Assembly: GCA_947176765.1 (NCBI GenBank)
Contig: CAMWRX010000022.1
Location: 1-36,536 of the forward strand
DNA length: 36,536 nucleotides
Reading direction: 5' to 3'
DNA from: an uncultured bacterium
GTDB lineage: Bacteria; Bacillota; Clostridia; Oscillospirales; Oscillospiraceae
Shown: in pieces, positions 1 through 36,536 of the stretch
How positions within the stretch are numbered: position 1 is the stretch's first letter
How the letters are laid out: each line of letters starts with the position of its first letter
The notes under the pieces: generated by a model
Seen by the model: the letters and a program-made list of their open reading frames with translations, nothing else
Database searches by the model: none
What the model was told of the DNA's origin: nothing
Made by a program: the position numbers and the translations under genes

Positions 1-81
1 GACGCGGAAAATGTTTTGCTGGAGCAGGGTAAAATCATTGATTTCCCCTTGAAGCTGTTTCGCAATGACCCCGTCAGGTAA
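1..81 (+). CDS. 3' end of an unidentified gene
   Basis: A reading frame is open from the window edge and ends in TAA at 79-81, giving 26 residues that finish in LKLFRNDPVR. The fragment is too short to assign to a family. It runs in the same direction as the terminator at 274-309. It could be the tail of a mobile-element protein, given the context, but nothing in the residues proves it. Confidence 0.4.
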   Translation, partial: DAENVLLEQGKIIDFPLKLFRNDPVR

Positions 82-387
82 TAATGATACTCCTGTCCAG
101 CCATTTCATTTTTATGGGGGCAGCTCGGAGAGATCCTCGGAGGGGTGAAATTCCCGTGACGCGCAAAGCGCGGTTTCAGTCTGTCGCCCACGCCTGGGGA
201 AGTAGTGTCGAATACGGGCAAACGAAGGATAAGCATACAACGTCCTTCGGCAAGATTTTGATAATAGATGCCACGGGGGCCATTCGCAAATTGAATGGCC
301 CCCGTTTTTGTGTTATCAAACAACAGCTTAGCTGTCTTTCAGAAAATCAAATCACTAATAAAATTTGCAGAATTACATAGATAGTAC
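82..387. other. Intergenic stretch without a convincing gene
   Basis: About 300 bases lie between the fragment at the left edge and the methyltransferase. A 98-codon frame exists here, but its composition (many Arg, no recognisable motif, part of it lying in the terminator) argues against coding. There is a local inverted repeat around 225-250 (CGAAGGAT with ATCCTTCG-like partner) and a clear terminator at 274-309. I see no other support for a gene or a known RNA. Confidence 0.4.
274..309 (+). terminator. Rho-independent terminator
   Basis: A GC-rich stem (CGGGGGCCATTC pairing with GAATGGCCCCCG around a short A-rich loop) is followed directly by TTTTT. It would end transcription arriving from the left edge. 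Confidence 0.8.
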
Positions 388-1149
388 TCACTTTCTTGCT
401 ATATAAATGTATCTGGCCATCGCTTTTTCAAATTGCTGATATGATTCTTCGGCCCACTTCGTTTGCATCATCAGCATATCAAACCATTGTATATGCCCCT
501 CGTTTTCAAACTCGGCTCTATGAATAATAGCAGCCTCTCTCTTCGTTTTAAGTAATTCATAAGTTTGCTTTGTAATATTTCTTGTCTCAAAGTTCATTCC
601 ATTATTCTTCAGAGCCTTAGCCAATTCTGTCGTATATTCATCAAATGTCCTTGGAATCAACTCACCCTCCTGATAGCCTACAAGCAAAATGCCATCAGGT
701 TTTAGCCATCTCTTTATTTGCCCTACAAAGGCACTCATATCTTTAGAAAAGTACATAGTATCCATAGATACAACTGCATCAAAGGAATTACTCGGATATT
801 CGATTTCACCTATTATTCCCTCGCTGAAGTCTGACTTTTGAGCAAATAGTGATCTGGCAGTTGCTATTGCCTTTTGGGAGTAATCAAAGCCATGAATAAA
901 TGCACCAGTCTTTTTTTGTAAATATCCCAACATTTTTCCGTTTCCGCAGCCAATGTCCAGTATATGAATATCTTCTTTTATTGGAATATACGATAACACT
1001 ATATCTATTTGCTCAACGTCACTAAATCCATCTTGTGAAAAGTCCTGCCCAAACGAATCATAGCAAAAATTTTGAAATGCAATAGATTTTTCTGCCATTT
1101 CATAAAATGCCTCGTATTCATTATAGAAAAGTAATTTTTCTTTTTCCAT
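388..1149 (-). CDS. Class I SAM-dependent methyltransferase
   Basis: A 253-residue protein with the SAM-binding motif I ILDIGCGNG at about residues 63-71, followed by the acidic end of strand 2 (HGFDYS) and the motif IV region SFDAVVSMDTMYF. This is the Rossmann-like fold of small-molecule or protein methyltransferases; the substrate cannot be read from sequence. I chose the ATG at 1149 because an AAGGAGAG ribosome binding site sits five bases upstream; a longer frame to 1209 has no such site and would overlap the upstream gene. It lies 43 bases downstream of the possible ADP-ribosyltransferase-like gene on the same strand, so the two are probably co-transcribed. Family confidence is high, function unknown. 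Confidence 0.85.
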   Translation of the reverse strand: MEKEKLLFYNEYEAFYEMAEKSIAFQNFCYDSFGQDFSQDGFSDVEQIDIVLSYIPIKEDIHILDIGCGNGKMLGYLQKKTGAFIHGFDYSQKAIATARSLFAQKSDFSEGIIGEIEYPSNSFDAVVSMDTMYFSKDMSAFVGQIKRWLKPDGILLVGYQEGELIPRTFDEYTTELAKALKNNGMNFETRNITKQTYELLKTKREAAIIHRAEFENEGHIQWFDMLMMQTKWAEESYQQFEKAMARYIYIARK

Positions 1150-1192
1150 AAAGGCTCTCCTTAGAGGTGCGGTATTTGTATAAATCGCAATC

Positions 1193-2014
1193 TTACATAT
1201 TGCAACCATTCATCTCCTGCTTGTACTGGCTGGCAATAATTTTAAATTGCTTGTCAGACTGTTCCGCAAAAATTCTCGGAACCGATAGTTGACTTGTTAA
1301 TCCAATCGTATCCCAAGTTGCAGCCCAAATCAAATAGGGCTTGAGGGGTAATGTATCTCTTACCTTAAGATGACAACCATCCCGGACAAGTAATCCATCT
1401 TGAGCCATTCTTTTTGCATCAAAATACAGTCTTGCCCCTGTCGTATACTCTGCATCGACATCCATCACAATCTTCCCTTGTTGCTTTGAATTTACAACAA
1501 TCTCTCCAGTGATTCCGCCACCAAACATTATGTAGTTGCTAAAATCCGCAGGATCTCCCAGTTGTATGCCAATGGGTTGTTCCTCTGTGATAGTTTTCTC
1601 AGCTTTGAGTAGATTCCAACTCTTTAACATCCCATCTCGCTTAATTTGCTCCCAACAGCTCATAGGCGTACTGTGAACTAAAACTGCGGGTTCACTCTCA
1701 CGAAGAAAAGGATCATTGTAACTATGACCATCATAATGACCTTTTGCGATATTAAGCTCTGCTTCAGTCATTACTAAAATTGCGTTTTTCGCATTTGCCG
1801 CACAAAATCCTATGTAGTCGCAAATTGCCATTTCCCAATCATCGCATCTAAGACGACTAATTTTTATTGTATAGGCACAACCATTGCTGCTACCACACAT
1901 TCGCTGATAATCTTTACTGTCGGTAAGCATTAAGATAGTCCACGAACTATCATACTCGCACTTAGTAATAGGATTTATTTTGCTTTCTGTCAGTGTGTCA
2001 ACACGATAGATCAT
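1193..2014 (-). CDS. Unknown protein with possible ADP-ribosyltransferase-like fold
   Basis: A 273-residue protein I cannot name. Its middle has VLVHSTPMSCWEQIKRDG (His near residue 114), which resembles the opening strand and helix of ART-fold proteins (H-[GS]-T, then W..I...G) as in KptA, PARP-like and DarT-like enzymes. A Tyr in SNYIMFGGG (about 161) and a Glu in TGEIVV (about 171) could complete an H-Y-E style triad. This is a motif-level inference only. The N-terminal 100 residues are cysteine-rich without clear CxxC pairs. The ATG at 2014 lies nine bases after the stop of a 33-codon leader ORF, so translation is probably coupled; a TTG at 2035 is a poorer alternative. It precedes a methyltransferase gene on the same strand. 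Confidence 0.55.
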   Translation of the reverse strand: MIYRVDTLTESKINPITKCEYDSSWTILMLTDSKDYQRMCGSSNGCAYTIKISRLRCDDWEMAICDYIGFCAANAKNAILVMTEAELNIAKGHYDGHSYNDPFLRESEPAVLVHSTPMSCWEQIKRDGMLKSWNLLKAEKTITEEQPIGIQLGDPADFSNYIMFGGGITGEIVVNSKQQGKIVMDVDAEYTTGARLYFDAKRMAQDGLLVRDGCHLKVRDTLPLKPYLIWAATWDTIGLTSQLSVPRIFAEQSDKQFKIIASQYKQEMNGCNM

Positions 2015-2022
2015 CTTAAATC

Positions 2023-2124
2023 TTATCCCTTCCAAACCTTCCGATTTGCCCTGATCTTATTGCAACCAGTCTCAAGCGTTGGTACACAATTCGTGAACCC
2101 GCCACTGCTCAGACTTGACAGCAC
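2023..2124 (-). CDS. Possible 33-residue leader peptide
   Basis: A GTG codon at 2124 is preceded by a near-ideal GGGAGGA ribosome binding site. The frame runs 33 residues and stops only eight bases before the ATG of the next gene. That spacing is typical of translational coupling. The peptide contains two Cys and matches no family I know. It could instead be the remnant of a larger gene. Confidence 0.35.
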   Translation of the reverse strand: MLSSLSSGGFTNCVPTLETGCNKIRANRKVWKG

Positions 2125-2242
2125 GATTTATCCTCCCTTTTGGCTTTCATATTGCTGATGCCTGGTTCTGCAAATTTTTCAACCGAATATCCAAACGGGG
2201 TATTTATCTATCATGAATAACTACCTGATAGACTGAAATTTG

Positions 2243-2683
2243 TTATGTATCAATGCGTACCATGTCTACAAGGGTGCGGTTTCGATAGATTAGGTCTGGA
2301 CGTTGGGTAAACCCCATCTTTTCCCAGAAAGTATTGCCTTCTTTATTGTGGGCGAAAGCAACCAAATTGACTTTATTGATACCTTGCTCCTTTAGAGCAT
2401 TTAGAGCAGCATTGACCATTTGCTTTCCAATGCCGTGACGCTGATGGACAGGAGACACTGCAGTATGGCTGATATAGCCGCGACGGCCATCATGGCCGGT
2501 GAGGATTGCACCAATGACGTAGCCCTGATCCATGGCAACAAAGCACGTATTGGGATTCCGAGCGAGATACTTTGCAATACCTTCTCGTGAATCGTCTAAG
2601 TTATTCAGCCCCATACCGGGACAACTCAGCCAAAGGGCATATACGCTGTCATAGTCGTCGAGCCGCATATTGCGTATTTCCAT
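2243..2683 (-). CDS. GNAT family N-acetyltransferase (YpeA-like)
   Basis: A 146-residue single-domain acetyltransferase. The acetyl-CoA pyrophosphate loop is visible as QRHGIG at residues 81-86, after the strand HTAVSP. The N-terminus MEIRNMRLDDYDSVYALW and the short length resemble the YpeA branch of the GNAT superfamily; the C-terminal FWEKMGF matches the usual motif B segment. The acceptor substrate is unknown. The ATG at 2683 is supported by GGAGG about seven bases upstream, and a strong sigma-A-type promoter lies at 2719-2747 on the same strand, so it starts its own transcript. It may be ordinary chromosome next to the recombinase cassette, which starts about 150 bases away in the opposite direction. 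Confidence 0.85.
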   Translation of the reverse strand: MEIRNMRLDDYDSVYALWLSCPGMGLNNLDDSREGIAKYLARNPNTCFVAMDQGYVIGAILTGHDGRRGYISHTAVSPVHQRHGIGKQMVNAALNALKEQGINKVNLVAFAHNKEGNTFWEKMGFTQRPDLIYRNRTLVDMVRIDT

Positions 2684-2718
2684 AGTTGCGCCTCCGCTAA
2701 TTTCGATTTACCATACAA

Positions 2719-2747
2719 ATTTTATCACAGGCTCTTCTAAGCGTCAA
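2719..2747 (-). promoter_or_regulatory. Promoter for the GNAT gene
   Basis: On the minus strand, TTGACG (2742-2747) and TAAAAT (2719-2724) are separated by exactly 17 bases, about 35 bases upstream of the GNAT start codon. Confidence 0.65.
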
Positions 2748-2831
2748 CGTATGGTCTGTGAAATCGCCAACGCTCCGCTTTAACAATACAACAGATAAAA
2801 GGAAACAATTTTTACGAAAGAGGGCTCCGCA

Positions 2832-2987
2832 ATGTCTAAGACTGAACTCACCGATAACCTCACCTTCGCCTCAGCTATGCAGATGCTAAAGCAGCTTGTG
2901 GCACAGGGTCTTCTCTCTGCCGATGAGGAGACCCGCACCCGGCAGGAACTGGAGCGAAAACTCCGGCCCACCATCGCTCTGTCCTGA
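2832..2987 (+). CDS. Small SHOCT-like protein of the recombinase cassette
   Basis: A 51-residue protein starting MSKTELTDNL, with the C-terminal helix-turn pattern GLLSADEETRTRQELERKL. That pattern (a Leu-rich start, then S-x-E-E, then a charged helix) resembles the SHOCT-type short C-terminal domains often found as tiny proteins next to serine recombinases of Clostridia. AGAGGG lies seven bases upstream of the ATG. It ends 111 bases before the first recombinase on the same strand, so it is probably the first gene of the cassette. Its molecular role is not known; a directionality or regulatory partner is possible by position only. Confidence 0.6.
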   Translation: MSKTELTDNLTFASAMQMLKQLVAQGLLSADEETRTRQELERKLRPTIALS

Positions 2988-3098
2988 TTTTTGGGCTTGT
3001 AAACTGCCCAGTTTCAACCCCCACTTTTCATTACATATCGTGAATAGCTTTGTGCCCGGTGTTGTGATATTGTCGTTGCCGAAAGGAGGAAGCCACCC

Positions 3099-4658
3099 AT
3101 GGCAAATCAAGTCAAAACCCCAAAGGTCACCGTGATTGACCCCACTACCCCCAAAAAGGCCAAGCTCCGCGTGGCCGCCTATGCCCGCGTCAGCAGCGAC
3201 TCCGCAGACCAGCTCAACTCCTATCTGGCCCAGGTGGACTACTACACCCGCCACATCGGGGAGAACCCGGATTGGGAGTTGGCCGATATCTATGCAGATG
3301 AGGGCATCAGCGGCCTGGATACCCGGAAACGGGACGACTTCAACCGCATGATGGCTGATTGTCGTGCCGGGAAGGTTGACCGCATCTTGGTCAAATCCGT
3401 CTCCCGGTTCGCCCGCAACACCAGGGATACCCTGCACTTCATGCGGGAGCTGATGCGGCTGGGCATCACCATCCGCTTCGAGAAAGAGAACATTGACACG
3501 GGCAGACTCAGTTCCGAGCAGACGGCCACGATCTACGCGGCCTTCGCCCAGATGGAATCCACCGGCCATTCCAGCAACATGAGGCTCAGCGTCAAAATGC
3601 GGATGGAGAAAGGCATCTTCACCCCGTCCTCTATGCCCTATGGCTATCGGCTGAACGGATTGGAACCAGAAATCATCCCCGAGGAGGCCGAGGTGGTTCA
3701 GCACATCTTCTCCTCTGCCCTGCGCGGGCAAGGCCGAAAGGATATCGCCAGGGAATTGAACGAGCTGGGTATTGAGCGCGGCCATGGCCGAAAGGTTTGG
3801 CATCACACCACCGTCAACTATATCCTCACTAACAGCTTCTACACGGGTAACTCTGTCTGGCAAAAGTTCTGCACCACGGATACCCTGCCATTTCAGAAAG
3901 CAAAGAACAAAGGACAGCTCCCAACGTACCATGTGGAGGACGATCACCCGGCCCTCATCAGCCAGGAGGACTTCCAGCGGGTGCAGGCATTGATCGCTCA
4001 ACGCCGGGAGCAATTCTACGACAATGCCACGCCATCCCATTCTATCTACACTGGCAAGGTCTACTGCGGCAGATGCGGGTCAAAATTCCGTAGAAAAATG
4101 TGCGGCAATAAGGTCCACTGGGCCTGCTACCGCCACAACGCTGGCAAAGACCTCTGCCCTGCTCATCAGGTTCCCGAAACAGCACTCACCGCCGCCACTC
4201 TGCGGCTTCACAACAAGCTGGTTCTCCACGGGCAAGAGCTCCTCCAGCCCCTGCTGGACCAGCTTCGGGAAATCCGGGAGCGGGAGCTGCGCTCCAACCA
4301 AAAACTCAGTGACATCGACAAGGAAATAGCAAATATTTCAGGGCAGAATCTGGTGCTCATCCGGCTGAAAAGCAAGGGGTGCATCGATCCTGCCCTTGCT
4401 TTATCCCAGGCAGACCAGCTGAATCACAAACTGCGGGATCTGCGCCGCCTGCGCCGGAAGGTACTGGACGCCGCCGATGGCGACGAGCAGATCCAAACCA
4501 CCGAGGCCATCCTGGACTACCTGGAAATCGCCCAGTGGCAGACCGAGGTCACTCCCGACCTGTTCGAAAACCTGGTGGAGCGGATTACGGTGACCTCGCC
4601 AGATGAAGTGAAGTTCCGGCTGCTGAACGGGCTTGAACTGACGGAAAGGCTGGTGTGA
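3099..4658 (+). CDS. Large serine recombinase 1
   Basis: A 519-residue site-specific recombinase. The N-terminal resolvase domain begins at about residue 22, with the catalytic serine in YARVSS (Ser32, preceded by the conserved Arg30), and continues through YADEGISG and the VKSVSRFARN helix. The central recombinase (PF07508-type) domain includes PYGYRL and HHTTVNYILTNSFYTG. A zinc ribbon starts at about residue 321 (CGRCG, later a CYRH and a Cys pair), followed by a coiled-coil tail around 390-460. Such enzymes cut and rejoin DNA at att sites through a phosphoserine intermediate. The ATG at 3099 has AAAGGAGG upstream. It is the first of three recombinase genes, and the next begins three bases after its stop. 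Confidence 0.93.
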   Translation: MANQVKTPKVTVIDPTTPKKAKLRVAAYARVSSDSADQLNSYLAQVDYYTRHIGENPDWELADIYADEGISGLDTRKRDDFNRMMADCRAGKVDRILVKSVSRFARNTRDTLHFMRELMRLGITIRFEKENIDTGRLSSEQTATIYAAFAQMESTGHSSNMRLSVKMRMEKGIFTPSSMPYGYRLNGLEPEIIPEEAEVVQHIFSSALRGQGRKDIARELNELGIERGHGRKVWHHTTVNYILTNSFYTGNSVWQKFCTTDTLPFQKAKNKGQLPTYHVEDDHPALISQEDFQRVQALIAQRREQFYDNATPSHSIYTGKVYCGRCGSKFRRKMCGNKVHWACYRHNAGKDLCPAHQVPETALTAATLRLHNKLVLHGQELLQPLLDQLREIRERELRSNQKLSDIDKEIANISGQNLVLIRLKSKGCIDPALALSQADQLNHKLRDLRRLRRKVLDAADGDEQIQTTEAILDYLEIAQWQTEVTPDLFENLVERITVTSPDEVKFRLLNGLELTERLV

Positions 4659-4661
4659 CCT

Positions 4662-5528
4662 ATGGCATGGCAGAGAAAGATCCCCTTCGGCTACATGATC
4701 CGGGACGGGGTTGTCCAGCCCCATCCCCAGGAGACCGACGCAGTGCAGTATATCTTTGGGCAGTACCTGTCTGGGGCTTCCCTCCTCGCTATCGCGGAGG
4801 ACATGACCCGGCTGGGCGTCCGCTACCATCAGCACACCGCCGATTGGAACAAAAACATGGTCAAGCGCATCCTGGAAAACAGCAAATACATCGGTGTGGA
4901 CGGTTACCCCCGGCTGGTGTCTGATGAGGACTTTACCGCAGCCCAACGCCAGCGGAGATTACGCAGCATCTATGCCCCACTGGCCCCTGAAATCCGACCC
5001 ATCTGCGGCATGGCAGTCTGCGCCCAGTGCGGCGGCAGGATGGCACGGGGTACCCGCTCCCGTGGACGTGTCCAGTGGAAATGCCAGAACCTGAACTGTG
5101 AACAGAGTGTATTCCTCAGCGATGAAGCCCTGGCCGAGCTGGTGGTCGGACGGCTCCGGGAACTGGCCCAGTCCCCTCACCTGCTCACCGCCCCCGAACC
5201 CCAGCGGGCCGCGCCTACCATGGATGCCATTCGCCTCCAGAACGAACTGACCATGGCCCTCAACCGGGGCTCCGAGAAGCCTGAATACCTCAAGTCCCTG
5301 GCCCTTGCCGTCACCGCCCAGCGGTATGGGCAGCTCCCAGATCCCACTCCCGCTCACGATTTAGAACGGCTCCGGGCACAGCTGGAGCGGGGCCACGCCG
5401 GCGCCGACACGCTGGTTGATTTGCTGACCACAGCGGTGCGGGCCGTCCGGCTCACTCCTGACAAAAAAGTGGAGCTGGAACTGGACAACGGCATTATTAT
5501 CGCAGAAAAGGAGGCGCAGAGCGCATGA
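4662..5528 (+). CDS. Recombinase-family protein lacking the catalytic domain
   Basis: A 288-residue protein that starts directly in the recombinase DNA-binding domain (KIPFGYMIRDG, then an HTH-like SGASLLAIAEDMTRLGV and WNKNMVKRILENSKYIG). It contains a zinc ribbon from about residue 119 (CAQCGG, later a C-x(4)-C pair) and a helical C-terminus. No resolvase domain or catalytic serine is present, and no frame upstream could supply one because the previous gene ends three bases earlier. It is therefore not a cut fragment of a longer ORF in this window. By context it may act as an accessory DNA-binding subunit for its two catalytic neighbours; that is inference. Its stop overlaps the start of recombinase 3 by four bases (ATGA), indicating coupled translation. 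Confidence 0.85.
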   Translation: MAWQRKIPFGYMIRDGVVQPHPQETDAVQYIFGQYLSGASLLAIAEDMTRLGVRYHQHTADWNKNMVKRILENSKYIGVDGYPRLVSDEDFTAAQRQRRLRSIYAPLAPEIRPICGMAVCAQCGGRMARGTRSRGRVQWKCQNLNCEQSVFLSDEALAELVVGRLRELAQSPHLLTAPEPQRAAPTMDAIRLQNELTMALNRGSEKPEYLKSLALAVTAQRYGQLPDPTPAHDLERLRAQLERGHAGADTLVDLLTTAVRAVRLTPDKKVELELDNGIIIAEKEAQSA

Positions 5529-7174
5529 GCGTCCAGCAAAAAGCACCGAGGAAGGTCACCGTCACCCCGGCAGACCCCAAGTACACCCAGAAAGACATCC
5601 GCAAACAGCACCTGCGCGTGGCTCCCTACTGCCGGGTGTCTACCGGCAGCGAAGAGCAGCTCACCAGCTTCACCGCCCAGATGGAATACTACACCCAGCG
5701 CATCGCAGACACCGAAGGCTGGACGATGGTCCGCCTGTACGCCGATGAGGGCATCACCGGCACCTCCACCAAGAAACGCACCCAGTTCAACAAGATGATC
5801 CGGGACGCCGAGAAGGGCAAGATCGATCTGGTCATCACCAAGTCCGTCTCCCGGTTCTGCCGCAACACCCTGGACGGGCTGGAATACATCCGCAGGCTGA
5901 AAAAATGCGGCGTGGGGGTGTACTTTGAGAAGGAAAACACCAACACCCTCTATATGCCCAACGAGATGATCCTCACCTTCCTGATGAGCCAGGCCCAGGC
6001 CGAGAGCGAGTCCATGTCCTCCAACATCCAGTGGGGCTACCAGGCTCAATTCAAGAAGGGCATCGTCCACTACAACTACAAGAACTTCCTCGGCTACCGC
6101 AAAGGCACGGACGGCGAGCCGGAAATCGACGAGAATGAGGCCCCCACCGTCCGGCGCATCTTCGCCCGGTACCTGATGGGCCAAAGCGTGGGCCAGATCT
6201 GCAAGGATCTGACGGCGGACGGTCTCAAAACCGCCCGCGGCGGCACCGACTGGAGCGATCATACAGTGCGCCACATCCTGCAAAACGAGAAATACATGGG
6301 CGATGCCATCCTCCAGAAAACCTTCACACTGGACTTGTTCAGCCGCCAGCAGGTGAAGAACGAGGGGCAGCGCCCCAAATACTACGTGGAGAACGCCCAC
6401 CCGGCCATCATCGACCGGGCCACCTTCCAGAAGGTGCAGGAGGAGATGGCTCGGCGGTCCAGCCTGCGCAAGACCTCCTCCAAAGCCAAGACCGAGCAGG
6501 GCAAGCACAGCGGCAAATATGCCCTGAGTGGGCTGCTGGTGTGCTCCGAGTGCGGCAGCCCCTATCGCCGCGTGACCTATATGCCGGGCGGGCAGAAGCG
6601 GTTCGTCTGGCGGTGCATCAACCGGCTGGAGCATGGCAAACGGATCTGCAAATACGCCCCCACTCTGGAGGAACCGGAAGTGCAGACCGCTGTCACCGCC
6701 GCCATGAACGAACTGTTCCGGCAGCAGACGGCGCGGCAGACGCTGGCGGACTGCATCGCCGCCGCTCTGGCGGGTTCGGGCGATGACGCCTCCCTGCCTG
6801 CTGTGGAAGCCAAGCTGAGGGCGCTCCAGGAGGAGCAGATGAGACTGTTCCATCTGGCGGCAGATGCTGGGCCGGACAACACGGAGTATGACGACCAGCT
6901 CATCGAGGTGAGTGCCGCCATGGCAACCCTGCTGACCCGCAAGGGTGAGCTGGAGCAGGAAAATCGCACCAATACCGAGTGTAACAGCCGGATACGCATT
7001 ATCACTGACGCCCTGGAAACCACGGACAACTCCATCGGAGACTTCGACGAGGGTACGGTGCGTCAGACGGTGGCCAGCATTACTGTGCTGGATGCGGAGC
7101 GGCTTTCCATCCGCTTCAAGGATGGGACGGAGGTTAAGCAGATCATCGAAAGCGTAGGGAGGGCCAGCGCATGA
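5525..7174 (+). CDS. Large serine recombinase 3
   Basis: A 549-residue large serine recombinase. The catalytic motif YCRVST is at residues 35-40 (Arg37, Ser39), followed by YADEGITGTSTKKR and ITKSVSRFCRN. The recombinase domain spans roughly 170-330, and a zinc ribbon begins with LSGLLVCSECGSPYRR. A long coiled coil (ALQEEQMRLFHLAAD and following) and a final DUF4368-like strand pattern complete the usual domain order. It overlaps the previous gene by four bases and the following phosphoesterase by four bases, so all are one operon. Both catalytic recombinases are full length with intact active-site residues, which argues that the cassette was recently functional. Confidence 0.93.
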   Translation: MSVQQKAPRKVTVTPADPKYTQKDIRKQHLRVAPYCRVSTGSEEQLTSFTAQMEYYTQRIADTEGWTMVRLYADEGITGTSTKKRTQFNKMIRDAEKGKIDLVITKSVSRFCRNTLDGLEYIRRLKKCGVGVYFEKENTNTLYMPNEMILTFLMSQAQAESESMSSNIQWGYQAQFKKGIVHYNYKNFLGYRKGTDGEPEIDENEAPTVRRIFARYLMGQSVGQICKDLTADGLKTARGGTDWSDHTVRHILQNEKYMGDAILQKTFTLDLFSRQQVKNEGQRPKYYVENAHPAIIDRATFQKVQEEMARRSSLRKTSSKAKTEQGKHSGKYALSGLLVCSECGSPYRRVTYMPGGQKRFVWRCINRLEHGKRICKYAPTLEEPEVQTAVTAAMNELFRQQTARQTLADCIAAALAGSGDDASLPAVEAKLRALQEEQMRLFHLAADAGPDNTEYDDQLIEVSAAMATLLTRKGELEQENRTNTECNSRIRIITDALETTDNSIGDFDEGTVRQTVASITVLDAERLSIRFKDGTEVKQIIESVGRASA

Positions 7175-8127
7175 GTAAAATATACATAACAGGCGACTGC
7201 CACGGAGATTTCCAGCGGTTCACCACAAGGAACTTCCCTCAGCTGAAGGAAATGAATCGGGACGACTGCGTAATCATTTGCGGCGATCACGGCGGCGTGT
7301 GGGCCGGGGAGCAGGCAGACGGGCACAAGCTGGACTGGCTGGAGGACAAGCCCTTTACCACCCTGTTCGTGGACGGGAACCATGAGAACTTCGACCTGCT
7401 GAACGCCTACCCCGAGCAGGAGTGGCACGGCGGGCGTGTCCATGTGGTGCGGCCCCATGTCCTCCACCTGACGCGGGGGCAGGTGTTCGAGATTGGCGGG
7501 CTCACCTGGTTCACCATGGGCGGCGCGGCCTCTCACGACATTGAGGACGGCATCCTCGACCCTGCCGCCCCGGATTTTGAGCGGCAGTACTGGACGCTGC
7601 GGCGGATGAATGCCCGGTTTCGCGTGCTGGGCCGCGCCTGGTGGCCCGAGGAGATGCCCAGCGAGGCGGAGTACGCCGAGGCTGTGGCCAATCTGGAGCG
7701 GGTCGGGTGGTGCGTGGACTGCGTCCTCACCCACATTGAGGACGGCATCCTCGACCCTGCCGCCCCGGATTTTGAGCGGCAGTACTGGACGCTGCGGCGG
7801 ATGAATGCCCGGTTTCGCGTGCTGGGCCGCGCCTGGTGGCCCGAGGAGATGCCCAGCGAGGCGGAGTACGCCGAGGCTGTGGCCAATCTGGAGCGGGTCG
7901 GGTGGTGCGTGGACTGCGTCCTCACCCACTGCGCGCCCACCAGCATCGCCCAGCGGATGGACCGGTGCTACCAGCCGGACAGGCTGACGGACTTCCTGGA
8001 AACGGTGCAGAAGCGATGCCAATTCAGCCGGTGGTTCTGTGGGCACTACCACATCAACCAAGTGATCGATGAGCGGTTCGTAATCCAGTGGGAGCAGATA
8101 TCCAAAATCGAAGCTGACAGTATCTAA
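7171..8127 (+). CDS. Metallophosphoesterase with an internal 65-residue tandem duplication
   Basis: A 318-residue calcineurin-like phosphoesterase. Metal-ligand motifs are visible: GDCHGD (residues 8-13), CGDHGG (37-42), GNHE (69-72), a THCAP-type histidine and CGHYHIN near the C-terminus. Between the GNHE motif and THCAP, a 65-residue segment is present twice in tandem with no nucleotide difference. Removing one copy gives a 253-residue protein, a normal length for the single-domain family. The duplication is in frame, so the product is complete but has an insertion just before the conserved histidine; activity is uncertain. The start overlaps recombinase 3 by four bases and a terminator follows the stop, so this is the last gene of the recombinase operon. 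The substrate is unknown. Confidence 0.85.
   Translation: MSKIYITGDCHGDFQRFTTRNFPQLKEMNRDDCVIICGDHGGVWAGEQADGHKLDWLEDKPFTTLFVDGNHENFDLLNAYPEQEWHGGRVHVVRPHVLHLTRGQVFEIGGLTWFTMGGAASHDIEDGILDPAAPDFERQYWTLRRMNARFRVLGRAWWPEEMPSEAEYAEAVANLERVGWCVDCVLTHIEDGILDPAAPDFERQYWTLRRMNARFRVLGRAWWPEEMPSEAEYAEAVANLERVGWCVDCVLTHCAPTSIAQRMDRCYQPDRLTDFLETVQKRCQFSRWFCGHYHINQVIDERFVIQWEQISKIEADSI
7538..7929 (+). repeat. Perfect 195-bp tandem duplication
   Basis: Positions 7538-7734 and 7733-7929 are identical over 197 bases with a period of 195 bases and a two-base overlap at the junction. The period is a multiple of three, so the phosphoesterase frame is kept. Total identity implies a very recent event or an assembly artefact. 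Confidence 0.95.
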
Positions 8128-8137
8128 AATGAAAATG

Positions 8138-8170
8138 CGGCACCCCTTCTGCCGGAAGGGGTGCCGTTTT
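8138..8170 (+). terminator. Rho-independent terminator of the recombinase operon
   Basis: An 11-bp perfect stem (CGGCACCCCTT with AAGGGGTGCCG) with a seven-base loop is followed by TTTT, ten bases after the phosphoesterase stop codon. A second stem without a T-run follows at about 8183-8207. Confidence 0.85.
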
Positions 8171-8360
8171 GCATAGAAAGAGAGCCGGGCGCTGCTGTCC
8201 CGGCTCTGAGAACGAAGGCTCTGGATAAATGTGCGCTCAAGTTATTATACCGTAACGCTTTCCCCCAAAGCCTTTTCTTTTTTAGTCAATGAGCATAACT
8301 ACCACGGGCAAATCAGGGCAGCATGATTTGTTATTTCTCCTGCCAGAAATCGCGCCAGCA

Positions 8361-8792
8361 TCAGTACTCCTCAGCATCTGCCTTTGTACGATGAACGGTT
8401 CCCTTGGGGTGCTGCGGCGGCGCATAGATAGATGAAAGCATCAATGGACACTTCCCGGCATTAAGAATGTTGTGCCATGTACCGCACGGCACAAATACTG
8501 CATCTCCCACACTGAGGTGGTGATAAACGTCCAGGTTTTCCCTACAAGGCCCCATTCGGACGAGAGCCTCTCCACCTTCCACTCGGATGAACTGATCCGT
8601 GTCAGAATGCATTTCCACTCCGATCTCGCCGCAGACAGGGATACACATCAGGGTCATCTGCAAATGACGGCCCGTCCAAAGCGCACTGCGAAAATTTTGG
8701 TTATGCCGCACCGCGCGCGGTATATTTACAACAAATGGATCACGCCCGTGATCAGTCTCACAGCTGTGCTCTACTGGATGATGAGAGTCCAT
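8361..8792 (-). CDS. Cupin domain protein
   Basis: A 143-residue single-domain cupin. The second cupin motif is intact, GDAVFVPCGTWHNILN (residues 96-111, metal-ligand His107). The first motif is reduced, with His62 and a following acidic stretch in MHSDTDQFIRVEGGEA. Cupins of this size are often isomerases, dioxygenases or sugar-binding proteins; the substrate is not readable here. I chose the ATG at 8792 because AAGGAG lies eight bases upstream; the frame extends to 8840 but without a ribosome binding site. It is convergent with the recombinase operon and divergent from the AlbA_2 gene, so it is a separate transcript. Confidence 0.8.
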   Translation of the reverse strand: MDSHHPVEHSCETDHGRDPFVVNIPRAVRHNQNFRSALWTGRHLQMTLMCIPVCGEIGVEMHSDTDQFIRVEGGEALVRMGPCRENLDVYHHLSVGDAVFVPCGTWHNILNAGKCPLMLSSIYAPPQHPKGTVHRTKADAEEY

Positions 8793-9271
8793 ATCATACG
8801 CTCCTTCCCATTTTCGGTACAATATTTTATGCCACTTCATGTGTCCCGGTGAATGGTGTTTAACACTCTCTGTTGAAAACTTTTAAGATACATTATATTT
8901 TTGAACAGTCAGTTCAACCAAAGGAACTTACCTTTTGATTCAATCAAGAAACAGATTTCTCCCTTATTAAAAGAACTGCTGACAAATACCAGGGTCATTC
9001 TGATAGTACTACTTACTGAAATCCGCCGTTTAAATCCACATGATTCAAATGTAATTCCTATTCCAAATTTCAGCAATACCTGCTATAATAGTTTCAAGAG
9101 GTCAGAAATGTGGCAGAGGATAAAAAACAAAGGTACCTTTGCCTATCCGATGGTCGTCCATGAATTCACCTCATGGCTTGCACCAGAACTTAAAATGCTG
9201 TTGTTGAAATTGTCTCTGTGTTCAAAATAGAATGGTTATGGTAAAAGGGCTATTTGTTGGGGGGAGCAAGT
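8793..9271. other. AT-rich intergenic stretch, possible gene remnant
   Basis: Nearly 480 bases separate the cupin and AlbA_2 genes. A frame from a TTG at 8901 to 9230 encodes 109 residues, of which the last 40 (from MWQRIKNKGTF) look protein-like. It has no good ribosome binding site and no family I recognise. It may be debris of a former gene. The promoter of the downstream AlbA_2 gene should lie in the last part of this stretch, but I could not identify a convincing -35/-10 pair. Confidence 0.3.
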
Positions 9272-10846
9272 ATGGATGATGTAACACTTCAAAAAATTGC
9301 ACTGTTAATTCAACAGAAGGCAGAGGGTGATTATTGGGACTACAAACAGAAATGGCACTCTGATAATGAGCGGTTGCTACATGACATACTTTGCTTTTCA
9401 AATACGATTCATGATAAGGATTGCTATTTAATTATTGGCATTTCGGATAATGGAGAAATTATCGGATTGACATCAGAAAGCCCGCACAGGAAAAACCAAG
9501 CTATGGTTCTGGATTTGTTATATAACACTGCTTTTGCTGGAGATTATACTCCAAAAGTCTCTGTAGAGTCTATTCAAATGCAAGGAAAAGAAATAGACAT
9601 ACTGACAATATATAATTCTTATAATGTGCCATTTTATCTGAAGAAAAAACCAGATAGATATAGATCCATTATGCCGGGATATATCTATTCAAGAATAGGA
9701 GATCGAAACACTCCAATAAATCAAAATAGTAATATTCAGCAAATTGAGATGCTCTGGAAAAAGCGACTTGGATTACTGAGTCCACCGCTAAAGCAAATCA
9801 TACTTAACCTAAAAAGCAAATCAGAATGGGTTCAGGAAGAAGATACCTATTTCTACATCAACAATCCGGATTTTAAAATAGAAGAAGGTAGGTGTACAGA
9901 TACTGGAGATAATTGGCGACCTGATCGCCCTGAATTTTACTCATATAATCAGATGAATATAAGGACTTCATATATAGAGTTAAGTGCAATTTATAGGCAA
10001 ACTATATTGCGAAGAATTGATGTTGTAATTTTAGACAGTGGGCGCTACATGACTCCTGTCCCAGATTGGGCGTTTATTCATAATTCCTCAGGACATTTCG
10101 AAGTGCTATATTCTTACAAATATATTTTAAAAGACAGTTTGGAATATGCTATTCAGCAGTTTTTGTATGACGATAAAAACGGAGAAGCAGTGGAAGCAAA
10201 AAGGCGGTTCGATGAGGTGGTCTTGTACTTTGAAAACGCAGTTGAGCAACAAGAATTTCATAACCACATAGAGAAAAAACCTGAAATTGTTTCTGATTAT
10301 ATTGCTGATGCAGCACTTGGAACTTATGTGATTGAATCTGAGGATCCCTTTGAGAAACAAGACGCAACAAAAAAGTTAATAGTAGCTTTTGCGTTCAAAC
10401 GCTATCTGTTTGATTACCGAAGAAGCAATTCTGGCGTTACAGTTAGAAGAATTGCCAGCATTCAACTAATTAACAGGCAACCGAGCGCATATTGTTCAGA
10501 TATTTTTGAGCATCGCCTAACTATAAACGCCAGTGGCTATATCCACCATTCTATGTATGCAAAGGATGATTCGAAGGCAAGGTTCCGATATGTATACCAT
10601 AGCACAAAATATTGGACACGAGATTTTCTGAATTATATTGAGCCCATATCGACTGACTGGGAAACTGACTACATTATAGAAGGTTGTGACCAAGATGAGT
10701 GGGAATGTATTATAAAGTATACAGATGGGATAAAGAAGATAATCAAAGGAAACACACCTCCACCAAATTATGATACCGTCGAATGGCGGATTGCACATCT
10801 CGCAAGATATAAAGTTAAGCCTTGGATATTTGGAACATATGGTTAA
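9272..10846 (+). CDS. AlbA_2 (Schlafen-type) domain protein
   Basis: A 524-residue protein. The N-terminal 150 residues fit the AlbA_2/Schlafen putative nucleic-acid-binding domain: WDYKQKWHS (22-30), then LLHDILCFSNT (35-45), CYLIIGISDNGEIIGL (51-66) and later a YIYSRIGDRNTPI segment. The remaining 350 residues match no domain I know and contain no Walker or nuclease motif that I can see. In bacteria, AlbA_2 proteins occur as regulators and in several defence or toxin contexts. The ATG at 9272 follows GGGGGAG; an upstream TTG at 9254 is unlikely. Base composition is much more AT-rich than the recombinase genes to the left and the lar operon to the right, consistent with separately acquired cargo. 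The cyclase-like gene follows after 53 bases. Confidence 0.75.
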   Translation: MDDVTLQKIALLIQQKAEGDYWDYKQKWHSDNERLLHDILCFSNTIHDKDCYLIIGISDNGEIIGLTSESPHRKNQAMVLDLLYNTAFAGDYTPKVSVESIQMQGKEIDILTIYNSYNVPFYLKKKPDRYRSIMPGYIYSRIGDRNTPINQNSNIQQIEMLWKKRLGLLSPPLKQIILNLKSKSEWVQEEDTYFYINNPDFKIEEGRCTDTGDNWRPDRPEFYSYNQMNIRTSYIELSAIYRQTILRRIDVVILDSGRYMTPVPDWAFIHNSSGHFEVLYSYKYILKDSLEYAIQQFLYDDKNGEAVEAKRRFDEVVLYFENAVEQQEFHNHIEKKPEIVSDYIADAALGTYVIESEDPFEKQDATKKLIVAFAFKRYLFDYRRSNSGVTVRRIASIQLINRQPSAYCSDIFEHRLTINASGYIHHSMYAKDDSKARFRYVYHSTKYWTRDFLNYIEPISTDWETDYIIEGCDQDEWECIIKYTDGIKKIIKGNTPPPNYDTVEWRIAHLARYKVKPWIFGTYG

Positions 10847-10899
10847 AAGTGTTTTAGATTAAATCAAAGCAGTTGAAAAGTGTTAGGAGATGACTATAT

Positions 10900-11598
10900 A
10901 TGGACAGGATTGCTACAGAGGAATACTTTATAGCATTTTTAGACGTCCTTAACTGTAAAAAGATCATACAGACTGACTCACACGATGTACACCTAAATCA
11001 AATCAGAAACATTTACACAAGTTGGAGACAGATTATAAATGAAAAGGATTTCGTATTCTCTCAAATCGAGCTTAAAATTTTCTCCGACAACATATTGCTT
11101 GCAATTAAAACAAGTTGTAACAGAGCTGCTGATCATATTTTGGAATGTGTGGCGGATATTGCAGAACATTTTTTGGTATGTGGTTATAAATTACGGGGTG
11201 GAATATGTAAAGGAAAACTTTACATTGATGACACATTTGTGTGGGGAGAAGGATTAGTTGACGCGTACAATATGGAAAGTACAGAAGCAAAATATCCACG
11301 TATTATTTTATCGGACGATGTTGTTAATTCTGCCTCAAAGCATATCGCAGATATTATGTTTTCAATAGATGCGGCCTATGATAATCGCATTTATTTAAAC
11401 TACCTGCGTGCATTTGGACGAAGTAAAGAGTACTGGATAGCAAAAATATCCGAAGCACAAAACAAACTAACTGCAGAGTTAGTTGCTCTTTCGACTCTGC
11501 CTGATGAAAGGATTATGGAAAAGCTGCGATGGTTAGAAACCTTTTTTGAAGAGAATCTCAGGTATTGGCAAGCAAAAGGAGAAAAACAGAAATGGTAA
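10900..11598 (+). CDS. Nucleotidyl-cyclase-like protein, first copy
   Basis: A 232-residue protein with the skeleton of a class III nucleotidyl cyclase palm domain: FIAFLDVL (Asp15), IFSDNILLAI (Asp63), LRGGICKGKL (98-107) and WGEGLVDAYNME (115-126), followed by IILSDDVV. In known cyclases the two Asp bind catalytic metals and the G...VxxA segment lies in the substrate pocket. Small stand-alone cyclases of this general form occur in Pycsar anti-phage systems, but I cannot show that this one makes a cyclic nucleotide. It may only bind nucleotides. The last 60 residues are a charged helix. It lies between the AlbA_2 gene and the SEC-C gene and overlaps the latter by seven bases. A second protein with the same motifs is at 20400-21203. 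Confidence 0.6.
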   Translation: MDRIATEEYFIAFLDVLNCKKIIQTDSHDVHLNQIRNIYTSWRQIINEKDFVFSQIELKIFSDNILLAIKTSCNRAADHILECVADIAEHFLVCGYKLRGGICKGKLYIDDTFVWGEGLVDAYNMESTEAKYPRIILSDDVVNSASKHIADIMFSIDAAYDNRIYLNYLRAFGRSKEYWIAKISEAQNKLTAELVALSTLPDERIMEKLRWLETFFEENLRYWQAKGEKQKW

Positions 11599-12182
11599 GG
11601 GAAACAACTCCACCTACAATAACGCCAGTTATTGTAGAACTCTGTAAATTCATTAATAAAGATATCCCACCGTTTTATGTTGATGTGATTCCGGAACCAT
11701 ATGCATTGCAAAATGAGTGCTTTCCAAATGTTCAGGCCAAAATTATGCGAGATGGCGGCACATATATTAATGGATGGACTATATGGCAATGGGGAAATGC
11801 CCTTATAGATGCTGAAGCACATAGCTTATGGCAATCAGATGATGGAAGATTAGTTGACATTACTCCTCATTCGTACGGCGAAAAGCGAATTCTTTTTGTT
11901 CCTGATACATCTGTAAAATTTGAAGGTGTAATTATCCCAAACAAAAGAGCACCATTAACTACATCTCCTACAATTGCGCGGCTAATTGATTTGTGTAATA
12001 CGAAAGATTATATATTGCAGCAGTCTGGTACAAGCAAAACATGCGCAATTCCGAAAGCATTGATTGATGAGATATTGAGACTGCAAATAGCGATCAGACA
12101 AGAGGTTTCGCAAAATGATTTGTGTCCATGTGGATCAGGGTTGAAATATAAAAAATGTTGTGGGCCATACGAACATATTTAA
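11592..12182 (+). CDS. SEC-C protein with possible transglutaminase-like domain
   Basis: A 196-residue protein. The C-terminus is a clear SEC-C zinc-binding motif, CPCGSGLKYKKCC (Cys178, 180, 189, 190), known from the SecA tail and many unrelated proteins. The N-terminal domain has Cys43 (NECFPNV), then AEAHSLW (His77) and LVDITP (Asp89). The order Cys, H-x-x-W, D-x-T-P resembles the catalytic triad of transglutaminase-like cysteine proteases; this is my inference from spacing and motifs. The ATG at 11592 has AAAAGGAG upstream and overlaps the cyclase-like gene by seven bases, so the two are translated together. It is the last gene of the three-gene unit. If the triad is real, it would be a candidate protease or cross-linking effector. 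Confidence 0.65.
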   Translation: MVRETTPPTITPVIVELCKFINKDIPPFYVDVIPEPYALQNECFPNVQAKIMRDGGTYINGWTIWQWGNALIDAEAHSLWQSDDGRLVDITPHSYGEKRILFVPDTSVKFEGVIIPNKRAPLTTSPTIARLIDLCNTKDYILQQSGTSKTCAIPKALIDEILRLQIAIRQEVSQNDLCPCGSGLKYKKCCGPYEHI

Positions 12183-12373
12183 TATTGATAGGCATTATTT
12201 GATGAAGCTAAGCTCGACCGAGACATAGTGGGCAAAATATCAAAAGAGTTTTGCTTGACACATTGTCATAATCCTCATATTGCGTGCCTGACGGCAGACA
12301 TCATTCCGCTACTTCTCCCTTCCCCACAAAGCCAGAAGGGAGTCTTTGCAAGTGCTCCATTTGTCGGGGTCAG

Positions 12374-12400
12374 AAAAGCATTTTTGCAACATTGAGCCAT
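12374..12400 (+). repeat. 27-bp repeat, copy R1
   Basis: First of three copies of a 27-bp motif (core GCATTTTTGC, then ACATTGAGCCAT). This copy differs from the other two by one base (A for C at the eleventh base of the core). It lies 191 bases after the SEC-C gene and abuts a perfect 14-bp stem at 12401-12434. It probably marks the right end of the first accessory island. Confidence 0.85.
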
Positions 12401-12434
12401 AACTCGACAGGTTTCGACAAAAACCTGTCGAGTT
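12401..12434 (+). terminator. Hairpin next to repeat R1
   Basis: A perfect 14-bp inverted repeat (AACTCGACAGGTTT with its complement) around a six-base loop begins directly after the 27-bp repeat. It looks like a terminator, though the T-run after it is weak (ACTTTAT). Confidence 0.65.
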
Positions 12435-12587
12435 ACTTTATATGCGTCAAGAAAAATTGCAACGTACAGCAACTTTTGTCCATTGCAATGATGGTTTATC
12501 TTTGCCACAGAGCGAAATTTCCCTCATATGTATAAGTAAAGGAATTTACAACATCATCATTTTTAAAGCCCTTGACGCTCCAATCTC

Positions 12588-12616
12588 TTGACAAACTATA
12601 CTTACAACTGTATAAT
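12588..12616 (+). promoter_or_regulatory. Strong promoter of the lar operon
   Basis: Consensus TTGACA (12588-12593) and TATAAT (12611-12616) with a 17-base spacer, 172 bases upstream of the first gene of the operon. It is the best sigma-A-type promoter in the window. Confidence 0.8.
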
Positions 12617-12648
12617 GCATTTATAATATTGGTTTTAGCCAATGAAAG

Positions 12649-12741
12649 GGCGCCGTAGCGCCTAACTTTTTAGTTTCCTGTTTTATCGTGTGTCTGTAGG
12701 CATACAATTTTCCCATGAAGGGGAGGTTGTGTGCCTTTTTT
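12649..12741 (+). promoter_or_regulatory. Leader with two stem-loops, possible attenuator
   Basis: Between the promoter and the first lar-operon gene lie a short GGCGC/GCGCC stem (12649-12662) followed by CTTTTT, and a longer stem GGCATACAA/TTGTGTGCC (12699-12735) followed by seven T. Both are downstream of the transcription start and look like terminators, so readthrough must be allowed somehow. This fits attenuation or an unknown riboswitch; I recognise no known riboswitch consensus. Confidence 0.5.
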
Positions 12742-12788
12742 GATACACAGATAAGGCCAGGAGCGAAAACTGATAAGGAGGAAATGAT

Positions 12789-13157
12789 ATGGCGTGTTTT
12801 CTGGTTTCCGCCGCGGAAGCGGCCGTCGTGACCGCCGCGGAAAAGGCCGTGGCAAAAAACGGCGCAGCCCAGGAGGGGTGTATCCCCTTTACCCAAAAGC
12901 TGAAATGGTTGTCCAATATGCTCTGGGGTGGCTCCGCACTGCTGGCGTTCGAGCACGTGTGGCACGGTGAAGTGGTGCCCTGGTTTCCGTTCCTGACAGC
13001 AATGAGCAGCCCCGCCGACACGGCGGAGATGCTGGCTGAGATGGGTTCCATCGGGGTGACCATGGCAGCGCTGATCACCGCCGTCTGGGGCGGTATGGTG
13101 CTGGTCACCAATTCCATAGAGAAGAAAGCTCTGCAGGGCGGCCCAGCGGTGCAGTAA
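12789..13157 (+). CDS. Small membrane protein of the lar operon (first)
   Basis: A 122-residue protein with two likely membrane segments (about residues 41-57 and 87-107) and an alanine-rich N-terminal helix. Between the segments are FEHVWHGEVVPWF and an acidic stretch. I recognise no family. The ATG at 12789 has AAGGAGG eight bases upstream and the promoter at 12588. It is followed after 12 bases by a second small membrane protein. By position it might take part in nickel or substrate handling for the pincer cofactor pathway, but nothing in the sequence proves this. Confidence 0.75.
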   Translation: MACFLVSAAEAAVVTAAEKAVAKNGAAQEGCIPFTQKLKWLSNMLWGGSALLAFEHVWHGEVVPWFPFLTAMSSPADTAEMLAEMGSIGVTMAALITAVWGGMVLVTNSIEKKALQGGPAVQ

Positions 13158-13169
13158 GGAGGCCCCTTT

Positions 13170-13487
13170 ATGACATTACTGATTGCAGTGTTTGCCGCCG
13201 TGATCTCCACCTTGGTGTGGTACAAGAGCGCCGCTGCCCGGGAACTGAAGGTGGGTGTGCTGTGCTGGATGTTCTGGGGTGCGTCCTTGATGTGGCTGGG
13301 CGATGCCATCTTTGAATACATGGAGCTCCAGGCAGAATACTTTACCCCCGACCCCGTAGATATGCTCAACGACGCGTTCCTTGGCTTGTCCGTGGTAGCC
13401 TTGGCTATGATCATCTGGATCGTGGTCCTGCTGGTCAAGGATCCCAAGGGTGTAGTCCGGGAGCGGCTGTTCACGAAAAAAGCATAG
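13170..13487 (+). CDS. Small membrane protein of the lar operon (second)
   Basis: A 105-residue protein with three likely membrane helices (about residues 1-17, 28-48 and 68-89) and a basic C-terminal tail ending in FTKKA. The family is not recognised. It has an AAGGAGG ribosome binding site eight bases before the ATG and follows the first membrane protein closely, so the two are probably partners in one membrane complex. A stem-loop at 13495-13532 separates it from the enzyme genes downstream. Confidence 0.75.
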   Translation: MTLLIAVFAAVISTLVWYKSAAARELKVGVLCWMFWGASLMWLGDAIFEYMELQAEYFTPDPVDMLNDAFLGLSVVALAMIIWIVVLLVKDPKGVVRERLFTKKA

Positions 13488-13494
13488 TAGCAGA

Positions 13495-13532
13495 AAGAAG
13501 CGGCTTCGCTTAGATGAGCGAGGCCGCTTCTT
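13495..13532 (+). terminator. Intercistronic stem-loop within the lar operon
   Basis: AAGAAGCGGC pairs with GCCGCTTCTT (with an inner extension TTCGCT/AGCGAG) just after the second membrane protein. There is no proper T-run after it (AATAAAAA), so it may be a partial terminator or an mRNA-stability element that separates the expression of the membrane genes from DUF3842-larEBC. Confidence 0.5.
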
Positions 13533-13553
13533 AATAAAAATGGCGGTGATTGT

Positions 13554-13991
13554 ATGAATATTTTGGTGATCGATGCACAGGGCGGGAAGATCGGCAGACA
13601 GATCGTATCTTCTGTCAAGGAAGCCTTTCCCGATGCGACGCTCACTGCGGTGGGAACCAACGGCATGGCCACTTCTGCCATGCTGAAGGCGGGTGCGGAT
13701 CAGGGAGCTACCGGGGAGAACGCCGTGGTGGTTGGATGCCGGAACGCAGACGTCATCATCGGCCCCATCGGCATCGTGATCGCGGACGCCATGCTGGGCG
13801 AGGTCACGCCTGCCATGGCCGTGGCCGTGGGGCAGAGCCGCGCCCGGAAGATCCTGATCCCCATCAGCCACTGCAACAACTTCGTGGTGGGTGTGTCGGC
13901 CCAGAGCCTTGGCAAGCTGGTGCAGGAGGCCGTTGCCCAGATCGACCCGCTGGCCGAACAGGAAGGAGCTGCCGGAAATGACATTATCTGA
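13554..13991 (+). CDS. DUF3842 family protein
   Basis: A 145-residue protein beginning MNILVIDAQGGKIGRQIV, a dinucleotide-fold-like strand-loop-helix (VIDAQGGxIG), followed by GTNGMATSAMLKAGAD and the glycine-rich GPIGIVIADAMLGEVTP. This matches DUF3842, a small family of Firmicutes proteins without a known function. The glycine-rich loops suggest nucleotide or cofactor binding. It overlaps larE by 14 bases in another frame, so it belongs to the pincer-cofactor operon. Its presence here makes a role in nicotinate-derived cofactor chemistry or storage plausible; this is inference from context. Confidence 0.85.
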   Translation: MNILVIDAQGGKIGRQIVSSVKEAFPDATLTAVGTNGMATSAMLKAGADQGATGENAVVVGCRNADVIIGPIGIVIADAMLGEVTPAMAVAVGQSRARKILIPISHCNNFVVGVSAQSLGKLVQEAVAQIDPLAEQEGAAGNDII

Positions 13992-14730
13992 TTTTTTTGG
14001 CAGCACTCTCAACGCTGCTTTGGCCTTTTCCGGCGGTGTGGATTCCGCCTATCTGCTGTATGCCGCTATTCAGTGCGGTGTAAAGGTGCGGGCGTACTAT
14101 GTGAAAACCGCCTTCCAGCCCCAATTTGAGCTGGATGACGCCCGGCGTCTGGCCCGGGAGCTGGGCGCTGATATGCGGGTGCTGACGCTGGACGTGCTGG
14201 CAGATCGGATGGTCGCCTCCAATCCCCCGGATCGGTGCTATTTCTGCAAAAAGAGGATTTTCTCTGCCATTGCGCAGGCCGCAAAAGCGGACGGTTTTGA
14301 CACCCTGCTGGACGGCACCAACGCCTCCGACGACGCGGGGGACCGCCCTGGTATGCGGGCCCTGCGGGAGCTGTCGGTGCGCTCGCCCCTGCGGGAGTGT
14401 GGGATGACCAAGGCGGAAGTCCGCCGCCTGTCCAGGGAGGCCGGGCTGTTCACCTGGGACAAGCCCGCCTATGCCTGTCTCGCCACCCGCGTCCCCCCCG
14501 GGGAGGAGATCACAGCCGACAAGCTCCGGAAAACCGAACTGGCGGAGGGCTTCCTGTCCTCTCTGGGATTCACCGACTTCCGAGTGCGGCTGCTGGACGG
14601 CTGCGCCCGGATCCAAGTGCCGGAGGGACAGTTCCCACAGTTTTTGGAGAGGCGGGCGGAGATCCTGGACAAGCTGAGCGGGCTGTACCGGGGTGTCCTG
14701 CTGGATTTGGAGGTGCGGGATGGATCGTGA
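13978..14730 (+). CDS. larE: LarE, pyridinium-3,5-biscarboxylate mononucleotide sulfurtransferase
   Basis: A 250-residue PP-loop ATPase. The ATP pyrophosphatase motif SGGVDSAYL is at residues 18-26. The protein adds sulfur to the biscarboxylated nicotinate mononucleotide precursor of the nickel-pincer nucleotide. Cys167 in YACLATR corresponds to the sacrificial Cys176 of the Lactobacillus plantarum enzyme. Two more cysteines form CYFCK (Cys87, Cys90). The three together match the cluster-binding set described for non-sacrificial [4Fe-4S]-type LarE proteins, so this one may be catalytic rather than single-turnover. The ATG at 13978 lies in the end of DUF3842 with AAGGAG upstream; its 3' end overlaps larB by 11 bases. 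Confidence 0.92.
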   Translation: MTLSDFFGSTLNAALAFSGGVDSAYLLYAAIQCGVKVRAYYVKTAFQPQFELDDARRLARELGADMRVLTLDVLADRMVASNPPDRCYFCKKRIFSAIAQAAKADGFDTLLDGTNASDDAGDRPGMRALRELSVRSPLRECGMTKAEVRRLSREAGLFTWDKPAYACLATRVPPGEEITADKLRKTELAEGFLSSLGFTDFRVRLLDGCARIQVPEGQFPQFLERRAEILDKLSGLYRGVLLDLEVRDGS

Positions 14731-15484
14731 CATGAAACAGATGCTGGAGTCGGTGCGGGACGGGGCGCTGTCGGTGGATGACGCACTCTTACGGCTCAAG
14801 CGCCAGCCCTTTGCGGACATCGGCTTTGCCAAAGTCGATCTGCACCGGAAGCTCCGTCAGGGCGCGGCAGAGGTGATCTACGGCGCAGGGAAAACGCCGG
14901 AGCAGATTATCGGAATTTTGGACGTGATGCGGCAAAACGGCCAGAACACTGTGCTCATCACCCGTTTATCCGAGGAGGCGGCGCGCATCGTGGCCCAAGC
15001 CCACCCCATCGACTACCATCGCGATGCCCGGGCGGCGATTTTGGGCGGTTTCCCGGAGCCGGACGGTCTGGGGACTATCGTGGTTGCCACCGGCGGCACC
15101 AGCGACATACCCGTGGCCGAGGAGGCGGCGCTTACCGCGCAAGTCCTGGGCAACCAGGTGACGCGGCTCTACGATGTGGGGGTGGCGGGGCTCCATCGGA
15201 CGCTGGCCCACCTGGACGAGATCATGGGCGCCAGCGTCATCATCGCCATCGCGGGCATGGAGGGGGCGCTGGCCAGCGTTATCGGCGGGCTGGCAGACTG
15301 TCCCGTCATCGCGGTACCCACCAGCGTGGGCTACGGCGCGTCCTTCCAGGGGCTGTCCGCGCTGCTGTCCATGCTCAACTCCTGCGCCAGCGGCGTGTCC
15401 GTGGTGAACATCGACAACGGATTTGGCGGGGGCTATCAAGCCAGCATGATCAATCATATGGAGCGCAAGGGGGTTAAACCGTGA
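14720..15484 (+). CDS. larB: LarB, nicotinate-nucleotide carboxylase/hydrolase
   Basis: A 254-residue protein whose C-terminal half is PurE-like (VATGGTSDIPVAEEA, VGVAGLHR, AIAGMEGALASV). The conserved MLNSCASG segment carries Cys222, equivalent to the Cys proposed to bind the pyridinium ring in L. plantarum LarB. LarB carboxylates NaAD at C5 and hydrolyses it to the biscarboxylated mononucleotide, the first step of nickel-pincer nucleotide synthesis. The ATG at 14720, inside the end of larE, is preceded by TTGGAGG; the upstream in-frame start at 14693 lacks a site. It overlaps the GTG start of larC by four bases. Length and motifs are normal for the family. Confidence 0.93.
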   Translation: MDRDMKQMLESVRDGALSVDDALLRLKRQPFADIGFAKVDLHRKLRQGAAEVIYGAGKTPEQIIGILDVMRQNGQNTVLITRLSEEAARIVAQAHPIDYHRDARAAILGGFPEPDGLGTIVVATGGTSDIPVAEEAALTAQVLGNQVTRLYDVGVAGLHRTLAHLDEIMGASVIIAIAGMEGALASVIGGLADCPVIAVPTSVGYGASFQGLSALLSMLNSCASGVSVVNIDNGFGGGYQASMINHMERKGVKP

Positions 15485-16728
15485 AACTTTTATATCTGGA
15501 CTGCGGCATGGGTGCGGCGGGCGATATGCTGGCCGCGGCCCTGCTGGAGCTCCTGCCGGACGCGGATGCCTTTATGGAGGAGCTGGATGGGCTGGGCCTG
15601 CCGGGTGTCACCGTCAAACGGGAGGCATCGGTGAAGTGCGGCATCACCGGCACCCATTTCTCCGTCACTGTCGACGGCCACGAAGAGGAGAGCCTGGATC
15701 ACCACGAGCATGGGCATCATCATGACCACGGGCACCATCACGATCATGAGCACCATCATGACCACGAGCATCATCATGACCACGCCCACCATCACAGCAG
15801 TATGGAGGACATCCGGCATATCGTGGAACAGCTGGCCATCCCCCAAACGGTGAAGGCGGATGTGCTGGCGGTGTACAACCTGATCGCGGAGGCGGAGAGC
15901 CACGCCCACGGCGTTCCTGTGGCAGAAATCCACTTTCACGAAGTGGGAACTATGGACGCCATCGCGGACATTGCGGCGGTGTGCTTGCTGATGGACCGGC
16001 TGGCGCCGGATCAGGTGATTGCTTCTCCTGTCCATGTGGGCAGCGGCCATGTCCGCTGCGCCCACGGCATCCTGCCCGTCCCCGCCCCGGCCACAGCCCA
16101 CATCCTGCGGGACGTGCCGGTATATGGCGGCGGCATCAAGGGTGAGTTGTGTACGCCCACCGGCGCGGCGCTGTTGAAGCACTTTGCCACGTCCTTCGGC
16201 GATATGCCGGTAATGCGGGTACAGTCCATCGGTTACGGCATGGGCAAGAAGGACTTCACCACCGCCAACTGCCTGCGGGCCATGCTGGGGGAGACAAAGG
16301 ATAAAACCGGCACGATCCTGGAGCTGTCCTGCAACGTGGACGACATGACGGCGGAGCAGATCGGCTTCGCTATGGAGCGTTTTTTTGAGGCTGGGGCACT
16401 GGATGTATACACCGCACCCATCGGCATGAAAAAGTCCCGTCCCGGGACTCTGATCCGGGTCATGTGTACGGAGGAAAACCGGGAAGCGCTGCTGCGTTTG
16501 ATGTTCCGGCACACCACCACCATCGGGGTGCGGGAGACCGAATTCCGGCGGCATATTCTGGATCGCACGACAGAGGTTGTGCATACCCCTTACGGCGAGG
16601 TGCGCCGGAAGGTATCCGTGGGCTATGGCATCACCCGGACCAAGTACGAATATGAAGATTTGGCCCGCATTGCAGCAGAACAGGATATGAGCCTGGATGC
16701 CCTGTGCGCAGCGCTGGAGCGGGAGTGA
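15481..16728 (+). CDS. larC: LarC, pyridinium thioacid mononucleotide nickel insertase
   Basis: A 415-residue LarC encoded by one uninterrupted frame, unlike the L. plantarum gene, which needs a programmed frameshift (larC1/larC2). It starts at a GTG (15481) overlapping larB. The N-terminal domain LYLDCGMGAAGDML is typical. A histidine-rich insert at residues 74-105 consists of repeated HHHDH units and probably binds or stores nickel. The C-terminal CTP-binding part has NVDDMTAEQIGF and GMKKSRPGTL. LarC inserts nickel into the thiolated mononucleotide in a CTP-dependent reaction. A TPR protein follows after six bases. Confidence 0.94.
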   Translation: MKLLYLDCGMGAAGDMLAAALLELLPDADAFMEELDGLGLPGVTVKREASVKCGITGTHFSVTVDGHEEESLDHHEHGHHHDHGHHHDHEHHHDHEHHHDHAHHHSSMEDIRHIVEQLAIPQTVKADVLAVYNLIAEAESHAHGVPVAEIHFHEVGTMDAIADIAAVCLLMDRLAPDQVIASPVHVGSGHVRCAHGILPVPAPATAHILRDVPVYGGGIKGELCTPTGAALLKHFATSFGDMPVMRVQSIGYGMGKKDFTTANCLRAMLGETKDKTGTILELSCNVDDMTAEQIGFAMERFFEAGALDVYTAPIGMKKSRPGTLIRVMCTEENREALLRLMFRHTTTIGVRETEFRRHILDRTTEVVHTPYGEVRRKVSVGYGITRTKYEYEDLARIAAEQDMSLDALCAALERE

Positions 16729-16734
16729 CGCGCC

Positions 16735-17484
16735 ATGGAACCGCCCAAATTCGCCAGTCTTGCCAGCCAGCTGGGGGACGAGCCCTGCTTGGTGGAGGAC
16801 ACGGAGGAAATGTTCTGGCTGCGGGAGCAGGACGATTATCAAAGCCGCGTGGCTCTGGGGAATGCGCTGGTTGGGCAGTACCGGTTTAGGGAAGCTGTCA
16901 CCGCCTATGAAAGTGCCAAGGAAATCCGCCATGATGATTGGCAGTTGCACAATCGCTTGGGTGGCGCAAGCCTGACCCTCCGGCGGTTCGATGCAGCCTG
17001 GGAGCACTACCAGACCTGCCTGAAGCTGGGCGCGCCAACTCAAGCTGCGGCTCTGCAAATCGGCATCTGGCACTATTTGCAGGGACGGTATCAAGAGGCC
17101 GCGGAGTGGTTTGCCATGTGCCTGCCTTGCGGGGATGAACAGGCCATTGCCGCCATCTACTGGCACACGCTGAGCTGCTGCCGCAGTGGTGAGACACCTG
17201 AGCTTCTCTCCAAATATCACAAGGGCATGGATGTGGGACATCATACAGCGTATCGGCTTTGTGTGTCTGTGTTCTCTGGTGAAACGGATTGGAGGGACGC
17301 ACTGGAGCAAATCCACCAGGAGCGCAGCGAACTGAATATCGTAATTTCGCTATATGGGCTGCACAGCTATTTAGAGCTAATCGGCAAAGTGGAGGAAAGC
17401 GCGTCCTGTTTGCGGGAACTGTTGAAACATGAGGGACTTTGGCCCTGCATCGCCTATCTGGCGGCGTGGAATGATAGGTTTTGA
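16735..17484 (+). CDS. TPR repeat protein following larC
   Basis: A 249-residue soluble helical protein. Pairs of helices with TPR spacing are visible: RVALGNALVGQYRFREAVTAY, LHNRLGGASLTLRRFDAAWEHY and LQIGIWHYLQGRYQEAAEWF, followed by less regular repeats. It contains eight cysteines, including a SCCRS pair and CLPCG, which could bind a metal. It follows larC after six bases and is probably the last gene of the operon. A scaffolding or chaperone role for lactate-racemase-type enzymes would be a guess from position. No signal peptide or membrane segment is seen. Confidence 0.75.
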   Translation: MEPPKFASLASQLGDEPCLVEDTEEMFWLREQDDYQSRVALGNALVGQYRFREAVTAYESAKEIRHDDWQLHNRLGGASLTLRRFDAAWEHYQTCLKLGAPTQAAALQIGIWHYLQGRYQEAAEWFAMCLPCGDEQAIAAIYWHTLSCCRSGETPELLSKYHKGMDVGHHTAYRLCVSVFSGETDWRDALEQIHQERSELNIVISLYGLHSYLELIGKVEESASCLRELLKHEGLWPCIAYLAAWNDRF

Positions 17485-17536
17485 CATTTAGACCCAAAAA
17501 ATTGCCCGCAGGCCCAATCGTTTGCTTCGTCTTACC

Positions 17537-17565
17537 TTGAAGCGTGAGGCCAAATGTGGTATAAT
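17537..17565 (+). promoter_or_regulatory. Promoter downstream of the lar operon
   Basis: TTGAAG (17537-17542) and TATAAT (17560-17565) with a 17-base spacer. It would drive the decayed frames after it and perhaps the Old Yellow Enzyme gene about 420 bases away. Confidence 0.55.
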
Positions 17566-17923
17566 TCAATAGACAAAAAACTTGCCATGTTCCATTTGGA
17601 AGAAGCAACTGATGAATTCCGCTCTATGATGGAAATACAGGAGTCCCATTCTTTTTAAATTTACCACAGGAAGGGAATTATAAATAAGACGGCATACCAT
17701 TCAGATCGACGAATACCAAAAATCAGCAATAGCGGGTGACGATCATAGGTTCTATTTTCTTGAAGATTTTGGGATAAAATACAGGGATATGAATGAGTTA
17801 ATCACCGGTATTTCCAGTGCCGAAAATGAGGCGTCAGGTGCATTCGATAAAATTCCTTCTTATCCCGGCTATGTTGACACGCTTGACAATGAAACCGCCT
17901 GTATTTTCAAAGTCCGGCGATGA
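17554..17923 (+). pseudogene. Remnants of a decayed gene
   Basis: Two protein-like pieces lie in different frames. One, at 17554-17658, is 34 residues ending in MMEIQESHSF. The other, open from 17684 to 17923 without a start codon, reads HTIQIDEYQKSAIAGDDH in its first part and ends FKVRR. The residue composition is protein-like, but each piece lacks a complete start or body. They look like fragments of a gene broken by frameshifts. I do not recognise the family. Confidence 0.45.
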
Positions 17924-17988
17924 GATCATATGTGAAATAGAAAAGATTGGAACGTTAAAAAACACTGTTGCGTAAAGGAACGATAATT

Positions 17989-18978
17989 ATGGTGAAATTA
18001 TCTGACCCCATTATGATTGGTCAACTATCTCTTGCTAATCGCCTGGTCATGCCCCCTATGGCAACCGCAAAAGCAGCGGAAGATGACAGTGCGACGGATG
18101 AAGTCTGTAATTATTATCGGGAGCGGGCCAAATACAGCCAAGTTGGCTTGATCATCACAGAACATAGCTATGTCCATGTTCAAGGGAAAGCTCATCCCGG
18201 CCAGGTGTCCATCGCAACCGATGAGATGATCCCCGGTTTTCAACGGCTGACCGATTGCATCCATAAAGAAGGCGTCAAGGTCTTTGCGCAGATCAGTCAT
18301 GCCGGTTCAGCGGCGCTGTCAAGGACCACAGGGCAGCCGCCTATCGGCCCCAGCACAGTCTACCACCCTAAGCAGAAAGATGAATTGCCCATGGAAATGA
18401 CGGTTCACCAGATACATGAAGTTACCGTATGGTTTGCCCAAGCTGCCCTCAGGGCAAAACAGTCAGGCTTTGACGGTGTGGAAATCCACTCTGCACATGG
18501 TTATCTGCTGAACCAGTTCTTTTCACCCCTTGCAAACCATAGAACCGACGAATACGGTGCCCATTCAGTGGAGAATCGAACCCGGTTCCATCGGGAGATA
18601 ATTCATGCGATCCGGGAAACCGTGGGTGACGCATTCCCCATTGCCATGCGTATCGGGGGCTGTGACTATGAAGCCGGAGGAAGTACGATTGACGATTGCG
18701 TGGAAGCCTGCCGGATTTTCGAGAAGAATGGCGTCGATCTGCTGCATCTTACCGGTGGAATGAACGGTTTCGTCCGCCCCGGCCATTCAGAGCCGGGATA
18801 CTTTCAGGATATGTCCATTCCTGTGAAACAAGCAGTGAAAATTCCGGTCCTTTTGACCGGAGGCGTTACCACAATCGCCCAAGCAGAGACATTGATCGCC
18901 GAAGGCTGCGCTGACATGATCGGTGTGGGGAGAGCCATATTTAGAGATGCCCATTGGGCAGATAATACTGCGGAATAA
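17989..18978 (+). CDS. Old Yellow Enzyme family NADH:flavin oxidoreductase
   Basis: A 329-residue FMN-dependent TIM barrel. Family signatures are visible: KLSDPIMIGQLSLANRLVMPPM at the N-terminus, FAQISHAGSAA, FDGVEIHSAHGYLLNQFFSP with the usual H-x-x-H pair, the RTDEYG segment, and the final GRAIFRDAHW. It has only the barrel domain; the C-terminal iron-sulfur and NAD(P)H domains of 2,4-dienoyl-CoA reductase-type relatives are absent. Such enzymes reduce activated C=C bonds, for example in enones. The ATG at 17989 has AAAGGAA eight bases upstream; an upstream TTG at 17968 is less likely. The repeat R2 and its hairpin follow 123 bases after the stop. Confidence 0.9.
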   Translation: MVKLSDPIMIGQLSLANRLVMPPMATAKAAEDDSATDEVCNYYRERAKYSQVGLIITEHSYVHVQGKAHPGQVSIATDEMIPGFQRLTDCIHKEGVKVFAQISHAGSAALSRTTGQPPIGPSTVYHPKQKDELPMEMTVHQIHEVTVWFAQAALRAKQSGFDGVEIHSAHGYLLNQFFSPLANHRTDEYGAHSVENRTRFHREIIHAIRETVGDAFPIAMRIGGCDYEAGGSTIDDCVEACRIFEKNGVDLLHLTGGMNGFVRPGHSEPGYFQDMSIPVKQAVKIPVLLTGGVTTIAQAETLIAEGCADMIGVGRAIFRDAHWADNTAE

Positions 18979-19101
18979 TTTGGTGTACAAATGAACATTG
19001 AAAAAACAATTTCCAGGTTTTGAAAGTCTCTTGATATTCAACTTTTGGCATAAATACTGCTTTTGATTGCCCGCAAACCATTGTGCTACACTACTTTTTA
19101 A

Positions 19102-19128
19102 AAAAGCATTTTTGCCACATTGAGCCAT
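19102..19128 (+). repeat. 27-bp repeat, copy R2
   Basis: Identical to copy R3 at 23348-23374 and one base different from R1. It is followed after four bases by an 18-bp perfect stem. R2 and R3 are direct repeats enclosing the second accessory island, with the recombinase starting 105 bases after R2. This arrangement suggests element boundaries. Confidence 0.88.
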
Positions 19129-19132
19129 GTTG

Positions 19133-19175
19133 AAAGCTACATTTTAGCCCTATTTCTGGGCTAAAATGTAGCTTT
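19133..19175 (+). terminator. Hairpin next to repeat R2
   Basis: A perfect 18-bp stem (AAAGCTACATTTTAGCCC with its complement) around a seven-base loop, four bases after R2. The right arm ends in CTTTT, giving weak terminator character in the rightward direction for the oxidoreductase gene. Confidence 0.7.
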
Positions 19176-19183
19176 TCTACTGT

Positions 19184-19229
19184 AAACCCTTCATGATATA
19201 CTGAACTTCAGTATTGTCATGGAGGGTTT
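19184..19229 (+). promoter_or_regulatory. 46-bp palindrome overlapping the recombinase ribosome binding site
   Basis: Left arm AAACCCTTCATGATA..TACTGAA pairs with the right arm TTCAGTATTG..GGGTTT with few mismatches. The right arm contains GGAGGG, the ribosome binding site of the recombinase at 19233. It could be the recombinase's crossover or operator site, or an mRNA hairpin that hides the ribosome binding site. Confidence 0.6.
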
Positions 19230-19232
19230 GCT

Positions 19233-20201
19233 ATGTCCCGAAAAGTAATTGAGATCCCACAAGCAAAGCAGAGCGCCCCAATTGAAACCCAGCAACTCCG
19301 GGTCGCGGCCTACTGCCACGTTAGCACCCGCCATGAGGAGCAGTATCACAGCTTGGAAGCACAGATCACCTACTATACAAGTTATATCAAACGCAATTCA
19401 AACTGGAAATTTGTTGCGGTGTATTCGGATGTTGCATCTGGTGTCCGTACTGCCAACCGCCCTGGCTACCAGCAACTCATGAAAGACTGCATCAGCAGAA
19501 AAGTCGATTTGATTCTGGTGAAGTCTCTCAGCCGTTTTGGTCGGGATGCGCTGGAAACCATCCGTCAAATCAGAAGGTTGAAAAAAATGAACATCGGAGT
19601 TTACATTGAGAATGGAGGATTGAACACTTTGAATATCAGCGATAGCATGATCGACCAGCTTGCTGCCCTTGACCAAGCAGAGAGCCATTTCCGCAGCGAG
19701 AACATTAAATTTGGCATCCGTCACCGCATGAGAAGCGGAAAAACTGTGCTGAACCACACGCAGTTCCTTGGCTACACCAAAGGGCCGGACGGCATCCTGC
19801 AAATCGTGCCGGAGGAAGCTGAGGTTGTGCGCAAAATTTTTGATCTCTATATTCAAGGCAATGGGGTGCGCAAAATCAAGCGGTATTTGGAGGAGCATGA
19901 AATCAAAACGGTGACAGGCAAAGCGGTGTGGAGTACCTCCACGATTGATCGAATGCTGAGCAACGAAAAATATGTTGGAGAGGTTTTGATGCAGAAAACC
20001 TACACTGCTGATTTCCTGACTGGTAGGCGCGAAAGAAACAAGGGACAGCTCGACACCTATCTGGTCGAAAATGCGCATGAGCCCATCATCGGTAGGGAGG
20101 CATTTGAACTGGTGCAACGAATGAAGGAGAATATTAAGAAACAAAAAGAGGAACATCAAATTGTAGGTGCATCCGGCAATGAACATCCCTATCCAATCTG
20201 A
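19233..20201 (+). CDS. Serine recombinase, C-terminally short and with an altered catalytic arginine
   Basis: A 322-residue serine recombinase with the resolvase domain at about 22-165 and the recombinase domain at about 180-310 (TQFLGYTKGPDG, TIDRMLSNEKYVG). The active-site motif reads YCHVST, so the conserved arginine two residues before the catalytic Ser31 is His29; recombinases 1 and 3 here have Arg. The protein stops (NEHPYPI) before the zinc ribbon that normally follows this position, and no zinc ribbon is found in any frame just downstream. Both features suggest a decaying or non-catalytic enzyme. It is the first gene of the island bounded by R2 and R3. The ATG has GGAGGG upstream, inside a palindrome. 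Confidence 0.8.
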   Translation: MSRKVIEIPQAKQSAPIETQQLRVAAYCHVSTRHEEQYHSLEAQITYYTSYIKRNSNWKFVAVYSDVASGVRTANRPGYQQLMKDCISRKVDLILVKSLSRFGRDALETIRQIRRLKKMNIGVYIENGGLNTLNISDSMIDQLAALDQAESHFRSENIKFGIRHRMRSGKTVLNHTQFLGYTKGPDGILQIVPEEAEVVRKIFDLYIQGNGVRKIKRYLEEHEIKTVTGKAVWSTSTIDRMLSNEKYVGEVLMQKTYTADFLTGRRERNKGQLDTYLVENAHEPIIGREAFELVQRMKENIKKQKEEHQIVGASGNEHPYPI

Positions 20202-20399
20202 ACAAGTTCTTAGTCCCTATCTACTTTTGTTATAAAACTATAAACTCCACTCTATTTTTGTCCAAATGGGAAGGCCATCACAAATCAAACACAACAATTA
20301 GGGCTTTCGTTGTCGTAAAGTGTCTGCTATAATGGCTTTAGGAACTCGGGGCAAAGCCTTGTAGGTATACATAGTAAAAAGCATTTGAGGAGAATGAGT

Positions 20400-21203
20400 A
20401 TGAAATACGTTGCTTTTCTGGATATTCTTGGATTTAAAGAAAAGCTGAAAACACTGAGCCACGATGAGGCCAGACAGTTCATAGGCCATTTTTCGTCAAT
20501 AGCATATGCGGCCTGGAGAGACATGGCCCCTAAGCATCTAAACGGGTACATTGTAAGTGACTCATTTATTATCTATTCAGCGGATACAAGTCAGGTGGCA
20601 CTTGGTGAACTTAGTCAGGCGATTGATACCATATGTAAGAACGAGTTCTCTGCTAATAGCATCTTAATCCGAGGTGCAATAGCAAAAGGCGAGTTTGATA
20701 AGCTCCAAGCAAGAGAAATGTCAACTCTTGGTAAAGAGCTAATAGTTGGGCAAGCTTATGTTGATGCATATCTTCTTGAGGGAACAGTTAAAACTACAGG
20801 GATTGTGTTAAGTGAAGATGTTTATAAGGATTTGCTTAATATAGGTGGTTTTGAAAAGGACATTTTTACTGAAAATATTAATGGATCAAAATGCTATGTA
20901 TTAAGGTACCTCACTCTCGACTATCTCCTGGATATTAAGAGAATGGAAAAATTTGTTGAGTTGGCTAATTCTTCTGGATGGCTTCCCCATTATTATAACT
21001 CATTATACTTTTCGTTTAGAGGCGAAACTAACGATAAGAAGGTACAGCAGGTTTTCATTAATCTCTTTAGCGCCGTAGCCAAGGGCAAGCCAAACGAAAA
21101 TTGGAGAGAACTTGATATTTTTATTCGCAATGTGTTCGATAAAAACGTGTTGTCTGACTTTCAAACACGTTTTCTGAAATATCTTCGCAAGAGCCTGTTT
21201 TGA
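20400..21203 (+). CDS. Nucleotidyl-cyclase-like protein, second copy
   Basis: A 267-residue protein with the same motif order as the protein at 10900-11598: VAFLDILGF (Asp8), IVSDSFII (Asp54), ILIRGAIAKGEF, and VGQAYVDAYLLE followed by IVLSEDV. These correspond to the two metal-binding aspartates, the glycine-rich hairpin and the substrate-pocket helix of class III nucleotidyl cyclases. Overall similarity between the two copies is low outside the motifs, so they are distant paralogues with different partners rather than a duplication. The C-terminal 100 residues are helical and unassigned. The ATG at 20400 has GAGGAG eight bases upstream (an ATG two codons earlier is possible). The composition is AT-rich. 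Cyclic nucleotide synthesis is possible but unproven. Confidence 0.6.
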   Translation: MKYVAFLDILGFKEKLKTLSHDEARQFIGHFSSIAYAAWRDMAPKHLNGYIVSDSFIIYSADTSQVALGELSQAIDTICKNEFSANSILIRGAIAKGEFDKLQAREMSTLGKELIVGQAYVDAYLLEGTVKTTGIVLSEDVYKDLLNIGGFEKDIFTENINGSKCYVLRYLTLDYLLDIKRMEKFVELANSSGWLPHYYNSLYFSFRGETNDKKVQQVFINLFSAVAKGKPNENWRELDIFIRNVFDKNVLSDFQTRFLKYLRKSLF

Positions 21204-21384
21204 TTCACATTATCTATGTTTTGTAGAGGATCAAGAAGGAAATTCTGTGCACAACTCATTTGCGGTTAGGTTGACCTTGTTATAGACAAAACTGATAATT
21301 TCCATTAACAGTCCGCAGTTCTTTGTCTTAGTGATTGAATGCATCCATGTTGATTAATGTAGCTACCAGCTTGGATATCTGTAG

Positions 21385-22062
21385 CCGCACAATCCCACCG
21401 AACAACTCATTACTGCAGGATATTCCAACCGTCGTTTTCATAACAGAGAGACGCTCTCACAAAGTGTCTTAGGAGATTTTGCTTATGCATTACTTAAGAT
21501 TCTCTGGGCCGCTGAAGCCAGAATTAGTAAAAAATATGATGAGCAATTTGCACTTCTTATTCTTCAGCACTGTTTTAAGTCAGATTATAGCAATTATATA
21601 CTGCACGATGCACCAGATTTACAATGTGTAGATGGAACAACTGGAATCGAAGTTACAAGTGCAATTTTGAGTCGTGATGCACAAATCGATGGCGAATTCA
21701 CCAGATATCGATTGAGCAAAAAAGGAGAAGCTGACCAGAAACGGTGTAAACGCATTATAGGAAGAAATGGTGGTAGCCTTGATGAATTGGGTATTTTCTA
21801 TCCACCCAAAACCTGTGAAGATGAACTGTATGTTTTTCAACATGCCATTCGCAAAAAAGCTAACAAAATTCAAAGTTATCGAACGCATGGGTTCACACGA
21901 ATTGGCCTGTTTGTTCTTTACAAAGAAATACCAATTCCTCAAAGCATAGATATGTTTATTAAGCAGTTGCATTCATTGCAGAATGGATGTGATGAGCAAT
22001 ACGATTTCTTGTTTCTTTGCTATTCCTGTGGCATGATATGGTATGATCAAAAAACTAATTAG
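21385..22062 (+). pseudogene. PD-(D/E)XK-like protein, start codon lost or unusual
   Basis: An open frame of 225 codons with no ATG, GTG or TTG before the middle of the recognisable domain. The best-conserved part is APDLQCVDGTTGIEVTSAI, which resembles the D..(x)..G-I-E-V-T motif of a restriction-endonuclease-fold family; Asp and Glu would be metal ligands. Upstream in the same frame is protein-like sequence (NRETLSQSVLGDFAYALLK), so the coding region once began earlier. A well-placed AGGAG-ATG at 21485 belongs to another frame that stops after 48 codons. I read this as a nuclease-like gene broken near its 5' end, or one using a non-standard start. It lies between the cyclase-like and DUF4238 genes. 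Confidence 0.5.
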
Positions 22063-22240
22063 TATGAAATATTATCCATCGGACAATCTGATTATGATCG
22101 TTTGAGCATGGAAGCTCGAATAGCCATTGAGAAATAATTGTTTTCTGTAAGATTTTGCTATCAACTACCCGTCCTACTATAGCAGCACCAAAAGTTCGAA
22201 TATGATACATGCTTAAGAAAAATATAGACCGAGGCATCCT

Positions 22241-23263
22241 ATGAAAACACCAAATATCACCCATAATAACCACTACGTTCCGCAGTTCTACCTAAAAAAC
22301 TGGAGCACTAATGAAAAGACAATTTACACATACAGTCTGCTTGTTTCAAATAGCAAGGTTCCTTACTGGAGAAACGAGTCTATCAGAAGCGCAGCAGTTT
22401 GGTACGACTTATATACAAGGAACATCGCACAACAAGAAGTTAATGATTTCGAGACATGGTTTGATCATGAGTTCGAGTCTCCAGTTAAACCAGTGTTTGA
22501 TAAACTCCTCTGCGGTGAGCAAATTACAAAATGCGATCGCATTATAATTTCAAGATTTGTTGCGGCGCAACATATGCGTACACCAGCAAGTTTGAACCGT
22601 ATTTTAGAGTTTGAGCGGACAGAGTTTCCAAAGGCTATAGAGGATACACTGCAGAAGCTAAACCGGAAATTATCAAGCGGGAATACCCATGCTCTCAATA
22701 AGGTGCCCCCAGTACAAAACGACCTGATCCCTCTAAAAGTAACTTTTGATAAAGAAAAAAGTTTTGTAAAGGCGGAAGCTATTGTTGGAAAAAGTACATA
22801 CTTATTTGCCGTAAAACATCTTCTCACAGAAACTATAAAGCATATGTACGGACATCGCTGGAGTATCATACATGCAGCCGATGGCATATCCTTTCCGACA
22901 TCTGATGACCCCGTTATTTGTCTTAATTATCGAAGCGAAAATGATTATGATTTTGATGGCGGATGGGGCTTAAAGAATGGAAACATAATAATGCAAATCT
23001 CGCCCAAAATGCTCCTATTTACACAAATTGGGGATAAAAACTCCTACAATTTTTTAGATAATTCCCTGCATTGGAGTAGTTTTTTTCGCAAAATCATTAT
23101 CCAACATGCATATCGATCAGTATTTGCTGATAAACCTCAAAAAGGCATATTGGAAATTAATCCCCGCATAGTGAACAAAAACCTTTATGATAAAGAAAAA
23201 AATATAGTTGCGTCTTGGCATCAAGAACATATGTTAGCCGAAAAACAATTGTTGGACGATTAA
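22241..23263 (+). CDS. DUF4238 protein
   Basis: A 340-residue protein whose N-terminus NHYVPQFYLKNWS is the signature of DUF4238 (H-[HY]-x-P-Q-F-Y-L-[RK]-x-[FW]). Further on, RFVAAQHMRTP and the segment around DGISFPTSDDPVICL are also typical. The biochemical function of this family is not known; as far as I recall, DUF4238 proteins are listed in anti-phage catalogues, which fits the setting beside a cyclase-like and a nuclease-like gene. The ATG at 22241 has GAGG seven bases upstream. It is AT-rich and is the last gene of the island, 84 bases before repeat R3. Confidence 0.8.
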   Translation: MKTPNITHNNHYVPQFYLKNWSTNEKTIYTYSLLVSNSKVPYWRNESIRSAAVWYDLYTRNIAQQEVNDFETWFDHEFESPVKPVFDKLLCGEQITKCDRIIISRFVAAQHMRTPASLNRILEFERTEFPKAIEDTLQKLNRKLSSGNTHALNKVPPVQNDLIPLKVTFDKEKSFVKAEAIVGKSTYLFAVKHLLTETIKHMYGHRWSIIHAADGISFPTSDDPVICLNYRSENDYDFDGGWGLKNGNIIMQISPKMLLFTQIGDKNSYNFLDNSLHWSSFFRKIIIQHAYRSVFADKPQKGILEINPRIVNKNLYDKEKNIVASWHQEHMLAEKQLLDD

Positions 23264-23347
23264 AACCAATTCCTATTGTTTATTTAATCCTTTTAAGTAT
23301 CCCTCACTTGTGCCATATCGGAGAGCATCGTATTGTCTGTTTTCCTA

Positions 23348-23374
23348 AAAAGCATTTTTGCCACATTGAGCCAT
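23348..23374 (+). repeat. 27-bp repeat, copy R3
   Basis: Identical over 27 bases to R2 at 19102-19128, in the same orientation, 84 bases after the DUF4238 stop. The hairpin that follows starts within its last two bases. It is the likely right boundary of the second island. Confidence 0.88.
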
Positions 23375-23428
23375 GCGGAGTGTCCTTATGGGATTTGAGT
23401 TTCCCACGAAGGGCACTCCGCATTTTTA
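23373..23428 (+). terminator. Hairpin next to repeat R3
   Basis: ATGCGGAGTGTCCTT pairs with AAGGGCACTCCGCAT (one G-T pair), with a further short inner stem, followed by TTTTT. It terminates rightward transcription from the DUF4238 gene. The minus-strand recombinase ends 16 bases further on. Confidence 0.75.
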
Positions 23429-23443
23429 TTTTCCAAAACCATA

Positions 23444-25150
23444 TCAAGCGATCCGCTCCGGGGAGTAGCTGACGGCTACTCCCTTTCTCGTCCCCATCGT
23501 AATCTCCACGTCCGGGATATTCCTTCGGTCAGGAACAGCGAACGCGCCGATACAGTTGTAGTAGATCGTAATGCGCTGGGTGGTCACGCCGTCCTTCTTC
23601 TCGGCGTGGTATACGTCGATGTGGTCGATCAACTCCGCCACCATGCGCTGGGTGATCTCTGTGGCGTTGGTATAGCGGCGGACGGTTTCAAGGAACGTGT
23701 CAACGTCCATCCTCCGGCCCTCCGACTTTTTCAGTTCAAGCCGGAGCGCCTTGATCTTCTTGGCGTTCTCCCCCTGCTCCGCTTCATACCGCTGGGACAT
23801 TTTCGCAAACCGGGCGTCATTTATTTTCTGGTTCACGTTGTCCTCATAAAGTTTCTCGAACAGCACATCGAGCTCCTTATCCCGCGCCAGCAGCCCGTCA
23901 AGTTCCCGCTGCTTCCTCGCCCGGTCATTCTCCGTCACCTTCGCGGACTGGCCCATCATGGCTTTGATGAAGTCGTCCTCGTACTCGTTGGCAAAACAGG
24001 CCAGACGGTTGACCTCATACAGCACCACCTGTTCCAGAAATTCCACCCGGATATAATGGGTCTTGGTGCATTTGCGCAGGCCGGAATTGTGATTCTGGCA
24101 GCTAAAGAACTTAATATCGTGGTTGCCCTGGTTAAAATGGAAATTGAGGTTGCCGCCGCACTCCGGGCATTTCAGAACGCCGGAAAATACGCTGGGCTCC
24201 TGGGTAACGGTGGGCTTTTTGCGGCGGGTGCCCTTTTTCATGCTCTGTACCTTCTCCCAGGTGGGCCGGTCAATGATGGCCTCATGGACATTGAGGAAGA
24301 TTGCCCGGTTTTCGTCCGGGTTCTCAATGCGTTTCTTCACCTTATAGGACTTGGAGTAGGACTTGAAGTTGATTACATCACCGCAATACTCCTGTGTGGT
24401 GAGGATTTTCTTGACGGTGGTATGGCCCCATTTGGTGGGCTCCACGGTGCTCTTGGAGCCGCCCCGGTTGGTTCCCCTGCTCCGCCAGTAGTAGGTAGGA
24501 TTGCAAATTCCATCCCGCTCCAATGCGGCAGCGGTTTCCGCCAGCCCGAAGCCGTCCAAAGCCATCTGGTAGATCCGCCGTACCACGGCGGCGGCCTCCG
24601 GGTCGATCACCCAAAAACGTGGATCATCCGGGTTCTTGATGTAGCCATAGGGCGGCGGGGACAGTGGCACACCAGAATTTCCTTTCAGCTTGTTCACGAT
24701 TTTTCGCTTTTTGGAAATATCGCGGGCATAATATTCGTTCATGATATTTTTGAAGGGGGTAAACTCGTTTTCGCCCTCGTCACTGTCCACCCCGTCCGAA
24801 ACGGCCACCAGCCGCACATCATGGGCTGGGAAAAATTCTTCCGTCAGGCGGCCCACCTCAATATAGTTCCGGCCCAGGCGGGAAAGGTCTTTCACAAACA
24901 CCGCTGAGATATATCCGTTTTCAATGGCCTGGACCATCTTCTGGAAACCGGGCCGCTTCATGGTCGTGCCGGTGATCCCATCGTCCACGAAAAACAGGGT
25001 GTCCGTATAGCCTTTTTCCTTCGCCGCCTTCTGGAGAATTTTTTTCTGGTTGCTGATGCTGTTGGATTCGGTGTCCAGATTATCGTCACGGCTGAGGCGG
25101 CAGTACAACGCGGCGGTTCCCGCTGCGTGATTTTTGTTTGACAGTTTCAA
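23444..25150 (-). CDS. TndX/TnpX-type large serine recombinase
   Basis: A 568-residue large serine recombinase with the catalytic motif YCRLSRDD (Arg18, Ser20), FVDDGITGTTMKRPGF and VKDLSRLGRNYIEVG. The recombinase domain (PPYGYIKNPDD, TTVKKILTTQEYCGDV), the zinc ribbon SGVLKCPECGG with a later Cys, and a C-terminal coiled coil with a DUF4368-type end (ITQRMVAELIDHIDVY) follow in the usual order. It is close in architecture to TndX/TnpX of clostridial conjugative and mobilisable transposons. I chose the TTG at 25150 because AAAGGAGG lies five bases upstream; the frame runs further up to 25225 into the promoter, which cannot be translated. All active-site residues seem intact. A TnpW-like gene lies upstream on the same strand. 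Confidence 0.92.
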   Translation of the reverse strand: MKLSNKNHAAGTAALYCRLSRDDNLDTESNSISNQKKILQKAAKEKGYTDTLFFVDDGITGTTMKRPGFQKMVQAIENGYISAVFVKDLSRLGRNYIEVGRLTEEFFPAHDVRLVAVSDGVDSDEGENEFTPFKNIMNEYYARDISKKRKIVNKLKGNSGVPLSPPPYGYIKNPDDPRFWVIDPEAAAVVRRIYQMALDGFGLAETAAALERDGICNPTYYWRSRGTNRGGSKSTVEPTKWGHTTVKKILTTQEYCGDVINFKSYSKSYKVKKRIENPDENRAIFLNVHEAIIDRPTWEKVQSMKKGTRRKKPTVTQEPSVFSGVLKCPECGGNLNFHFNQGNHDIKFFSCQNHNSGLRKCTKTHYIRVEFLEQVVLYEVNRLACFANEYEDDFIKAMMGQSAKVTENDRARKQRELDGLLARDKELDVLFEKLYEDNVNQKINDARFAKMSQRYEAEQGENAKKIKALRLELKKSEGRRMDVDTFLETVRRYTNATEITQRMVAELIDHIDVYHAEKKDGVTTQRITIYYNCIGAFAVPDRRNIPDVEITMGTRKGVAVSYSPERIA

Positions 25151-25196
25151 AATATCCTCCTTTCTCACCGCCAAACAAGAGGTTTTATCCATATAT

Positions 25197-25225
25197 ATTA
25201 TACTGCCGCCTCTGCTTGGCGTCAA
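25197..25225 (-). promoter_or_regulatory. Promoter of the TndX-type recombinase
   Basis: On the minus strand TTGACG (25220-25225) and TATAAT (25197-25202) are 17 bases apart, about 45 bases upstream of the TTG start. This placement supports the short start of the recombinase. Confidence 0.75.
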
Positions 25226-25250
25226 ATTTTCGGGTGGATGGATGAAAAGC

Positions 25251-25394
25251 TCACGCTGGGCCTAACTCGGCCAGCATGAGTTTCAGTAAAATATCACGCA
25301 TGGGTTCCCCGCTTTCCTTATAGATCGGGGTGACAACAAAATTGATGTTCCCCACATGGTAGGTGTATTCCTCTTTCGGCGCCTGGTCGGTCAT
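25251..25394 (-). CDS. TnpW-like transposon protein
   Basis: A 47-residue protein with a central pattern VGNINFVVTPIYKESGEPMRDILLKLM. This resembles the small TnpW family of clostridial transposons, in which a short beta-hairpin (YVVxVHFS) is followed by E-T-M-x-D-K-I helices. AAAGGAGG lies five to six bases before the ATG at 25394. It is encoded upstream of and in the same direction as the TndX-type recombinase, with the recombinase promoter between them. TnpW function is unknown. The assignment is by pattern and context. Confidence 0.65.
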   Translation of the reverse strand: MTDQAPKEEYTYHVGNINFVVTPIYKESGEPMRDILLKLMLAELGPA

Positions 25395-25448
25395 GACGCC
25401 CTCCTTTCCTTAATCGCGTCTCATGGTGAGATTTGAATATGGGGACAG

Positions 25449-25473
25449 CCGCACCATTGGGGTGCGGTTTTTT
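25449..25473 (+). terminator. Rho-independent terminator
   Basis: CCGCACC and GGTGCGG form a short GC-rich stem followed by six T. It lies upstream of the TnpW-like gene and may protect it from, or end, rightward transcription. Confidence 0.7.
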
Positions 25474-25833
25474 CATGGGCATGAATCAGACGGCTGGCGG
25501 CACAGCTCCACGGGACTTTCACCCCCACGTGGTTCTCACGCGGCCCTACCCATTGCCTGCGACGCTTTGAACGCTCGGACTGTGGCTATAGGGGAGTATC
25601 GTTAGCGTATGTGCCGCTGATTATAGCTGCCAGCTTTCGGTGTAAGCGGTTCTCGCTCTCCCATAGGATATGGGGTCATGGCGCGCCCACCGACGTGGCA
25701 CATACAGAATGTATCTGTTGCCCTATACTGCACCGCCGTTATCTTGCGGGCTTTCTTTTTCAAGGTGCCGCGGCCACACAGCGGAACGGAACGCGGAAAG
25801 GGTAAGTTCGTTCCGTCCGCTATGGGTCGCACG
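25474..25833. other. Non-coding stretch of mobile-element DNA
   Basis: About 360 bases with no convincing gene. The candidate frames here overlap each other on both strands and show no family motifs. A spaced inverted repeat is visible, GTATGTGCC (about 25606) with GGCACATAC (about 25696), and could fold as an RNA or act as a processing site. Nothing else is supported. Confidence 0.35.
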
Positions 25834-25944
25834 TCAGTTCATCGTGACGATTGACTGAATGAGCTTGATTTCCAGACGGCGCTTCATGTACTCGTCCAGG
25901 CCCTCATAGGAATGGCCGTAGCCATAAACGAAAAGGGCGATCAT
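25834..25944 (-). CDS. Possible 36-residue protein
   Basis: An ATG at 25944 preceded by AGAGGG opens a 36-codon frame: MIALFVYGYGHSYEGLDEYM, then a basic helix rich in Arg, Lys and Ile. The composition is protein-like and the start is well placed. No family is recognised. It lies on the same strand as TnpW and the TndX-type recombinase and may be a small accessory protein of that element. Confidence 0.4.
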   Translation of the reverse strand: MIALFVYGYGHSYEGLDEYMKRRLEIKLIQSIVTMN

Positions 25945-26057
25945 TGCACTCGCCCTCTCTCAAAAATATACTTTGGTTGGTGAAACGTGTTTGCCCGCTG
26001 CCCAAAAGCCTTGATTCATGCGGGTTTCCGGGAGTGTCGTTATGAACACTCGTACCA

Positions 26058-26096
26058 AAAATCCTTCGATTTCCATTGAAATCGAAGGATTTTTTC
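26058..26096 (+). terminator. Strong bidirectional hairpin terminator
   Basis: AATCCTTCGATTT pairs perfectly with AAATCGAAGGATT, flanked by A-rich and T-rich runs on both sides, so it can act on either strand. It lies downstream (in minus direction) of the tyrosine recombinase remnant. Confidence 0.75.
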
Positions 26097-26119
26097 TGTT
26101 TTTATTCACTTTTTAATCT

Positions 26120-26161
26120 GGGTCAAATATGGGTCAACCTGTCCTGACCCATATCTGACCC
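26120..26161. repeat. Imperfect 42-bp palindrome
   Basis: GGGTCAAATATGGGTCA and TGACCCATATCTGACCC form a 17-bp inverted repeat with a single mismatch around an eight-base centre. Its place just beyond the end of an integrase remnant is typical of a recombinase core or protein-binding site. Confidence 0.65.
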
Positions 26162-26230
26162 GGACTGGAAAAATTCCAGGGAGCGCCGGGTTTCCACTCG
26201 ACGCTCCCTGGGTCCTTCTCAAAATCTTTT

Positions 26231-26362
26231 TTACAGGGACTGGGCGATGAAGCCTCCCACCCGGTCTGCGGCCTCCTTCTGCATCTCCCCTGTGACGTGC
26301 GCGCGCAGCTCGCCCATGGGCCCGTAGGTGTATTCCTTTGCGGGGGCCAGGGTGAGGCCCAG
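26231..26362 (-). pseudogene. C-terminal remnant of a tyrosine recombinase
   Basis: On the minus strand, a frame ending in TAA at 26231-26233 reads EYTYGPMGELRAHVTGEMQK and then EAADRVGGFIAQSL. The pattern H-V-T-x-E-M-Q-x-x-A-A-x-x-[IV]-G-x-F-I is typical of the extreme C-terminus of tyrosine integrases of Gram-positive conjugative elements. Upstream in the frame no further integrase motifs (no R-H-R-Y residues) are visible, so only the tail remains. It suggests an older element was deleted or replaced here. Similarity was judged by eye only. Confidence 0.45.
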
Positions 26363-26645
26363 CGTCAGAACAGCAGTACATCGCTTGATTTGTTGGTCGA
26401 AGAAAACGGACGAGGATACGCCGCATTTCCTCTGAATTTGCGCATAAGCTTTGCCCGATTAGTGCAGCTTTTTAGTATACATCCCTCACCCGGAATATAC
26501 AGAAAAGTCTGCATAAAAGCTTTCTCGGCGGCGGCACTGACCCCAGAGAAATTCCGCCACAAAGGACAAATTCCTCCAAATACAAGCGGTGATGTACAGG
26601 TGAGATATGCAATTCGCATAATTTTGTCGAAATCCGGCGAGTCGC
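26363..26645. other. Gene-free stretch between integrase remnant and car promoter
   Basis: I see no supported gene in these roughly 280 bases. Short frames on both strands have no ribosome binding sites or motifs. It probably contains the old right end of the mobile region at 23444-26362. Confidence 0.35.
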
Positions 26646-26673
26646 TTGACAGCGGCGCATGAACGTGTATAAT
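26646..26673 (+). promoter_or_regulatory. Promoter upstream of carA
   Basis: TTGACA (26646-26651) and TATAAT (26668-26673) with a 16-base spacer. It reads towards carA, whose start is 360 bases away, so the transcript would have a long leader. The -10 box lies inside the left arm of the inverted repeat at 26665-26860. Confidence 0.65.
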
Positions 26674-26860
26674 TATGCTGAAGAAAAGAATGTTTTTATA
26701 CTCTTAACTTTTGGAGGGAGCTCTACCATACAGGAACGACCAAAACAGACGGCAGCAGGGAAATAGCCCTTCCGACATCCTGCGCAGCAGTCCCGCACGG
26801 CGGAAGAAAGGTACACAAAGCAGAGAGTAAGACGAACTTTTCTTCAGCATCATTATACAC
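26665..26860. repeat. MITE-like element with 24-bp inverted repeats
   Basis: The ends 26665-26688 and 26837-26860 are inverted repeats matching at 23 of 24 bases, each containing TATAAT and GCTGAAGAAAAG. The enclosed 148 bases have no complete gene, though one plus-strand frame is open across the whole element to 26960. The structure fits a small non-autonomous element that carries promoter sequences. Confidence 0.65.
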
Positions 26861-27035
26861 GCCAGACCCCGAGATCCTCAAATGGGCCCAGGAGATCTTT
26901 GCCGAGGCGGAAAACCGCTTGCACACCCCAAAAGCGGTACTGGTCAAGCCGCTGGGGTAAGCGGGCAGGAAGCCGCCGCTCTTGACAGCCTTGGTCGGCC
27001 AAGAACGAAAAACGCAAGAAGCTAAAGGAGAAAAG
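26861..27035 (+). other. Leader region of carA, with coding-like relic
   Basis: A plus-strand frame is open up to TAA at 26960 and its end reads YTPDPEILKWAQEIFAEAEN, which looks like real protein. It has no start of its own outside the inverted-repeat element, so it may be the tail of an older gene cut by that element. A TTGACA at about 26983 has no good -10 partner. I found no known riboswitch or PyrR-type attenuator. Confidence 0.35.
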
Positions 27036-28103
27036 ATGAGTAAAACCGCTTATTTAATTCTGCATAACGGCTGGTATACCGAGGGCACCCGGTTCGGCGG
27101 GGATGCGGATGTCACCGCCGAGCTGGTGTTCAATACCGCAATGGTTGGATACCTCGAGACCCTGACCGATCCGAGTTATCACGGCCAGATCGTGGTGGAA
27201 ACCTTCCCGCAGATCGGTAACTATGGGGTGATTCCGGCCGATTTTGAGAGCGAGCACATCGGCCCCAGCGGCTTTGTGGTGCATGACTTGTGCGAGGCTC
27301 CCTCCAACTTCCGCAGCGAGGGGGCCCTTGCCGAGCTTCTGGCCGCCCGGGGGGTGGTCGGGCTCTGCGGGGTAGATACCCGCGCGCTGGCGCGGCAGCT
27401 GCGGGAGCAGGGGGTCATGAATGCCGCCATTGTCTCTGAGCTGCCCGCGGACGTCGATGCCTTTGCCGCCGGGCTGGCGGGGCTGCAGCTCTCCGCGGAC
27501 GTCTATGCTGTGACCTGCGCCGCGCCTTATACCCTCAACCCCGAGGGCAGCCCCCACATCGCCCTTTGGGACTTCGGCGCAAAAGGGGCCATCGCCAAAT
27601 GCCTCGCCGCCCGGGGCTGCCGGGTCACGGTGCTGCCCGCCCAGACCGGGGCCTCTACCCTGCTGGCCCTCAGGCCGGACGGAGTCCTGCTCTCCAATGG
27701 GCCGGGGGACCCGGCGGCTTACCCCGCCATCATCGCCGAGGTGCGCAGGGTCGCTGAGAGCGGCCTGCCGGTCTTTGGCATCTGCCTGGGACACCAACTG
27801 CTGGCCCTAGCCCTCGGCGGCAGGACCAGCAAGCTGAAATACGGCCACCGCGGCGCGAACCAGCCGGTCCGCCGCTCGGCGGACGGCCGCTGTTTCATCA
27901 CAAGCCAAAACCACGGCTACGCGGTCTCGGAGCTGCCTCCCGGCGCGGTGGCCAGCTATGTGAACCTGAATGACGGCTCAAACGAAGGGATCGAGTACCC
28001 CGGCCGGAATGTCTTTTCGGTCCAGTTCCACCCAGAGGCGTGCGCGGGCCCGAAGGACGCCGGGGCTCTCTTTGACGAATTTCTCAGGCGGACGGAGGTG
28101 TAG
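27036..28103 (+). CDS. carA: Carbamoyl-phosphate synthase small subunit
   Basis: A 355-residue glutaminase subunit. The N-terminal CPSase small-chain domain (YTEGTRFGGDADVTAELVF) is followed by a class I glutamine amidotransferase domain with the nucleophile Cys250 in FGICLGHQ and the His332/Glu334 pair in QFHPEA. It releases ammonia from glutamine and passes it to CarB for carbamoyl phosphate synthesis in arginine and pyrimidine pathways. The ATG at 27036 has AAAGGAG five bases upstream; the earlier in-frame start at 26982 is not supported. carB follows after three bases. Length is normal for the family. Confidence 0.96.
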   Translation: MSKTAYLILHNGWYTEGTRFGGDADVTAELVFNTAMVGYLETLTDPSYHGQIVVETFPQIGNYGVIPADFESEHIGPSGFVVHDLCEAPSNFRSEGALAELLAARGVVGLCGVDTRALARQLREQGVMNAAIVSELPADVDAFAAGLAGLQLSADVYAVTCAAPYTLNPEGSPHIALWDFGAKGAIAKCLAARGCRVTVLPAQTGASTLLALRPDGVLLSNGPGDPAAYPAIIAEVRRVAESGLPVFGICLGHQLLALALGGRTSKLKYGHRGANQPVRRSADGRCFITSQNHGYAVSELPPGAVASYVNLNDGSNEGIEYPGRNVFSVQFHPEACAGPKDAGALFDEFLRRTEV

Positions 28104-28106
28104 GCA

Positions 28107-31100
28107 ATGCCGCTGGACAAGACCTTGAAAAAAGTGCTGCTGATCGGCTCCGGCCCCATCGTAATCGGACAGGCGGCCGAGTTTGACTATGCCGGCACCC
28201 AGGCCTGCCGGGTGCTGGGCGCCCTGGGGCTGGAAACGGTGCTGGTCAACTCCAACCCCGCCACCATTATGACCGACAGCGCTGTGGCGGACAAGATCTA
28301 TATCGAGCCGCTGAACGAGGCGGTGCTGCGCCGGATCATCCAGAAGGAGCGGCCGGACGGCCTGCTCTCCACCATCGGCGGGCAGATGGGCCTGACCCTC
28401 TCGATGCAGCTGGCCAAGAGCGGATTTCTGGACGAGATGGGGGTCCGCCTGCTGGGGGCCTCCCTCGAGACGATCGAAAACGCGGAAGACCGGCTGAAAT
28501 TCAAGGAGCAGATGGACAGGATCAGCCAGCCTACCGTCCCTTCCGGAATCGTGACCGAGCTTCCGGCCGCGCTGGAGCTGGCGGAGAAGATCGGCTATCC
28601 AGTCATCATCCGCCCGGCCTTTACCCTCGGGGGCAGCGGCGGCGGCATCGCCCAGGATGAGACGGCCCTGCGGGAAATCGCCCGCACCGGCCTGGAGGCC
28701 TCCCCCATCGGACAGATCCTGGTGGAAAAGTGCATCTCGGGCTGGAAAGAGATCGAGTTCGAGGTTGTGCGGGACAGCGCGGGCAATGCGCTGTGCGTCT
28801 GCTCCATGGAAAATTTCGACCCGGTGGGGGTCCATACGGGGGACAGCATCGTCGCCGCCCCCGCCCTCACCCTCGCTGACCCTGAGTACCAGATGCTGCG
28901 CACCGCCGCCATCGAGATCATCCAGAGCCTCGGGGTCTGCGGCGGCTGCAACGTCCAGTTCGCGCTGCACCCCGAACGGATGGAGTACGCGGTGATCGAG
29001 GTGAACCCCCGCGTCTCCCGCTCCTCCGCCCTGGCTTCCAAGGCCACCGGCTACCCCATCGCCAAGGTGGCGGCACAGCTGGCGGTGGGCCTGCGGCTGG
29101 ACGAGATCCCCAATGACATCACCGGCAAGACCACCGCCTTTTTTGAGCCGGCCCTCGACTATGTGGTGGTCAAGTTCCCCAAATGGCCCTTTGACAAGTT
29201 TTACGCCGCCTCCCGGGAGCTGGGCACCCAGATGAAAGCCACCGGCGAGGTCATGGCCATCGCGCCCACCTTTGAGCAGGCTCTGATGAAGGCGGTGCGG
29301 GGGGCCGAGATCAAGCTGGACACCCTGGCCCTGCCCGCGGCCCGGGAGCTGGGAGAGGAAGCCCTGCGCAAAGCACTCTCCACCCCAACCGATGAGCGGC
29401 TGTTCGCCGTATATGAGGCGCTGCGGCGGGGCATGACGGTGGAGGAGCTGCATACCCTCACCCTGATCGATGAGTGGTTCCTCGCCCGTCTGGTGCTGCT
29501 GGTGGAGATGGAAAAAGCCCTGTGCACCCAGCCGCTGGATGAGGCGCTCTACCGTCGGGCCAAGAAGCTGGGGTATCCCGACAGCGCGATCGCCCGGCTG
29601 AGCGGCCAGCGGCTGCCCCCCCACAACCCGGCCCGTTACCGAATGGTCGACACCTGCGCGGCCGAGTTCGCGGCCCAAACCCCCTACTTTTACGGCGTGC
29701 CGGAGGGTGAGGACGAGGCCTCCGGCTTTATTGGCTGGGACCCGGCCAAAAAGCGCAGGACGGTGGTGGTGCTGGGCTCCGGCCCCATCCGCATCGGCCA
29801 GGGCATCGAATTTGATTACGCCTCGGTCCACTGCGTCCGCACCCTGAAGGAGCTGGGGTACGAGGTCGTGATGATCAACAACAACCCCGAGACGGTCTCA
29901 ACCGACTTTGATACCGCCGACCGGCTCTATTTTGAGCCCCTGACCCCCGAGGACGTTCTGGACGTGATCGACCGGGAAAAGCCCTGCGGCGCGGTGGTCA
30001 TGTTCGGCGGCCAAACCGCCATCAACCTGGCCGAAACACTGGAAAAACACGGTATACCGATCCTCGGCTCACCCCTCTCCGCCATCGACGCGGCGGAGGA
30101 CCGGGAGAAGTTCGACGCGATCCTTGGCCGGCTGGGCATCGCCCGGCCCCAGGGCCGGATCGTCCGCACCAAGGCCGAGGCGCTGGCCGCGGCGGAGGAG
30201 CTGGGTTATCCGGTGCTGGTCCGGCCCAGCTATGTGCTGGGCGGCAAGAATATGATGATTGCCTACGCGGACACGGAGATCGAGCAGTATATGGAGTTCA
30301 TTCTCGCCCAGAGCGGGGACAACACCGTGCTGGTAGACAAATACCTCTCTGGCCGGGAGGTAGAGGTCGACGCGATCTGTGACGGCGAAGAGATCCTGAT
30401 CCCCGGCATCATGGAGCATGTCGAGCGGGCGGGGGTCCATTCGGGGGATTCCATCGCGGTCTACCCCGCCTGGAACTTGGGCGGCCCGGTGACCGAGACC
30501 ATCGTGGACAGCACCCGGCGGCTGGCCCTGGCCCTTGGCGTGCGGGGACTCATCAATATCCAGTATGTGATTCACAACAACCGCCTGTATGTGATCGAGG
30601 CCAACCCCCGGGCCTCCCGCACGGTACCCTATATCAGCAAGGTAACCGGCCTGCCCATCGCGGCGGCGGCCACCCGGGTCATGATGGGGCAGAAGCTGTC
30701 GGAGCTGGGCTATGGCAGCGGCCTCTTCCACAAATCAGTGCTCTTTGCCGCCAAGGCGCCCGCCTTTTCCTTTGAAAAGCTGTCCGGCGTGGACAGCCAC
30801 CTGGGCCCCGAGATGAAGTCCACCGGCGAGGTGCTGGGCATCGGCCGCAACATCGAGGAGGCGCTCTACAAGGCCCTCGTCTCGGCGGGCTACCGGGTCG
30901 TCTCCTCCGGCGGGCTGCTGGTCACGATGCAGCGCAGGGACAGCTATGAGACCCTCTGCGTCGCCCGGGGCATGGCTGAGCTGGGCTTTGCGGTCTATGC
31001 CCCCGCCCAAGCGGCGGAGGTCCTGAGAGCGGCCGGCGTCCCCTGCCAAACGGTCGAAGTGGGGGCGGACGGGGACGAACAGCGCGCCCTCGCCGCCCTG

Positions 31101-32162
31101 GTCGAGAGCGGTGCGGTGCAGTATGTGCTGGCCACCGGCGAAAAGGGCGACCTGCCCGATGCCGAGACCATTGCCTTGCGCCGTCGGGCGATTGAGTGCC
31201 GGGTGGCCTGCCTGACCAGCATCGACACCGCCAACGCGCTGCTGAGCGTGATCCGCAGCGGCTACAGTTGCGACAACATCGAGCTTTTCGATGCGGCCCA
31301 TCTGCCGACCGAGAAAAAGCGCTACCGTTTTGTCAAGATGCGCGCCAGCGAAAATGACTACATCTATTTTGACTGCTTTGAGCAGAGGGTAGAAAACCCC
31401 GAGTCCCTGAGCGTTTGGCTCTCCAGCCGGCGCAGGAGTATCGGCGGCGACGGGGTGGTGCTGATCCTGCCCAGTGAGCAGTGCGACGCGGGGATGCGGA
31501 TGTACAACTCAGACGGAACCCCCGCCGAGATCGCGGCCAACGCCATGCGCTGCGTCGCAAAATATCTGTACGAACGCGGCCGGGTGCCCCGACAGGAGAT
31601 GACCATCGAGACCGAGGCGGGCCCCCGCTCCCTGCGCTGTTATGTGCGGGACGGCCGGGTCTACAGCGTCTCCATTGAGATGCGGGCGCCCGACTTTACC
31701 GCCGCCAATGTGCCCCTCAGCCCTGACTTTGAGACAACCCGGGCAGTCGACAAGCCCTATACGGTGGACGGGGTGGACTACCGGGTGACCTGCCTCTCCA
31801 TGGGCAACCCCCACTGCGTCATCTTTGTGGATGATGTGGACGCCTTCCCGGTCGGGACGGTGGGCCCGCGGCTCGAGACCGACCCGGCCTTCCCCCAGCG
31901 GGCGAACATCTCCTTTGCCACCGTGCTGGACCGCTGGACAATCAAGATGCGGGTCTGGGAGCGGGGCATCGGCGAGACCTGGTCCTGCGGCACCGGTGCC
32001 TGCGCTGCGGCTGCGGCCGCCACCGAACTCGGCCTGTGCGAGATGAACGCCGAGCTGACCCTGCATCTGCGGGGCGGTGACCTGACCGTCAACCGCCGCC
32101 CGGACGGCCTGACCCTGACCGGAGATGCCCAGATCGACTTTGAGGGCGAAATTGAGATATAA
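28107..32162 (+). CDS. carB: Carbamoyl-phosphate synthase large subunit fused to a DapF-like domain
   Basis: A 1351-residue protein. Residues 1 to about 1068 are a complete CarB: first ATP-grasp half with GSGPIVIGQAAEFDYAG, oligomerisation domain, second half from GSGPIRIGQGIEFDYAS (about 557), and a diverged MGS-like allosteric domain (about 935-1065). From about 1071 the frame continues into a diaminopimelate-epimerase-like domain: FVKMRASENDYIYFDCFEQ, GIGGDG-like SIGGDGVVLI, MYNSDGTPAEIAANAMRC, GNPHCVIFVDD and GETWSCGTGACA. Cys1294 matches the second catalytic Cys of DapF, but the first is Ala1143 (IAAN in place of the usual CGN). There is no stop codon, ribosome binding site or good start at the junction. 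carA lies three bases upstream and a terminator follows. Confidence 0.93.
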   Translation: MPLDKTLKKVLLIGSGPIVIGQAAEFDYAGTQACRVLGALGLETVLVNSNPATIMTDSAVADKIYIEPLNEAVLRRIIQKERPDGLLSTIGGQMGLTLSMQLAKSGFLDEMGVRLLGASLETIENAEDRLKFKEQMDRISQPTVPSGIVTELPAALELAEKIGYPVIIRPAFTLGGSGGGIAQDETALREIARTGLEASPIGQILVEKCISGWKEIEFEVVRDSAGNALCVCSMENFDPVGVHTGDSIVAAPALTLADPEYQMLRTAAIEIIQSLGVCGGCNVQFALHPERMEYAVIEVNPRVSRSSALASKATGYPIAKVAAQLAVGLRLDEIPNDITGKTTAFFEPALDYVVVKFPKWPFDKFYAASRELGTQMKATGEVMAIAPTFEQALMKAVRGAEIKLDTLALPAARELGEEALRKALSTPTDERLFAVYEALRRGMTVEELHTLTLIDEWFLARLVLLVEMEKALCTQPLDEALYRRAKKLGYPDSAIARLSGQRLPPHNPARYRMVDTCAAEFAAQTPYFYGVPEGEDEASGFIGWDPAKKRRTVVVLGSGPIRIGQGIEFDYASVHCVRTLKELGYEVVMINNNPETVSTDFDTADRLYFEPLTPEDVLDVIDREKPCGAVVMFGGQTAINLAETLEKHGIPILGSPLSAIDAAEDREKFDAILGRLGIARPQGRIVRTKAEALAAAEELGYPVLVRPSYVLGGKNMMIAYADTEIEQYMEFILAQSGDNTVLVDKYLSGREVEVDAICDGEEILIPGIMEHVERAGVHSGDSIAVYPAWNLGGPVTETIVDSTRRLALALGVRGLINIQYVIHNNRLYVIEANPRASRTVPYISKVTGLPIAAAATRVMMGQKLSELGYGSGLFHKSVLFAAKAPAFSFEKLSGVDSHLGPEMKSTGEVLGIGRNIEEALYKALVSAGYRVVSSGGLLVTMQRRDSYETLCVARGMAELGFAVYAPAQAAEVLRAAGVPCQTVEVGADGDEQRALAALVESGAVQYVLATGEKGDLPDAETIALRRRAIECRVACLTSIDTANALLSVIRSGYSCDNIELFDAAHLPTEKKRYRFVKMRASENDYIYFDCFEQRVENPESLSVWLSSRRRSIGGDGVVLILPSEQCDAGMRMYNSDGTPAEIAANAMRCVAKYLYERGRVPRQEMTIETEAGPRSLRCYVRDGRVYSVSIEMRAPDFTAANVPLSPDFETTRAVDKPYTVDGVDYRVTCLSMGNPHCVIFVDDVDAFPVGTVGPRLETDPAFPQRANISFATVLDRWTIKMRVWERGIGETWSCGTGACAAAAAATELGLCEMNAELTLHLRGGDLTVNRRPDGLTLTGDAQIDFEGEIEI

Positions 32163-32179
32163 GCGCCGGGAAAACGTGA

Positions 32180-32340
32180 ACGACCCTACCCAATCTGAGC
32201 AAATTGTTGTCAGTTGTTCGAACTAACCAGCGAAAGGCCACCCAGTACAACTCGCAAAGTGTACTGAGTGGCCTTTTCGTTTGTGCGAAATGTGGTATGG
32301 CGCTGTGCAAATCGGGTAGGGCATGGAAAGCGTTCAGGTT
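32180..32340 (+). pseudogene. Possible zinc-ribbon relic of a serine recombinase
   Basis: A frame without a start reads, from about 32248, YNSQSVLSGLFVCAKCGMAL followed by CKSG. The pattern L-S-G-L-x-x-C-x-x-C-G is characteristic of the recombinase zinc ribbon (compare LSGLLVCSECG of recombinase 3). It overlaps the terminator hairpin, which lowers confidence. Before it, the bases CCAATCTGA and surroundings at about 32189 resemble those at the truncated 3' end of the recombinase at 20187-20201. Confidence 0.35.
32233..32277 (+). terminator. Terminator of the car operon
   Basis: AAAGGCCAC and GTGGCCTTTT, with an inner CAGTAC/GTACTG pair, form a long stem with one mismatch, ending in TTTT. It lies between the convergent car and glycosyltransferase operons and could act on both. 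Confidence 0.75.
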
Positions 32341-33130
32341 AGCTCTCCTTCCAGTCCAAAAGCGCCCCCATAGTCGCTGGCCCTTGATGACGCTTTGTGC
32401 GAAGCCTAACCGCAATAATAGAGAAAAACATACGCATCATATAGATCACTGGTTTCAGCCCGGAGTGCATCCCCACACCCCCGGTGCGCTGATGCATCGT
32501 CGCGGGCACTTCCTCTACCAAAAAGCCCAGCAGCAGCATCTGAATCAACATATTTGCATCAGGATACCTGTCATCAAAATGCTTATACTTTGAATAGTAC
32601 AAAAACGCCCGTCTGCTCAGCCCCTGCAGTCCGGTGGTGGGATCCACCAGCGTCCGTCCCGTAAATATATAAATCATTTTCTGGAACAGGAGGCACGCGA
32701 ACCTGCGCACAGCAGACATCCGATACTCCTTGCTGCCCTCCATAAAGCGGCAGCCCAGTACAATATCCGGCAAATTGCCGTCTATGTCCTCCTGCCGGAG
32801 CCGGTCATAAATCCTGAGAATATTGCATGCGTCATGCTGGCCGTCCGCGTCCATCTGGATGACATAGCGGTACTGCCTCCTCACGGCATACTTGTACCCA
32901 AGCTGCAGCGCACTGCCATACCCCAGGTTGAACACATGGGTCACCACAGTGTGCCCGTGCCTTTTCACCACCTGGCTGGTAGCATCCGTCGAGCCGTCGT
33001 TGATTACAAAGATATCCGCAACCGCAGAAATCTCAGGGGCCTCTAACCGCTCCAGCACTGAGCCGATATTTTTTTCCTCGTTATACGCCGGTATAATTAC
33101 CAGCAAGTCCTTTCTTGTTCTCTCTTCCAT
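32339..33130 (-). CDS. Glycosyltransferase family 2 (DPM1/DPG synthase-like)
   Basis: A 263-residue GT-A fold glycosyltransferase. Motifs include VIIPAYNEEKNIGSVL at the N-terminus, INDGSTDAT, and the metal-binding QMDADGQHD. The later DPTTGLQGLSRRAF segment is typical of polyprenyl-phosphate mannose/glucose synthase-type enzymes, which transfer a sugar from a nucleotide donor to a lipid carrier. No C-terminal membrane helices are seen. The ATG at 33130 has GGGGGAGAG upstream and overlaps the end of the GT4 gene by 34 bases, so the genes form one operon with a DUF2304 gene, a frequent partner of this GT2 type. Confidence 0.92.
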   Translation of the reverse strand: MEERTRKDLLVIIPAYNEEKNIGSVLERLEAPEISAVADIFVINDGSTDATSQVVKRHGHTVVTHVFNLGYGSALQLGYKYAVRRQYRYVIQMDADGQHDACNILRIYDRLRQEDIDGNLPDIVLGCRFMEGSKEYRMSAVRRFACLLFQKMIYIFTGRTLVDPTTGLQGLSRRAFLYYSKYKHFDDRYPDANMLIQMLLLGFLVEEVPATMHQRTGGVGMHSGLKPVIYMMRMFFSIIAVRLRTKRHQGPATMGALLDWKES

Positions 33131-34392
33131 GTTCTCTCCCCCGAACTCGTCACCAGTTCTTCCAAAAGAACCAGGTCCTCCTCTGTTCCGGCCCGCTTCT
33201 CCGCAGCGGCCCGCCCCAGTCGTTCTCGTCGCTCTGGATCAGAGATTAACGCCAGCACTGCGTCCCGGATCGCCGGTGGCTCCAGCGGACATAGCAGCCC
33301 ATCCACATCATGGACAATCTGCTCCCGGTTTCCACTGCTGTCCGACGCAATGATTGGCCGGCCCAGAATCTGCGCCTCCTGGATCGCAATGCTCTTTCCC
33401 TCAAACCGAGTGGCGTGGACGTAAATATCCGCCCCGGCATAGTAGGGGTATGGGTTATCCACCGCACCCAGGAGTACAAAATCCTCTCTCAGTCCTGCTG
33501 ACTCGATCTGCCTCTCTAGCGTCTTGCGCTCAGATCCTTCTCCCAAGATATACCATCTGGCCTTCACATCCGCCTGCTTCAGCAAAGCCATAGCCTTAAT
33601 CGCCGTAGGATATGCCTTCTGCCAAGTCAGCCTGCCCACAGTCAACAGACGGATCCCATCATAACTGTCCTCAAATCCCCCGCCCTGGGCTGCCCGCCGC
33701 AGCACCTCGTCCCGATCAATGATATTGTGGAACACTCGTGTTTGCGGGGCGCACTCCGGATAGATCCGCAAAAAGCTGTCCTTCACCTCATCGGAAATCG
33801 GGAATATCGCGTCATAGCCTAAATAGCATGATTGGTCAAGCTGTCTGGTATACCCCGCTTCAGTGTAGTCAACATGGATGAACGCCGCCTTTTTACGGGC
33901 CTTTACATGGTCTGCCACATAGTAGGTGGAGCCGCCCTCCAAATAGGCCACCGCCAGGTCAAATTCCTTATCAAAGCGGTCGCCCGCCTCAGAAAGCACC
34001 CGCCACAGCAATTTGTCCGGCCAGATCTTCCCCTTTTTAATCATCTCCGCCAACGACAAAATCATATTTGGAAGCTGGCGGAACAGCGCTCCCCGGCGAA
34101 ACATTGCCCGCAGGACCGTGCGGCGCAGATAGCGGCGTCCTTCTCTGCTCAGGACGGACAGATTCTTGTATCTCCGGTTAAGTAGCTGGACACCCGGGGG
34201 AATGCGCTCGATCAGTTCTCCCTGTCCGGTCAATACGTATAGGTACAGTTCACAGCCTTCTCTTCCTGCCTGCTTATTTGCTTGCAGCAAGCTCCTCAGC
34301 AGCGACAGCAGCGCCGTCTCCGCTCCGGCTTTCCCCATCGTATTGATCACAAATAGAATCTTTTTCCCCGCGACCCCGAATCTCGAGTTCAT
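33097..34392 (-). CDS. Glycosyltransferase family 4
   Basis: A 431-residue GT-B fold enzyme. The N-terminal donor-independent half starts KKILFVINTMGKAGAETALL, typical of GT4 capsule or exopolysaccharide transferases. The C-terminal half has LLTVGRLTWQKAY, the YILGEGSER segment and the sugar-nucleotide-binding FEGKSIAIQEAQILGRPII (E-x7-E motif). The ATG at 34392 has GAGAGG eight bases upstream; the ATG at 34407 is less well placed. It probably transfers a hexose to a lipid-linked polysaccharide. It overlaps the end of the DUF2304 frame by 119 bases and the GT2 start by 34 bases. Confidence 0.92.
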   Translation of the reverse strand: MNSRFGVAGKKILFVINTMGKAGAETALLSLLRSLLQANKQAGREGCELYLYVLTGQGELIERIPPGVQLLNRRYKNLSVLSREGRRYLRRTVLRAMFRRGALFRQLPNMILSLAEMIKKGKIWPDKLLWRVLSEAGDRFDKEFDLAVAYLEGGSTYYVADHVKARKKAAFIHVDYTEAGYTRQLDQSCYLGYDAIFPISDEVKDSFLRIYPECAPQTRVFHNIIDRDEVLRRAAQGGGFEDSYDGIRLLTVGRLTWQKAYPTAIKAMALLKQADVKARWYILGEGSERKTLERQIESAGLREDFVLLGAVDNPYPYYAGADIYVHATRFEGKSIAIQEAQILGRPIIASDSSGNREQIVHDVDGLLCPLEPPAIRDAVLALISDPERRERLGRAAAEKRAGTEEDLVLLEELVTSSGERTWKREQERTCW

Positions 34393-34717
34393 AAAGTATC
34401 CTCTCATTTTCTTGATTGAGCAGTGATACGTGCATTGCCAGCTCCCGATTCCTCATGACCAGTTCTGAAACAATGACACTGATCCGAAACAACATACAGA
34501 TTATCAGCAGCGCCACAAAAGCAGCGGCCACCAAAAATGCTTCGCCAGTCGCCCCTATAATCCCCATTGCGCCGCCCGCCACTATCAGTACAGCTGAAAA
34601 AGCGGCCCAGCTGAGGAATATGTTATCCGCAAGGCTGCGGCGCACATAGCAGATAAAGCTTACTGCAAGGAGCAGAACTCCCACCGCAAGGAAAAGCACC
34701 CAAGACAGTTCCTCCAT
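34274..34717 (-). CDS. DUF2304 membrane protein
   Basis: A 147-residue protein with three hydrophobic segments (residues about 3-23, 32-52 and 59-80) followed by a helix VSELVMRNRELAMHVSLLNQENERILYEL. Size, topology and position beside a GT2 gene match DUF2304, small membrane proteins that accompany polyprenyl-phosphate sugar synthases. The start at 34717 (MEELSWVLFL) follows a GGGAGATGGGG region. The last 40 residues lie in the GT4 gene in another frame and are unlike the family, so the natural stop was probably lost by a frameshift or mutation. Confidence 0.7.
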   Translation of the reverse strand: MEELSWVLFLAVGVLLLAVSFICYVRRSLADNIFLSWAAFSAVLIVAGGAMGIIGATGEAFLVAAAFVALLIICMLFRISVIVSELVMRNRELAMHVSLLNQENERILYELEIRGRGEKDSICDQYDGESRSGDGAAVAAEELAASK

Positions 34718-34759
34718 TGCTACCCCATCTCCCTTTCCTTCTGCTTCTCCGCCCGCCAA

Positions 34760-35132
34760 TGACCGCCTCGGAATACATTTTGCAGCAATCGTAAAAATGC
34801 ATTTCCGTTCGTGAAATAATAGCGGTCGTAGCAGACAGATTGGTGAACTTGGCCAAGCAGATAGTCAAATCATGCTCCGGCGCATAAACAAAGGACTTTG
34901 CCTCTACAATGCGCATCGGCGTAGTCCAGAATTCAAAATTGCGGATGTACAGGCCAAGCATATAAAAAAGTTGCTCAAGGTAACCACGCTGCCGTACCCA
35001 AATCCCGCCAAATAAGTAAATCAGCGTTTGCTTTCCATATATTTGCCGCAGTTTAACGCCGATTCCTGCCACGCGCTTTCCCCCTGAGATGCGGGTGCCA
35101 AAACCACCTGCCAGAATCAGCGTTTTTATAAC
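34760..35132 (-). pseudogene. Remnant of a sugar-1-phosphate nucleotidyltransferase
   Basis: On the minus strand an open frame without a start codon reads VIKTLILAGGFGTRIS, the N-terminal nucleotide-binding motif of NTP transferases and closest in feel to glucose-1-phosphate cytidylyltransferase. The following text (VAGIGVKLRQIY, then RGYLEQLFY) only faintly follows the family and the catalytic body is missing. I read it as a degraded nucleotidyltransferase whose 3' part was lost at the junction with the DUF2304 gene. It supports a surface-sugar role of this operon. Confidence 0.4.
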
Positions 35133-35398
35133 TGCCCACCCTTTTCGCCAATAGTGGAATGTCGTCTGTCGATTATTTTCTCTCTTTTATACTATAACAT
35201 ATCAGCTATCATCCCGCAAGCATTTTTTATGCTCTATAACTGCATATAAATGGAACCGAATTATCAAATGTGGAGCGTTACAAAGATGGATTCACCCTCC
35301 TCGGGAACGGGACAATATGGAGCAGGCCATTTCCATAAACTGTCGTGCCGCTATGTTTTCTCAAAAAGCGAATCTGCCGCAAATCTTTGCGAAGAAAG
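35133..35398. other. Intergenic region, nothing recognised
   Basis: About 265 AT-rich bases between the leftward polysaccharide genes and the rightward marR gene. I see no gene or hairpin with support here; the promoter of the leftward operon would be expected in this stretch. Confidence 0.4.
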
Positions 35399-35416
35399 AA
35401 GTTGACATTTCAACTT
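35399..35416 (+). promoter_or_regulatory. Dyad operator 1 of the MarR regulator
   Basis: AAGTTGACATTTCAACTT is an inverted repeat (AAGTTGA/TCAACTT) that includes the -35 box TTGACA. It shares the AAGTTG/CAACTT half-sites with operator 2, and so is a likely MarR binding site for autorepression. Confidence 0.7.
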
Positions 35417-35430
35417 CTTTTCTGTATGAT
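35402..35430 (+). promoter_or_regulatory. Promoter of the marR-adh operon
   Basis: TTGACA (35402-35407) and TATGAT (35425-35430) with a 17-base spacer, 49 bases upstream of the start codon of the MarR gene. Confidence 0.75.
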
Positions 35431-35432
35431 AC

Positions 35433-35454
35433 AAAAGTTGAATTTACAACTTTT
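35433..35454 (+). promoter_or_regulatory. Dyad operator 2 of the MarR regulator
   Basis: AAAAGTTG and CAACTTTT form a perfect inverted repeat around AATTTA, right after the -10 box, at the expected transcription start. Binding here would block transcription. Confidence 0.72.
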
Positions 35455-35478
35455 TAATTTGCTGCGGGAGGATACGCT

Positions 35479-35934
35479 ATGATCCAGCGGTTCGAGCAAT
35501 TTACTTCGGCGATTTTTGAAATCTCACGGTGCTGGCACAAGCTGGCGGAGGAGGAACTGTCAGTCTATGGCCTCAAAGGCCCCCACGCCGCCTATCTGAC
35601 GGTGATGTACCGGTATCAAGACGGGATCACCGGCCCCGAGCTGTGTCGGCTGTGCGGCAGGGACAAGTCAGACCTCTCCCGCGCCGTCGCGCTGATGCAG
35701 GAAAAGGGCCTGGTCATCAAGCAGGCCGTGGATCGGAGCCTTTACCGCGGCCTGCTCAAGCTGACGGAGCGGGGCCGGGCCGTGGCCGCGCAGATTTCCA
35801 AGCGGGCCTGCCTCGCGGTGGAGATGGCGGGCGGGGATCTGTCGGAAGAGGCCCGGGAGACGTTCTACAAAGCCTTGTTTTCCATCACCGGCCATCTCCG
35901 GGAAATTAGTAAGGAGGGACTTCCACAACAATGA
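35479..35934 (+). CDS. MarR family transcriptional regulator
   Basis: A 151-residue winged-helix regulator. The helix-turn-helix lies at ITGPELCRLCGRDKSDLSRAVALM, followed by the wing LVIKQAVDRSLYRGLLKLTERG with the conserved D-x-R and L-T-x-x-G. Two cysteines in the HTH (CRLCGRDK) could sense oxidants or aldehydes, which would fit the dehydrogenase downstream. GGGAGG lies about seven bases before the ATG at 35479. Two dyad operators overlap the promoter, indicating autoregulation. The stop overlaps the alcohol dehydrogenase start by four bases (ATGA), so the two are one operon. Confidence 0.9.
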   Translation: MIQRFEQFTSAIFEISRCWHKLAEEELSVYGLKGPHAAYLTVMYRYQDGITGPELCRLCGRDKSDLSRAVALMQEKGLVIKQAVDRSLYRGLLKLTERGRAVAAQISKRACLAVEMAGGDLSEEARETFYKALFSITGHLREISKEGLPQQ

Positions 35935-36536
35935 ATATATTAATGAAAAGCTTTTGCCGGGGCTACCAGCTGGCCTTCCGGCTGGCCATGCCCCTGCTGT
36001 CCTACCGGGAGCCGGAGCGTTTTGACAGCATCGACGCCCTGCCGCCCCTGCTGGAGCGGCTCAAGATCCGTTCCGTCCTGCTGGTCACCGACCACCCCCT
36101 GCGGGAGGCCGGGGTGACCCGACCTTTGGAGGAGCTGCTGGAGCAGTCCGGCGTCCACTGCGCCGTCTACGACGGCACCCGCGCCAACCCCACCGTGCGC
36201 AACGTGGAGGAAGCCCGGGCGCTGTACCTGGGGTCAGGATGCCAGGGCATCATCGCCTTTGGTGGCGGCTCGTCCATGGATTGTGCCAAAGCGGCAGGGG
36301 CCCGGATCGTCTACCCCAAGCGGAGCGTCAACCAGATGAAGGGCCTGCTGCGGGTGCTGCGCCGCCTGCCGCCCCTGATTGCCATCCCCACCACCGCCGG
36401 CACCGGCAGCGAGGTGACGGTTACCGCGGTCATCACCGACAGCGAGCAGCGGCACAAATATACCATGAATAACTTCACCATGATCCCCCACTACACCGTG
36501 CTGGACCCGGCGGCCCCCGGCGCCGGGCCCGCGGCG
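35931..36536 (+). CDS. Iron-containing alcohol dehydrogenase, 5' part
   Basis: The first 202 codons of a group III (iron-type) alcohol dehydrogenase, cut by the window edge. The nucleotide-binding motif GGGSSMDCAKA begins at about residue 111, and IPTTAGTGSEVTVTAVIT with the following YTMNN segment is typical. The His and Asp metal ligands lie in the missing C-terminal half. These enzymes interconvert alcohols and aldehydes using NAD(P)H. The frame is open to the last base. It is translationally coupled to the MarR gene, whose product probably controls it. Confidence 0.9.
   Translation, partial: MNILMKSFCRGYQLAFRLAMPLLSYREPERFDSIDALPPLLERLKIRSVLLVTDHPLREAGVTRPLEELLEQSGVHCAVYDGTRANPTVRNVEEARALYLGSGCQGIIAFGGGSSMDCAKAAGARIVYPKRSVNQMKGLLRVLRRLPPLIAIPTTAGTGSEVTVTAVITDSEQRHKYTMNNFTMIPHYTVLDPAAPGAGPAA

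Follow-up and report, generated by a model that had tools for sequence, protein, structure and literature searches.

The window, by which we mean the whole 36,536-nucleotide stretch of DNA that was analysed, carries three consecutive genes on its plus strand. Gene 1 (P0001; positions 9272–10846) encodes a 524-residue protein of the PDC-S50 family with an N-terminal SLFN_AlbA_2 domain, predicted to be a Schlafen-type RNase effector; its last ~140 residues form a separate C-terminal module (10424–10843). Gene 2 (P0002; 10900–11598) encodes a 232-residue, probably divergent class III nucleotidyl cyclase-like protein of what we call the FLDILGF family. Gene 3 (P0003; 11592–12182) encodes 196 residues, with a conserved N-terminal domain containing C43, H77 and D89 and with a SEC-C tail. 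Genes 1 and 2 are separated by 53 bases and genes 2 and 3 overlap by 7, a tight spacing that suggests co-regulation; the three are probably co-transcribed as one unit. A purine-rich stretch resembling a ribosome-binding site precedes each start (GGGGGGAG, AGGAG and AGGAGA). All three genes have homologues in which residues are conserved, and therefore none of them is a chance open reading frame (ORF). A previous, sequence-only reading of this DNA had described three AT-rich genes on one strand, the last two overlapping by seven bases, and this description holds: the three ORFs are intact and their GC content is ~0.36, compared with ~0.6 in the DNA to either side. Together with the setting, this composition suggests that the trio was acquired horizontally.

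Recombinase genes, which we take to encode serine recombinases, lie upstream at 3099–7174. They are followed by a phosphoesterase gene (7171–8127) and a minus-strand ORF (8361–8840; presumably cupin-like), so that the trio, previously placed just downstream of a recombinase cassette, does follow the recombinases but with two genes in between. Downstream of the trio is a 27-bp repeat without assigned strand (12374–12400), copies of which (19102–19128 and 23348–23374; 96–100% identity among the three) mark both ends of a second island at 19.1–23.4 kb, as had been noticed earlier. The same repeat is found on further contigs of this genome and, among 12 other congeneric genomes, in one; it is therefore dispersed and not an exclusive mark of the two islands. 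A terminator-like hairpin of 15 pairs (12400–12435, plus strand) lies directly 3′ of the first copy. The second island contains another member of the gene-2 family (20397–21203, plus strand), which is included as a row in both alignments of that family (A4 and A5).

Gene 1 and its C-terminal module

The AlbA_2 domain proposed for gene 1 is borne out by Pfam, in which SLFN_AlbA_2 matches residues 18–149 (E 3.1e-14; 54 bits, cut-off 25.3). The PADLOC profile PDC-S50 matches almost from end to end (residues 2–384 on profile positions 2–383 of 387; E 3.5e-128), and we take the S in this name to stand for 'single'. PDC denotes 'phage defence candidate' (PMC11514479). PDC-S50 itself was not found mentioned by name in the literature searched, a scope that left out preprints and most subscription papers.

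A feature of gene 1 shared with Schlafen RNases of the SLFN13 type is the combination of an AlbA_2 domain with three similarly spaced acidic residues. Cleavage of tRNA by SLFN13 requires E205, E210 and D248 (PMC5862951); the first spacing, of 5 residues, is the same in gene 1, and the second is 36 compared with 38. In an alignment of six sequences including gene 1, E18, D23 and K25 are kept in all rows, and position 59 is D in four and E in two. Gene 1 thus keeps a Schlafen-like acidic triad of three carboxylates, E18/D23/D59, as assigned by residue spacing rather than by structure, and is likely to be an RNA-cleaving effector. We expect it to protect on its own. A 2026 comparative-genomic paper states that several prokaryotic Schlafen-linked systems can be anti-phage modules acting through tRNA cleavage (PMC12839542), a statement for which it cites other work, a preprint among its sources.

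Relatives of gene 1 are sparse. At E 1e-3, 6 of the 295 genomes of the order have one, including the window's own, and only the latter and one other (G254) match well past the AlbA_2 region. In the phylum, 4 of 398 genomes match at E 1e-10, three of them (the window's own, G808 and G681) over nearly the whole model. The 24 matches among 72,556 plasmid records all cover less than 80% of the protein. As a single-protein query, gene 1 retrieved no useful relative from viral contigs and phage records, nor did its long form from viral contigs, and a profile search of the PDB gave no informative match.

The C-terminal module sets gene 1 apart from most of its relatives. Four shorter ones that we aligned have 376–383 residues, and gene 1 exceeds them by ~140. 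Among the aligned PDC-S50 proteins, the module is shared only with a 522-residue protein at locus L087, which ends in it and is 57% identical to gene 1 throughout (50% in the module region). The module has no match in Pfam at E up to 10, and as a query it yielded no useful relative in viral contigs or plasmids. Searching the 391 genomes of the class returned five: the window's own, one in which a relative of the module ends a long gene 1 (L275, genome G379), one in which it is a stand-alone protein of 135 residues (L276, genome G661), and two with weak hits. Of the weak hits, that in G323 (E 1.8e-4) was dropped as falling inside an ORF that we read as radical-SAM-like, and that in G355 (E 5.0e-4) was dropped as weak. 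In L275, the long gene 1 has HsdS-like and GmrSD genes around it. The stand-alone form of L276 sits in a type III restriction island, where Res- and Mod-like genes of that type accompany it; the module therefore occurs in different conflict loci. There is, then, at least one other restriction island in which it stands alone. One lead from these findings is a C-terminal module that is exchangeable and is carried here by a candidate defence protein of the Schlafen type.

The gene 2 and gene 3 families

Members of the gene-2 family share the motifs FLDILGF, FSD, RGG and GPA...YxLE. Asp15 and Asp63, singled out as key residues by the sequence-only reading, prove invariant in both of our alignments (15/15 and 20/20 rows). 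Gene 2 itself has no match in Pfam; Guanylate_cyc is matched weakly by 3 of 20 family members (best E 0.0053). Against the PDB, the 20-row profile retrieved eight sequences at E up to 10, six of them adenylate cyclases (best E 0.07), which we assign to class III, and the 15-row profile retrieved four, three of them cyclase entries (best E 0.59). Over both profiles the cyclase matches range from E 0.07 to 2.2 and are marginal. An hhalign comparison of the family with nine Guanylate_cyc rows gave probabilities of 35% and 66%, covering the whole domain and placing D15 and D63 on the two metal-binding aspartates of cyclases; five control pairings gave 0.1, 0.1, 0.2, 1.2 and 6.4%. These matches are singly marginal and jointly make the fold likely, and we conclude that gene 2 is probably a divergent homologue of class III cyclases. 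The cyclase-like core proposed earlier is likely, though short of proven, with both metal aspartates and the profile alignments in its favour.

With class III cyclases, including PycC of the Pycsar system, the family shares the two invariant aspartates, and its RGG and G.A...E stretches align with theirs. The Asn/Arg pair of class III, to which we attribute a transition-state role, is by contrast mostly missing: gene 2 has V120 and N124 instead, and in the family column 120 is N in 1/15 and 1/20 rows and column 124 is R in 2/15 and 1/20. The usual class III chemistry therefore cannot be assumed for gene 2. Pycsar cyclases also differ in having PycTM or PycTIR beside them, whereas gene 2 adjoins genes 1 and 3; the Pfam scan matched no TIR domain in the trio. 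A PADLOC scan of the family returned nothing but a weak Csm2 match, which we rejected (E 0.023, in 1 of 15 members), as we did an NYN RNase assignment for the gene-2 paralogue in the window (E 0.062, short of the cut-off).

At E 1e-3 the gene-2 family is present in 14 of the 391 class genomes, with three copies in the window's own; as a single query, gene 2 gave no useful relative in viral contigs and phage records. We read 19 loci, namely those of the 13 other class genomes, a copy on another contig (C8) of the window's own genome and five plasmids. Restriction or defence genes are neighbours in five of these. At L076 the relative lies between HsdM and HsdS, and at L077, in the window's own genome, it directly precedes a type I R-like gene; DNA methylases are found near it at L075 and L078, and Dsr1 at L018. 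Another locus (L080), which was scanned, has a HATPase neighbour that is not clearly defensive. The remainder of these other 14 loci were judged by eye, and several look unremarkable. The defence context suggested for the trio is accordingly supported for gene 1 and for this fraction of gene-2 loci. A second lead is a cyclase-like family, as yet unnamed, that at least two genomes carry within restriction operons (L076 and L077).

Gene 3 shares with SEC-C proteins its tail, which had been recognized before and is matched by Pfam SEC-C at residues 175–192 (E 1.9e-9). Its N-terminal domain spans Clostridia, Proteobacteria and others, with C43 conserved in 55, E75 in 56, H77 in 56 and D89 in 53 of 56 rows, in agreement with the earlier emphasis on Cys43. 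The order and conservation of Cys, His and Asp would, in our reading, fit a transglutaminase or papain-like cysteine enzyme, but profile similarity to Transglut_core is absent (hhalign 0.2% against 24 rows of PF01841), leaving the label 'protease-like' unproven. The family comprises 117 relatives in the genome collection, of which 80 were kept, and 45 loci in viral contigs; relatives are also present in 51 plasmid records. We left out of the family the hits in 136 of the 391 class genomes, because the matches listed, with the exception of the window's own, are confined to the C-terminal portion that includes the SEC-C tail. The single-protein query likewise found only SEC-C tails in viral contigs.

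Linkage of the three families

The trio had been read as one module. We searched the 125 loci of gene-3 relatives (flanks of up to 6 kb, shorter at contig ends) and found no gene-2 relative in any of them, at E 1e-3 or at E 1. Gene-1 relatives are present in two, L087 and L092. At L087, gene 3 is 45 bases upstream of the full-length long gene 1, on the same strand. At L092, a short gene 1 lies beside GajA and GajB, ~5 kb from gene 3, in an island that also contains AbiH. The neighbours that recur within three genes of gene 3 are others, and by our reading are KfrA-like (11/125 loci) and UmuC-like (7/125).

The same separation is seen from the other two genes. No relative of gene 1 or gene 3 occurs in the flanking stretches of gene 2 in the 13 other genomes or the five plasmids, or in 39 pattern-matched viral stretches, 21 of which contain a gene-2 relative. 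Six genomes have gene 1 or its module, one of them being 81% complete, and only in the window's own is gene 2 or gene 3 found anywhere (E 0.001). On three plasmids, the stretches examined around gene-1 relatives contain neither a relative of gene 2 nor a full-length one of gene 3. Gene 1 of the window has in common with PDC-S50 a near full-length profile match, and differs in its 140 extra C-terminal residues and in the two close genes that follow it. On one of the plasmids, from Escherichia coli (L012), the gene-1 relative is 285 bases from an oppositely oriented gene for a large SEC-C protein, whose similarity to gene 3 is confined to the tail. The conserved module is thus contradicted, by the very outcome that the sequence-only reading had named as refuting it, in nearly all loci examined: the families lie apart, genes 1 and 3 at L087 and L092 being the exceptions. 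In the literature on Schlafen, cyclase and SEC-C proteins or related pairings, searched by titles and the beginnings of abstracts with preprints and most subscription papers out of scope, we recognized no description of the combination.

Interpretation of the locus

Because relatives of the three genes are almost always found apart, we prefer an assortment to a conserved system. We consider it reasonably probable that the trio is acquired cargo of three usually separate conflict-type genes, among which gene 1 most likely provides defence; the locus has the look of an assortment in a defence island, centred on an already known anti-phage RNase candidate, and not that of a conserved three-part system. 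This reading is supported by the PDC-S50 and AlbA_2 matches, by the SLFN13-like acidic spacing, by the defence neighbours at L275 and L092 and by the separation of the families. Separately mobile conflict genes would have been assembled here, possibly under one promoter. Once phage infection was sensed, the AlbA_2 core of gene 1 (E18/D23/D59) would cut tRNA or other RNA and thereby stop the growth of the infected cell, with the C-terminal module most likely having a role in sensing or in the binding of a partner. For gene 2, the most likely function is to bind a nucleotide with two metals through D15 and D63, and either to make a nucleotide product or to sense nucleotides in a regulatory role. 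Gene 3 is most likely an accessory hydrolase or a nucleic-acid-associated protein. A tempting reading is corrected here, as three adjacent conflict-type genes do not automatically make a system; two testable leads also emerge, the exchangeable Schlafen C-terminal module and the cyclase-like family in restriction operons.

The adjacency at L087 hints at a partnership of genes 1 and 3 and so argues against the assortment. Also to be counted against it are the shared island of L092, the SEC-C neighbour at L012, the 7-base overlap and the tight spacing. A core of two genes, in which the long gene 1 and gene 3 form, for example, an effector and its processing or inhibiting partner and gene 2 is a chance insertion, would account for the same-strand pair of L087, in which gene 3 comes first, for the closeness of the two genes in the window, in which gene 1 comes first and gene 2 lies between them, and for the presence of both families in the L092 island. 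The count is biased, since L087 was found by the gene-3 search; the long form at L275, found without that bias, belongs to a genome that lacks gene 3 altogether, and gene 3 has recurrent neighbours of other kinds. We regard such a core as unlikely.

Less probable still is a three-component signalling defence, in which infection would activate gene 2 and its product would be bound by gene 1 (for example, through the C-terminal module) or by gene 3, so that RNA or protein is cut and the cell is halted. The probable operon with its overlap and the cyclase-like gene 2 with its invariant metal aspartates are consistent with this scheme, for which Pycsar offers a precedent, as it shows that signalling defences of this kind can be run by cyclases that carry class III motifs (PMC11224242). 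The scheme is at odds with the absence of gene 2 from all 125 gene-3 loci, with the absence of genes 1 and 3 near gene 2 in the 13 other genomes and five plasmids, and with the five genomes that have gene 1 or its module and neither the gene-2 nor the gene-3 family. A more specific proposal, which we hold to be slightly more doubtful again, is that gene 2 stands for a family, so far undescribed, of nucleotide synthases of a class III-like kind; they would keep the metal aspartates, use a different catalysis and make a new signal, which here would switch on the Schlafen RNase via its new C-terminal module.

Finally, and least probable of all, the genes might serve the mobile element itself, in stability, exclusion or anti-defence, and not host defence, as the nearby recombinase genes and dispersed repeats and the gene-3 relatives in 45 viral-contig loci and 51 plasmid records could suggest; against this, gene 1 belongs to a defence-candidate family and has relatives in restriction and Gabija islands.

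Relatives of the trio genes in other settings

Members of the gene-2 family, the divergent class III cyclase-like proteins, are contained in type I restriction operons at two loci. In the window's own genome (locus L077, 8628–12718), the member lies immediately 5′ of an R-like gene; in locus L076 (8205–10276), it is placed with HsdM on one side and HsdS on the other. A relative of the C-terminal module of gene 1 is encoded as a separate protein within a type III restriction island of genome G661 (locus L276, 5843–6250, minus strand). Close relatives of gene 3 follow at once after a Y-family polymerase gene, which we take from reading to be UmuC-like, in a Faecalibacterium genome (L086) and a human-faecal phage record (L013).

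The second island

The second gene-2 family member in the window shares its island with a DUF4238 protein (22241–23263; E = 1.8e-29), which bears a weak likeness to the PADLOC DUF4238-Pers.

The left end and the phosphoesterase gene

A second contig of the window's genome (G000:C21) and a contig of a congener (G1056:C85) carry relatives of window positions 200–320 and 2811–2900 with spacers of about 40 and 120 bp between them; 388–2683 therefore looks like variable cargo flanked by conserved ends. Upstream of the trio, the phosphoesterase gene (7171–8127) contains an exact, in-frame tandem duplication of 195 bp (7538–7927); the repeat could have arisen recently or could stem from misassembly.
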